Assembly (NCBI GenBank): GCA_903928075.1 | Contig: CAIYPD010000042.1 | Span: forward strand, 1-42,983 | DNA: 42,983 nt | Source of the DNA: Candidatus Firestoneibacteriota bacterium | Lineage (GTDB): Bacteria > Oederibacteriota > D2-FULL-39-29 | Reading direction: 5' to 3' | In this document: positions 1 to 42,983 of the stretch, one piece after another | Layout of the letters: each line of letters begins with the position of its first letter | Numbering within the stretch: the first letter of the stretch is position 1 | The notes under the pieces: model-generated | What the model was told of the DNA's origin: nothing | The model's database searches: none | What the model saw: only the letters and a program-made list of their open reading frames with translations | Position numbers and translations under genes: made by a program

Positions 1-13
1 AAGGATATTTAGA

Positions 14-31
14 TGTCAACAGTCGTTGACA
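14..31. promoter_or_regulatory. interrupted palindrome, operator-like
   Basis: TGTCAAC and GTTGACA form a perfect 7-bp inverted repeat around a 4-bp centre (agtc). The right arm contains a consensus TTGACA -35 hexamer, but no convincing -10 sits at 16-18 bp. It lies about 130 bp upstream of the first gene. It could bind a dimeric repressor or be part of the intergenic repeat around it; only the symmetry is certain. Confidence 0.35.
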
Positions 32-39
32 TAGCGAGA

Positions 40-136
40 TAAGGTTTTTAATGTTTATAAAGTAACAGCATTAATTTAATAGTATACGAGGTTTTACCTT
101 ACAAACCTTATTAACGTTACAAACTTTAGAAACTTA
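40..136. repeat. 9-bp tandem repeat array with facing inverted array
   Basis: Three plus-oriented 9-mers (taaggtttt, taatgttta, taaagtaac) occupy 40-66. About five units in reverse orientation occupy 92-136, reading taaggtaaa, taaggtttg, taacgttaa, taaagtttg and taagtttc on the minus strand. The facing arrays could fold into an imperfect hairpin. The first bases of the window (aaggatattta, 1-11) match the end of the core that follows this array type at 18916-18935, so the window probably opens inside a further copy. Confidence 0.6.
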
Positions 137-160
137 TGGTAATAATTCACGAGGTGAATT

Positions 161-820
161 ATGGACATGATTAGCTTACATAACCATACTATACATTCTG
201 ACGGGGAATTGCTTCCTTCCGAGCTTGCCCGGTATTGCGAGGTTATCGGGTATTCTTATGTCGGGATTACGGATCATGCAGATTCTTCTAATATGGAAGA
301 ACTTATTAAGGGGGCTATCAGGGTTTGCCGGGATATAAACAAGTATTTTGCTTCTATCAAGGCTATTCCGGGCATTGAACTTACCCATGTGGCGCCGAAG
401 AACATTTTCGTTCTTGCAAAAGAGGCCAGAAGGCTCGGAGCGAAGCTTATCCTGGTGCACGGTGAGACCATTGCGGAGCCGGTGCGGCCGGGAACAAATT
501 TTGAAGCGCTAAACTCGGATATAGATATTCTTGCGCATCCCGGTAATATTACAAAACAGGAAGCGGCGCTCGCAAAAAAACGCGGCATCTACCTTGAGAT
601 AACAACTAAGCACGGTCATTCTCTTACTAATGCCCATGTGGCAAAAATGGCCCGGCAAGCCGGAGCAAAAATGGTCCTTAATACCGACGGACACCGCCCC
701 GGAGAATTTGTGACCCTGGCGCAGGGCTTGAAAGTAGCGGCCGGCGCGGGCCTTTCCCCGGCAGAAGCAAAACAACTTATAAAAAATTCCGAACTTATAG
801 CCAAGGAGAAACTTAGATGA
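161..820 (+). CDS. PHP-domain metal-dependent phosphoesterase
   Basis: A 219-residue PHP-fold protein, the family that includes histidinol phosphatases, polymerase PHP domains and nucleoside-phosphate phosphoesterases. The metal-binding motifs are in family order: HNH...SDG (His7, His9, Asp14), TDHAD (His39), GIE (Glu73), VHGE (His100), AHPG (His126) and NTDGH (Asp176, His178), so the trinuclear site looks intact and catalysis is expected. It is probably cytoplasmic, with no signal peptide. The exact substrate cannot be read from sequence; histidinol phosphatase is unlikely because no his genes are nearby. The ATG follows GAGGTG at a good distance. The stop overlaps the next start by 4 bp (ATGA), so it heads a translationally coupled operon. 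Confidence 0.85.
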   Translation: MDMISLHNHTIHSDGELLPSELARYCEVIGYSYVGITDHADSSNMEELIKGAIRVCRDINKYFASIKAIPGIELTHVAPKNIFVLAKEARRLGAKLILVHGETIAEPVRPGTNFEALNSDIDILAHPGNITKQEAALAKKRGIYLEITTKHGHSLTNAHVAKMARQAGAKMVLNTDGHRPGEFVTLAQGLKVAAGAGLSPAEAKQLIKNSELIAKEKLR

Positions 821-1482
821 AAAAAGAAAAAGAACAATTTAAGAAATCTATGCACGAGGATGAGCTGGTATCCTTTGCCGCGAAGGTAGTCGAATATTTT
901 AAGAACCCGGCTAACACAAAAAAATGGCTGGATATACTTTTCTATGTGGTTATCGGTATTGTGGCCCTCTTTATGTTCCGTAACTGCCAGGTTAATAAAG
1001 AAAATACGGTTAAAAATAAGCTGGGCCCGGCTGAGTACAAATTTATCAACGGGGACTATGAAGGGGTTATTCCGCTTTTAAACGATATAAACAAAGATTA
1101 TCCGAACACCAAATTCTCCGGCCAGGCGCTTTATTACCTCGGCGAGGCGAATTACAGACTCGGAAAATATGATGAGGCCGTAAAGGCTTTTGAGGCCGGA
1201 AAGAAAAAATATCTGCCTGATTTGATGAAGCCGCTGGTCTATATGTCGCTGGGTTACTCCTACGAGGCCCAGAAGAATTATTTGAAGGCTGCAGAAACCT
1301 TCGAAGAAGCGCTTAAAGTATTCCCGAACCATTACAGCCGCGACGAAGTGCTGGTGAATGCCGCAAGATGTTTAAGGCTGGCCGGCAAGAACGATGAAGC
1401 CAGAGCCCGTTACGAAGAGATATTGAACAAATATCCCAATTCCCAATGGATTGATACCGCAAAACAGAACCTTGGCAGGTAG
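817..1482 (+). CDS. membrane-anchored tetratricopeptide repeat protein
   Basis: A 221-residue protein with a charged cytoplasmic N-terminus, one membrane segment at about 38-54 (ILFYVVIGIVALFMF) and then tandem TPR helices at about 70-220, with spacing such as ALYYLGEANYRLGKYDEAV and AETFEEALKVFPNH. The layout of one membrane helix followed by a C-terminal TPR domain outside the cytoplasm resembles YfgM and YbgF/BamD-type envelope scaffold proteins, so a role in protein-protein contact at the envelope is inferred. It overlaps the PHP gene by 4 bp and is followed 9 bp later by the GH57 gene. No catalytic motif is visible. It is unlikely to be BamD itself because it lacks a lipobox. Confidence 0.75.
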   Translation: MKKEKEQFKKSMHEDELVSFAAKVVEYFKNPANTKKWLDILFYVVIGIVALFMFRNCQVNKENTVKNKLGPAEYKFINGDYEGVIPLLNDINKDYPNTKFSGQALYYLGEANYRLGKYDEAVKAFEAGKKKYLPDLMKPLVYMSLGYSYEAQKNYLKAAETFEEALKVFPNHYSRDEVLVNAARCLRLAGKNDEARARYEEILNKYPNSQWIDTAKQNLGR

Positions 1483-1491
1483 TCCAAAACA

Positions 1492-3684
1492 ATGGGCGTT
1501 AACAGCATCTACATAGCTTTTGTCTGGCACATGCACCAACCGTATTACAAGGACCTGGCGACCGGTAAATATAAAATGCCCTGGGTCCGCCTGCATGGCA
1601 CAAAAGACTATCACTTTATGGCGGAACTTCTTGACGGGTATCCTAAAATCAGACAGACCTTTAATCTCGTTCCTTCCCTGCTTTCCCAGATAGAAGACTA
1701 TGCCGGAAACGATGCCGCCGATTATCTTATGGAACTCACGCAAAAGAAAGCCTCCGAACTCGGACCTGAAGATAAGACCGGGATTCTCTGGAATTTTTTT
1801 ATGTCCAATTGGGATAATATGGTTAAACCTTATCCCCGTTACTTTGAACTTCTTGAAAAGCGGGGTTACTTTATTTCTCAAAAGGAACTTCCGGAAATTG
1901 CGGGTAAGTTCAGCGTCCAGGATTATCTGGATTTGCAGGTTTGGTTCAACCTCTCCTGGATAGATCCTTTGACTCAGGCAAAGAGCCCGGAACTGCAGGC
2001 GCTTGTTAAGAAGGGCGGAAAATTTACGGAAGAAAATAAGCAGACCGTAATGGCAAAGCATAAAGAATTGATGGGGCTCATCGTGCCCAAATATAAAGAG
2101 GTTTCCGACCGGGGGCAGATAGAACTTACGACTACACCCTTTTATCATCCCATACTTCCTCTGGTTTACGACAGTTCCATTGCCAAGGTTTCACTTCCTA
2201 AGCTGGTGATGGATTTCAAATTTTCCTCGCCGGAAGACGCAGAAGAACAAGTGCGCCGGGCGGTGGAATTTCACGAGAAGAAATTCGGGGCCAAGCCCAA
2301 AGGTTTATGGCCGGCAGAAGGCAGTGTGAGCGAGGATATCCTTCCTCTGGTGGCCAAATACGGCATAAAGTGGATGGCGACCGATGAAGAGATACTTATG
2401 CAGTCGCTCGGGACCTTCGATAGAAAGAATAACTATCTTTACAAACCCTATATTGCAAAAAAAGACGGGACGGAAATGAATATGATTTTCCGCAACAAAG
2501 AACTGGCGGACGCCATAGGCTTTGTTTATTCAAAGTGGGACGCCGGGGCGGCGGTTAATGATTTTATAGGAAAAATTTACGGTATTGCCGATTCCTCGAA
2601 CATTCAAAATCCCCTGCTCAGCGTTATACTTGACGGAGAAAATGCCTGGGAGTATTACAAAAACAACGGCCTGGATTTTTTTAATACTTTATACCGGCGG
2701 CTCTCTGATGATGACAGAATCAAGACGGTCACTGTCTCTGAGTACCTGGAGAAATTTCCGCCCAAGGAAGTGTTGCCGAAGCTTTATCCGGGTTCCTGGA
2801 TTAATCATGATTTTTATGTCTGGATCGGGCATGAAGAAGATATTAAGGCCTGGGATTATCTTTACCGGGTTAAGCAGGATATGGATACCTGGAAGAACGA
2901 TTTTAAAGAAAAAGATCCCGGGGTATATGAAAAGATAAAACAGGAAATGCTTATTGCCGAGGGGAGTGACTGGTGCTGGTGGTACGGAGACGACCATTCC
3001 TCTGTTCAAGACGAGGAGTTTGACCGGCTTTTCAGAAAACACCTGGCAAATATATTCGAGCTGGCGGGTAGAGATGTTCCACCCTATCTCTTGATGCCGG
3101 TAATAAACGATGCCCGGACAGTTGCGCCTCATGCCGCTCCTACGGCGTTGATAAAGCCGGTTATAGACGGTAAAATATCAAATTATTACGAGTGGAATGC
3201 CGCGGGTATCTTTGAAGTTATTAAATCCGGCTCGGCAATCCACCGCGCCGAGACGGTGACCAAGGCTTTATATTTCGGGTTCGATAACACTAATCTTTAT
3301 CTGCGGATAGATTTTAATTCTCCGCTCTCAATTGAAAAATACAGGGAATATAATTTTGAGATAGCCATCTTCAATAAAGCATTCTACAAAATAAGTTTTG
3401 ATTTGAAAAATCCGGGAACAGAAATAAATTGTGATTTCTCCGTGCAGACCGAAGACAAAAAAAGCTGGGAAATGATGGACTCTGCCGGAATTCAAATAGC
3501 CGCCGCAAAGATTGTGGAGCTCCGGATTCCGGTTAAAAAGCTTCGAATTCAAGAGGGTGAAACGGCTTCTATCTCTTTTATGGTGCTAAAAAACAAAAAC
3601 GAAATTGAAAGATGGCCGGCCACCGGAAATATCGGCGTCACCGCGCCGACGAAAGATTTTGAATCAATAAACTGGCAGGTTTAA
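1492..3684 (+). CDS. glycoside hydrolase family 57 protein with C-terminal carbohydrate-binding-like domain
   Basis: A 730-residue protein. The GH57 motifs are present: HMHQPYY near the start (His15-Gln16-Pro17), GLWPAEGSV with the likely nucleophile Glu276, and DGENAWEYY with the likely acid Asp381. GH57 enzymes act on alpha-glucans (amylase, amylopullulanase, 4-alpha-glucanotransferase) or alpha-galactosides; which one applies here cannot be told. Residues about 552-725 form a separate domain opening with PVIDGKI and containing YFGFDNTNLYLRIDF, which resembles CBM9/DOMON-type sandwich domains found behind other GH57 enzymes. There is no signal peptide, so it is probably cytoplasmic and works on storage glucan. 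It lies between a TPR gene and a lipoprotein gene, and the next gene starts on the base after its stop. Confidence 0.88.
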   Translation: MGVNSIYIAFVWHMHQPYYKDLATGKYKMPWVRLHGTKDYHFMAELLDGYPKIRQTFNLVPSLLSQIEDYAGNDAADYLMELTQKKASELGPEDKTGILWNFFMSNWDNMVKPYPRYFELLEKRGYFISQKELPEIAGKFSVQDYLDLQVWFNLSWIDPLTQAKSPELQALVKKGGKFTEENKQTVMAKHKELMGLIVPKYKEVSDRGQIELTTTPFYHPILPLVYDSSIAKVSLPKLVMDFKFSSPEDAEEQVRRAVEFHEKKFGAKPKGLWPAEGSVSEDILPLVAKYGIKWMATDEEILMQSLGTFDRKNNYLYKPYIAKKDGTEMNMIFRNKELADAIGFVYSKWDAGAAVNDFIGKIYGIADSSNIQNPLLSVILDGENAWEYYKNNGLDFFNTLYRRLSDDDRIKTVTVSEYLEKFPPKEVLPKLYPGSWINHDFYVWIGHEEDIKAWDYLYRVKQDMDTWKNDFKEKDPGVYEKIKQEMLIAEGSDWCWWYGDDHSSVQDEEFDRLFRKHLANIFELAGRDVPPYLLMPVINDARTVAPHAAPTALIKPVIDGKISNYYEWNAAGIFEVIKSGSAIHRAETVTKALYFGFDNTNLYLRIDFNSPLSIEKYREYNFEIAIFNKAFYKISFDLKNPGTEINCDFSVQTEDKKSWEMMDSAGIQIAAAKIVELRIPVKKLRIQEGETASISFMVLKNKNEIERWPATGNIGVTAPTKDFESINWQV

Positions 3685-5415
3685 ATGAAAACAACACCGG
3701 CAAGCTTTGCAGGCGCATTACTCGTTGCGGTATTTTTCAGCTCCTGTGCGTCGCAAACCGGCGCTTTGACCGAAATCGTCAAGGTGGAGCCGGTAAGTAT
3801 TTCTATTCCTGAACCGCCGCCGCCCCTGCCTTTACCGCAAATACAAAAGGCCGAAGAGCCCCGTACTGAAACAGTCTGTGAAACTTTAAAACTTGGCGCG
3901 GTCCTGCCGCTTTCCGGAGAGCCGGCTGTTTACGGCCAGAGAGCAAAAAATGGGATTGAGCTGGCGGTTAAAATATTCAATAGCAAGAAAAAAAGCAAGG
4001 TGACAGTTGTTTATAATGATTCGGAGGAAAAGAATCCTCTTTCTTTGCTGGCCCCCTGGGGTTCTCCGGAAATAGCTGTTAAGGAATTTTATAAAACCGT
4101 GGCCGCTGACAGTTCAACGGTGGGTATTATCGGCCCGGTTCATAATAATTCTATTACCTTACTTGCAGAACTGGCCGAAACGCATAAGGTGCCGACTATC
4201 TCCCCTTCGGCGTTTGGTCTAAAAAAACCGAAAGATTCCCAATATTTTTATGCTAATTCCGTATTCCCCGAAGACGAAGGCAAAAACATTGCGGAATTTG
4301 CATTCAATGTTCTTAAAAAGAAAAGGGCTGCCGTTATTTATCCCGGGAATAATGCCTATGGCAGTGCCTGTGCCGCAGCCTTTAAGGAAGAGCTGGTCCG
4401 GCTCGGAGGCGAGGTTACGAGGGAGGAGGCGTTCAAAGAAGGTTCTTATGATTTTAAGGAGCAAATGGTTAATCTCGGCGGGGTGGACCCGCATATAATA
4501 AAAAACATTATCGCGGCCGATAAATCCAATCTGGAGAGTATTATCGCAAAACTGGTTCTTCAGCTCCGGGCCTTTTTCCCGGCGGCAACAGAAAAGAAGC
4601 GTAATAGCGTGATTATGCTGAAGTTTACCAATGCCGGCAGGGAAAATGAGCAAATGGCGGAGGATTTTGATTTTGCCAGGATAATCTCAGAAAAATTGAG
4701 TTACGGGTTGGGGAAACATAAGGACATCCTCCTTCCTAAAATGGCGGAGGTCAAGAGTTTTATCGAAAAGAAAGGCTTTAATAAGAAAGCCCTGGCGGAA
4801 AAATTCGGGGCCGGAATTATTATTTCGGGCTTGGTAAGCGAGAAAACTCCTCTGAACTATAACTGTAAGGTGACCGTCGAGAATTTAAAAGAGAAGACTT
4901 CTGTCGAAGTACTCTTTGATTTTACGGTTTCGGATAAACTTGTCACGAATCCTTATGAGCTGGAGGCCGTTTATTTGCCTGTAAGCGCTTATGATGCAGA
5001 GAGCCTGCTCTCGCATCTGATATTTTTTGAACTCAAAGTCCCCTATCTCGGGAACAGCCGGCTTAACGACAAGAAATTTACCGCTAATGTAAAACAGAAC
5101 GAGGGCGAACTTTACTATACCGCGGAATTCAATGCTTTCAGTACAATTCCAATAGTTGCCGATTTTGTCCAGGCGTACAAGGATAGTTATTTTGAGGTTC
5201 CCGATTATTACAGCGCTGCCGCTTATGACGCGGCTAATATATTTTTGCAGGCTATAGCCGGAGGTGCTTTCAGTAAAGAGGAAGTAAAAAATTCTATTAG
5301 AAATATTTCTACTATGAATCTGGTGACGGGCAATATTTCTTTTGACGGGGCGGCCCTGAGAAAGGAGCTGCATATTATGGGAATTAAAGACAAAGAACTT
5401 ATAGAGCTTAAATAA
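3685..5415 (+). CDS. lipoprotein with periplasmic-binding (LpoA/LivK-like) fold and nested TolB/CsgG-like domain
   Basis: A 576-residue protein. The signal peptide ends in lipobox FSSC (Cys21), and a proline-rich linker follows at about 34-55. Residues 68-266 are the first part of a type 1 periplasmic-binding fold (LGAVLPLSGEPAVYGQRA, GIIGPVHNNS, TISPSAF, AAVIYPGNNAYG). The fold resumes at about 425 (EAVYLPVSAYDAE, VPYLGNS, YYSAAAYDAANIFLQA). In between, residues 307-410 read like a TolB-N/CsgG/LpoB domain: SVIMLKFTNAG, a helix, then AEKFGAGIIISGLVSE. LpoA (binding-protein fold) and LpoB (TolB-like fold) activate penicillin-binding proteins in enteric bacteria, so a peptidoglycan-synthesis activator is a plausible role. 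A branched-chain amino-acid binding protein is the alternative, but no transporter genes are adjacent. The VanZ-like gene overlaps its stop by one base. Confidence 0.75.
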   Translation: MKTTPASFAGALLVAVFFSSCASQTGALTEIVKVEPVSISIPEPPPPLPLPQIQKAEEPRTETVCETLKLGAVLPLSGEPAVYGQRAKNGIELAVKIFNSKKKSKVTVVYNDSEEKNPLSLLAPWGSPEIAVKEFYKTVAADSSTVGIIGPVHNNSITLLAELAETHKVPTISPSAFGLKKPKDSQYFYANSVFPEDEGKNIAEFAFNVLKKKRAAVIYPGNNAYGSACAAAFKEELVRLGGEVTREEAFKEGSYDFKEQMVNLGGVDPHIIKNIIAADKSNLESIIAKLVLQLRAFFPAATEKKRNSVIMLKFTNAGRENEQMAEDFDFARIISEKLSYGLGKHKDILLPKMAEVKSFIEKKGFNKKALAEKFGAGIIISGLVSEKTPLNYNCKVTVENLKEKTSVEVLFDFTVSDKLVTNPYELEAVYLPVSAYDAESLLSHLIFFELKVPYLGNSRLNDKKFTANVKQNEGELYYTAEFNAFSTIPIVADFVQAYKDSYFEVPDYYSAAAYDAANIFLQAIAGGAFSKEEVKNSIRNISTMNLVTGNISFDGAALRKELHIMGIKDKELIELK

Positions 5416-5798
5416 TGAAAAAAACAAAATATCTTTACTGGCTGCCGGCGGTGTTATTTGCTTCGCTTATTTTCTATATGTCTGAACAGCAGAATCCCCC
5501 GGGCGCTTCACTCTTTGAATTTCTGCCGAACGCCGATAAGCTCGCCCATATGGCCGAGTATTTTATTCTGTCAATGTTTGTTTATCTCGCACTGGTGAAG
5601 GTGCATGCTTTTAGGACACCCGCTGCGGCCTTTTTTTCTATTATGATTGTCTCAATATACGGCGCTAGCGATGAGTTCCATCAGAATTTCACGCCGGGAC
5701 GGACGGTTGATTTTTTTGACTGGCTGGCCGACTTAACGGGGGCTCTGGCGGCGCAGTCCGGAATAATAATGCATAAGATAATAGATGATTTATTATAG
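5415..5798 (+). CDS. VanZ-like family membrane protein
   Basis: A 127-residue protein with about four hydrophobic segments (9-27, 45-62, 70-88 and 103-122). The VanZ hallmarks are present: DKLAHMAEYF, followed by GASDEFHQNFTPGR and DWLADLTGA. VanZ-like proteins are small integral membrane proteins; the namesake gives low-level teicoplanin resistance, but most chromosomal members have no proven function and are often near envelope genes. The TAATG overlap with the preceding lipoprotein gene suggests translational coupling. Being at the end of an operon with a possible penicillin-binding-protein activator supports, without proving, an envelope role. Confidence 0.85.
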   Translation: MKKTKYLYWLPAVLFASLIFYMSEQQNPPGASLFEFLPNADKLAHMAEYFILSMFVYLALVKVHAFRTPAAAFFSIMIVSIYGASDEFHQNFTPGRTVDFFDWLADLTGALAAQSGIIMHKIIDDLL

Positions 5799-5832
5799 GA
5801 TAGCAGGAGTTATCATTCCGGGCTGATTAGCG

Positions 5833-5861
5833 TTGTATAAGCAGGCTTCTTTTTGTATAAT
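5833..5861 (+). promoter_or_regulatory. sigma70-type promoter of the redox cluster
   Basis: TTGTAT (5833-5838), a 17-bp spacer, then a perfect TATAAT (5856-5861). It lies in the 108-bp gap after the VanZ-like gene. The predicted start of transcription is near 5868, about 39 bases before the first propeller gene. It probably drives at least the first three genes of the redox cluster. Confidence 0.75.
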
Positions 5862-5906
5862 TTGCTGTGTGCTGCAGTGTTTTAGATTGAAATTAGGGTG
5901 GCAAAT

Positions 5907-7016
5907 ATGAAGCGGAGATACAGTATTGCATATATATTATTTCTGTTAGTATTTTTGAAAACCGGCCTGGCTGGGGAATGGCTTCAATTCCGCGGGAACC
6001 CTTATGGTACGGGTGTTTCTGATTCAAAGCTCTCCAAAAACCTGAAAGTTAAATGGCTTTACGACGCCAAAGCAGCTGTTTTCGCAACGCCTGCGTTAAC
6101 AAAAAACCGTGTTTATCTGGGACTTACCGGTAAATTTATCTGTCTTGATCTGAGCAAAGGAAAATTACTTTGGAGTTTTCCCCTTAAAGATGAAGTCCGC
6201 TCGTCGGCGCTGGTTTATAAAGGAAAGGTATTTTTCGGCAATGACCAGGGGGTACTTTATGCTCTGGATGCTGAAACCGGGAAGAAACTCTGGAGTTATG
6301 AAGCCGAACAGAAGATAATTTCTTCACCGGCCGAGAGCGGCGACAAAATTATCTTTGGCAGTTACGACGGCAACATTTATGCTCTGAACGCGGCGGATGG
6401 TAAGCAGGTCTGGAGTTTCGGGGTAGAGTCACCCATTCACGGGTCTCCGGCAATTTCCGGAAAAAATACGGTAGTGGCCGGCTGTGACGGGAACTTCAGA
6501 TTCATAGACCTTTTAACCGGAAAAGAGGATTTCATTATACCTTTAGAAAGTAATATTGTTGCCTCGCCCGCTGTGACGAAAAACAGGGTCTATGTGTCTT
6601 CTCTTACAGGAAAATTTTTCTGTGCGGATACTTCTTCAAAGAAAATACTCTGGGAGTATTTTGATGAGAAGAATGAACAATGTTATTCCTCGCCGGCGGT
6701 CAATGAAAGTGCGATAATCTTCGGTACCAACGGTAATTTTCTGAGATGTCTGGAGCCCGCAACCGGTAAACTTAAATGGACCTTCGGCACCGGCGGAAAA
6801 ATAGAGTCCTCTCCGGTTATTGCGGGTGAGAATGTGTTTTTCGGCAGTGAGGACGGTAAACTTTACGGGGTTACTCTTGCCGGGGGCAAAAAAAGTTTTG
6901 AATTTGACACGGGCAGCGCCCTTGCCGGTTCAGCCGCGGTTTCTGCAGGCAATCTGGTTACCGGCACAAGCGGAGGCCTGATTTATTGTTTTTTTGAGGA
7001 GCAAGCAGTCCAATGA
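5907..7016 (+). CDS. secreted PQQ-like (BamB-type) beta-propeller protein
   Basis: A 369-residue protein with a Sec signal peptide (MKRRYSIAYILFLLVFLKTGLAG) and then repeated propeller blades. Each blade shows a short VY/IYAL strand followed by an A-x-G-K-x-x-W turn (DAETGKKLWSY, NAADGKQVWSF, EPATGKLKWTF), giving about seven or eight blades. Such blades occur in BamB and in PQQ-dependent dehydrogenases, but the calcium and disulfide ligands of true quinoproteins are not evident, so I call it PQQ-like and non-enzymatic by default. It is expected outside the inner membrane. An in-frame GTG nine bases upstream lies inside the AGGGTGG ribosome-binding site, so the ATG is preferred. Its end overlaps the next gene by 4 bp. 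It is the first gene after the promoter at 5833. Confidence 0.8.
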   Translation: MKRRYSIAYILFLLVFLKTGLAGEWLQFRGNPYGTGVSDSKLSKNLKVKWLYDAKAAVFATPALTKNRVYLGLTGKFICLDLSKGKLLWSFPLKDEVRSSALVYKGKVFFGNDQGVLYALDAETGKKLWSYEAEQKIISSPAESGDKIIFGSYDGNIYALNAADGKQVWSFGVESPIHGSPAISGKNTVVAGCDGNFRFIDLLTGKEDFIIPLESNIVASPAVTKNRVYVSSLTGKFFCADTSSKKILWEYFDEKNEQCYSSPAVNESAIIFGTNGNFLRCLEPATGKLKWTFGTGGKIESSPVIAGENVFFGSEDGKLYGVTLAGGKKSFEFDTGSALAGSAAVSAGNLVTGTSGGLIYCFFEEQAVQ

Positions 7017-8422
7017 ACAACGCCAGATTTTTGGGCCTGACTATAGCTTTCTTGATCATTCTTGCCGGTTTTTATTTAGCTTTTAGATGGCTGAATCTGC
7101 CGGTTTTTGAGGATTTAACCCTGCGTATTCCTTCCTCGGAAAAAGTCGAAGGCCTAAAACTGCCGGAAGAAACCGGGAAAAAAATAGAGGCAGGCGGTTT
7201 AATAAAAGGGGCAGGAATACCTTCAGAAGAAAAAGGCAGCTGGCCAAAATTTAGAGGTCCGGCCGGAGACGGAACGAGCGCGGAGACGGGGCTGATAAAA
7301 AAGATACCGCCGGCGGGCCTGCCTATATTATGGAGAGTAAAGACGGGAGAAGGCTACGCTGGTCCGGTAATAAATATGGGACGGGTTTACCTTATAGACT
7401 ATGATAAAGAGGCTAAACAGGATTCCATCAGGTGCCTTTCTTTTAAAACCGGAGAGGAGATCTGGAAGTATAATTATCCGGTAAAAATAAAGAGAAATCA
7501 CGGAATATCAAGGACTGTCCCGGCTGTTAATGATAAATACCTTGTTACGATAAGCCCGATGTGCCAGGTTACCTGTTTAAAGGCGGCAACCGGGGAGATG
7601 TTATGGAAAAAAGACCTGGTTAAAGAATTCGGGACGAAAGTCCCGGAATGGTACGCCGGACAATGTCCTATTATAGAAGGGGATAAAGTGATACTCGCTC
7701 CAGGCGGTAGTGAAGTTCTTTTAATGGCAGTTGAACTGGCTACCGGCAAAATAACCTGGACGGTGAAAAATCCGGGGGACTACAAAATGACCCATTCTTC
7801 CGTTGCTATTCTTGACTTTAAAGGGGAGCGGCAGTATATTTACTGTGCGACGCAGGGAGTTGTCTCGGTCTCGGCAAAGACCGGGGAAATTCTCTGGCTG
7901 GATCCCACCTGGAAGATAAATATAGCCAATGTCCCGACTCCGGTCATAGTGGATACCGATAAGATACTATTTACCGGCGGCTATGATGCGGGTGCCAAAT
8001 ATGTGCAGGTGGTTAAGGACGAGAGTGAGGGAAAGTATAAAATAAAGGAACTGTTTAAGGTTAAAGCCTCTGTTTTTTCTTCGCAGCAGCACACCCCGGT
8101 CTATTATCAGGGGAGTTTTTACGGTGTAATCCAGGACGGCCAGCTGGCATGTGTGGACCAGGCCGGAAAGCAGTTATGGAAGAGCGGCGGAGAAAAGAAA
8201 TTCGGCCTGGGGCCTTTCTTTATCGCCGATGGAATGCTTCTGGTTTTGAACGATACAAGCGGTTATCTATATCTAGTTGAGGCCGGAACCGGCGGCTATA
8301 ATGAATTCGGAAAAGCGAAGGTATTTAACGGCCATGAGGCCTGGGCGCCTATGGCTCTGGCGGATGGAAAGTTGATACTTAAGGATCTGACCGAACTGGT
8401 TTGCGTAAGGTTGAAACCCTGA
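7013..8422 (+). CDS. membrane-anchored PQQ-like beta-propeller protein
   Basis: A 469-residue protein with an N-terminal hydrophobic anchor (about 7-26) that has no clear cleavage site, a linker, then a propeller beginning near residue 75 with WPKFRGPAGDG. This opening is the W-x-x-FRGP-x-G-x-G signature typical of PQQ-like proteins in planctomycete-type genomes. Blade turns such as KAATGEMLWKKD and SAKTGEILWLD repeat through the sequence. The protein is probably tethered to the outer face of the inner membrane. It is closely related to the product of the gene at 9722: both carry SRT-x-PAV, C-x-V-x-CL and DLVKE-[FY]-G in the same order. The start overlaps the previous stop by 4 bp and the next gene follows with TGATG coupling. 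Ligand or partner is unknown. Confidence 0.8.
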   Translation: MNNARFLGLTIAFLIILAGFYLAFRWLNLPVFEDLTLRIPSSEKVEGLKLPEETGKKIEAGGLIKGAGIPSEEKGSWPKFRGPAGDGTSAETGLIKKIPPAGLPILWRVKTGEGYAGPVINMGRVYLIDYDKEAKQDSIRCLSFKTGEEIWKYNYPVKIKRNHGISRTVPAVNDKYLVTISPMCQVTCLKAATGEMLWKKDLVKEFGTKVPEWYAGQCPIIEGDKVILAPGGSEVLLMAVELATGKITWTVKNPGDYKMTHSSVAILDFKGERQYIYCATQGVVSVSAKTGEILWLDPTWKINIANVPTPVIVDTDKILFTGGYDAGAKYVQVVKDESEGKYKIKELFKVKASVFSSQQHTPVYYQGSFYGVIQDGQLACVDQAGKQLWKSGGEKKFGLGPFFIADGMLLVLNDTSGYLYLVEAGTGGYNEFGKAKVFNGHEAWAPMALADGKLILKDLTELVCVRLKP

Positions 8423-9450
8423 TGGACAGAAAAATAATATTTAAAAACGGTATCTGGATTTTACTGGTAGCGGCCGGGCTCGTGGGCGGCTATTTTATGG
8501 CTTCTAGTTATATTCCGGGCAATACTGCCGTAAACGAAGTAAAAAGCGATGGGGCCGGAAATCCTGCCTTGCCGGAAAACTTTAAATATGATATGGCAAA
8601 ACTTAAACAGTATGACCCAAGGCAGTTGCTCTATGGGGAAGAAACAAAAATTAAAACCGGGCTTAAGGAACCTTTCGGGCTTACTGTTAACAAAAAAGAC
8701 GGCCGCGTACTGGTGGTTTCAACAGAAGGTATGCTGGTTTGTGATGGCGCGATTGCCGGAAAAGTAGCCGCTCTGCCGGTCAGACTTGAAGGGCCGGGCA
8801 GTGTTTCTTTTGGTTTTGCCGGGGAGTTGTTATTAGCCGGCAGGGACAGGGTAAATATTGTTTCCGGGACTATTATCGGGTTCGGAAAAAAAGGTAAAGG
8901 GGTGGGTGAGTTTAAATATATAACCTCCGTCAAAGCAAACGCTAAGTATATTTTTACGGCGGATGCCGGGAACAGAAGAGTATGCAAATTTGATCTTAAA
9001 GGAAAGTACCTGGGGCAAATAGGCAGGAAGGATAAGGCTGCCGGCAAGAATTTTGTTATCCCGAGCCCGCATATGGATATGGATTTTGACAGTAAAGGAA
9101 ACCTTTGGGTGGCAAATGCCGGGCTGCTTCAGCTGGAAAAGTATTCTCCGGAGGGAGTATTTGTTTCTTCCTGGGGAAAACACGGGATTAATATTGATGA
9201 ATTTATTGGCTGCTGTAATCCTGTTAATTTTGTTATAGACGGCGGGGATAATTTTATTACAGCGGAAAAAGGCGTACTCAGGATTAAAAAATACGATAAA
9301 ACCGGGAAGTTTCTCGGGGTGGTTGCACCGCCCGGGACCTTTAATGAAAAAAACACTAGTATTCCCCTGGCTGTGGATTCAAAAAACAGGGTTTACGCGC
9401 TGGATACGATAGAGAAAACGGTCAGAGTGTTTTCGGAAAAGGGATATTAA
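8422..9450 (+). CDS. membrane-anchored NHL-repeat beta-propeller protein
   Basis: A 342-residue protein with an N-terminal membrane segment (about 10-30) and then NHL-type six-bladed propeller repeats: FTADAGNRRVCKFDLKG, LWVANAGLLQLEKYSPEG and FITAEKGVLRIKKYDKTG, each with the hydrophobic-strand then K-x-D/S-x-x-G pattern. NHL propellers bind ligands or proteins and some have lactonase or lyase activity; no catalytic residues can be assigned here. The ATG overlaps the upstream stop by one base (TGATG), which fixes the start. A TTG in frame 21 bases upstream is less likely. It probably sits outside the inner membrane beside the two PQQ-like propellers. The stop codon is the first part of the repeat array that follows. 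Confidence 0.78.
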   Translation: MDRKIIFKNGIWILLVAAGLVGGYFMASSYIPGNTAVNEVKSDGAGNPALPENFKYDMAKLKQYDPRQLLYGEETKIKTGLKEPFGLTVNKKDGRVLVVSTEGMLVCDGAIAGKVAALPVRLEGPGSVSFGFAGELLLAGRDRVNIVSGTIIGFGKKGKGVGEFKYITSVKANAKYIFTADAGNRRVCKFDLKGKYLGQIGRKDKAAGKNFVIPSPHMDMDFDSKGNLWVANAGLLQLEKYSPEGVFVSSWGKHGINIDEFIGCCNPVNFVIDGGDNFITAEKGVLRIKKYDKTGKFLGVVAPPGTFNEKNTSIPLAVDSKNRVYALDTIEKTVRVFSEKGY

Positions 9451-9511
9451 GTTTTTAAAGTTTGTAAAGTTTTTAAGGTCCATAAGGTCTAAAATCGTTG
9501 AAATATATTTA
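9447..9511 (+). repeat. 9-bp tandem repeat array plus conserved core (copy 2)
   Basis: Units ttaagtttt, taaagtttg, taaagtttt, taaggtcca and taaggtcta run into the core aaatcgttgaaatatattta. The array begins in the stop codon of the NHL gene. It is closely related to copies at 18871 and 30173. Confidence 0.75.
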
Positions 9512-9670
9512 ATTTTTTCAAGTATCTGTGTCATCTGTTTTTTATCTGTGAAATCAGCTGCGCTTTTAGCAGCATAAGGTCTAAAATCGCGGAAGGATGT
9601 TTATTGGTTTTGGTTTTTGTATCTGTGTCATCTGTTTTGTATCTGGGCCATCAGCTGCGCTTTTAGCAGC
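9483..9670 (+). repeat. tandem duplication of a roughly 95-bp unit with hairpins
   Basis: Each unit contains the 9-mer core (taaggtctaaaatcg at 9483 and 9575), a segment beginning gtatctgtgtcatctg (9522 and 9619, 97 bp apart), and a terminal hairpin GCTGC-gctttta-GCAGC (9557-9573 and 9654-9670). A second, bulged hairpin follows at 9669-9688. The 271-bp gap between the NHL gene and the next propeller gene is almost all repeat and shows no ORF of its own. These structures could attenuate or stabilise the transcript between the two parts of the cluster. Confidence 0.65.
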
Positions 9671-9721
9671 GGAAGCTCAAAGCTCCGCAAGCAGTAAAAT
9701 CGTTTTTGATAGGAGGAAGAT

Positions 9722-10966
9722 ATGTTTGGAACAAAAGTAAAGGCAGTAGTTCTTGTGTTTCTTGCTGTTGCCGTTTTCAAGGCGGGAGATTTCACGCAAT
9801 TTCTCGGGGAGAACCGGAGCGGGGTGGTCACAACCGGAAAAAATCTTTTAAAAAAATGGCCGGAGGAAGGATTGAAGGAACTCTGGCGTATCCCGGTTGC
9901 CGGCGGATTTGCCACTCCCGCTATATCCCAGGATAAATTATTTCTTCTGGATTATGATCTTTCCAAAGAAGAAGATACAGTCAGGTGCCTCGATTTAAAA
10001 AACGGTAAAGAACTTTGGAAATTCGGGTATCACTCAAAAATAAAACCCACTGCGTATGATTATTCAAGGACTATGCCGGCGGTTTCCGGTAAATATGTCG
10101 TGACCTTCGGAACTTCTTGTGTGGTTTCCTGTTTAGAGAAAGATACCGGAAAACTTGTCTGGCAGAAAGACCTGGTGAAAGAATACGGCGCTAAAATTCC
10201 CGGCTGGGCGGCTGGGCAGAATCCATTAGTAGACGGGGACAAAGCAGTAATACTTATCTCGGGAGACAAGGTCCAGATGGCTGCGTTTGACCTGGGCTCG
10301 GGCAAAGTACTCTGGGAAACGCCCTGGGACAGTAATTCAGGCTTGACCCATAACTCGGTAACGGCCATGACCTTCGAGGGCGAAAAATTTTATATCGGAT
10401 GTTCCAAAAAAAGCGCGTTTGGTGTCTCTGCTTCTTCCGGAAAACTTCTTTGGAACCATCCCGGCTGGACGGTTAAAACAGCTAATATTCCCGCGCCGCT
10501 GGTCATAGGCAAAGACAGGATATTTTTTACCGGTGGTTATGGTGCCGGCAGTCTTATCTTGGGCTTGAAAAAGAACGGTAAGGATATTGTTGCAGAAGAA
10601 ATTACAAGAATAACCGCAAAAGATTTTGGCTCTCATGTCCAAACACCTATATTATATAAGGGGAGTATCTACGGTGTCTCCGGCGGTGAGATAACCTGCC
10701 TGGATCTTGACGGAAAAGTGCTCTGGAAGAGCGGCAAGGTGAAAGTCGGTCTGGGCTCGTATTTGTTTATAGATGATTTGCTCTATGTTTGGAGTGATAT
10801 CGGGACTCTGCTCCTTGTGGAACCTTCTACAAGCGAGTATAAAGAAATTTCTAGATTCAGCGCCCTTAAAGGGAAGCAAATGTGGTCCCCGATTTCTGTT
10901 TCCGGGTCAAAATTGGTGGTAAGAAGCATGACTGAGATGGTGTGTCTGGATCTTGAAGGGAAGTAG
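9722..10966 (+). CDS. secreted PQQ-like beta-propeller protein (paralogue of the gene at 7013)
   Basis: A 414-residue protein with a short N-terminal signal sequence (about 5-20, VKAVVLVFLAVAVFKAG) and then a propeller starting near FTQFLGENRSG. Blade turns include DLKNGKELWKFG, EKDTGKLVWQKD and SASSGKLLWNH. It follows the protein encoded at 7013 blade by blade (both have DYDLSK/DYDKE, SRT-x-PAV, DLVKE-x-G, AGQ-x-P, NVP/NIP and FTGGY-x-AG), so the two arose by duplication. A strong AGGAGGA ribosome-binding site precedes the ATG. It starts after 271 bp of repeat DNA, so it may have its own transcript. It lacks quinoprotein ligands that I could recognise. Likely extracytoplasmic; function unknown. 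Confidence 0.8.
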   Translation: MFGTKVKAVVLVFLAVAVFKAGDFTQFLGENRSGVVTTGKNLLKKWPEEGLKELWRIPVAGGFATPAISQDKLFLLDYDLSKEEDTVRCLDLKNGKELWKFGYHSKIKPTAYDYSRTMPAVSGKYVVTFGTSCVVSCLEKDTGKLVWQKDLVKEYGAKIPGWAAGQNPLVDGDKAVILISGDKVQMAAFDLGSGKVLWETPWDSNSGLTHNSVTAMTFEGEKFYIGCSKKSAFGVSASSGKLLWNHPGWTVKTANIPAPLVIGKDRIFFTGGYGAGSLILGLKKNGKDIVAEEITRITAKDFGSHVQTPILYKGSIYGVSGGEITCLDLDGKVLWKSGKVKVGLGSYLFIDDLLYVWSDIGTLLLVEPSTSEYKEISRFSALKGKQMWSPISVSGSKLVVRSMTEMVCLDLEGK

Positions 10967-10975
10967 GGCGGAGGT

Positions 10976-11001
10976 TTGTCCGCCTACGGCGAGATCTCGC
11001 C
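10976..11001 (+). repeat. 26-bp dispersed repeat containing GGCGAGATCTCGCC palindrome
   Basis: The sequence runs from TTGTCCGCC through the perfect 14-bp palindrome. The reverse complement matches 34436-34461 at 24 of 26 positions. Next to it, CGCCAAG-caa-CTTGGCG (10999-11015) forms a hairpin. Further down, cggctagag and ctttagccg (11073-11097) can pair. The 173-bp gap before the small cysteine protein therefore holds stacked hairpins and no gene. Confidence 0.6.
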
Positions 11002-11139
11002 AAGCAACTTGGCGGAGAGGTTTAGAGGGTTGGCAAGAGCAAAAAATATAGATAGAAGGGAAGGCTGCGGACGGCTAGAGTAAAAAACTTTAGCCGTGCA
11101 GCTGTGTGCTGTTACCCGTTTGCTGATTTGGGAGAATAT

Positions 11140-11382
11140 ATGGATTCGAAAAGGAAGTACTCTAGAAAAGACATAATTGAAAAAGCCTTGCGGGTGGGCG
11201 GGTTGGCTGCTTTAACGGGGTTGGCCGGATATTTAGGGGTGAAAAATATTTTAAATAATAAAGCCTGCAGGGATTACAGCCGGTGTGAAACCTGCCGGGA
11301 TACGAGTAACTGTTCTTTGGTAACAAAAGAAGAAGTAAAGTCAAAATGGCTTGTAAAGGAAAGCAGGAATGGAAGAAAATAA
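11140..11382 (+). CDS. small four-cysteine protein with N-terminal hydrophobic segment
   Basis: An 80-residue protein I do not recognise. It has a basic N-terminus with SRKD, a hydrophobic segment at about 17-34 (LRVGGLAALTGLAGYLGV), then four cysteines (43, 49, 52, 58) spaced C-x5-C-x2-C-x5-C, and a charged tail. The N-terminus resembles a degenerate Tat signal, like that of the next gene, or a simple membrane anchor. The four cysteines could hold one Fe-S cluster or a metal. The ATG is chosen because GGGAG lies just upstream; an in-frame ATG 36 bases earlier has no such site. It overlaps the ferredoxin gene by 14 bp, so it is probably an accessory subunit of the ferredoxin/polyferredoxin pair. 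Confidence 0.65.
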   Translation: MDSKRKYSRKDIIEKALRVGGLAALTGLAGYLGVKNILNNKACRDYSRCETCRDTSNCSLVTKEEVKSKWLVKESRNGRK

Positions 11383-11938
11383 AACTAAAAAAGTGTCGCG
11401 GATGGAATTCCTAAAAAATCTCGGGAGAGGGGCTTTGTTACTTTTCCTTGGCATTACGGGAGGAGCCGCGCTGGCGCGGGTAAAAAAGAAGCCGGCCGTC
11501 TGGCAGATAGATCCGGCCAAATGCATCCAGTGCGGCAGGTGTGCCACCGAATGCGTCCTGCGGGTTTCTGCGGTAAAATGCGTGCATAATTTTTCTCTCT
11601 GCGGCTATTGTAATTTATGCTTTGGTTTTTTTCAGGCCGGGCAGCGGGAATTGACCAGCGGCGGGGAAAATCAGCTCTGTCCCACCGGTGCCATAAAGAG
11701 AAAATTTGTTGAGTACCCTTATTATGAATACACCATTATTGAAAAACTCTGTGTGGGCTGCGGGAAGTGCGTGAAAGGCTGTACTGCCTTCGGCAACGGC
11801 TCTCTCCAGTTACAGGTTATGCATGACCGCTGTAAAAACTGTAATGAGTGTTTGATTGCCAAGGCCTGTGCCGGCAAGGCGTTTGTAAGAATACCGGCTG
11901 AAAAAGCGTATATAACCAAGGAAGGCCGTGAAAGTTAA
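11369..11938 (+). CDS. Tat-like exported multi-[4Fe-4S] ferredoxin (NapG/DmsB-like)
   Basis: A 189-residue protein. The N-terminus SRMEFLKNLGRG followed by a hydrophobic stretch looks like a twin-arginine signal with Met in place of the second Arg. There are 17 cysteines in ferredoxin groups: C52-x2-C-x2-C-x3-C62; C71...C78-x2-C-x2-C84 with C104-P; C128-x2-C-x2-C-x3-C138; and C155-x2-C-x2-C...C167. This suits up to four [4Fe-4S] clusters, as in NapG and DmsB-type electron-transfer subunits. NapG partners the membrane protein NapH, and the next gene is NapH/NosR-like and overlaps this one by 11 bp. Location (periplasm or cytoplasm) depends on whether the degenerate Tat signal works. Confidence 0.82.
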   Translation: MEENKTKKVSRMEFLKNLGRGALLLFLGITGGAALARVKKKPAVWQIDPAKCIQCGRCATECVLRVSAVKCVHNFSLCGYCNLCFGFFQAGQRELTSGGENQLCPTGAIKRKFVEYPYYEYTIIEKLCVGCGKCVKGCTAFGNGSLQLQVMHDRCKNCNECLIAKACAGKAFVRIPAEKAYITKEGRES

Positions 11939-13223
11939 TTATAAAAGAGTGCTCATAGGCGCTATTTTTCTTTACCTGGTTGCGAGCCCGGTATTCGGCG
12001 AATATAAATTCCCGCCGCCGGAGTTTGATACTAACTATCTCGTACCGGTAATGAGGACAGTTCCGGCCCGGGCCGACTGGCTGGTGTATCTGGATATTTT
12101 TATCTTAATAGAGGTTATTTTGTTGTCTGCGTGGGCTTCGCTTAAGCGTAGATCCAGAAATATTGTTATGCTTATCTCAATGTTTTCACTTTTATACTTC
12201 GGTTTTTATAAAGAAGGCTGTATTTGTCCGATAGGCGCTGTGCAGGATATTGTACTCTCTCTAACTAACCCGAACTATTATCTGCCTTTCACGGCAGTCT
12301 TGATATTTATTATTCCTCTGGTTGCCTCGCTATTTATCGGACGGGCGTATTGCGGCGGTGCCTGCCCGCACGGAGCACTGCAGGATCTTCTATTGCTTAA
12401 AGAAATAAAAATTCCGCGCTGGCTGGATCGCTCTCTTTCCATGCTCGCTTATATCTATCTCGGCCTGGCTGTTCTTTTTGCCCTGACGGACTCAGTCTTT
12501 CTAATTTGCAAATATGATCCTTTCGTTCCTATCTTCCGGCTTACCGGGCCGTTTTATATGCTTTTAAACGGGGGATTCTTCGTTTTACTCTCATTATTTA
12601 TCGGCCGGCCCTACTGCCGTTTTCTTTGTCCTTATGGAGCGCTATTAAAACCGCTGGCTCTGGTTAGCCGCGAGAAAGTAACAATAACGCCGGATAAATG
12701 CATTGTTTGTAAACTTTGTGAAGATTCGTGCCCGTTTGGAGCAATCAATAAACCGGATAAACCGGAAAGAAGGAAGGCTAAGAACCGGCTGGTTGTACTC
12801 GGGCTTTTTATTTCAGGACTGATAGCAGGCGGAGTGCTCGGTAACTACACCGGCGCGCTTCTGGCCACTTATAATAGAGATGTTAAACTGGCAGTAGAAA
12901 TATACGCCTATAGCGAGGGTGAGCCCGAAAAAATAATTCTTTCCGACTATGCAAAAGAATATATCCGGACCGGGGAAAGTTCCCTCCTGCTCTATGAGAA
13001 AGTTGCCGGCGTAAAGAATAAATTCAAAACCGGCGGTATTTATCTCGGGGTCTGGATAATGTTTGTTATGGGCTTACAGTTCCTATATGCCGCAAGAAAA
13101 CCCAAAAGAGATATCTATGAACCGGATAGCGCCAGATGCATGTCCTGTGCCAGATGTTTCAGGGATTGTCCTATAGAAAGACAGGAGAAGAGTACGGGTG
13201 ATGGATCAAGAAAACAGGAATAA
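11928..13223 (+). CDS. membrane polyferredoxin of the NosR/NapH type
   Basis: A 431-residue integral membrane protein with about eight hydrophobic segments. Cysteine motifs are EGCICPIGAVQD (Cys98, Cys100), YCGGACPHGALQD (Cys142, Cys146) and YCRFLCPYGALL (Cys230, Cys234), followed by a ferredoxin motif C258-x2-C-x2-C-x3-CP. A second ferredoxin motif lies at the C-terminus, C404-x2-C-x2-C-x3-CP. The paired C-x3-CP loops plus a cytosolic ferredoxin segment are the hallmark of NapH and of the C-terminal half of NosR, which pass electrons across the membrane to periplasmic reductases. The start is GTG with AAGGAAGG just upstream, overlapping the ferredoxin gene by 11 bp. The extra first cysteine motif and the second C-terminal ferredoxin exceed the usual NapH. 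It also overlaps the next gene. Confidence 0.85.
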   Translation: MKVNYKRVLIGAIFLYLVASPVFGEYKFPPPEFDTNYLVPVMRTVPARADWLVYLDIFILIEVILLSAWASLKRRSRNIVMLISMFSLLYFGFYKEGCICPIGAVQDIVLSLTNPNYYLPFTAVLIFIIPLVASLFIGRAYCGGACPHGALQDLLLLKEIKIPRWLDRSLSMLAYIYLGLAVLFALTDSVFLICKYDPFVPIFRLTGPFYMLLNGGFFVLLSLFIGRPYCRFLCPYGALLKPLALVSREKVTITPDKCIVCKLCEDSCPFGAINKPDKPERRKAKNRLVVLGLFISGLIAGGVLGNYTGALLATYNRDVKLAVEIYAYSEGEPEKIILSDYAKEYIRTGESSLLLYEKVAGVKNKFKTGGIYLGVWIMFVMGLQFLYAARKPKRDIYEPDSARCMSCARCFRDCPIERQEKSTGDGSRKQE

Positions 13224-14910
13224 TATTTTAAGGTTGTTCTTTAAGCAGGTGGCGGTCGCGGCTGCAATTGTTGCTATTCTTGCGGCGCTGACCCTGACTG
13301 TTTATTATCTCTCGGGACAGCAGGGCAATATTCAAGATTCTCCCGTGCTGACAGCATTAAAAGCAAAACTGGAGAAATATCCGGATAATGAGAAACTCCT
13401 TTTTGAGTTCAGGGATCAGGATCTTAAGGAAAGAACCGCGTTTTTTAGAAAGAGCAGTTTTCTTGATTACGGGAAAAATATATTTATTGTCTTTTTTCTG
13501 CTGGCTTTGGCGGCGTTCCGCTTGAAAGGCGTTTTTACCGAGAGGCTCCCTGAAGTAAAAAAAGGAAGCGAAACAGTCTATAAGACCGGGGAGTTAGCCG
13601 GTGCCAATATTTATATGGTCTCCTCGGGCCTTACGGCGGTTATCATTTTGGGCCTGCTCGGGACTTTTGCAATTTGGGGTTTTCAGAAGTTACCTTTTGA
13701 GCCGGCGGAGACAGAAATTAAGGAAAAAGTAATAGATCTGTCTTCCGCCTGGAATGGTTTTCGGGGTCCGGCAGGGACCGGCCTGGTAAAAGACGGCAAT
13801 TATGTAAAAGAGTGGGATATTAAAACAGGAAAAAATATTATCTGGCAAATTGCGTTGCCTGTAAAATCCTATAGTTCCCCGGTTGTTTACAAAGATAATC
13901 TTTTCTTGACCGGCAGTGAAGCTAAAGTACTTAAGGTTAGCTGTTATGACGCAAAAAACGGGAGCCTTAAATGGTCTTCAAGTGTTATGGTGCCGGTAAA
14001 ACTTGACGATGTTGAGATTATGTCGGAAGATGCCGGCGGGGCGGGTTATGCCGCGCCTACTACGGTGACTGACGGGGAGCTTGTCTTTGCTTTCTTTGCC
14101 ACCGACCACCTGGTCTGCTTTGATTATGCCGGAAAACAACGCTGGGTTAAATATTTCGGGAAATCCGAGAACACTTACGGGCTTTCTTCTTCACCGCTTC
14201 TTTGGAAGAAGAATATTATATTGCAGCTGGACCGGGGCGGCGAGGGTCTTTCGAAACTGGTGTCGCTTGACAGAAAAACGGGCCAGATAACCTGGGAAAC
14301 AAAAAGACCCGTCGGGGCCTCGTGGGGGACTCCGGCGATAATTGAATACAAAGGTAAAAATGAACTTATAACCACCGGCGAGGAGCAGGTAATTTCTTAT
14401 GACCCGGATACGGGCAAAGAGCTCTGGCGCGTAAAATGCCTGACCGGCGAGATTTCAACTTCACCTGTCTACGGGGACGGAAAAATCATTGCCATAGATG
14501 TAGGTTCTGTTTCAACTGTGAGCGCTATTATTCCGGGCGGTGCCGGTGATGTTACAAAAACTAATATTGTTTGGTCGATGCAGGAAGAAAATCAGGCTAT
14601 AAATACGCCTGTTACCGACGGTAAGCTTCTTGTGGTCGCGATGAACTCTTTGGTGGTAGGTCAGGATATTAAAACCGGTAAAGTGCTCTGGAAAATTTCC
14701 CTGGAAGATGATTTCTGGGCCTCCCCTTCGCTGGTCAACGGGACTATATATGTTCCTTCCCAGAAGGGGAAAGTGTATATAGTAAGTTATGAGGGTAAAT
14801 TACTGGGAACTATGGATATGGACTCGAAATGTTCGGCTTCCCCGGCTTTTGTTGACGGAAAAATATTTATTAGAAGCGAGAAGAATCTTTTTTGTATAGG
14901 AACCCGGTGA
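13201..14910 (+). CDS. PQQ-like beta-propeller protein with three membrane segments
   Basis: A 569-residue protein. Residues 17-38, 92-107 and 139-160 are hydrophobic. Between the first two lies a soluble stretch with KLEKYPDNEKLLFEFRDQD and a charged helix. Residues 175-569 form a PQQ-like propeller opening with WNGFRGPAGTG and carrying turns such as DAKNGSLKWSS, DRKTGQITWETK and DPDTGKELWRVK. The large soluble domain is most likely outside the cytoplasm. It overlaps the polyferredoxin gene by 23 bp and the downstream flavoprotein by 4 bp, placing a propeller between membrane and NADH-oxidising components. A GTG three bases upstream of the ATG is an equally possible start. No quinoprotein active-site ligands were recognised. 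Confidence 0.8.
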   Translation: MDQENRNNILRLFFKQVAVAAAIVAILAALTLTVYYLSGQQGNIQDSPVLTALKAKLEKYPDNEKLLFEFRDQDLKERTAFFRKSSFLDYGKNIFIVFFLLALAAFRLKGVFTERLPEVKKGSETVYKTGELAGANIYMVSSGLTAVIILGLLGTFAIWGFQKLPFEPAETEIKEKVIDLSSAWNGFRGPAGTGLVKDGNYVKEWDIKTGKNIIWQIALPVKSYSSPVVYKDNLFLTGSEAKVLKVSCYDAKNGSLKWSSSVMVPVKLDDVEIMSEDAGGAGYAAPTTVTDGELVFAFFATDHLVCFDYAGKQRWVKYFGKSENTYGLSSSPLLWKKNIILQLDRGGEGLSKLVSLDRKTGQITWETKRPVGASWGTPAIIEYKGKNELITTGEEQVISYDPDTGKELWRVKCLTGEISTSPVYGDGKIIAIDVGSVSTVSAIIPGGAGDVTKTNIVWSMQEENQAINTPVTDGKLLVVAMNSLVVGQDIKTGKVLWKISLEDDFWASPSLVNGTIYVPSQKGKVYIVSYEGKLLGTMDMDSKCSASPAFVDGKIFIRSEKNLFCIGTR

Positions 14911-17273
14911 ATACAAAAATAAAAGAAAACATAGACCTTTTGGAGGTCGAAAGAATTGTGGCCGCGGTGGGTACCGGAAACGACAAGGTCATTCCTATTT
15001 TACAGGCAATACAGAAACATTTCAAATATTTGCCTAAGGAAGCCCTGCAGCATATCTGTGAGATTACCAAAATTACACGCGCCCAGATAACGGGGGTGGC
15101 CTCCTTTTATACCCAGTTCCGTCACAATCCGGTAGGCAAACACATACTTTCGGTCTGTCACGGGACCGCCTGTCATGTTAAAGGGGCCCCGCTGATAACG
15201 GATGCCGTAAGGCGTTACCTTAATATCGGGGAGGGAAAAGATACTGATGCAGACGGCCTTTTTACTCTTGAGAAGGCGGCCTGTTTTGGCTGTTGTACTT
15301 TGGCGCCTGTGGTAAAGATAGACGATGTTACCTATGGCCATGTTTCAACCCGGTCCGTACCGGAGATGATCAACCTCTTTTTAAATACCAGGAACGCTAA
15401 ATTAGAAACTGCTCCCGGTGAAAAAGCCGGGTTTGAGACGAAAAACAAAACGGTCATTAAAATTGGCCTGGGATCCTGCTGTATCGCGAGCGGCAGTAAG
15501 GATGTTAAGACGGCTTTTGATGAATATATTGCGGAAAACGGGCTGGATGCGGTTACCAAAAAAGTGGGTTGTGTCGGTATGTGCCACAGCAATCCCTTTA
15601 CCGAGGTGGTTTCTTCTTCGGGCGTGTCGACTTTTTATGCCGGGGTGAAACCGGAAGATGTAAAACTTATTTGTGATAAGCATCTGCCGTCTGCCGGATC
15701 CCTCAGGAAAATTGCAAATAAAATAAAAAAAGGATATGAACATTTTACCTTTGCCTATTATGACGCGCCGGAGGAGCTAAATCCGCTTCCTCTGGATGAA
15801 GGGCCTGCGTGTTCTTTTTTAGGTCCGCAAAAAAGAATAGTTCTTGAGAATTTCGGGGAAGTGGATCCGCTTGACCTTAAGGAATATAAAGAAAAAGGCG
15901 GCTTTCTTGCTCTTGAAAAAGCTCTAAAGACTTTAAAACCCGGGGAAATAATTCACGAGATAAAAAATTCCGGTCTCAGAGGCCGGGGGGGTGCGGGTTT
16001 TCCCGCCGGCAACAAGTGGGAGATATCCCGGGCTTCTGCGGGCAGCAAAAAATATATTATTTGCAACGGGGACGAAGGTGATCCCGGCGCTTTTATGGAC
16101 AGGATGCTGCTCGAGTCCTACCCTTACAGGGTAATAGAAGGTATGGCGATTGCGGCTTTTGCCATCGGTATAGATGAGGGCTATTTGTACATCCGGGAAG
16201 AGTATCCGATGGCGCTGGATAATATAAGATACGCCCTGGCGGAATGCGAGAAGGCGGGGCTTTTGGGCTCAAATATTATGGGGACCGGCTTTAATTTGAA
16301 GCTGCATGTTTTTTGCGGGGCCGGGGCTTTTATCTGCGGGGAAGAGACCGCCTTAATTGCTTCAATAGAAGGCCGGCGCGGTATGCCGAGATTTAGGCCC
16401 CCGTTTCCTGCCGAGAGCGGTTTGTTCTCCTGTCCTACAAATATTAACAATGTCGAGACTTTTGCCTGCGTTCCCTGGATAATAAAAAACGGGGCCTGTG
16501 CTTTTGCGAAGATAGGGACAGAAACGAGTAAAGGTACTAAAGTATTTGCGCTTGCGGGCAATGTTTTAAGAGGCGGGTTGATAGAAGTTCCCATGGGTAT
16601 TTCTATCCGTGAGGTAGTTTTTGGTATCGGCGGCGGCGTCAAAAAAGGCAGAAAATTCAAGGCAGTCCAGATGGGCGGCCCGTCGGGCGGCTGTATCCCG
16701 GAAAGCCTGGCAGATATGCCCATAGACTTTGAAAAAATAACAGGCACCGGAGCCATAATGGGTTCGGGCGGGCTTGTAGTACTTGATGACTCTGACTGTA
16801 TGGTGGATTTTGCCAGATTCTTTCTTGAATTCACCCAAAATCAATCCTGCGGGAAGTGCACCTTCTGCCGGATAGGAACCAAAAGGATGCTGGAACTTTT
16901 AGAGAAGTTTTGCGCCGGGCGGGGCAGTTTAGAAGATATAGGCCGGCTGGAACAACTGGCGCATGATATTAAGGCGGGAAGTTTATGCGGGCTCGGAAAA
17001 ACTGCGCCCAACCCCGTGCTGACTACCATAAAGTATTTTAAAGAAGAGTATGTCGCGCATACAAAAGGCAAATGCCCGGCAAAAAAATGCAAGGCACTTA
17101 TCAAATATTCAGTCAACGATAAATGTATCGGTTGTACGCTTTGCGCTCAGGCCTGTCCCTCCGAGGCGATAATAGCAGAGCCGTATAAAAAACATAAAAT
17201 AAATCAGGAGAAGTGTATTAAGTGCGACTCCTGCAGAACCGCGTGTCTTTCGGAGGCCATAGATTTGGAATAA
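14907..17273 (+). CDS. fused HydC-HydB (NuoE-NuoF-like) NADH-oxidising iron-sulfur flavoprotein
   Basis: A 788-residue protein. Domains in order: a NuoE/HydC thioredoxin-like [2Fe-2S] domain, about 5-160 (Cys84, Cys89, Cys126, Cys130); the HydB-type second [2Fe-2S] domain, about 183-262 (GSCCIAS and GCVGMC); the NuoF core, about 305-635, with the FMN loop GRGGAGFPAG at 359 and the NADH motif NGDEGDPGAFMDR; the [4Fe-4S] site SCGKCTFC (648, 651, 654) with Cys694; and a C-terminal 2[4Fe-4S] ferredoxin (740-750 and 770-780). This architecture is that of HydB of electron-bifurcating hydrogenases with HydC fused in front. It should oxidise or reduce NAD(H) in the cytoplasm. The GTG start overlaps the upstream stop (GTGA), with ATAGGAA upstream; a TTG 15 bases earlier is less likely. 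No hydrogenase catalytic subunit is nearby. Confidence 0.88.
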   Translation: MNTKIKENIDLLEVERIVAAVGTGNDKVIPILQAIQKHFKYLPKEALQHICEITKITRAQITGVASFYTQFRHNPVGKHILSVCHGTACHVKGAPLITDAVRRYLNIGEGKDTDADGLFTLEKAACFGCCTLAPVVKIDDVTYGHVSTRSVPEMINLFLNTRNAKLETAPGEKAGFETKNKTVIKIGLGSCCIASGSKDVKTAFDEYIAENGLDAVTKKVGCVGMCHSNPFTEVVSSSGVSTFYAGVKPEDVKLICDKHLPSAGSLRKIANKIKKGYEHFTFAYYDAPEELNPLPLDEGPACSFLGPQKRIVLENFGEVDPLDLKEYKEKGGFLALEKALKTLKPGEIIHEIKNSGLRGRGGAGFPAGNKWEISRASAGSKKYIICNGDEGDPGAFMDRMLLESYPYRVIEGMAIAAFAIGIDEGYLYIREEYPMALDNIRYALAECEKAGLLGSNIMGTGFNLKLHVFCGAGAFICGEETALIASIEGRRGMPRFRPPFPAESGLFSCPTNINNVETFACVPWIIKNGACAFAKIGTETSKGTKVFALAGNVLRGGLIEVPMGISIREVVFGIGGGVKKGRKFKAVQMGGPSGGCIPESLADMPIDFEKITGTGAIMGSGGLVVLDDSDCMVDFARFFLEFTQNQSCGKCTFCRIGTKRMLELLEKFCAGRGSLEDIGRLEQLAHDIKAGSLCGLGKTAPNPVLTTIKYFKEEYVAHTKGKCPAKKCKALIKYSVNDKCIGCTLCAQACPSEAIIAEPYKKHKINQEKCIKCDSCRTACLSEAIDLE

Positions 17274-17274
17274 T

Positions 17275-18873
17275 ATGCCTGAATTAAAAATCAACGGAAA
17301 GACATATAGCTTTGAGGAAGGCGCCACCCTGCTAGAAACAGCGGCGGCGCACGGCATTATCATACCTACCCTGTGTTATCTTAAGGAACTGGGGGCTTTA
17401 ACCTCCTGTTTTATTTGTGTTGTTGAAATAGAAGGCCGCGCGGCGCTTGTTCCTGCCTGTTCGGCCAAAGCGGCTGCCGGTATGAGCGTGAGTACTGATT
17501 CGGAAAGGGTAAAGCAAGCCAGAAAAAGAGCTCTGGAACTATTACTTTCTGATCACACGGGGGACTGTCTCGGACCCTGCCAGACCGGTTGCCCTGCGCA
17601 TATAAATATTCCGAAATTTATTAGAGAACTTAAACATGGCGATAATAGGGCAGCAATAAGGACCATTAAGGAGAATGTTGCCCTGCCCGCTGTTTTAGGG
17701 CGGATTTGCCCGGAAGTATGTGAAAAGGTTTGTAGAAGGAAAGAGAAAGACGCCCCGGTGTCAATCTGCCATTTGAAGAGATTTGCCGCCGATTTTGATA
17801 TGAGTTCTGCCAAGCCGTTCCTGCCCGGGCTGGCAGGTGCAACAGGAAAGAAAATTTCTATTATCGGGGCCGGACCTGCGGGACTCACGGCAGCCTATTA
17901 TTTAAGACAGCGGGGCCATGAGGTGGTTATTTATGACAAGAATGAAAAACCCGGCGGGACGCTAAGATATGAGATAGCAAAAACAAGATTACCGGACGAA
18001 GTCCTGGATGAAGAAATAGCCCTTATTGCAAAACTGGGTGTAAAATTCGAACAAAATAAAAGCCTGGGCGCGGAAATTTTCCTTAAAGAGCTGGTTAAAA
18101 ATTATGACGCAGTGCTTATTGCGGCCGGCAGTAAAAAGGACGATCTGAAGCAACTGGAAAAAGAAGGACTGCATATCGGAGAAAATGGTTTAGTTACGGA
18201 TAAAGAATCCTATGAAACTAATGTTACCGGAGTGTTTGCGGGGCCCAAGTCGACCCTGGCCGTCCGGGCTTCCGAGATAGGCCGGCAGGCTGCGAAGGCG
18301 ATAGATAAATATTTAAGCGGTTTAAAACCAAAAATAGAGAAACGCCCATTCTCCGTGAAGATGGGTAAATTGAGTAAAGAAGAGCTGGAGGTTTTTTTAA
18401 AGGATTCTTCGGACTTTGCCAGATTCCTGCCCGATATGGTTGATATGGTTTTTGTAGAGGAAAATCCCGGAGAGGAGAGAGTTCCCTTTTTTGCGGGCGA
18501 AGTAATAGAGGAGTCCGGAAGATGCCTGCGTTGTGATTGCCGTAAAGAAGCTTCCTGTTTCTTAAAAAAATATGCTATAGAATATAATGCCGGTCCGGAG
18601 GCCCTTAAGGGTGAAAAACGGGGGTTTACAAGGGACATTAAAAGAATCGGGGTTGTTTATGAGTCCGGTAAATGTATAATGTGCGGAATTTGCATTAAAA
18701 TCTGCGAGAAATACAAAGAAAAACACGGAATGACCTATATCGGAAGGGGTTTTAATGTGAGGGTAAGTCTGCCCTTTGGCAGAAAATTTGAGAAGGTGCT
18801 TGAAGAGGCCGCTGAAGAATGCGCAAAATCCTGCCCAACGGGAGCGATAAGTAAGATAAACTATAGTCTATAA
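17275..18873 (+). CDS. [2Fe-2S]/FAD/[4Fe-4S] oxidoreductase, NuoG/HydA N-terminus joined to a GltD-like flavin domain
   Basis: A 532-residue protein. Residues 1-80 are a [2Fe-2S] domain (Cys34, Cys45, Cys48, Cys62), as at the start of NuoG and HydA. Residues 90-160 match the N-terminal domain of glutamate synthase small subunits (DCLGPCQTGCPAHINIP, then GRICPEVCEKVCRR). Residues 193-345 carry the FAD motif GAGPAG but run straight from VLIAAG to GVFAGPK, missing the NAD(P)H-binding subdomain of about 120-150 residues. A cysteine-rich stretch (417-428) follows, then a ferredoxin domain with C467-x2-C-x2-C-x3-C477 and C516/C520-P. There the second CxxCxxC set is gone, leaving probably one cluster. 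It starts 1 base after the flavoprotein stop, so the two likely form one complex. It has no H-cluster and no molybdenum domain. Confidence 0.78.
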   Translation: MPELKINGKTYSFEEGATLLETAAAHGIIIPTLCYLKELGALTSCFICVVEIEGRAALVPACSAKAAAGMSVSTDSERVKQARKRALELLLSDHTGDCLGPCQTGCPAHINIPKFIRELKHGDNRAAIRTIKENVALPAVLGRICPEVCEKVCRRKEKDAPVSICHLKRFAADFDMSSAKPFLPGLAGATGKKISIIGAGPAGLTAAYYLRQRGHEVVIYDKNEKPGGTLRYEIAKTRLPDEVLDEEIALIAKLGVKFEQNKSLGAEIFLKELVKNYDAVLIAAGSKKDDLKQLEKEGLHIGENGLVTDKESYETNVTGVFAGPKSTLAVRASEIGRQAAKAIDKYLSGLKPKIEKRPFSVKMGKLSKEELEVFLKDSSDFARFLPDMVDMVFVEENPGEERVPFFAGEVIEESGRCLRCDCRKEASCFLKKYAIEYNAGPEALKGEKRGFTRDIKRIGVVYESGKCIMCGICIKICEKYKEKHGMTYIGRGFNVRVSLPFGRKFEKVLEEAAEECAKSCPTGAISKINYSL

Positions 18874-18935
18874 GGTTTATAAGGTTTGTAATGTTTGTAA
18901 TGTCCATAAGGTCTAAAATCGTTGAAGGATATTTA
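18871..18935 (+). repeat. 9-bp tandem repeat array plus conserved core (copy 3)
   Basis: Units taaggttta, taaggtttg, taatgtttg, taatgtcca and taaggtcta are followed by the core aaatcgttgaaggatattta. The first three bases are the stop codon of the preceding gene. The 281-bp gap to the glycosyltransferase holds this array, an AT-rich middle, and a facing inverted array at 19071-19110. Confidence 0.8.
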
Positions 18936-19070
18936 TGTTCAAGGAAAATATGAAAAGCTATATGAAAGGTGAAAAATTGTTTAAATGGGCTTTGGAGAAC
19001 GTTGGGGCGGGTATTGGATGTGATCAAATATTTTGTGGAAATTAATTATATTTAGGGGGTATTTTACTTT

Positions 19071-19110
19071 TATGGACTTTTACAGACATTTACGAACCTT
19101 TATAGACCGG
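19071..19110 (-). repeat. inverted 10-bp tandem repeat array
   Basis: Four consecutive 10-mers (tatggacttt, tacagacatt, tacgaacctt, tatagaccgg) are present. Read on the minus strand they become TAAAGGTTCG, TAAATGTCTG and TAAAAGTCCA, which are the 9-mers of the plus-strand arrays with one extra A. With the array at 18871 they bracket about 130 bp, as at 40-136. Confidence 0.65.
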
Positions 19111-19154
19111 GCTGAATTCAGGGAGGATTATATTTACCTTGGAGGAGGTTTATT

Positions 19155-20456
19155 ATGAAGCTTAGCTTCATTGTAGCCGGTGCAGGTGAGATGTATTGCG
19201 GAGCCTGTATGCATGATATGCTTCTGGCTCAAGGGCTTATTAATAAAGGCCATGAGGTTAAACTCTATCCGCTCTACACTCCCGTGAAGGTTGATTTTGC
19301 ACTGCCGCAAAAGGAAAAAAAGATTTATTTCTCCGGACTAAACGCCTTTCTGGAGCAAAACTTTAAAGCTTTCAGAAAAAGAAACGGCGGGGTCATGGAT
19401 AAACTTCTCGAATCCCCCTCGCTTATTAAACTTATGATGTCGTTTTCCATAGATATTGAGCCGGCAAAACTCGGCGCTATGACCGTCTCGGTCCTTAAAG
19501 GTGAGGAAGGTTATCAGGAAAGAGAAGTTCTGCGCCTTGTCGAGGCGATGAAAAAGGATGGCAAGCCGGATATAGCCGTAATTACAAATTCAATGCTTAT
19601 CGGTATTGCGCCCGTTATAGGAAGGGAACTTGGCGCTCAAGTTTACTGTCAGTTGATGGGGGAAGAAGATTTTATTAAAAACCTGCCGGTTCCCTATGCC
19701 GAGGAGGCTCACACTCTGCTCCGGCGGCATGCGAAATATATAAAAAAATTCCTCGCGCCGTCGGCGGCCTATGCCGAGGAGATGGCCTATTTTCTCGCGG
19801 TGGAAAAAGAGAGAGTGCAGACTATAACTTTCGGGATAAATTCCGGCTATTACAGCCCCGGACAGGAGCGGACAAAAGAGCCGTTTAAAATAGGCTTTCT
19901 TTCAAGGATTATGCCGGCCAAAGGCTTTGATTTGCTGGTTGAAGCTTTTATTCTCCTTTCAAAAAAATACGGCAGAGAGGCGGAATTATGGGTGGCGGGC
20001 TTGACGCTGGGCGCCAGGCATAAGCAATATTTTTTGGCGTGTAAGAAGCGGCTTAAAGAGGAGGGTTTGCTCGAAAAGTTTCACTATGCCGGAGTGCCGG
20101 GACTTAAAGAAAAGGCAGCCTTCTTAAAAGAATTAAGCGTGTTTTCCGTTCCCAGCCGTTTTCCAGAATCCCGCGGTTTTGCGGCGCTTGAAGCTATGGC
20201 TTCCGGAATACCGGTCGTTCTGCCGGATAACGGGATATACCGGGATTTTGTGAACAAAGGTAATGCCGGGCTGCTTGTCAAACCCAATGACCCTCAAACT
20301 CTGGCGGAAGGCATAATTAAAATAATGGATGATGCCAGAAAAGCCGATGAATACGGTAAAAACGCCGCGGCTTGTGCGGTAAAAGATTATTCACAAGAAA
20401 AGATGGTGGAAGAGACCGTGCAATTTTACGAGAGAGAGATTCTGGGCTTGAACTAG
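19155..20456 (+). CDS. GT4-type glycosyltransferase
   Basis: A 433-residue GT-B-fold glycosyltransferase. The N-terminal domain opens with MKLSFIVAGAGEMYCGACMHD and contains the donor-fold loop ALLxxGHEV-like segment QGLINKGHEVKLYPLY. The C-terminal domain has FKIGFLSRIMPAKGFDLLVEAF and the E-x7-E nucleotide-sugar motif FPESRGFAALEAMASGIPVV, with the usual VPSR before it. GT4 enzymes transfer sugars from nucleotide-sugar donors to glycans, lipids or sucrose-like acceptors; the acceptor cannot be inferred. It is probably cytosolic or peripheral to the membrane. GGAGGAGG lies 7-8 bases upstream of the ATG. It stands alone, convergent with pilT. The stop lies inside the small palindrome TAGTAC-aaa-GTACTA (20454-20468). 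Confidence 0.85.
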   Translation: MKLSFIVAGAGEMYCGACMHDMLLAQGLINKGHEVKLYPLYTPVKVDFALPQKEKKIYFSGLNAFLEQNFKAFRKRNGGVMDKLLESPSLIKLMMSFSIDIEPAKLGAMTVSVLKGEEGYQEREVLRLVEAMKKDGKPDIAVITNSMLIGIAPVIGRELGAQVYCQLMGEEDFIKNLPVPYAEEAHTLLRRHAKYIKKFLAPSAAYAEEMAYFLAVEKERVQTITFGINSGYYSPGQERTKEPFKIGFLSRIMPAKGFDLLVEAFILLSKKYGREAELWVAGLTLGARHKQYFLACKKRLKEEGLLEKFHYAGVPGLKEKAAFLKELSVFSVPSRFPESRGFAALEAMASGIPVVLPDNGIYRDFVNKGNAGLLVKPNDPQTLAEGIIKIMDDARKADEYGKNAAACAVKDYSQEKMVEETVQFYEREILGLN

Positions 20457-20559
20457 TACAAAGTACTATTCCTGCAAAAAAAGTCCGCCGGGCTTAAGTC
20501 CTGATATGAAAAAGAACTCTTGAGTAAAAGAAGTTTTAACCAGGACCTGCACTCTATCC

Positions 20560-21705
20560 TTATTCCATCCTTTTTTTGGCCGAATAAAGCATATCTTGGA
20601 AGCGGTTTTTTATTCCCTTTTTGTCATACCTGTGGGCGGCAGGGTCCAGATCGGCAAGTACCGCGGTGGTGAATTCGGTGGGGGAATTCGAGTATTGCCT
20701 GGCGTTGTCAAAACTAATTTTACCGGAATTATAAAGAGCCTTAAGTGATTGTATGAAACTCTGCATTCCAAATTCCCGGCCTGTGTGTATAGCCGTATAG
20801 ATTTGTCTCGCATCGTTACCGATAATCAGATTTTTTATCGCTGAGGTGGAGATCATCACCTCGACAGCCGGGACTCTGCCTTTTTCCATATCTCTGGGGA
20901 TGAGTTGCTGAGCGATTATCGCTTGAAGCGCTCCGGCAAGTTGTATCCTTATCTGGGACTGCTGGGCGGCCGGAAAAGCATCCGTAATCCTGTGTATTGT
21001 TTGCGCGGCATCAATGGTATGAAGTGTTGCGAGGACCAGGTGGCCCATCTCCGCGGCCGTAACCGCAATAGAAATCGTGTCAAGATCCCTTAGTTCCCCT
21101 ATCATTATTACATCAGGGCTCTGTCTTACCACGGATTTAATTGCATCGGCAAAAGAATGTGTGTCGGTATGAAGTTCCCGCTGCTCCACTATGCTCAGCT
21201 TGTTTTCATGCCTGTATTCTATTGGATCCTCAATAGTTATTATATGGCTTTTCCTCTTGCTGTTGATAAGATCTATCATTGCCGCCAGAGTCGTGCTTTT
21301 TCCGCTTCCGGCCGGACCGGTAACAAGGATAAGTCCCCGCTGGGTGTTGGCAAGTTTTTCTATTACGGCGGGCAAATTTAATTCGGAAAATTTAGGTAAA
21401 ATATGCGGGATTGGCCGGATGGAAGCCGCCACCGTGCTTTTTTGCATGTAGGCGTTAATCCTGAAACGGCAGAGCCCTTCTATGTCATAGGAAAAATCAA
21501 CTTCTTTGTTTTTATGAAATAAAACTTTCTGTTCCTTATCAAATATTGATTCAATAAGCTCTCTGGTTTCTTCGCCGTTGAGTTTTTTTTCATCAAGCTG
21601 AACAACATCACCGTCAATTCTGAAACTTATCGGTGAGTTTGTCGAAATAATAATATCGGAAGCTCTTTCTCTTACTGCTGTTTCGCAAAGCTCTCTGAAA
21701 TTCAA
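20560..21705 (-). CDS. pilT: type IV pilus retraction ATPase PilT
   Basis: A 381-residue PilT/PilU-family hexameric ATPase that powers pilus depolymerisation and twitching. Motifs are the PilT N-terminal fold (about 1-100), Walker A GPAGSGKST at 130-138 (Ala replaces the usual Thr), the Asp box ITIEDPIEY, Walker B DVIMIGELRD, the His box ATLHT, and the C-terminal AIHTGREFGMQSFIQSL, which corresponds to the PilT AIRxGxxxGMQ segment. The C-terminus is slightly longer than in the classical protein. It is cytoplasmic. No other pilus genes are in the window, so it works with components encoded elsewhere. The ATG follows AAAGGAAA, and a strong promoter lies about 40 bases further upstream. PilU is the alternative within the same family. 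Confidence 0.92.
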   Translation of the reverse strand: MNFRELCETAVRERASDIIISTNSPISFRIDGDVVQLDEKKLNGEETRELIESIFDKEQKVLFHKNKEVDFSYDIEGLCRFRINAYMQKSTVAASIRPIPHILPKFSELNLPAVIEKLANTQRGLILVTGPAGSGKSTTLAAMIDLINSKRKSHIITIEDPIEYRHENKLSIVEQRELHTDTHSFADAIKSVVRQSPDVIMIGELRDLDTISIAVTAAEMGHLVLATLHTIDAAQTIHRITDAFPAAQQSQIRIQLAGALQAIIAQQLIPRDMEKGRVPAVEVMISTSAIKNLIIGNDARQIYTAIHTGREFGMQSFIQSLKALYNSGKISFDNARQYSNSPTEFTTAVLADLDPAAHRYDKKGIKNRFQDMLYSAKKRME

Positions 21706-21742
21706 AGTGTTTCCTTTTGTTATAATAAACTATTGTTTGCTG

Positions 21743-21771
21743 ATTATAAGCGAATGTTTTTAATAAGTCAA
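21743..21771 (-). promoter_or_regulatory. sigma70-type promoter of pilT
   Basis: On the minus strand TTGACT (21771-21766), a 17-bp spacer and a perfect TATAAT (21748-21743). Transcription would begin near 21736, about 30 bases before the pilT start codon. The rest of the 245-bp gap to the next gene shows only a terminator at 21913. Confidence 0.8.
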
Positions 21772-21912
21772 TAATGTAATATTTCTGCTAAACAGGGCGG
21801 TTTCGCAGCTTCCTGGCGCATAAAGCGGGGGTTTAGTCTCAGATTAAAAGAAGGTTTTTACCGGGATAAAAGGTTCGAACCTGAACCAAAGAAAGAAAAG
21901 GTTAAATAAAAA

Positions 21913-21942
21913 GCGGGCTCCACCCGTAAAGGCGGAGCCCGC
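21913..21942 (-). terminator. intrinsic terminator of the minus-strand PQQ-like gene
   Basis: A GC-rich hairpin, GCGGGCTCC paired with GGAGCCCGC, extended inward with a short loop, lies 8 bases beyond the stop of the gene at 21951. On the minus strand it is followed by TTTTT. On the plus strand it is followed by A residues, so it works for minus-strand transcription only. Confidence 0.8.
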
Positions 21943-21950
21943 AAAAAAAA

Positions 21951-23198
21951 CTATTTATTTTTTACATCGTAAACAAAAAGATCGTTCTCATGTCTCAGGA
22001 ATAGTTTTCCGCCGACCACCACAGGATGGTTCCAGAAAAGATCCTTGCCTTCACTCTTAACCTGGAAGGTTCCGGCCTGCTTAAATTCTTTCGGGTTTGC
22101 TTCAACAAGCGTAACCTTGCCGCCTTTCTCGCTGTAACAGTAAAGCATGCCGTCGGCGTAAGTTATTGAGCCCTTGGTCACGCTTTTTTCTGACCAGACT
22201 TTTTTGCCGGCTTTCATATCCAGACAATGCAGGCCCTTGAAACTGTCTCCGGTCCCGTAAATATAGCCGTTAAGCAGAACGACTCCGCCATGATGGTTGT
22301 CTATATTTTTACCCGTCCAGACTTCCGTCGCGGCGCTTAGATTGTCATCAAGTTTGAAGCATTTGTCCTGGGTGCCGTAACCGCTTGAGATATAAACATA
22401 GCCGTCAAGGAAGACGGGGGTGGTGGCATGGACATCATAGGGAGTTTCATACGCAAATTTCCAGAGGAGCTTACCGGTTTTAGCGTCTATCCCGAGGGCA
22501 TATTTTGCGCTCATGGTCAAAAACATTCTCTTGCCTTTGTATTCTATTATGCTGCCGGAACAATAAGAAGCGTTATCATCAATGCTTTCTGTAGCCCAAA
22601 CCTGTTTGCCGGTTTTTTTGTCCAGCGCCAGGCAAAGAACATTCTTGCCTCCGGGCATACAAAGAAGATTATTGCCGTCTATGGTCACCGATTCCGAGTA
22701 ACCCCAGACCCCCACCGATCCTTTGGTCTCACTGCCTTTAAAGTTAAGAGTCCAAATTTCTCTCCCGGTTTTTGCGTCAAAGGCCCCGAGAAGTCCTACC
22801 ACGCTTAGTTGATAGACTATCCCCTCGCTGTATACAGGGGAACTTCTTTCGCCGGGGTAACTTCCGGTCCAGCCTTTTCCGCTTTCCGTCTGCCAGAGCA
22901 TTTTTCCGGCAAGATCAAAGGCTGTTATAGTGTTCTTACCTTTCAAATCTCCCGCCGTAAAAACCATATTGTCTGCGACCGTGACACCCACATAGCCCTT
23001 GCCGCATTTATCAAAACTCCAGAGAAGTTTCGGCCCTTCTTCCGGCCAGGTTTTCAGTAAATCTTTATCCGGGCTGATATTGTCGTGATTAAGGCCGTTG
23101 AAAGCAGGCCAGGAGGCATCTTTGGTTTCCGCAGAACAAAAAACCGAAAATAGAAACACCGCCGCAAGCACCGTTATACAAGAACAAACTTTTTTCAT
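21951..23198 (-). CDS. secreted PQQ-like beta-propeller protein
   Basis: A 415-residue protein with a signal peptide (about 1-23, MKKVCSCITVLAAVFLFSVFCSA; the cysteines might allow lipidation, but the lipobox is poor). It has propeller blades with turns DAKTGREIWTLN, DKKTGKQVWATE, DAKTGKLLWKFA and DMKAGKKVWSEK. The opening WPAFNGLNHDN replaces the FRGP motif of the cluster genes. It shares the overall plan of the proteins encoded at 7013 and 9722, so it is a more distant paralogue outside the cluster. GGGAGGG precedes the ATG; a promoter and a terminator frame it as a single-gene unit. It probably acts outside the inner membrane; ligand unknown. BamB is unlikely, as no bam genes are present. 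Confidence 0.82.
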   Translation of the reverse strand: MKKVCSCITVLAAVFLFSVFCSAETKDASWPAFNGLNHDNISPDKDLLKTWPEEGPKLLWSFDKCGKGYVGVTVADNMVFTAGDLKGKNTITAFDLAGKMLWQTESGKGWTGSYPGERSSPVYSEGIVYQLSVVGLLGAFDAKTGREIWTLNFKGSETKGSVGVWGYSESVTIDGNNLLCMPGGKNVLCLALDKKTGKQVWATESIDDNASYCSGSIIEYKGKRMFLTMSAKYALGIDAKTGKLLWKFAYETPYDVHATTPVFLDGYVYISSGYGTQDKCFKLDDNLSAATEVWTGKNIDNHHGGVVLLNGYIYGTGDSFKGLHCLDMKAGKKVWSEKSVTKGSITYADGMLYCYSEKGGKVTLVEANPKEFKQAGTFQVKSEGKDLFWNHPVVVGGKLFLRHENDLFVYDVKNK

Positions 23199-23249
23199 AA
23201 ATTTCCCTCCCTTTATGGTTTATTAGAGTAAGCTTGATTTCAGCGGTAT

Positions 23250-23279
23250 ATTCTATCATAAAAAAACACTAACCGTTAA
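23250..23279 (-). promoter_or_regulatory. promoter of the minus-strand PQQ-like gene
   Basis: On the minus strand TTAACG (23279-23274), an 18-bp spacer and TAGAAT (23255-23250). Transcription would start about 45 bases before the ATG. The divergent ABC gene on the plus strand has only a possible -10, TACAAT, at 23312-23317, with no good -35. Confidence 0.55.
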
Positions 23280-23344
23280 TAAAAAATATAGATATAGATT
23301 TACTTTTAAAGTACAATATATTGCGCCTTTGGGAGGGCAAATTC

Positions 23345-24013
23345 ATGAGGAATTCTGCAGAAACACTTGAAATAAGTGGTTTAAGCAAGTCCTACCAGCT
23401 GCCGGTCCTGAAAGATGTATCTTTCACGGCTTTGCCGGGAGAGGGGATTGCTTTTACCGGTCCTTCGGGTTCAGGAAAAAGCACGCTCTTAAATATAATA
23501 GGCCGGCTGGAAGTTGCGGACTCCGGAGTAATCCGGCTCGGCGGGCTTAATATAACAGAACTTGAAGAAGAAGCCCTCTATAATTACAGGAATAAGACTG
23601 CGGGTTTTGTTTTTCAGGAACACTTCCTGCTGCCGCAGTGCACCGCCCTGGAAAATGTTTTACTGGCAGCCCTCCCTTCGAACTCCGTGCCCGCTCTTAA
23701 AGAAAGAGCAGTTTTTCTGCTTCAACTACTTAAACTGGAAGGCAAATTTTATTCTTTTCCCGCAGAATTATCAGGCGGAGAACGGCAAAGAGTTGCGATA
23801 GCCCGGGCTCTGCTTAATTCACCAAAACTCCTGCTCTGCGATGAGCCCACCGGCAACCTGGATGAAAAAAATGGGCGGTTGGTGGCGGATATATTCCTTA
23901 AAGCAGCTGAAGAAGAGAAGGTAATAGTCCTTATGGCTACACATAACCCGGAACTTGCCGGTAAATTCAAAACGGTCTTCCGTCTTTCTGATGGAAGCCT
24001 GGAAAAGGGATAA
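23345..24013 (+). CDS. ABC transporter ATP-binding protein, LolD/MacB type
   Basis: A 222-residue ATPase. Walker A is GPSGSGKST, the Q-loop is FVFQEHFLLP, the signature is LSGGERQRVAIARAL, Walker B is LLLCDEPTGNLD and the H-loop is ATHNPE. The DEPTGNLD sequence and short length mark the LolD/MacB/FtsE group, which pairs with FtsX-type permeases; the very next gene, 4 bases on, is one. These systems act mechanically at the inner membrane, moving lipoproteins, peptides or toxins or transmitting force. The ATG is 7 bases after GGGAGGG, so I prefer it to a TTG 24 bases upstream. A second LolD-like gene at 38036 is the better candidate for lipoprotein sorting. Confidence 0.88.
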   Translation: MRNSAETLEISGLSKSYQLPVLKDVSFTALPGEGIAFTGPSGSGKSTLLNIIGRLEVADSGVIRLGGLNITELEEEALYNYRNKTAGFVFQEHFLLPQCTALENVLLAALPSNSVPALKERAVFLLQLLKLEGKFYSFPAELSGGERQRVAIARALLNSPKLLLCDEPTGNLDEKNGRLVADIFLKAAEEEKVIVLMATHNPELAGKFKTVFRLSDGSLEKG

Positions 24014-24016
24014 ATT

Positions 24017-27000
24017 TTGAGCACTTTAGGGCTTGTTCTAAGAAGTTTTAAATATTTTTTAAAGCGGGATTTGGTTATTGCAGCCGGAATTGCCGTTGCA
24101 ATTGCAGCCCTTACGGGTTCGCTGCTTGTCGGGAACTCCGTAAAGAGAAATCTTGAACACAGCTCTCTTGCCCGGCTGGGAAATATTCAATATACGGCCG
24201 TCAGCAAAGGTTTTTTCCTCGAAACTCTGGCCGACCGGCTCAGGGCGGAACAAAATAAAGAAAACAAAGGGAGGAGTGTGGAAGCCGTGCTGGTGCTACC
24301 GGCTCTCGTCAAAAAATCAACAAGCGAAACGCTTGTGCCTGATGCGGTTCTCACCGGAGTAAAAGAAAGCTACTGGGCTGATTCCTTAAAGACTGTCGTT
24401 CTGCCGGATAAAAGAGACGCAGTCCTTAACGAAGTGCTCGCCCGGGATTTGAAGGTCCATGAAGGCGATTATCTTGTGGTCAAAATTGCCGAAACGGGCT
24501 TTGCCCCGGGGGACTCTCTGTTCGGCGGTAAAAATCTGGAAGACACAAGGCGGTCTTTCCCGGTTATTGTCCGGACTATAGTAAAGAATATTCCTCCCGC
24601 AGATTTTAGTTTAAAAAATGAAGCGGTTAAGCCTCGAAATATTTTCGTCCGTCTTGATTACTTGCAAGAACAGATAAAAAAACCGGGGAAGTTAAATTGT
24701 CTTCTCTTTTTTTGGGACGGGCTTTCGCCTGAAGAAAGTCTGAGACGCTCTTTGGAGATAGAAGATCTCGGGCTCAGGATAGTTTTGAACAAAGGTTATT
24801 TTGTTCTTGAGAGCGACAATATGGTGCTCCCCGGAGCGGCGGTGGAAGCGGCCGAAAAAGCGGCAAAGGCAAACTGGCTTTCCTCTGAGCAAACCTCCGT
24901 ATATTTGCTTAATTCAATTAACGGTAAAGCGCCTTATTCTATAGTTTTTGGCAGCAGCCGGCTCTTTTCCGGGAAATCCGGAGCCGGACAACCTGCTTCT
25001 GCTTTAGAACCTATTATTTTAAGCTCGTGGGCGGCCGAGGACACAGGAGTTGCCGTCGGAGATACCGTAAAAACCGAGTACTTTAGCTCCGGAAAAAACG
25101 GTGAGTATGAACTTAAGACAAAACAATTTCTCGTTATTAACATTGAGCCCCAGGATGCAATGGCAGCAAATGCCGTCGTCCCGAAATTTGAAGGTATGAC
25201 GGATGCCGGAAATATGGCCGGCTGGAAAACGCCTTTTCCCGTAGAGCTTAAAAAGATAAGGCAAAAAGATGAATTATTCTGGAATAGTTACAGGACGGCG
25301 CCGAAGGCTTTAATTAAATTTGAAACCGCAAAGAAATTCTGGCAGCCCGCCTATTCCGGGGTAACTTCAATAAAGATCTTGGCGCCGGAAAAGTCCGACC
25401 TTTCGGGTTTTAAAAAAAGTTTTTTAAAGTATTTTGATTATAAAGATGCGGAAATCCGCTTAACCTTTGTAAGAGCGGAGGCGTTGCAAGCGGCGCAGGG
25501 CTCTACCGATTACTCTATGCTTTTTATTTCACTCAGTTTTATTATAGTCCTCTCTTCTCTCTGGCTTGCTTCCTATCTCTTTCGTATTATGCTGGAAGCA
25601 AGAACAGCGGAGGCGGGGTTGCTTAGGGCTCTGGGATTTCCGTACAGGTCTCTTTTAAAATTATACCTGGCTGAAGGACTGCTAATTCTTGTGCTTGGGG
25701 CCCTGCTCTCTTTGCCTGTCAGTTATTTTTATGCAAAACAAATGCTTTTATTTCTTAAACCGCTTCTGGGGGAGGGGACTGAATTTAAACTGTATTTTGA
25801 GTGCCGGCCGGTTATTACCGGACTGCTCTTTGGCGGATTGCTTTCCCTGTTTTCCATATATTGGGGCATCAGGGTCTTTAAAGGGGGGAGTGTAAGGGGT
25901 CTGCTCTTTGGCCGGGCTTTTTATTCCGGCAGTGTAAAAAAAATAAAAGCCGGGGAAATCTCAAGCCTCTTCTCTTTCGGGGTAAGGTCCATATTTTATT
26001 CAAAAAAAAGAAGCCTGCTTACCGCCGGATTATTTGCCTCCGCCGCCTTCATCATTATCACGGTAGCCGTAAACCGGCCCCGGGGTTTTGACTTCGACAC
26101 TTTTGAAAAAAAATCCGGGTCCGGCGGTTTTAATCTGCTGGCCAGGTCAAAATTAGCGCTCTTTAATGATTTAAACAATAAGGCGGGAAGAAAAAGCAGC
26201 GGCTTTCTTTCTTATGACTCCACGGTCTGGGACGGGGTGACTTTCCTTGGCTGCAAACTAAGCTCGAGCGGAGATGATGTCAGCTGTCTTAATGTAAATA
26301 AACCCGTGATGCCCAGGATTCTTGGTCTTCCATTAACCCTTGTAAAGAAAAATGGCTCTAATTTTTCCTCGGGGAAAAAGATTGACTGGGCCGTATTGAA
26401 CCAAGAATTACCCGGCGGCAGGATTCCTGCGGCGGCGGATGCGAACAGTGCGCAATGGATCCTGCATAAAAAATCCGGAGATAATATTTCTGTCTATAGC
26501 GCCGGCGGAGCGCCGGTAGAGTTGAATTTTGCCGTTTCTCTTTCCCGTAGTATATTTGCGGAGGCCCTGGTCATCTCCGAAGAAAATTTTAGCAGGATTT
26601 TCGGCAGCGACACCGGATATAATTACTTTCTTGTCGGAACTTCTAAAGAAAAAGAAGAAGAGGTGGCCCTTTTGCTCAGGCAGGAACTGGGCAGAACAGG
26701 CTATACGGTAACCAGAACTTCAGAGCTTCTGGCAGCTTTTGCGAATGTGCAGAATACCTATCTTTATACTTTTCAGATACTCGGAGGCCTGGGTTTTCTG
26801 CTGGGGACCTTTGGTATCGTTGCCGTGCTTTTGCAAAATGTCTATGAAAGAAAGCAGCAATTTGCGCTTTTGACTGCGCTTGGTTTTAAGAAAAAGACGC
26901 TTGTTTTTCTTGTGGCTATTGAGAATGCGCTTCTGCTTTTGACCGGCTTATTTGCGGGGTCACTGCTTTCCGTCCTGGTCTCACTGCCTTATATACTAAA

Positions 27001-27136
27001 AACAGGAAACAACCTGAATTTCACCCTGCCTTTATTAACGCTTTCGGGAATGCTTTTAATAGGACTCGTCTCCTGCGCGCTTGCGGCGTATTATGCGCTT
27101 AAGGGGAATCTGCTTTTGGCCCTCCGGAATGAATGA
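24017..27136 (+). CDS. large FtsX-domain ABC transporter permease
   Basis: A 1039-residue permease. It has an N-terminal membrane segment (about 18-40), a first large periplasmic region, then an FtsX domain with three membrane helices at about 495-620 (LFISLSFIIVLSSLWLASYLF, LRALGFPYRSLLKLYLAEG). A second cytoplasm/membrane junction and another periplasmic region follow, then a second FtsX domain at about 910-1035 (LTALGFKKKTLVFLVAIENA). The two-copy FtsX layout resembles large MacB/LolE-like permeases in AttFGH-type exporters. It would partner the ATPase just upstream. The start is TTG, 4 bases after the upstream stop and with AGGGA at good spacing; no nearby ATG would keep the first helix. 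Substrate unknown. It ends before a 138-bp gap. Confidence 0.85.
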   Translation: MSTLGLVLRSFKYFLKRDLVIAAGIAVAIAALTGSLLVGNSVKRNLEHSSLARLGNIQYTAVSKGFFLETLADRLRAEQNKENKGRSVEAVLVLPALVKKSTSETLVPDAVLTGVKESYWADSLKTVVLPDKRDAVLNEVLARDLKVHEGDYLVVKIAETGFAPGDSLFGGKNLEDTRRSFPVIVRTIVKNIPPADFSLKNEAVKPRNIFVRLDYLQEQIKKPGKLNCLLFFWDGLSPEESLRRSLEIEDLGLRIVLNKGYFVLESDNMVLPGAAVEAAEKAAKANWLSSEQTSVYLLNSINGKAPYSIVFGSSRLFSGKSGAGQPASALEPIILSSWAAEDTGVAVGDTVKTEYFSSGKNGEYELKTKQFLVINIEPQDAMAANAVVPKFEGMTDAGNMAGWKTPFPVELKKIRQKDELFWNSYRTAPKALIKFETAKKFWQPAYSGVTSIKILAPEKSDLSGFKKSFLKYFDYKDAEIRLTFVRAEALQAAQGSTDYSMLFISLSFIIVLSSLWLASYLFRIMLEARTAEAGLLRALGFPYRSLLKLYLAEGLLILVLGALLSLPVSYFYAKQMLLFLKPLLGEGTEFKLYFECRPVITGLLFGGLLSLFSIYWGIRVFKGGSVRGLLFGRAFYSGSVKKIKAGEISSLFSFGVRSIFYSKKRSLLTAGLFASAAFIIITVAVNRPRGFDFDTFEKKSGSGGFNLLARSKLALFNDLNNKAGRKSSGFLSYDSTVWDGVTFLGCKLSSSGDDVSCLNVNKPVMPRILGLPLTLVKKNGSNFSSGKKIDWAVLNQELPGGRIPAAADANSAQWILHKKSGDNISVYSAGGAPVELNFAVSLSRSIFAEALVISEENFSRIFGSDTGYNYFLVGTSKEKEEEVALLLRQELGRTGYTVTRTSELLAAFANVQNTYLYTFQILGGLGFLLGTFGIVAVLLQNVYERKQQFALLTALGFKKKTLVFLVAIENALLLLTGLFAGSLLSVLVSLPYILKTGNNLNFTLPLLTLSGMLLIGLVSCALAAYYALKGNLLLALRNE

Positions 27137-27239
27137 AACAATAGAATATTAATGATTGATAATAAAGAATTTCAGGCCAAAAGTATTTTTCATTAGAAGT
27201 TCCTTGGGGCCTTATACAATAATTGCCTCTAATAAACGC

Positions 27240-27268
27240 TTGTATTTTAACTGCTTTACCGTTAAAAT
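27240..27268 (+). promoter_or_regulatory. promoter predicted to make a leaderless rhodanese transcript
   Basis: TTGTAT (27240-27245), a 17-bp spacer and TAAAAT (27263-27268). The GTG start codon begins 6 bases after the -10, exactly where transcription should begin, and no ribosome-binding site precedes it. Confidence 0.6.
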
Positions 27269-27274
27269 AATACC

Positions 27275-27988
27275 GTGAGAATCGAAAAAATCCTGAGTAT
27301 AATATTAATGTCTGTAGTTATCTGCTTTGCTGCGGGGGTCTTTGGCGTTTTTTTTAATATTTTAAATCCCGGAAGGATTTCGCTTGTGCCCGAAAATGCG
27401 GTTATAACTCCGGGAAAAATGAGAGCGGGTCCGGCCCAAAAGCCCGTTCCCGGGACCGCGCAAAAAAATAAAGAAAAAATAAAGACCGCCGTTGTTTTAA
27501 ATCCTAAGATTCTTCCTCCCGTCGTAAAGCCGGCTTTAAAAAATAAAACCGAGGTAAGAGTTGTGCTCCCTCTTGTAATTGAAAAACCGGCAGCTACTAA
27601 AGAAGCCGTTTTGGCGGTTAAGGTAGATGACCGGACGGTTAACCTTGAGCAAGCCAAGCTTCTTTTTGACGGCAAGAAGGCTGTTTTTGTGGATGCGCGC
27701 CCCGAATATACTTATATTGATAAACATATAAAAGGCGCTATCTCTCTTTCGGCCAGCAGGTTTAATTTCCAGTATGAGCAAAAGAAAGAAGACCTGAACA
27801 AAGAAGAACTGTATGTGGTTTATTGCAGCAGTGTGACCTGTCATTTGAGTGATTTTGTGGCCGATTATCTGCGGGAAAATGGTTTTAAAAATGTCAAGAA
27901 ATTCACCGCGGGTTGGGATTCCTGGGTTGCGGCAGGCTTTCCGGTAGAAGGACTCAAAGTAAAAGTTAACGGCGGGAAAAATGAATAA
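27275..27988 (+). CDS. membrane-anchored rhodanese-domain protein
   Basis: A 237-residue protein. It has an N-terminal membrane segment (about 7-30), a proline- and alanine-rich linker (about 31-115), then one rhodanese domain at about 122-227. The DARPEYTYIDKHIKGAISL segment and the active-site loop beginning at Cys184 (YCSSVTCHLS) are clear, followed by FTAGWDSWVAAGFPVEG. Rhodaneses transfer sulfane sulfur via the loop cysteine; a second cysteine (Cys189) in the loop may form a disulfide. The catalytic domain should be outside the cytoplasm. The GTG start is supported by the frame and by the promoter that ends just before it. It overlaps the MauE/DoxX-like gene by 8 bp, a pairing often seen in sulfur or thiol-redox contexts. 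Confidence 0.82.
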   Translation: MRIEKILSIILMSVVICFAAGVFGVFFNILNPGRISLVPENAVITPGKMRAGPAQKPVPGTAQKNKEKIKTAVVLNPKILPPVVKPALKNKTEVRVVLPLVIEKPAATKEAVLAVKVDDRTVNLEQAKLLFDGKKAVFVDARPEYTYIDKHIKGAISLSASRFNFQYEQKKEDLNKEELYVVYCSSVTCHLSDFVADYLRENGFKNVKKFTAGWDSWVAAGFPVEGLKVKVNGGKNE

Positions 27989-28427
27989 ATTGTTTGCAAA
28001 CAAAAAAATTCTGCTTGCGCTCCGCCTGCTTATGGGTTCAGTATTTATACTCGCGAGTATTGATAAGATTTTCAATCCTGCAGTCTTTTCCTCGGTACTA
28101 AGGGAATACAAACTCTTGCCTGAAATCCTTATTCCTTTAGTATCCGTAACCCTGCCCTGGATGGAATTCTTTGCCGGGCTGCTTATTATTTTGAATATAT
28201 TCTCACAGTCCGTAGCGCTTATTATGATACTTTTCAATACCGGTTATATACTTGGCATAACCATTAATCTCGCCTGGGGTCTGGCCCATGAATGCGGCTG
28301 TTTTACTCTCTTTGGCTGGAATGAACCTATAAGCGGCTCTACCATAGCCCGTGACCTGTTTTTTGTCCTTTTGTGTGTCCCGATTTTATTTTATGCTTCC
28401 AATGAGTTTAAATATAAAAGCAAGTAG
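27981..28427 (+). CDS. MauE/DoxX-like four-helix membrane protein
   Basis: A 148-residue protein with four hydrophobic helices (about 10-28, 48-70, 74-95 and 115-140). It matches the DoxX/MauE pattern: LRLLMGSVFILASIDKIFNP at the first helix, a P-W-x-E start to the second (LPWMEFFAGLLIIL), and a CGCF motif in the loop after the third. MauE-like proteins occur in methylamine dehydrogenase maturation and beside thiol-redox proteins; DoxX is a thiosulfate:quinone oxidoreductase subunit. It overlaps the upstream rhodanese gene, so a joint role in extracytoplasmic thiol or sulfur handling is inferred. The two-cysteine CGC could take part in disulfide exchange. Confidence 0.82.
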   Translation: MNKLFANKKILLALRLLMGSVFILASIDKIFNPAVFSSVLREYKLLPEILIPLVSVTLPWMEFFAGLLIILNIFSQSVALIMILFNTGYILGITINLAWGLAHECGCFTLFGWNEPISGSTIARDLFFVLLCVPILFYASNEFKYKSK

Positions 28428-28467
28428 TTGTTGCTAAGCAGACCGGAAATTGACGGGAGGAAAAAGC

Positions 28468-28686
28468 ATGAGCATCTACAAATGCACCGGCAAGACCTAT
28501 AATGCAAAAGAAGATCTTAAGACTCTCGGTTTGCGCTGGGACGGACAGAAAAAATGCTGGGCCGGAGAGCTCGCTGATGCTAAACTTGAAGAACTCAAAA
28601 AACTCGCCATGCAGCATAATTTCAGCATCTTCAAGAATGAAATTATGGTTTTTGGCGATGAAAAGGAAACACCGGAGAAACCTTAA
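28468..28686 (+). CDS. small DUF5710-like protein
   Basis: A 72-residue protein. It has the DUF5710-type pattern, AKEDLKTLGLRWDGQKKCWAG, in which a lysine-rich turn, a G-x-RW-D and a following KxW are conserved. The domain is often found inside larger DNA-associated or mobile-element proteins and its function is unknown. The ATG is 7 bases after GGGAGG; a TTG 18 bases earlier overlaps that site and is rejected. It lies between the membrane thiol pair and cysS and may be its own short unit. Probably cytoplasmic. Confidence 0.7.
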   Translation: MSIYKCTGKTYNAKEDLKTLGLRWDGQKKCWAGELADAKLEELKKLAMQHNFSIFKNEIMVFGDEKETPEKP

Positions 28687-28727
28687 TCCCCCCGGGAACC
28701 GTTGTCCTTTTAATTGACGGCTGTTTG

Positions 28728-28736
28728 TGCTACAAT
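28728..28736 (+). promoter_or_regulatory. extended -10 promoter of cysS
   Basis: TGCTACAAT is an extended -10 element. No good -35 sits at 16-18 bp; TTGACG at 28714 is only 11 bp away. The cysS ATG at 28744 is 7 bases after the -10, again suggesting a leaderless transcript. Confidence 0.45.
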
Positions 28737-28743
28737 GGTTAAC

Positions 28744-30165
28744 ATGTTGAAAATCTATAATACTCTAACTCAAAAAAAAGAAGATTTCACCCCTCTTACA
28801 CCCGGGGAAGTAAAGATTTACAATTGCGGGCCGACGGTCTATGGCTTCTTTCATATAGGTAATGCCAGGAATTTTATAGTCGTTGATATTATACGGCGTT
28901 ATCTGGCCTTTAAGGGCTTTAAAGTTACCCTGGTCCAGAATATAACCGATGTGGACGATAAGATAATAAAGCGGGCCCGGGAGGAGAATACGACTCCTCA
29001 GGTAATTTCTGAAACCTATACAAAAGCCTATTTTGAAGACCTGGCGGCGCTTTCCGTTAAAAAACCCGAAGTAAATCCCAAAGCGACCGAGCATATAAAG
29101 GAAATGCAGGAGCTTATAAGCCTGCTTATTGAAAAAGAAGCTGCTTACGCTTCCGAGGGCGATGTCTATCTGGATGTCGGAAAAGTTAAGGATTACGGCA
29201 AGCTTTCCCACAAAAATATAGAAGAGCTGCAGGCCGGCGCCAGAATTGAAGTTAATGAAAATAAACACAGTCCCCTTGATTTTGTGCTCTGGAAGAAAGA
29301 TAAAAATGAAGGCATTTTCTGGGATTCCCCCTGGGGGCCCGGCCGGCCCGGCTGGCATACGGAATGCTGCGTAATGAGCGGGAAGTATTTACAGCATCCT
29401 TTTGATATTCATTCCGGCGGGATTGACCTGGTATTTCCGCATCATGAAAATGAAATAGCCCAGGTAGAAACCGCGACCGGGAAAAAACTTGCCAACTACT
29501 GGGTGCACAACGGCCATTTGAATATTCACGGGGAAAAAATGAGTAAATCCCTGAATAACTTTCTGCTGGTTCGGGATATTCTGAAACAGTACAGTGCCAA
29601 TGTGCTCAGGTTTTTTCTTTTATCCGCGCATTACCGGAGTCCGCTGGATTTTACCGAAGAGAATGTTGCGAATGCCGTTAACGGTTTCACGGAACTTGTA
29701 AGCACCCTATACCGTATTGCCGGTATTTTAGAAAAGCCGCTGACCGCCGGCGGAGCTTCAGATAGTAACCTTAAGGAAAAAGAAAAGAAAATGGAAGAGA
29801 AGTTCAGTGCTTCCATGGATGATGATTTTAATACGGCGGCCGCTCTTGCTTCGCTCTTTGAATACGCCAATGATATTAAAAAAACAATAAAGAACAAAGA
29901 TTGGAGTTTGAACAGTGAGAATAGGGGCACACTGCAAACGGCGGGAGAGAAGATAACTGCCTTATTTTTGGTTCTGGGCTTTGAGATAAATGTTGAAAAG
30001 GTCCCCGCGGAAATTAATGCTCTGGCGTCGGAACGGGAAAAAACAAGAATTACTAAGGATTGGGTAAAGTCCGATGAATTAAGAAAACTGTTGGAAGAAA
30101 AAGGCTGGGCAGTGGAAGATACGCCGAAAGGGCAGTTGTTGATAAAGCAAAAATATAGTTTATAA
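28744..30165 (+). CDS. cysS: cysteine--tRNA ligase
   Basis: A 473-residue class I aminoacyl-tRNA synthetase that charges tRNA-Cys. Motifs are MLKIYNTLTQKKEDF at the start (typical of CysRS), the zinc/first cysteine CGPTVYG (Cys28), the HIGH-like HIGN at 37-40, the zinc ligands GWHTECC and FPHHENE, and KMSKS in HGEKMSKSLNN. Length matches the family. I place the start at MLKIYN rather than the ATG nine bases earlier because the family begins there and the promoter ends just before. The last codons (YSL) and the stop are part of a repeat array shared with the gene ending at 18873. Cytoplasmic. Confidence 0.95.
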   Translation: MLKIYNTLTQKKEDFTPLTPGEVKIYNCGPTVYGFFHIGNARNFIVVDIIRRYLAFKGFKVTLVQNITDVDDKIIKRAREENTTPQVISETYTKAYFEDLAALSVKKPEVNPKATEHIKEMQELISLLIEKEAAYASEGDVYLDVGKVKDYGKLSHKNIEELQAGARIEVNENKHSPLDFVLWKKDKNEGIFWDSPWGPGRPGWHTECCVMSGKYLQHPFDIHSGGIDLVFPHHENEIAQVETATGKKLANYWVHNGHLNIHGEKMSKSLNNFLLVRDILKQYSANVLRFFLLSAHYRSPLDFTEENVANAVNGFTELVSTLYRIAGILEKPLTAGGASDSNLKEKEKKMEEKFSASMDDDFNTAAALASLFEYANDIKKTIKNKDWSLNSENRGTLQTAGEKITALFLVLGFEINVEKVPAEINALASEREKTRITKDWVKSDELRKLLEEKGWAVEDTPKGQLLIKQKYSL

Positions 30166-30172
30166 AGTGATA

Positions 30173-30240
30173 TAAGGTTTGTAAGGTTTTTAATGTTTAT
30201 AAAGTTCGTAAGGTCTAAAATCGTTGAAGTATATTATTTA
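30173..30240 (+). repeat. 9-bp tandem repeat array plus conserved core (copy 4)
   Basis: Units taaggtttg, taaggtttt, taatgttta, taaagttcg and taaggtcta are followed by the core aaatcgttgaagtatattattta. It begins 8 bases after the cysS stop. The 249-bp gap to rlmB holds this array and an 8-mer array at 30349, and otherwise no gene. Confidence 0.8.
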
Positions 30241-30348
30241 AATGGGTCCAATTGATGGCGAGTGCTAAAGGAAATGTAAAAGGGCGGAGGTTTGGATATA
30301 GAGAAGATCAGCGAAAGCAAGTAAAATTAGCAGTTTTAATATTGTTTT

Positions 30349-30380
30349 CCTGTCGTCTTGTATTCTTGCAATCTGCTTTA
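30349..30380 (+). repeat. 8-bp tandem units upstream of rlmB
   Basis: cctgtcgt, cttgtatt, cttgcaat and ctgcttta follow each other at an 8-bp period. The same kind of array lies upstream of tyrA (40085) and aroA (41463), each time 23-34 bases before the start codon. Confidence 0.5.
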
Positions 30381-30414
30381 ACTCGGTGAAATCGCTTTAC
30401 AAAGGAAAAACAAA

Positions 30415-31176
30415 ATGAATAGAACAATTTTCGGAAAGAATGCGTGTTTTGAGGTGCTCAGGTCTAAAAGCCGTCTCATAAGAAAAATATCCATCGCCAG
30501 GGAGAAAAAACCCGAGCTGCACGATATTATCGCGGTGGCCAAGCAAACGAGCACCTCCATCCAGTATCTTTCAAATAAAGATATGGATAGATTAGCCAAA
30601 GGGACGAATCATCAGGGTGTTATTATCTTCACTTATGCCAAGGAGTATGTCGAAATTGAAGATATCCTTGAGTTTGCGGCCTCGAAGAATGAAAAGCCCT
30701 TTATAATAATACTTGATTCTATCCAGGATCCCCATAACCTTGGCGCCATAATCAGGACTGCCGAGTGCGCCGGGGCCCACGGTATTATTATTCCTAAACA
30801 GGGTTCCGTACATGTTACTTCGACGGTGGAGAAAGTTTCCACGGGCGCAACGGAATATGTGCTTATCTCTATGGTCAGTAATCTTAATTACGCAATTTCC
30901 CTGCTTAAAAAGAATAATATCTGGATAACCGGCGTAGAAGCTTCTGCGACAAAAAATTACTATGATGAGGATTTTACCGGCGGGATTGCCCTGGTCTTTG
31001 GAAGCGAGGGCGAAGGTATCAGAAAGAGCCTTAAAGACAATTGTGATTTCCTGGTCAGGCTCCCTATGAAGGGGATGATTCCTTCCCTGAATGTTTCGGT
31101 CGCGGCAGGCATTGTTCTCTTCGAGGCCGGCCGGCAGCGTTCTAAAGCAGCCGGAGAGAGCAATGAAAAAACTTAG
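30415..31176 (+). CDS. rlmB: 23S rRNA (guanosine-2'-O)-methyltransferase RlmB, TrmH family
   Basis: A 253-residue SpoU/TrmH-family methyltransferase. It has an N-terminal substrate-binding domain (about 1-80, RTIFGKNACFEVLRSKSR) and a C-terminal SAM-dependent knot domain. The conserved motifs are LDSIQDPHNLGAIIRTAE (motif 1), ALVFGSEGEGI (motif 2) and IPSLNVSVAAGIVLFE (motif 3). RlmB methylates G2251 in the peptidyl-transferase region of 23S rRNA using S-adenosylmethionine; a related TrmH-type enzyme remains possible. AAAGGA lies upstream of the ATG. It follows cysS in the same direction, a common pairing, and overlaps the next gene by 14 bp. Confidence 0.88.
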   Translation: MNRTIFGKNACFEVLRSKSRLIRKISIAREKKPELHDIIAVAKQTSTSIQYLSNKDMDRLAKGTNHQGVIIFTYAKEYVEIEDILEFAASKNEKPFIIILDSIQDPHNLGAIIRTAECAGAHGIIIPKQGSVHVTSTVEKVSTGATEYVLISMVSNLNYAISLLKKNNIWITGVEASATKNYYDEDFTGGIALVFGSEGEGIRKSLKDNCDFLVRLPMKGMIPSLNVSVAAGIVLFEAGRQRSKAAGESNEKT

Positions 31177-31750
31177 CCTGCTTCTTCTCCTTTTTGTTCT
31201 TGCCGGCAGCATAGCGGCGGAGGAGAACGAATTAAGGTTAAGATACAAAGAGACCTTTGCGCAAATGCAGGAATTCCATAAAAGCCTCTACTTTCTGGAG
31301 GCCGGTGAAAGATCCGGGCATGCGGGTGTGGGAATTTCCGGAGATTTTATTTTCGATATAGACTGGGCCACGGTACGCCAGTCAGAAATGAGACAGGGCT
31401 TTGTCTCGCTTTCCGCCAATTACTGGTTTTCTTTCCTGTTTAATGTTTTTATTGAAGGCGGGCTTCACCGGAACACGCCGCGGGAGGTTTTGACTTTATC
31501 CGCGATGCTGCAGTTTCTGGGCCCGGGCCAGCTGGAAAGAGATCTTAACGGAACAGGTTTTGAAGCGGGTTTTAAGAGTTATATTTCCAATATCACGGGT
31601 GAGTCTGTTACCTGTTTCAAAATAGGAATTTGCAGTTACCGGTTTCTTACAAAAAATCTGGCCACGGAGTTCGGTATTGACTGGCTCACACCCTCGTATT
31701 TAGGGAACGGATTTGAGTTAAGAGGCGGGTTGAAGTATTATTTTTTTTAA
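31163..31750 (+). CDS. secreted outer-membrane-like protein of unknown function
   Basis: A 195-residue protein not recognised as a named family. It has a clear Sec signal peptide (MKKLSLLLLLFVLAGSIAA) and then alternating aromatic and polar beta strands (GFVSLSANYWFSFLFNVFIEGG, GFKSYISNITG, NGFELRGGLKYYFF). It ends with Phe, the usual last residue of outer-membrane beta-barrels, so a small barrel is likely. The ATG is chosen because the signal peptide begins there and GGAGAG precedes it; an in-frame upstream ATG lies deep inside rlmB and is rejected. It overlaps rlmB by 14 bp, which implies co-transcription but no obvious shared function. Confidence 0.7.
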   Translation: MKKLSLLLLLFVLAGSIAAEENELRLRYKETFAQMQEFHKSLYFLEAGERSGHAGVGISGDFIFDIDWATVRQSEMRQGFVSLSANYWFSFLFNVFIEGGLHRNTPREVLTLSAMLQFLGPGQLERDLNGTGFEAGFKSYISNITGESVTCFKIGICSYRFLTKNLATEFGIDWLTPSYLGNGFELRGGLKYYFF

Positions 31751-31758
31751 GCCCTAAG

Positions 31759-31773
31759 CCCGAATCCTTCGGG
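31759..31773. terminator. short hairpin between convergent stops
   Basis: CCCGAA-tcc-TTCGGG occupies the 25 bp between the plus-strand outer-membrane-like gene and the minus-strand TPR gene. It lacks a clear T-tract on either side, so termination is likely but not strong. Confidence 0.45.
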
Positions 31774-31775
31774 GC

Positions 31776-32465
31776 CTATTTCAGTAAACCGGCTTCCCTT
31801 AGATGTGTTTCCGCGTATTTTTTATTTTCCGGTTCGCTCGGATGTTCGTACATTTCCAGCCAGAGTTTGACCGCTTTCCCTGTCCAGAATTTATTATTTG
31901 CCGGTTCTTTTTTTGAGAGTTTAAGGTACATCGAGCCGAGTATTCTTTCCAGCATGGGCGGGTGGGCTTCCTGTTTAACCGCGCTTTCGATATTATGGAT
32001 AACCATCCGGATGTTATCCGCTTTGGCATAGGTATAAGCGGCTAAATATAGGCTAAGCTGCCAGTAGCCGGGGTTATTATTAATACCGTATTTTATGAGC
32101 TCGATAGCTTTATCTTTTTCGTTCATAGAAAAGAAGAGTATACCGCTTACGGCGATATAGGGATAAGTGAAATTGGGGTCAAGCGTAATCAGGTTTCTTG
32201 CTTTTGTATAAAGTTGTTTGTAGTTTTCCCCGGCGTTTACCGGGTCCCCCACATACTGCACTGTGTCCATCCAGAGAACATCCGCTACCAGCACCCGAAA
32301 ACCTGAAATAGAGGCAAGAAAAGAATAAAACGGCTCTTTTTTTACTGTTGCAAAAGGAAAGGGCTTATAATTTTCCCGGTAAAAATTATTTTGATGAATT
32401 AAGAGAGTGCTTGTCAGCAAAAGTAGAAGGGCAAAAACCGGTATAAAAAAAGATTTTAGGGTCAT
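31776..32465 (-). CDS. membrane-anchored TPR protein linked to an ABC-2 transporter
   Basis: A 229-residue protein. It has an N-terminal membrane segment (about 4-23, SFFIPVFALLLLLTSTLLIH) and then a soluble part with TPR-like helices (YPYIAVSGILFFSMNEKDKAIELIKYGINNN, YWQLSLYLAAYTYAKADN, MLERILGSMYLKLSKKEPA). The start is placed at MTLKSFF because it lies one base after the permease stop; an in-frame upstream ATG overlaps the permease gene too far. It probably faces the periplasm. Being the last gene of the ABC operon, it may act as a partner of the exporter, but no family name is certain. Confidence 0.7.
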   Translation of the reverse strand: MTLKSFFIPVFALLLLLTSTLLIHQNNFYRENYKPFPFATVKKEPFYSFLASISGFRVLVADVLWMDTVQYVGDPVNAGENYKQLYTKARNLITLDPNFTYPYIAVSGILFFSMNEKDKAIELIKYGINNNPGYWQLSLYLAAYTYAKADNIRMVIHNIESAVKQEAHPPMLERILGSMYLKLSKKEPANNKFWTGKAVKLWLEMYEHPSEPENKKYAETHLREAGLLK

Positions 32466-32466
32466 A

Positions 32467-33255
32467 TCAGAGCTCTTTTTTCTCAAAGGCTTTAATCCCG
32501 ATGTAAAGAAAGATAAAACAAAAGACCAGAGCATAGAGAGTTATCAATAAAAGGTAGGCCGGCTCGATTCCGCTTTCCTGCATGTATATTTTGTCTTTCA
32601 GATTAAAGAGCGCGAAATTGGGTACGGTGTAATAAACGAAAGTCAGGACAAGTTTTGCCGCCACCGATGTTTCGGGATTGGCTATTATCACTTTTAGATG
32701 TTCGGTAAGATGGCCCAGCAAGAAGAGAAGCGAGGCAAATATGAGACCGGTCGGCAAATTCGTGGCAATAGTGATAAAAGCCAGGGTAAAAGATATGGTG
32801 ATAATCAAACCTAAGGCCATGGCATAGACAACGGCCAGATAACTTAAGTTAAGGCCGACTTTACTTAACAGCGAAAGACTCATGACCAGAAGAGACATTA
32901 CCGCCAGAGTAAGAAGTGTAACAAAAACTATGCCAATAAATTTCCCGATAAAATAGGAACTTCTTGATACGGGTTTGGTAAGTGAGAGCCAGACAGTGCG
33001 CATTTCGATTTCTTCAAAGGTAATGATGAAGAGCGAGAGCAGAAGCGTGAGAAAACCAAAAAGTTCCATATTTGCATACCCGACATTCAGAAGAGTCCGG
33101 CCCTGCGCTCCGGGCGAAAGCTCCTCAATAAGCAGCGCCCCGCCGATAAGAGCGAGAGCAAAGATAAAGAGTATATTAAGTATCTTATGCCGGACACATT
33201 CGTTTAATACATTTTGTGCTACGGCAAATATCTTGCTGAGTTTTTTATTTTCCAT
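32467..33255 (-). CDS. ABC-2 type transporter permease
   Basis: A 262-residue polytopic membrane protein with six hydrophobic segments (about 25-42, 66-84, 105-130, 137-165, 170-185 and 234-255). The segment EEIEMRTVWLSLTKPVSRSSYFIGKF is the cytosolic coupling region typical of ABC-2 permeases (the E-x-x-x-x-T-x-x-x-L-x-x-P-x-SR pattern). It overlaps the upstream ATPase gene by 11 bp and the pair should form an exporter at the inner membrane. Substrate cannot be inferred; ABC-2 systems move polysaccharides, lipids, drugs or peptides. It is followed one base later by the TPR gene. Confidence 0.85.
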   Translation of the reverse strand: MENKKLSKIFAVAQNVLNECVRHKILNILFIFALALIGGALLIEELSPGAQGRTLLNVGYANMELFGFLTLLLSLFIITFEEIEMRTVWLSLTKPVSRSSYFIGKFIGIVFVTLLTLAVMSLLVMSLSLLSKVGLNLSYLAVVYAMALGLIITISFTLAFITIATNLPTGLIFASLLFLLGHLTEHLKVIIANPETSVAAKLVLTFVYYTVPNFALFNLKDKIYMQESGIEPAYLLLITLYALVFCFIFLYIGIKAFEKKEL

Positions 33256-33979
33256 CAGCCAGCACCTTTCGAATAAAATAAGTTTCCAGAGAGCCCGTTA
33301 TCTTTTTAACTTCGACTTCGTCAATCAGACGGCCGTTATTTAATATGCCTATCCGGTCGCAAATCTGCTTGATCTCGCCCATCTGATGCGTGTTTAGAAA
33401 AATTGTCTTCCCGGCTTTTTTAAGAGAGAGAATAATATCCCGCATTTGCTTTGCGGAGAGCGGGTCCAGACCGTAGGTGGGTTCATCGAGAAAGAATACC
33501 CGGGCGTCATTTAACAAAAGCTGAGCTATGCCTACACGCTGCAGCATTCCTTTTGAAAATTCTTTGAGCTGCACCTTCTTTTTTTCAAAGAGGCCTACTT
33601 CATTAAGCGCAGCAAAAACTTTCTCTTTCCGGGAGCCGGCGGGGAGCTCGTATAACCGGGCATAGAATAAAAGTATTTCTTCCGGAGTCAGATATCTGGG
33701 AAAGTAAGGCATTTCCGGCAGGTATGCAATATCTTTTCTAATCTCTGTGTGACCGGCCGCTTTTCCCAAAATAGAGACTTTACCTGAGGTGGGGAAGACC
33801 AGTCCGACCAGTGTTTTTATAAAAGTAGTCTTACCGGCTCCGTTCAGGCCGAGAAGGCCAAAGACCTGCTTTTCTTTGATCTTCAGGTTTATTCCGCAGA
33901 GGGCTGTCGTTTTCTTTCTGTTCCAGAAGTGCCCGCTTACATAAGTTTTGACAAGATTTTGGGCTTCTATGGCTGTCAT
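33245..33979 (-). CDS. ABC-2 transporter ATP-binding protein
   Basis: A 244-residue ATPase. Walker A is GLNGAGKTT, the Q-loop region is IAYLPEMPYFPRYLT, the signature is FSKGMLQRVGIAQLL (FSKGM in place of LSGGQ, usual in ABC-2 ATPases), Walker B is FFLDEPTYGLDP and the H-loop is NTHQM. The family powers ABC-2 exporters; here the permease overlaps by 11 bp. The ATG follows GGAG at slightly long spacing. A 37-bp gap separates it from the GDT1-like gene upstream, so all four minus-strand genes may be one transcript. Cytoplasmic, membrane-associated. Confidence 0.88.
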   Translation of the reverse strand: MTAIEAQNLVKTYVSGHFWNRKKTTALCGINLKIKEKQVFGLLGLNGAGKTTFIKTLVGLVFPTSGKVSILGKAAGHTEIRKDIAYLPEMPYFPRYLTPEEILLFYARLYELPAGSRKEKVFAALNEVGLFEKKKVQLKEFSKGMLQRVGIAQLLLNDARVFFLDEPTYGLDPLSAKQMRDIILSLKKAGKTIFLNTHQMGEIKQICDRIGILNNGRLIDEVEVKKITGSLETYFIRKVLADGK

Positions 33980-34016
33980 GCTTGTTTGACTCCGTTTTTA
34001 ACTTCAGGAAAAATAA

Positions 34017-34295
34017 TCAGTTTGATACGGCCCCTTTTATTGCGAGTATTCCCAGGACAATAAAGAGTGCCCCGGACGCCAGGTGGATATACTTTACCGG
34101 GATATACTTTGTTATAAAGCTTCCAAAATAAGCTGCCAGGACCGTGAGAACCAGAAAGGCCCCCATGGTGCCGATTATAACCGAAAGCGTTGATTTTGTC
34201 TGTGAAGAGAAACCGAGTACGGCAAGCTGGGTTTTATCCCCCATCTCTGCAAGAAGTATGGTCATAAAAGCCGTTGCCATTATTTTCCAGTCCAT
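34017..34295 (-). CDS. half-size GDT1/TMEM165-family (UPF0016) transporter
   Basis: A 92-residue protein with three hydrophobic segments (about 5-20, 32-52 and 70-88). It carries the family motif E-x-GD-K-[TS] in AEMGDKTQLA (Glu17 to Gln23). Full-length members have two such repeats and act as manganese or calcium/proton exchangers; a single-repeat form would need to dimerise. The ATG has GGGAGGAA seven bases before it, while an in-frame ATG 129 bases upstream adds a lysine- and arginine-rich stretch and is rejected. I saw no Mn riboswitch upstream. Confidence 0.85.
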   Translation of the reverse strand: MDWKIMATAFMTILLAEMGDKTQLAVLGFSSQTKSTLSVIIGTMGAFLVLTVLAAYFGSFITKYIPVKYIHLASGALFIVLGILAIKGAVSN

Positions 34296-34369
34296 CTGCC
34301 GTTCCTCCCTGCCATTTTTCAAGCTTTTTGTATAATCTTTTTCAGACTTTATTTTGCGTGCCGACAAAA

Positions 34370-34389
34370 CCACGCTTTTTAAAGCGTGG
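34370..34389. terminator. palindromic hairpin upstream of the GDT1-family gene
   Basis: CCACGCTTT and AAAGCGTGG form a perfect 9-bp inverted repeat around TT. On the minus strand it is followed by TTTTG and lies 75 bases before the GDT1 start, so it could attenuate that gene. Confidence 0.45.
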
Positions 34390-34435
34390 TTTCCTTGGCC
34401 GGCGTTGAAATATTTACCTTTCAAAATCCGCCTTT

Positions 34436-34461
34436 AGCGAGATCTCGCCGCAGGCGGACAA
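34436..34461 (-). repeat. 26-bp dispersed repeat (second copy, inverted)
   Basis: The reverse complement equals the 10976-11001 sequence at 24 of 26 positions and includes the GAGATCTC palindrome centre. Confidence 0.6.
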
Positions 34462-34708
34462 AATAAGCAGAGCTTTTCTCGATAGGAATAGTATATATGC
34501 CGAGATATCCATCGGGCTTTAGCCTGTGGTAGTTTATTATATATAAATTATTTGAACTCTTCAAGCCATTTTATTTTCCGGGCTCCCGGCCGGTTCCGGA
34601 TTACAATATGCGCTAAAAATTGAGGAAATCCTGAAAAGGTTTTTCATCTGAAGCATTTTGGCCGTAATCGCAAAGAGTTTCAGAATATATGTCCCGTGAT
34701 TAATTGAA
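34462..34708. other. AT-rich gene-free stretch in a divergent gap
   Basis: The 481-bp gap between the GDT1-family gene (minus) and the pRiA4b-ORF3-like gene (plus) has no ORF that I trust. Apart from the hairpin and repeat noted above, it holds a short GGCT-tt-AGCC symmetry near 34520 and AT-rich DNA. A decayed gene is possible but I cannot show one. Confidence 0.4.
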
Positions 34709-34736
34709 TTGATTTTTGAATTTTAAATGGTAAAAT
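34709..34736 (+). promoter_or_regulatory. probable promoter of the pRiA4b-ORF3-like gene
   Basis: TTGATT (34709-34714), a 16-bp spacer and TAAAAT (34731-34736). Transcription would begin about 34 bases before the ATG. Confidence 0.5.
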
Positions 34737-34776
34737 CGGTATATAGGGTTAAAAAAGGTTGTTTTTGCGAGGAGTA

Positions 34777-35217
34777 ATGAAGAACAAGCCATTTTACATA
34801 TTTGAAGTTGCGCTTCTTTTTTGGGAAGGAAAAGCAGCGAGAACTTTGCAGATTGAGACAGGTAAGCCTCTCTCCAAGTTTGCCGAAGCAATAGTGAAAG
34901 CTTTCGGGTTTTCCCTTGACCATGCTTTTGGTTTTTACAGCGATTTTGAAAATAGCGGAATAAATTCAGAAAATATTTATGAATTATTTTCTGAGATGAA
35001 GGAAGGACCCATCCGGCCTCACCACAAAGGCGTAAAAAAGGTTAAAATAAAGGAAGCTTTTAAAGTACCTGGCGACAGAATGCTTTTCAGGTTTGGCTAT
35101 ATAGAAAGCCGGTTCTTCTCCGTAGAATTGAAAGAAATAAAAGAAGGCCGGAATCAAGGCATGAAAACCGCCGTCATCGGGAGTTCCGGTCAGCCGCCGG
35201 CTCTGAATGAATTTTGA
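34777..35217 (+). CDS. pRiA4b ORF3-like domain protein
   Basis: A 146-residue protein. It has the layout of the plasmid pRiA4b ORF-3-like domain: an N-terminal strand with basic residues (FYIFEVALLFWEGKAARTLQI), a helix ending in AFGFSLDHAFGFY (the family's AFGW-x-x-xHLHxF position), then KVKIKEAFKVPGDRMLFRFGYIESRFFSVELKEI (the F-x-YD-x-GDxWxxxVxL position, here without the aspartates). The family is common on plasmids and transposons and in chromosomes, with no established function. The GAGGAG site is unusually close to the ATG (2 bases between), so translation may be weak or the true start further on. A TTG upstream overlaps the same site. No transposase is nearby. Confidence 0.65.
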   Translation: MKNKPFYIFEVALLFWEGKAARTLQIETGKPLSKFAEAIVKAFGFSLDHAFGFYSDFENSGINSENIYELFSEMKEGPIRPHHKGVKKVKIKEAFKVPGDRMLFRFGYIESRFFSVELKEIKEGRNQGMKTAVIGSSGQPPALNEF

Positions 35218-35303
35218 GAAAAAACAAAGATGCCCAAAATATTTTCGTCATTACCCTCAAAATGCTTTTAGACCCTATAGACTTTTTTTAATTATCTTCA
35301 TAT

Positions 35304-35333
35304 TTGAAAACCTTCTATATATAATGTTATAAT
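35304..35333 (+). promoter_or_regulatory. promoter of lysS
   Basis: TTGAAA (35304-35309), an 18-bp spacer and a perfect TATAAT (35328-35333), about 30 bases before the start codon. AAAGGGGA then precedes the ATG. Together these make lysS the head of the operon lysS, lolC/E-like, lolD-like. Confidence 0.75.
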
Positions 35334-35369
35334 ACATTCTGATATTTACCGTTTTTTAAAGGGGATTTT

Positions 35370-36845
35370 ATGGAAAATGATTTATTGCAAGAGCGAATAG
35401 AAAAACTTAAAAAAATAAGGGAAGCGGGAATAAACCCCTACCCTTACCGTTTTGAGGTCAGCGCGAAGACCAAGATTTTACTTGAGAAGTACAAAGATAT
35501 TGAGATTGGCAAACATCTTGAAGAAGATATTTATTCGCTTGCGGGGCGCGTTATGAGTCTCCGGGAGCACGGAAAATCAGCTTTTGCGCATATAAAGGAC
35601 GGTGTAGGAAAAATTCAGCTCTATTTTAAAGCGGATCTTTTGGGCGAGAACGGCTGGGACCTTTTTAAGAAAACAGATATAGGTGATTTTATCGGAGTTA
35701 AAGGCGATATGTTCAAGACCCGCACGGGTGAAGTTTCTATCCGGGTTAAGGAGTTAACCCTTCTTTCCAAAGCCATGCTGCCGCTGCCCGAAAAATGGCA
35801 CGGGTTAAGCAATGTAGAGATCCGGTACCGGCAGAGATATCTTGATTTGATAGCCAATCCTGAAGTAATGGACACTTTTTATATCCGGAGCCGGATTATT
35901 AAACTTATCAGGAAATTCCTCGAAGAAAAGGATTTTCTGGAAGTAGAAACGCCCATGATGCATTCCATCCCCGGAGGCGCTGCGGCCAAGCCTTTTAAAA
36001 CTTTTCATAACGCCCTGGGCATGGAGCTTTTTATGCGTATAGCTCCCGAGCTTTTTCTGAAGCGCCTTATCGTCGGCGGTTTTGAAAGGGTTTTTGAGAT
36101 TAACCGTAACTTCAGAAATGAGGGGATGTCCATAAAACATAATCCCGAGTTTACTATGCTGGAGCTCTACCAGGCATATGCCGATTATAATGATATGATG
36201 GAATTGACCGAAGAGCTTTTTGAGTATATAGTCAAGACCCTTTTTGGTTCTACAAAAGTAATCTATCAGGAAAAAGAAATTGATTTTTCGCGGCCCTGGA
36301 AACGGATTTCTATGGCTGATTCCGTAAAAGAGGCGACCGGTATTGACGCGGCCGGTCTGGATTTTGAAGGATTGAAGGCCGCGTGCAGGGAGAAAAATAT
36401 CCATACTCCTCCCGTTTCTTCCAAGGGGGAATTAATAAACGAAATATTTGAGAAAGTAGTGGAAGCCACTTTAATCCAGCCCACCATCATCAAGGACTAT
36501 CCCATAGAAATTTCGCCGCTGGCTAAACAGAAAAGAGATGATGCCGCCCTGGTGGAAAGATTCGAGGTGTTTATCTTCGGCCGGGAGACGGCAAATGCTT
36601 TCTCGGAATTAAACGATCCTCTGGACCAGAAGGAAAGATTCCTTAAGCAGGTGGATGTGGAAAAAGAAGCCGAGCTTAAAAAAGTGGATTACGACTATAT
36701 TACCGCGCTGGAACACGGTATGCCGCCGGCGGGCGGCCTCGGTATTGGTATAGACCGGATGGTAATGTTTTTGACCAATTCGCCTTCTATCCGCGATGTA
36801 ATTCTCTTTCCACAGATGAGGCCAAAAGATGAAGAGGGAATATGA
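35370..36845 (+). CDS. lysS: lysine--tRNA ligase, class II
   Basis: A 491-residue class II lysyl-tRNA synthetase. It has an N-terminal anticodon-binding OB fold (about 50-150, LAGRVMSLREHGKSAFAHIKD), motif 2 FRNEGMSIKHNPEFTMLELYQAYADY, and motif 3 GLGIGIDRMVMFL with a following LFPQMRP. The length is normal. It charges tRNA-Lys in the cytoplasm. A good promoter and ribosome-binding site precede it. The end overlaps the LolC/E-like gene by 17 bp, so the essential synthetase and the lipoprotein transporter are probably translated from one mRNA. Confidence 0.96.
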   Translation: MENDLLQERIEKLKKIREAGINPYPYRFEVSAKTKILLEKYKDIEIGKHLEEDIYSLAGRVMSLREHGKSAFAHIKDGVGKIQLYFKADLLGENGWDLFKKTDIGDFIGVKGDMFKTRTGEVSIRVKELTLLSKAMLPLPEKWHGLSNVEIRYRQRYLDLIANPEVMDTFYIRSRIIKLIRKFLEEKDFLEVETPMMHSIPGGAAAKPFKTFHNALGMELFMRIAPELFLKRLIVGGFERVFEINRNFRNEGMSIKHNPEFTMLELYQAYADYNDMMELTEELFEYIVKTLFGSTKVIYQEKEIDFSRPWKRISMADSVKEATGIDAAGLDFEGLKAACREKNIHTPPVSSKGELINEIFEKVVEATLIQPTIIKDYPIEISPLAKQKRDDAALVERFEVFIFGRETANAFSELNDPLDQKERFLKQVDVEKEAELKKVDYDYITALEHGMPPAGGLGIGIDRMVMFLTNSPSIRDVILFPQMRPKDEEGI

Positions 36846-38043
36846 ACTATTTTTAAGCCTGCGCTACCTTAGAGCCAGAAATAAACAGGCTTTTTTTTCC
36901 GTCATTACTTTTATCTCTTTGGGCGGCATCACGCTCGGGGTAGCCGCGCTCATCATAGTCCTCGGGGTCATGAACGGTTTTCAGAAGGATTTGCGGGAGA
37001 AAATTCTCGGGGTTAAACCGCACATCGAAATTTATGATAAGACCTACAAACCTTTTTTTGACTATCAGAAGACTGTAGAAATAGTAAAGTCGACAAAAGG
37101 TGTCATTTCGGCGACGCCTTTTGTTTTCTATCCGGGCATGATAAAAACTGTTTCAACTACGAATGCCGTAGTTATCTGGGGGGTGGATCCGGCTTTGCAG
37201 CCGCGGATCTGTGATGCCGATACCGGCATCCTTTTACCCGTTTCCGGGAAAAAGCCGGGAATAATTCTTGGCCGGGAACTTGCGGCAAGGCTTTACGCCG
37301 TGTCCGGCGATGAAATAACCATAATAACTCCCATTTTTAAAACCACCCCTTTGGGGATGCTCCCCAAATTTGCCAAGTACGAAGTCGCCGGAACCTTTAA
37401 ATCCGGGATGTATGAATATGATGCAACCTTTGCCTATGTTTATCTTCCCGACGCGCAGCAGCTCTTTGAGATACCAGGCAGGATAAGCGGTATAGATGTT
37501 AAAGTTAAGGATATTTATAATGTGAAAGAAATTGCCCGGGAGCTAAGAGGAAATATTGACAACAGCCTGGGGGTTTATGACTGGATGGTCATGAATAAGA
37601 ATCTTTTCTCGGCGCTGAAGCTGGAAAAAATAGTTATGGGTATCATGCTTACACTTATAATTCTCGTGGCGGTTTTTAATGTACTTTCGAGCCTTATCAT
37701 GCTGGTTATGCGGAAGAAAAAGGATATCGGGGTTTTGAGAACTCTGGGCGTACCCCAAAGCGGAATTATGAAGATTTTTATTTACCAGGGGATGATAATC
37801 GGCCTTGTCGGGACTTTCCTCGGCGCGGTTACCGGCGTAACGGCCTCCCTGCTCCTAAAAAAATACCAGTTTATTAAACTTTCAGGGGAAATCTATTATA
37901 TAGATTATATCCCGGTTGAACTCCGGCTTCTGGATTTAGGCTTGATTGTGGGAGTCTCTTTGCTATTAAGCCTGCTTTCCACCATTTATCCGGCAAAGCA
38001 GGCGGCTAAGATGGATCCTGTGGATGCGGTGCGTTATGAATGA
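36829..38043 (+). CDS. lipoprotein-releasing ABC transporter permease, LolC/LolE family
   Basis: A 404-residue FtsX-superfamily permease. It has an N-terminal membrane helix at about 23-47 (FSVITFISLGGITLGVAALIIVLGVMNGFQ, the LolC/E signature), a periplasmic domain (about 48-265), and three C-terminal helices (about 266-300, 315-345 and 365-392) ending in YPAKQAAKMDPVDAVRYE, the usual tail. LolCDE extracts outer-membrane lipoproteins from the inner membrane and hands them to LolA. Only one permease gene is present, so a homodimer is expected, as in many non-enteric bacteria. It overlaps lysS by 17 bp and the lolD-like ATPase by 8 bp. Confidence 0.92.
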   Translation: MKREYELFLSLRYLRARNKQAFFSVITFISLGGITLGVAALIIVLGVMNGFQKDLREKILGVKPHIEIYDKTYKPFFDYQKTVEIVKSTKGVISATPFVFYPGMIKTVSTTNAVVIWGVDPALQPRICDADTGILLPVSGKKPGIILGRELAARLYAVSGDEITIITPIFKTTPLGMLPKFAKYEVAGTFKSGMYEYDATFAYVYLPDAQQLFEIPGRISGIDVKVKDIYNVKEIARELRGNIDNSLGVYDWMVMNKNLFSALKLEKIVMGIMLTLIILVAVFNVLSSLIMLVMRKKKDIGVLRTLGVPQSGIMKIFIYQGMIIGLVGTFLGAVTGVTASLLLKKYQFIKLSGEIYYIDYIPVELRLLDLGLIVGVSLLLSLLSTIYPAKQAAKMDPVDAVRYE

Positions 38044-38704
38044 AAAAGTGCTGGTTGCGAAAGAAGTACATAAGGCTTTTATTCTTGGTGACACCGTGGT
38101 CGAGATCCTGAAAGGTATCAACCTGGAGGTGGAGAAAGGAGAACTAATAACTCTCTTCGGACCTTCGGGGGCGGGAAAGTCGACGCTGCTGAATGTCCTG
38201 GGCGGGATTTCAAAACCGAACGCGGGCAAGGTTTACCTGAACGGCCGTGATATCTACGGTCTGTCTGATAAAAATCTTTCCGTTATCAGAAATCAAAATA
38301 TAGGCTTTGTCTTTCAATTTTATAATCTGCTGCCGGATTTTACGGCTCTGGAAAATGTTTTACTCCCTGCACTGATCGGCCGGAAAGAAAACGCTGTTTT
38401 AAGAGCGAAGGAGCTTTTAAATGAATTGGGTCTCGGCAGCCGTATGACGCACCGGCCCGGCGAACTCTCCGGGGGAGAACAACAACGGGTGGGGCTGGCC
38501 CGGGCTTTGATAAATAATCCCGAGATTTTACTGGCCGATGAGCCGACAGGGAATCTGGATACGGAAAATGCAAAGTTGTTGATAGATTTAATCGTCAGAA
38601 TCAACGAAACAAAAAAACAGACTATAATTCTGGTCACGCATAACCGTGAATTCGCTGCGCTTTCAAAAAGAACAGTTGAAATTAAAGACGGGAAAGTAAT
38701 ATAA
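38036..38704 (+). CDS. lolD: lipoprotein-releasing ABC transporter ATP-binding protein LolD
   Basis: A 222-residue ATPase. Walker A is GPSGAGKST, the Q-loop is FVFQFYNLLPDFTALENV (the LolD pattern), the signature is LSGGEQQRVGLARAL, Walker B is ILLADEPTGNLD and the H-loop is VTHNRE. It powers lipoprotein release with the permease encoded just before it. The start ATG (MNEKVLVAKEV) overlaps that gene by 8 bp; an in-frame ATG 12 bases earlier is also possible. It is cytoplasmic, on the inner face of the membrane. A weak A/T-rich hairpin lies after it. Confidence 0.92.
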   Translation: MNEKVLVAKEVHKAFILGDTVVEILKGINLEVEKGELITLFGPSGAGKSTLLNVLGGISKPNAGKVYLNGRDIYGLSDKNLSVIRNQNIGFVFQFYNLLPDFTALENVLLPALIGRKENAVLRAKELLNELGLGSRMTHRPGELSGGEQQRVGLARALINNPEILLADEPTGNLDTENAKLLIDLIVRINETKKQTIILVTHNREFAALSKRTVEIKDGKVI

Positions 38705-38739
38705 TTAAAGACAGGTACAAAGTACAAGTTGCAAAGTAA

Positions 38740-38758
38740 AAGAAAAAAGCTTTTTCTT
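38740..38758 (+). terminator. weak AT-rich hairpin after lolD
   Basis: AAGAAAAA-agc-TTTTTCTT can pair over 8 bp and its own right arm is T-rich. A short direct repeat follows (aatcaatggaatccaat and aatcggtggaatctaat). Confidence 0.35.
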
Positions 38759-38836
38759 GTCGATAGATGGTTTTTAATCAATGGAATCCAATAGTTTTGG
38801 TAATCGGTGGAATCTAATCCGAAAAGGAGTAGCATT

Positions 38837-39706
38837 ATGATCATTAATCTTAACGGAAAATTTGTGCCAAAGGAAAAGGCGGTTGTTTCGGTCTTTGACC
38901 ACGGCTTGCTTTACGGGGACGGTGTTTTTGAAGGTATCCGTTCTTATAACGGGCGGGTTTTTAAACTTGACGAACATCTGGAGAGATTATATACTTCGGC
39001 CAAGGCGATTACGCTACGGATTCCGGTTTCAAAAGAAAAAATGAAAGCAGAGATTCTGCTCACCATTAGAAAGAATAAACTCAAGGATTCTTATGTCAGA
39101 TGCGTCGTCACGCGCGGCCCCGGCGATCTCGGGTTAAATCCGACAAAATGCCCTAAGGCCTTTTATTTTATCATTGCGTCTTCTATTACGCTGTATCCCG
39201 AGAAGTTCTACAAGGTAGGCCTGCCGGTTATTACTGCTTCGACCCGGAGAAATGTCCCTGAGGCCGTGAGCCCGATGGTGAAGTCGCTTAACTATTTGAA
39301 TAATATCCTGGCAAAACTTGAAGCTAACAACGGCGGCGTGCTTGAAGCCATTATGCTTAATCGGGAAGGTTATGTGGCCGAATGTACCGCGGATAATATT
39401 TTTATTGTCAAGAAAAACGAACTGATTACCCCCCCGACTTATATCGGCGCGCTTGAGGGTATAACCCGTGCGGCAGTCATGGAACTGGCCAGGGATATGG
39501 GGCTTAAGGTCTCGGAAAAACCTTTTACCATGGTAGATATGTATGTCGCGGATGAATGCTTCCTGACGGGAACCGCCGCAGAAGTGGTGCCCATAATTGA
39601 TATAGATACCAGAAAGATAGGCAACGGGAAACCCGGCCCGGTAACGAAAAAATTAATCGCCGAGTACAGAGCGATGACCAGAGCCGAAGGTACGGAAATC
39701 TACTGA
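38837..39706 (+). CDS. ilvE: branched-chain amino acid aminotransferase
   Basis: A 289-residue class IV (D-amino acid/branched-chain) aminotransferase. Motifs are VSVFDHGLLYGDGVFEGIRSY, the catalytic lysine Lys149 in VKSLNYLNN, and the later MLNREGYVAECTADNIFIV and GITRAAVMELA. Fold-type IV enzymes use PLP; this sequence fits IlvE, the last step of leucine, isoleucine and valine synthesis, better than D-alanine transaminase or ADC lyase, but the specificity is inferred. AAGGAG precedes the ATG by 7 bases; an upstream in-frame ATG is rejected. It is followed by twin terminators. Cytoplasmic. Confidence 0.88.
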   Translation: MIINLNGKFVPKEKAVVSVFDHGLLYGDGVFEGIRSYNGRVFKLDEHLERLYTSAKAITLRIPVSKEKMKAEILLTIRKNKLKDSYVRCVVTRGPGDLGLNPTKCPKAFYFIIASSITLYPEKFYKVGLPVITASTRRNVPEAVSPMVKSLNYLNNILAKLEANNGGVLEAIMLNREGYVAECTADNIFIVKKNELITPPTYIGALEGITRAAVMELARDMGLKVSEKPFTMVDMYVADECFLTGTAAEVVPIIDIDTRKIGNGKPGPVTKKLIAEYRAMTRAEGTEIY

Positions 39707-39784
39707 AGACAAACTGAGAAAGTTTGTCTGATTTTAGAGATAAGTAAAGAGATGCAAAGATAAAGCAACTTTGAAAAAACAAAA

Positions 39785-39823
39785 AGAGTGATAGTCGCCG
39801 GAGACTGTCACTCTTTCTTTTTA
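39785..39823 (+). terminator. intrinsic terminator after ilvE
   Basis: AGAGTGATAGTC and GACTGTCACTCT form a 12-bp stem with one G-U pair and a 6-base loop (gccgga), followed by a T-rich run with one C. Confidence 0.8.
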
Positions 39824-39877
39824 TGCTTGCTTGAGGCCCCTCATTAAAGGCCGGCTCAACGGGCCAGGTTGAAAAAA

Positions 39878-39910
39878 GGGACAGTCCCTGAGGGACTGTC
39901 CCTCAGGGAC
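39878..39910. repeat. GGGACAGTCCC double palindrome between terminators
   Basis: GGGACAGTCCC, tga, GGGACTGTCCC and then TCAGGGAC: each 11-mer is itself nearly self-complementary and the two arms pair with each other. It sits between two terminators in a 442-bp gene-free gap (39707-40148). The rest of the gap holds the 8-mer array at 40085 and AT-rich DNA with no ORF. Confidence 0.6.
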
Positions 39911-39940
39911 ACTTGCTAAGCAGTTTTAAAAAAAGAGCAA

Positions 39941-39978
39941 AAAGAGTGACAGACTATCACCTGTCACTCTTTTTTTTT
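39941..39978 (+). terminator. second intrinsic terminator
   Basis: AAAGAGTGACAG and CTGTCACTCTTT form a perfect 12-bp stem with an 8-base loop, followed by at least eight T. The stem is nearly the same as that of the terminator at 39785. Confidence 0.85.
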
Positions 39979-40084
39979 ACTTATTTTTCAGGCTATTTAT
40001 GGTATATTTGTATCAGAGTCTATCTGCGGTGTGGTTCCGCCTAATGGCGGATAAATCTCTATGGCAAGGCGTTTAACTTTTTAT

Positions 40085-40124
40085 CTTGTAATCTTGTCGT
40101 CTTGTACTCTTGTAAACTGTTATT
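40085..40124 (+). repeat. 8-bp tandem units upstream of tyrA
   Basis: cttgtaat, cttgtcgt, cttgtact, cttgtaaa and ctgttatt follow one another at an exact 8-bp period, ending 24 bases before the tyrA start codon. Confidence 0.65.
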
Positions 40125-40148
40125 AATCTATTATTTTAGAGGTTGACT

Positions 40149-40994
40149 ATGAAAAGTTACAATACAGTTGCAATAATAGGTGTTGGCCTGATAGGGGGCG
40201 CTTTTGGTATGGCACTTTTAAAAAAAGGCTTTACCGGCAGAGTTATCGGAATAGGGAGGAATGAAAAAAGATTAAAAGTTGCCAAAAGGATGGGCGCAAT
40301 TACCGAATATTCGACGGACTACTGGATACTGGGGGAAGCCGACCTGGTTTTCCTTGCCACTCCGGTAATACATATAGAAAGCCTGCTTGAAGGAATAGGC
40401 CCTTACCTTAAGGCCGGCGCACTTCTTACCGACGGCGGAAGTACGAAGGAAAAAATAGTTTCTACGGCCCATAAATTTCTCCCGCCTTATGTTTTTTTTG
40501 TCGGCTCGCATCCGGTTACAGGTTCGGAGAAAAGCGGGGTACATTTTACCAAGTCTGACCTTTTCGAAGGTGCGGTATGTGCTGTTACGCCGGACAAGAC
40601 AACGGACAAAAAAGCTCTTGGAAATGTGATAAAACTCTGGAAAGCTCTCGGTTCGACGGTCATCAGTATGAAGCCGGCCGTGCATGATAAACTTCTGGCA
40701 TCAACCAGCCATTTGCCTCATTTTGTGGCCGCGGCGCTTACACTTTCCGTTGTAAGAAAGGATAAAAACTTAAGAGCCTTACTCGGGAAGGGTTTTAAGG
40801 ACACGACCCGTATTGCCGCCTCTAACCCCGAAGTCTGGGCGCAGATAGCTCTGGCGAATAAAAAAAATATCAGCAACAGTTTACAGGAATTTTTAAAACA
40901 GACAAAAAAACTTCAAAGCGCCGTCCGGACGGGAAATATGCGGAAACTTGTACGGCTGCTAAGTGAAGCAAAAACGGTAAGGGAGTCCCTTTAA
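40149..40994 (+). CDS. tyrA: prephenate dehydrogenase family protein
   Basis: A 281-residue protein. It has an N-terminal NAD(P)-binding Rossmann fold with GVGLIGGAFG (Gly11, Gly13, Gly16) and then the TyrA catalytic segments GSHPVTGSEKSGV and STSHLPHFVAAAL, with the family's downstream SNPEVW. Prephenate dehydrogenase forms 4-hydroxyphenylpyruvate on the tyrosine path; arogenate dehydrogenase is a related option and cannot be told apart here. GAGG sits six bases before the ATG; an in-frame TTG six bases upstream is not favoured. It is immediately followed, with no gap, by the PPC-domain gene and then aroA. Cytoplasmic. Confidence 0.9.
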   Translation: MKSYNTVAIIGVGLIGGAFGMALLKKGFTGRVIGIGRNEKRLKVAKRMGAITEYSTDYWILGEADLVFLATPVIHIESLLEGIGPYLKAGALLTDGGSTKEKIVSTAHKFLPPYVFFVGSHPVTGSEKSGVHFTKSDLFEGAVCAVTPDKTTDKKALGNVIKLWKALGSTVISMKPAVHDKLLASTSHLPHFVAAALTLSVVRKDKNLRALLGKGFKDTTRIAASNPEVWAQIALANKKNISNSLQEFLKQTKKLQSAVRTGNMRKLVRLLSEAKTVRESL

Positions 40995-41432
40995 ATGGAG
41001 TATACCAGAGGCAAAATAAAACATATTTATGTCCTGCGTTTCAAAGACGGCGACGATGTTCTTGAGGGTCTGACTAAAGTTGTCAAAAGGGAAAAGATAA
41101 AAGCCGGAATAATCCACCTTACCGGGGGCATAAAGAATTGTAAGGTTGTTACCGGTCCTAAAAAGACCTGTATTCCCCCGGTGCCTGTCTGGCAAAAAAT
41201 TGACGGGGCACATGAAGTTGTGGCCTTTGGCACCGTTTTTCTCGCAGGCAAAGAACCCAGGATCCATATTCATCTTGCCCTGGGCCGCGGAAAAAATTCT
41301 TATGTCGGCTGTCTTCGTACCGGCAGTGAAGCTTACCTGGTCCTTGAAGGAGTCATCATAGAAATGGAAGCTAAGGTTATCAGAGAATACGACAAAAAAT
41401 CAGGTTTCAACTTATTGAAGATATTATCGTAA
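40995..41432 (+). CDS. PPC/DUF296-domain protein
   Basis: A 145-residue protein that is almost wholly one PPC (DUF296) domain. It has FKDGDDVLEGLTKVVKREKIKAGIIHLTGGIKNC, then HEVVAFGTVFLAGKEPRIHIHLALGRG and a C-terminal EAYLVLEGVIIEM strand. The H-x-H-x-ALG motif is characteristic and may bind metal. In plants the domain occurs with AT-hooks; in bacteria it stands alone and its role is unknown, with some members called DNA-binding without strong proof. Here it starts on the base after the tyrA stop and precedes aroA, which suggests a tie to aromatic amino-acid synthesis, perhaps regulatory or as a metal-binding enzyme. Confidence 0.85.
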   Translation: MEYTRGKIKHIYVLRFKDGDDVLEGLTKVVKREKIKAGIIHLTGGIKNCKVVTGPKKTCIPPVPVWQKIDGAHEVVAFGTVFLAGKEPRIHIHLALGRGKNSYVGCLRTGSEAYLVLEGVIIEMEAKVIREYDKKSGFNLLKILS

Positions 41433-41462
41433 TAAGCAATAACCTGAAATAAGAGTTTTAAT

Positions 41463-41494
41463 TTTGTATTCTTGTTATCTTGCACCCTGTCCTG
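41463..41494 (+). repeat. 8-bp tandem units upstream of aroA
   Basis: tttgtatt, cttgttat, cttgcacc and ctgtcctg at an 8-bp period, ending 23 bases before the aroA ATG. This is the third copy of this array type. Confidence 0.6.
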
Positions 41495-41517
41495 ACTTAG
41501 TGGAGAAGAGAAATGCT

Positions 41518-42816
41518 ATGGAAAAACTGATTGTAAAAAACTCGAGAGGCCTTTCAGGCACCGTCCTTATTCCCGGGGACAAGTCCATCTCCCACCGGAG
41601 CCTTATGCTGGGCTCTCTTTCTTCGGGTAAAACAATTATCGGGAACTTTTTACAATCAAAAGACTGTCTGTCCACTATAGACTCATTTTCGAAGATGGGC
41701 ATCCGGATTGTTAATAAAGGATCTAAAGTAACGGTCTTTGGCCGGGGCTTACACGGTCTTAGAGCCCCTAAAACAATTTTAAATGCGAATAATTCCGGTA
41801 CAACCACCAGATTAATGCTGGGTATTCTTGCCGGACAGCCTTTCACTTCGAGGATTACCGGGGATAAATCACTTTGCCGGCGCCCGATGCAAAGGGTTAC
41901 CGGACCGCTTCGGGAAATGGGCGCAGTGATTTTCGGGAAGGGCGGCGGTAATTATACCCCGCTTACCGTCACCGGCGGAAACCTTGAAGGCATCAGTTTT
42001 AAGTCTAAAGTAGCCAGTGCCCAGGTCAAATCGGCGCTGCTTTTAGCGGGCCTCTATGCCCAAGGGCAAACTTGCGTAAGCGAACCGGTAAAATCACGCG
42101 ATCATACCGAGAGGATGCTTAAATACTTCGGAGTGAAACTTAAAATAAAAGGAAATACGGTCTGTATAAGAAGCGGGCAAAAATTAAAAGGCCGGAGGAT
42201 AGAAGTGCCCGGGGATACTTCTTCGGCGGCTTTTTTTATTGTAGCGGGTCTTATTGTGCCGGATTCAAAACTCGTTCTTAAAAATGTCGGAATAAATCCG
42301 ACCCGGACGGGGATATTAGAAGCGTTATTGCGGATGGGCGCGAAGATCAGGATAGTGAATAAAAGAAATATCAAGTTTGAACCGGTGGCGGATTTAATCG
42401 TGCAAACTAGCAGTTTAAAAGGTGCGGTTATAGGCGGAAAGATAATTCCGAGGCTTATTGATGAAATTCCCGTACTGGCGGTGGCTGCAGCACGGGCAAA
42501 AGGAAAGACCGTGTTTAAAGACGCAGGGGAACTCCGGGTGAAAGAGAGTGATAGAATTAAAACTATCTGTACCGAGTTAGCGAAATTCGGAGTCAGGACT
42601 AAAGAAAGCAAGAATGGTTTTGTTGTTTACGGTAATTCAAAGCCCCGCGGAGCAAAAAGCATTTCTTACGGTGACCACCGGATAGCGATGGCCATGGCGG
42701 TGCTTGCCCTGGTTTCAAAAGGTACTTCAGAAATTAAAGATACAGCGTGCATAGATACCTCCTTCCCTGAGTTTTTCGGCTTGTTCAGAAAAATACAAGG
42801 CCGGCAGACGGGATGA
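41518..42816 (+). CDS. aroA: 3-phosphoshikimate 1-carboxyvinyltransferase (EPSP synthase)
   Basis: A 432-residue enzyme of the shikimate pathway that joins phosphoenolpyruvate to shikimate-3-phosphate. Motifs are PGDKSISHR with Lys22, NSGTTTRLMLG, LCRRPMQRV, and the C-terminal DEIPVLAVAAARA, ELRVKESDRI and YGDHRIAMAMAVLAL. The length is normal and both globular repeats are complete. GGAGAAGAG precedes the ATG. An in-frame ATG 54 bases upstream lies in the 8-mer repeat and is rejected. It is the last gene seen; the 167 bases after it hold no ORF or clear terminator. Cytoplasmic. Confidence 0.95.
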   Translation: MEKLIVKNSRGLSGTVLIPGDKSISHRSLMLGSLSSGKTIIGNFLQSKDCLSTIDSFSKMGIRIVNKGSKVTVFGRGLHGLRAPKTILNANNSGTTTRLMLGILAGQPFTSRITGDKSLCRRPMQRVTGPLREMGAVIFGKGGGNYTPLTVTGGNLEGISFKSKVASAQVKSALLLAGLYAQGQTCVSEPVKSRDHTERMLKYFGVKLKIKGNTVCIRSGQKLKGRRIEVPGDTSSAAFFIVAGLIVPDSKLVLKNVGINPTRTGILEALLRMGAKIRIVNKRNIKFEPVADLIVQTSSLKGAVIGGKIIPRLIDEIPVLAVAAARAKGKTVFKDAGELRVKESDRIKTICTELAKFGVRTKESKNGFVVYGNSKPRGAKSISYGDHRIAMAMAVLALVSKGTSEIKDTACIDTSFPEFFGLFRKIQGRQTG

Positions 42817-42983
42817 TGAGGGAATCTTTTAGAAAAAATGTCCTATAAGAAGTAAAGTAAAATTTATAAGATAGCAAACATCAACAGATAACTTACCCTC
42901 ATCCATACTTTCTCCCGGGGTAGAGCAATGGAGCAATAGATAATAGATGGAAGAAAAACAAGATGAATTATGAGAAGTTGAGC

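Follow-up and report, generated by a model that had tools for sequence, protein, structure and literature searches.

The locus described here raises the question of whether one lipoprotein can hold the folds of both LpoA and LpoB, and what such a protein would do. LpoA (YraM, Pfam PF04348 LppC) is the activator of PBP1A and LpoB (YcfM, Pfam PF13036) is the activator of PBP1B; on these penicillin-binding proteins (PBPs) the docking domain for LpoB is UB2H and that for LpoA is ODD (PCB_OB). The two activators have been described as unrelated, separate lipoproteins limited to gammaproteobacteria and enterobacteria, and Typas et al. regarded LpoA as restricted to gammaproteobacteria (PMC3060616). 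The window, the whole stretch of 42,983 nucleotides which was analysed, corresponds to contig G000:C42 in a genome of 2.7 Mb, and the finding of both Lpo folds in one of its proteins is of interest because the phylum is far from gammaproteobacteria and enterobacteria. The features are listed in Table 1.

Table 1. Features of the nested gene and of its neighbours, in window positions
Feature	Positions	Strand	Basis
Whole gene: predicted lipoprotein of 576 aa, LpoB-like domain nested in type I binding fold	3685..5415	+	ORF
Signal peptide up to Cys21, the presumed lipidation site (lipobox-like FSSC); residues 1-21	3685..3747	+	Sequence
Pro/Glu-rich leader, predicted disordered, residues 22-65	3748..3879	+	AF2 pLDDT mostly <50
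First half of binding fold, lobe I plus beginning of lobe II, residues 66-268	3880..4488	+	Pfam, AF2 model, LivJ alignment
Insert in lobe II helix-strand loop, including lead-in helix 269-296, residues 269-427	4489..4965	+	AF2, LivJ alignment, phylum homologues
LpoB/FlgO/TolB-N-type domain core, residues 307-414	4603..4926	+	Sequence profiles, AF2, structure comparison
Second half of binding fold, residues 428-576	4966..5412	+	Sequence hits, AF2 model, LivJ alignment
TPR protein, same conserved cluster	817..1482	+	
GH57 glycosidase, abuts nested gene	1492..3684	+	
VanZ-like protein, overlaps stop codon of nested gene	5415..5798	+	

Architecture of the nested protein

Based on Pfam, the window protein matches Peripla_BP_6 (E=5e-25) in two separate stretches; a search of NCBIfam gave no informative family. 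The AF2 model of the whole protein, obtained from an alignment with 25 relatives, reached a pLDDT of 82.7. For 3hut, a putative branched-chain amino-acid binding protein, 339/346 residues align to this model over residues 66-575 (Z 39.8, rmsd 2.4). Since 3hut is aligned over nearly its full length, residues 66-268 and 428-575 are predicted to make up a full type I periplasmic-binding fold, to which approximately 159 residues (269-427) are extra. The initial annotation had drawn the binding fold at 68-266 and 425-576 and the TolB-N/CsgG-like segment at about 307-410; the core of the insert is now placed at 307-414. LivJ/LivK-type solute-binding proteins match the host fold at Z 32-40, and the structures closest to the window protein are amino-acid binding proteins, not LpoA. 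The Foldseek matches include LpoA (5kcn/3ckm) at about 1e-12.

In the alignment the insert, which opens with the long helix 269-296, falls between E. coli LivJ residues 193 and 194, in lobe II, where a helix gives way to the following core strand. It had initially been assigned to the hinge region, which is contradicted by both the alignment and the model. Two stretches of E. coli LpoA are flexible; for the second, S493-N531, no function is known according to PMC4111904. The loop of lobe II bearing the insert is the loop of this flexible region 2, so that the nesting occurs at the very loop that is disordered in E. coli LpoA. In insert-free relatives from other phyla, this point is spanned by 14 or 66 residues.

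When modeled alone, the insert gave a pLDDT of 87. Among solved structures the best structural alignment was to the LpoB C-terminal domain (Z 12.6, 122/135 residues, rmsd 2.7; Foldseek 8e-7), with only about 11% identity, and this alignment begins at the lead-in helix. Alignments to TolB (Z 9.2) begin after that helix; the remaining folds scored 10.1 (GNA1162), 8.6 (PelC), 8.5 (FlgT) and approximately 7 (CsgG). At the sequence level, LpoB was the best PDB hit of a profile made from 19 phylum inserts (E=0.07), and hhalign of the insert with E. coli LpoB resulted in an E value of 2e-4. Single members of the insert family matched FlgO (7.7e-6), FlgT_M (6e-5), LpoB (9e-4) and CsgG (1.3e-3) in Pfam; the window's own insert had no match to Pfam LpoB, which was matched weakly by two of the 19 homologous inserts, the better at 9e-4. 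Based on the models, the core 307-414 is predicted to be a domain of the TolB-N/FlgO/CsgG type which folds independently, and the profile searches point to kinship with the LpoB/FlgO/CsgG superfamily.

The likeness to LpoB covers the C-terminal fold including its N-terminal helix and, in the window protein, a disordered Pro-rich leader behind the presumed lipid anchor; unlike LpoB, the domain is nested and not free-standing. The same superfamily fold is found in the FlgO/FlgT middle domain, the TolB N-terminal domain, CsgG, PelC and GNA1162, and for FlgO, FlgT_M and CsgG the kinship is also visible in the sequence, but these proteins have lower structural scores, belong to other systems and do not lie in a binding fold. 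Across the homologues the insert and the host fold diverge at similar rates, the insert being nearly as constrained, which indicates that it is under constraint. The insert was thus found to fold by itself and not as part of the binding domain, and to resemble LpoB, TolB and CsgG; the predictions for the insert alone and for the whole protein both support the nesting. The original proposal of an LpoB/TolB-like domain inside an LpoA/LivK-like fold in one lipoprotein is borne out by the split Pfam match, the AF2 models and the LpoB score, and the architecture, an LpoB-type domain nested in an LpoA-type protein, is almost certainly real.

Distribution and likeness to LpoA

The protein was matched in 42 of the 45 phylum genomes, and in about 35 of them the profile search, among the matches listed, places the insert domain within the binding-fold gene. 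Families f8 and f12 have a more divergent insert at the same site, which is still related to the main insert by profile-profile comparison (probability 84%, E 7.5e-6). Judging from these matches, the lobe II site carries the insert in nearly all of the 45 phylum genomes searched. The nearest named relative is a homologue with 69% identity to the window protein, from a Candidatus Firestonebacteria MAG; the single-protein query of genome contigs gave this one relative only.

The proposal that the same nesting be sought elsewhere was answered positively throughout the phylum and negatively beyond it, the long open frames examined, among the matches listed, from approximately 340 genomes of other phyla showing no nested case. 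In those phyla the insert-type domain is present without the binding fold, as free-standing proteins of mostly 200-400 aa. Long insert-matching frames from outside the phylum were considered as candidates and rejected, none having a nested binding fold; in G246 (L117/L129) a binding-fold frame is located near an insert-like domain, yet it is a separate gene. The strongest insert-domain match outside the phylum, among the matches listed, was a 312 aa frame of another phylum without a binding fold (L102:923-1858 of G088, E 4e-15). Literature searches on the fold combination returned no description of it, and the nested architecture is apparently new.

LpoA is composed of a TPR-like N-domain and a binding fold (PMC4111904). 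Many phylum homologues of the window protein are 770-800 aa long and have TPR repeats ahead of the binding fold. Six homologues with a long N-terminus were scanned, most with TPR matches; four passed the LppC cut-off of 28.8 bits (L011, 46.1; L020, 49.4; L026, 38.8; L021, 41.1), L018 was just below it (28.0) and L019 had no LppC match. The window protein resembles LpoA in being a predicted lipoprotein with a type I binding fold and in the position of its insert at the flexible-region-2 loop, as do its phylum homologues in their TPR N-terminal domain and, for several, in their LppC scores. It differs from LpoA in that this loop holds a folded LpoB-type domain, in the lack of a TPR domain and in an LppC score of 16.5 bits, below the gathering cut-off. 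Residues 22-65 occupy the place of the homologues' TPR domain, and the TPR part has been lost in the window's order.

The lipobox-like FSSC is located at Cys21 of the window protein and the genome encodes Omp85, from which we infer that the protein is anchored in the outer membrane as a lipoprotein. Omp85 was detected in 44 of 44 phylum genomes, which identifies the phylum as diderm. A clear lipobox is absent from the family f2 homologues.

Class A PBPs, the proposed role and its alternatives

A class A transglycosylase (TG) domain was identified in all 37 good-quality phylum genomes searched. The class A PBPs examined have TG and TP domains only, approximately 100 residues apart; the window genome has one such protein, encoded at L053:124-2187 on the minus strand, with TG from residue 67. 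Neither UB2H nor PCB_OB was detected in the window genome or elsewhere in its order, the E. coli control being positive, and the phylum PBPs examined differ in this from the partners of LpoB (UB2H) and of LpoA (ODD). UB2H hits in several phylum genomes were set aside: they are in frames of 770-1211 aa, mostly cover the first 45 positions and, based on length and partial coverage, seem closer to proteins of the Mfd/UvrB type than to PBPs. PCB_OB also gave weak hits in the phylum, likewise rejected as PBPs, their frames not being listed by the PF00912 search. The merging of LpoA and LpoB activities in one protein, as suggested in the initial annotation, is plausible from the sequence comparisons; since both known docking domains are absent from the phylum PBPs examined, it would need a different docking. 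No class A PBP gene was located near the nested gene in 26 loci or in nine wider regions.

Two other lineages show an LpoA-like gene linked to a class A PBP gene. In the G049 lineage (L131:4021-8463; L134-L159, L162), which is outside the window's phylum, 27 of 30 loci have a class A PBP gene as the convergent (tail-to-tail) neighbour of an insert-free gene for TPR and binding fold, and the PBP of G049 itself carries a PCB_OB (ODD-type) domain. In the G055 lineage (L132:4647-8460; L164-L171, L175, L189), in 10 of 30 loci the class A PBP gene lies directly downstream of an insert-free binding-fold gene, on the same strand, and the 429 aa LpoA-like protein of G055 is above the LppC cut-off; this pairing is possibly a second LpoA-PBP operon type. 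The first locus of each lineage was a chance observation, the lineages then being searched deliberately, and because the loci within each lineage are kin they amount to two independent arrangements, not 37. The linkage favours a role in peptidoglycan synthesis, and it is of interest in itself, given the published restriction of LpoA to that group (PMC3060616).

Control of peptidoglycan synthesis from the outer membrane is the reading which we prefer, with a probability of roughly 0.4. The protein would be an LpoA-type lipoprotein, anchored in the outer membrane, which mediates periplasmic protein contacts. Its type I fold, lacking an amino-acid ligand site, would be the scaffold, and the LpoB-like domain, held out from the lobe II loop by a long helix, could offer a further surface for docking. 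The leader, which is a TPR domain in most phylum families and a disordered Pro-rich linker here, would hold the folded part off the outer membrane, and the protein would bind the class A PBP or its complex, the nested domain adding a contact; we infer the outer-membrane location, the PBP partner and the activation alike. A more specific proposal, that of a single-polypeptide, phylum-wide regulator in which LpoA- and LpoB-type modules control a class A PBP without the known docking domains, is doubtful; if true, it would imply an outer-membrane control different from, and perhaps older than, the enterobacterial mode. If PBP control is true, outer-membrane control of wall synthesis would have an earlier origin and a more modular build than has been believed, and a single protein with a single PBP would make a simple test system.

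The TolB-N-type fold is also used by Tol-Pal, flagella, curli and Pel export, so that a function is not nameable from the fold alone. An envelope scaffold which does not act on PBPs, its nested domain docking to a Tol-Pal-like, BAM-like or export complex and its binding fold being a rigid spacer, would account for an insert fold common to TolB, GNA1162, PelC and CsgG and for the lack of PBP docking domains and of PBP gene linkage in the phylum; in family f9, moreover, an OmpA/DUF4398 protein is encoded just upstream of the nested gene. We consider this a serious rival, though less likely than PBP control, as the LpoB score of 12.6 is clearly above those of the other TolB-N-type folds (10.1 and lower) and genes of the LpoA-like host family are neighbours of class A PBP genes in two lineages outside the phylum. 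That the protein is a flagellar accessory of the FlgO/FlgT type is hardly credible: the L-ring protein FlgH was found in none of the nine genomes of the window's order (E. coli FlgH control positive), in which the nested protein is kept, even though the lowest Pfam E value in the insert family is that for FlgO and FlgT aligns with the insert.

The host fold bears on two further alternatives. The top sequence hits of the window protein are LivK/LivJ-type proteins, as would be expected if it were a usual ABC-transporter solute-binding protein in which the insert is incidental. However, LivJ residues S79, T102 and E226, the ligand residues for the amino-acid head group, correspond in the alignment to N154, F177 and S458, and these positions vary across the family, T being present at the T102 position in only four of 30 aligned rows, LivJ among them. 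Branched-chain (Liv-type, LivHMGF) transporter genes, permease and ATPase included, were not found in the window; a distinct LivK-like gene is located elsewhere in the genome, at G000:C36. The 159-residue lobe II insert, a further difference from LivJ/LivK, is kept through the phylum under constraint, and the solute-binding explanation is very improbable. It is somewhat less improbable that the type I fold binds a small molecule other than an amino acid and that this binding is signalled to an envelope partner through the nested domain. The two-lobe fold is predicted to be complete with good scores, the insert is located in lobe II, and Tyr225 (LivJ Tyr150) is aromatic in every aligned row; the loss and variability of the head-group residues tell against such a sensor, as does the absence of transporter genes and of sensor-kinase genes, none of the latter having been found next to the nested gene.

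Gene neighbourhood

The nested gene belongs to a cluster with the order PHP - TPR - GH57 - nested gene, which is kept in both families of the window's order. The splitting of an ancestral TPR and binding-fold gene into the gene at 817-1482 and the nested gene was considered; the TPR protein could be a stand-in for the lost TPR domain. A HisS/HisZ-type gene follows the nested gene in families f6, f8, f9, f11 and f12 (L057-L062). Neither this context nor the PHP-TPR-GH57 one reveals the function of the nested protein. BamB/PQQ-type beta-propeller proteins are encoded in the window at 5898-10966, 13198-14910 and 21951-23198, at least two of them being paralogues with approximately 40% identity.

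Follow-up and report, generated by a model that had tools for sequence, protein, structure and literature searches.

The arrays of tandem 9-bp words that lie dispersed between the genes of a Candidatus Firestoneibacteriota bacterium each constitute one arm of an inverted pair, and in its full-length form the element so delimited consists of an array, a core, a gene of the four-helix-bundle family PF05635 and an inverted array. Judged by the homology of their arms and core, the copies in the window, by which we mean the whole stretch of 42,983 nucleotides analysed here (contig C42 of the host draft genome G000, 2.72 Mb), are probably gene-less derivatives of this PF05635 element; we also consider it rather likely that the elements in general are MITE-like, non-autonomous derivatives of elements carrying four-helix-bundle genes. 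The preliminary description of this DNA had correctly recognised a family with a conserved core scattered between genes, but it had missed both the inverted-pair structure and the PF05635 gene in the longer copies.

The abundance of the family is evident from the exact 15-mer core TAAGGTCTAAAATCG, of which the host genome has 47 copies, 25 on the forward and 22 on the reverse strand, the reversed pattern having none, while a 19-base core with up to 3 mismatches gives 85 copies in 0.72 Mb of stretches, against none in the control. A profile scan for copy number, as had been proposed, was conducted with R1, a sequence-only model of array and core made from 20 copies, all of them gene-less. It revealed, counted as lower bounds, at least 121 matches in G000, 96 in G001 (which belongs to the same genus as the host), 70 in G002 and 74 in G004; in the second family of the host's order there are at least 86-108 in each of four genomes, and in G003, the ninth genome of the order, at least 4. 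Array and core therewith form an order-specific family of elements, present at about 70-120 copies each in eight of the nine genomes. The R1 search of 36 genomes from other orders of the phylum returned no match, and a pattern scan of a contig collection matched solely the MAG Candidatus Firestonebacteria AM-2014_bin-3360, in two of its contigs.

Within the window, direct reading located the copies at 9447-9511, 18871-18935 and 30173-30240, plus a core-only copy at 9575 and partial copies in 1-136, and all of those listed earlier are present in the sequence. Matches to the 21-base core number four in the window, against none in 100 shuffles; for an array pattern of three units the figures are 12 and none. 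The unit is not 9 bp long in every array, some having units of 10 bp (TAAAGGTCYR). At the contig start, the 3' half of module C, a separate structured repeat, occupies 1-42 on the forward strand, truncated by the contig start and ending ...GACATAGCGAGATAA at the array. There follows the forward arm of an element which the contig start also truncates (40-63, + strand, a 9-bp array; R1 E=1.2e-4), and its partner is the inverted right arm at 92-136 (- strand; R1 E=4e-10; TRF row 96-133), upstream of ORF 161-820. The left arm and core at 9447-9511 (+; R1 E=1.2e-18) overlap the stop codon, 9448-9450, of ORF 8401/8422-9450, and beyond them lies a D repeat (ATCTGTGTCATCTG...ATCTGTG) with the 3' hairpin GCTGC-GCTTTTA-GCAGC (9521-9574, +; alignment A3). 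The core-only copy at 9574-9602 (+; R1 E=4.8e-5) lacks an array because its core comes after this other repeat and its hairpin; a second D repeat with the identical hairpin occupies 9620-9671 (+; read from the sequence, TRF row 9615-9652). At 18862-18935 a left arm and core (+; R1 E=3.4e-20) provide the stop codon of ORF 17275-18873, which is the TAA of one array unit, and the same intergenic space contains an inverted right arm of 10-bp units at 19062-19107 (-), upstream of ORF 19155-20456. The arms at 92-136 and 19062-19107 are thus opposite-strand arrays that partner forward ones. The last left arm and core lie at 30154-30240 (+; R1 E=1.1e-14 and 3.3e-4), and the array supplies the upstream ORF with a new stop codon at 30163-30165.

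The inverted-pair structure is most apparent in the orientation of the arms. Chains of array and core mostly begin 0 to ~46 nt from the stop codon of a gene on the same strand, a gene-end preference that the preliminary description had asked about, whereas arrays 5' of genes have the opposite reading direction and start most commonly ~50 nt before the start codon. Because of these opposite orientations an arm generally runs outward from whichever gene edge lies closest to it; this holds for 74 of 84 cases in G000, 49 of 53 in G001, 14 of 15 in G002 and all 12 in the second family, figures that derive from simple-script gene calls on draft genomes, in ~0.72 Mb of stretches picked around copies and hence enriched for elements. 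Strand bias, which had equally been raised as a question, is present as well, and the orientation is that expected of a unit made of an inverted pair that faces inward across the spacer. The inner gap of facing pairs is at most 111 bp in 31 of 43, and intact elements mostly measure ~105-190 bp in total, with a peak at 146-158 bp, following the layout of a 9-bp array, a core (27 bp and non-repetitive in the part shared by copies), a short centre and an inverted 9-bp array. The best-defined examples, L061, L132 and L116, are orthologous in three genomes, such loci among relatives not being independent, and they consist of four 9-bp units, GTC, TAAAATCNTTGAAGGATATT, a variable centre, CCACCTTTAAAAAAGAC and four inverted 9-bp units. 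Two observations count against our main reading: many intergenic spaces have a single recognisable arm, and the match between arms is only slightly better within elements than between them (p 0.03-0.06), for which reason we do not argue firmly for a conserved hairpin or for strong selection on a transcript hairpin.

The scan of genes between facing arrays provided one informative case, G000:C76:43285-43790, in which an ORF of 122 residues (L074:5327-5695) lies between inverted 10-bp arrays; its product matches PF05635 (E=2.3e-34) and TIGR02436, four helix bundle protein (E=2.5e-32), and has a structural relative in PDB entry 2GSC. The elements yielded no transposase, and an aminotransferase, a His phosphatase, MocA-type oxidoreductases and a methyltransferase situated between facing arrays were dismissed as ordinary neighbours. 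The family search found PF05635 in eight of the nine genomes of the order. At the PF05635 gene of L142, R1 matches the upstream flank across array and core (E=1.4e-16) and, in opposite-strand orientation, the downstream one (E=4.7e-11); it likewise matches the flanks of such genes at L145, L146, L155 and L152, and in L142 and L146 the core is placed between the left arm and the gene just as in gene-less copies. Since a model made from gene-less copies recognises these flanks, the window elements either derive from a PF05635-carrying element or share their ends with it. Two further PF05635 genes, L165 (G000:C7) and L153 (G005:C91), have arms of the ATTACTAATT type and tRNA-like surroundings, apparently between tRNA genes, the tRNA identity having been assigned by eye. 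A search of a phage collection found no relative of the PF05635 protein.

Comparison of orthologous sites suggests that the units have moved. The site at 30165 is empty in G002, G003 and G004, in which the flanking genes overlap by ATGA; the array inserted there gives the upstream gene extra codons besides its new stop, and a similar ~11-base stretch, AAAGSAAAAAYA, flanks the insertion as a possible target duplication, of which this is the one candidate. In G001 the ortholog of this upstream gene (G001:C34:7261-7815) has, where the insertion would lie, a C-terminal extra of ~100 residues. The site at 18871 corresponds in G003 to an array-free spacer of 37 bp, and in G001 and G002 to the inverted arm only, before the orthologous gene. 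Among the conserved adjacent gene pairs of G000 and G001, eight spacers have arrays in both genomes, five only in G000 and three only in G001; one orthologous spacer measures 270 bp in G000 versus 34 bp in G001. Some array positions are common to different genera, and the pfkA-like locus of G003 has only a decayed array remnant. Such presence and absence argue for mobility; against it counts that neither a transposition event nor its footprint was observed directly.

In mechanistic terms, small mobile elements would end in the arrays, which would form their inverted arms and consist of degenerate 9- or 10-bp words in tandem; most copies, including those in the window, lack the gene and are presumably non-autonomous. 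We infer that the repeated words or the arm hairpin would be recognised by the four-helix-bundle protein, or by a nuclease acting as its partner, and that insertion would thereby be promoted; it counts against this reading that no catalytic site is known in PF05635. The confinement of the elements to spacers at gene edges is probably due to the survival of only those insertions that leave the ORF and the ribosome-binding region intact.

How else could such arrays have come to lie between genes? That they are chance AT-rich, low-complexity DNA, or slippage products arising site by site, might be thought from their degenerate, AT-rich units, but near-zero counts in shuffled and reversed controls already refute this idea, and the common non-repetitive core and the sharp taxonomic boundary leave it virtually no credence. 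Slippage enters again in the view that the arrays are independent, either slippage-born or older MITEs, and that PF05635 and GxxExxY genes enter them as passengers: the drift of the arrays looks like slippage, most arrays have no gene, and two unrelated gene families occupy them. We regard this as unlikely, given that each gene locus has a word of its own on both sides, that L142 and L146 keep their core exactly where gene-less copies have it, and that genes of this kind are again associated with arrays, of other words, in distant phyla.

Arrays that start near the stop codon and run on in the direction of the gene could also be selected gene-boundary signals such as terminators, insulators or mRNA 3' elements, all the more as some arrays of the second family lie between the stop codon and a terminator-like hairpin and some positions are shared by genera. 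Such a signal is nevertheless quite improbable: the arms 5' of genes are oriented the opposite way, orthologous spacers differ in having arrays at all, G003 has just 4 profile matches (a lower bound), and full copies enclose a gene between their arms, as unrelated words do elsewhere. It is still harder to believe that RAYT/IS200-type Y1 transposases move the elements in the fashion of REP/BIME, even if the host genome has four Y1_Tnp genes while G003, almost devoid of elements, has no RAYT genes. All four genes have REP-like palindromes of other kinds at their sides (GTGACAGTCAC, GGGACAGTCCC, GGCGCTGTCCC and GTCGCTGTCCC), array and core adjoin none of them, and the elements are armed with arrays, unlike short REP hairpins; we have thus rejected RAYT as mobiliser, and the search for an associated transposase that had been recommended came to nothing. 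Nor can G003, with its 0 PF05635 genes and at least 4 elements, be used as a natural knock-out of PF05635, the correlation being confounded because this genome lacks PF13366 as well as RAYT genes.

The proposed derivation of the elements from those carrying four-helix-bundle genes has parallels beyond the order. Elsewhere in the phylum, PF05635 genes have other inverted words, for instance GAACATAGAACATAG, AATTGCTAATTACTAATT, GTTTTAAGTTCTAAG and GTTACAGGTTACAGG, each locus having its own word on both flanks. When 230 nt on each side of the gene were scored, inverted repeats in the flanks of 47 PF05635 loci exceeded those of 931 control genes (Mann-Whitney p=5e-13), with 13 of the 47 at or above the 99th percentile of controls, and the downstream flank of the same locus matched far better than permuted flanks (trace 982 versus a maximum of 678 in 20,000 permutations); several PF05635 genes of 'FENLxVYQKA' type, without clear inverted flanks, count against our reading. 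Outside the phylum, with homologues mostly annotated by others as four helix bundle or S23 protein, seven of eight plasmid loci have inverted words (Nostoc, Stanieria, Anabaena, Pseudanabaena, Calothrix, Riemerella), including GTAGGGAGTAGGGAG and GGTGACAGGTGACAGG on the cyanobacterial and Riemerella plasmids. On plasmids of Anabaena sp. 90 (L230:901-1269) and Pseudanabaena galeata (L231:904-1263), the four-helix-bundle gene lies with inverted word flanks between cas6 and cas4, which in Anabaena is the setting of a type I-D CRISPR operon; the flanking words differ between the two, and these genes may be insertions rather than cas genes.

A comparable arrangement surrounds the genes for GxxExxY proteins (PF13366, TIGR04256), 18 out of 28 loci reaching or exceeding the 99th percentile for inverted word flanks (p=7e-13). 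In the host, the GxxExxY gene at L061:4428-4802 (G000:C96:56427-56802) stands between inverted word arrays, as do others at loci L195-L224 in other genomes, with words such as CCACAGAGTACACAGAG, GATTCCACTGATTGCAAA and CACAGATGAATGGGATGAAC. In the host genome the words of the D repeat recur as inverted flanks around a GxxExxY gene, which places the D repeat at 9521-9671 in the GxxExxY word family; all of its 34 sites are intergenic.

Several additional repeats share the same spacers. Module C is a structured repeat of 59-62 nt, GCAAAGCTTTTCTCG...ATGTCAAC-NNNN-GTTGACATAGCGAGA, inserted exactly at the TAA of arrays and once in tandem, with examples at 1-42 of the window, L050:5682-5750 and L043:11377-11507; in an alignment of 23 host-genome copies and 2 from relatives, 5 of 13 predicted pairs have compensatory changes. 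Other modules, CCCGCCGATCTCTTTGGAGGGTG and CTTCAAAAATGTAAATATTTTGATATTTGAGCATCCGCC, are nested in D repeats and joined to the D hairpin and the core, in intergenic position (L057:8068-8170, L070:8927-9000 in reverse-strand coordinates, and similar sites). Palindromes of the AGGGACAGTCCCTC type, resembling those beside the host's RAYT genes, are found at 39877-39911 of the window and in L056, L066, L059 and L069, and tandem words ATCTTGTA, of the CTTGTATCTTGT family, occupy 40083-40115; across the fetched stretches this family has 8 sites between genes.

With respect to known systems, the elements are neither REP nor CRISPR, as the preliminary description had stated, and moreover they belong to no Rfam family, the Rfam search having given no match above gathering score except tRNA. 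They resemble REP/BIME in being intergenic, palindromic and numerous, while the host's RAYT genes, with other palindromes, are unlinked to them. Like MITEs and foldback elements they are short, non-coding, terminally inverted, dispersed in many copies and related to longer gene-bearing forms, and short tandem repeats likewise make up the arms of eukaryotic foldback elements; in contrast to MITEs, the long copies here have no transposase. The ends are shared with a PF05635-bearing element, and for a target-site duplication there is a single candidate. Degenerate short tandem words between genes are known also as the STRR heptanucleotide repeats of cyanobacteria. STRR have been described as non-coding, unlike the gene-bearing family studied here, and the S23 genes of cyanobacterial plasmids are flanked by inverted words of STRR-like type.

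The elements also resemble the intervening sequences (IVS) of bacterial 23S rRNA genes. These share with our elements the terminal inverted repeats forming a stem and a patchy distribution, and gene-less versions of them exist, as in the present family. In Coxiella and Leptospira they carry an S23/IVP ORF (PMC4990558), PF05635 being in both systems encoded by a single small ORF, which here is enclosed by terminal inverted repeats in the full copies only. Our elements differ in lying outside 23S rRNA, between ordinary protein-coding or tRNA-like genes, which is why we have not assigned them to classical rRNA IVS, which RNase III excises, and in having arms of 9-10-bp word arrays and ~100 gene-less copies per genome. 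PF05635 also resembles Avd (PMC10053308) of diversity-generating retroelements, but reverse transcriptase (RVT_1) has no match in G000 and is absent from eight of the nine genomes of the order, which led us to reject a resident reverse-transcriptase partner.

In evolutionary terms, the S23-bearing IVS have been described as selfish elements of unclear origin, discovered more than 25 years before their review, with unclear function and mobility that was only hypothesised (PMC4990558). In the literature, with subscription journals little covered, we found no earlier link of S23/IVP or PF05635 to intergenic word repeats. The balance is about even on whether there is an unrecognised bacterial class of elements in which one small gene, for either S23/IVP or the PD-(D/E)XK-like GxxExxY protein, lies between inverted arms of tandem 7-11-bp words, gene-less copies of which make up much of the intergenic 'word repeat' DNA, including the STRR type, with rRNA IVS as one outpost. 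The link between element and gene suggests a source for a common junk repeat of bacteria, and with hundreds of copies, recognisable ends, gene-bearing and gene-less forms and empty sites, the mobility hypothesis for S23 becomes directly testable. If true, this scheme would provide a common origin for the degenerate tandem words between the genes of many uncultured bacteria and of cyanobacteria, and it would hint at what the proteins of TIGR02436 and TIGR04256, both widespread but uncharacterised families, do.
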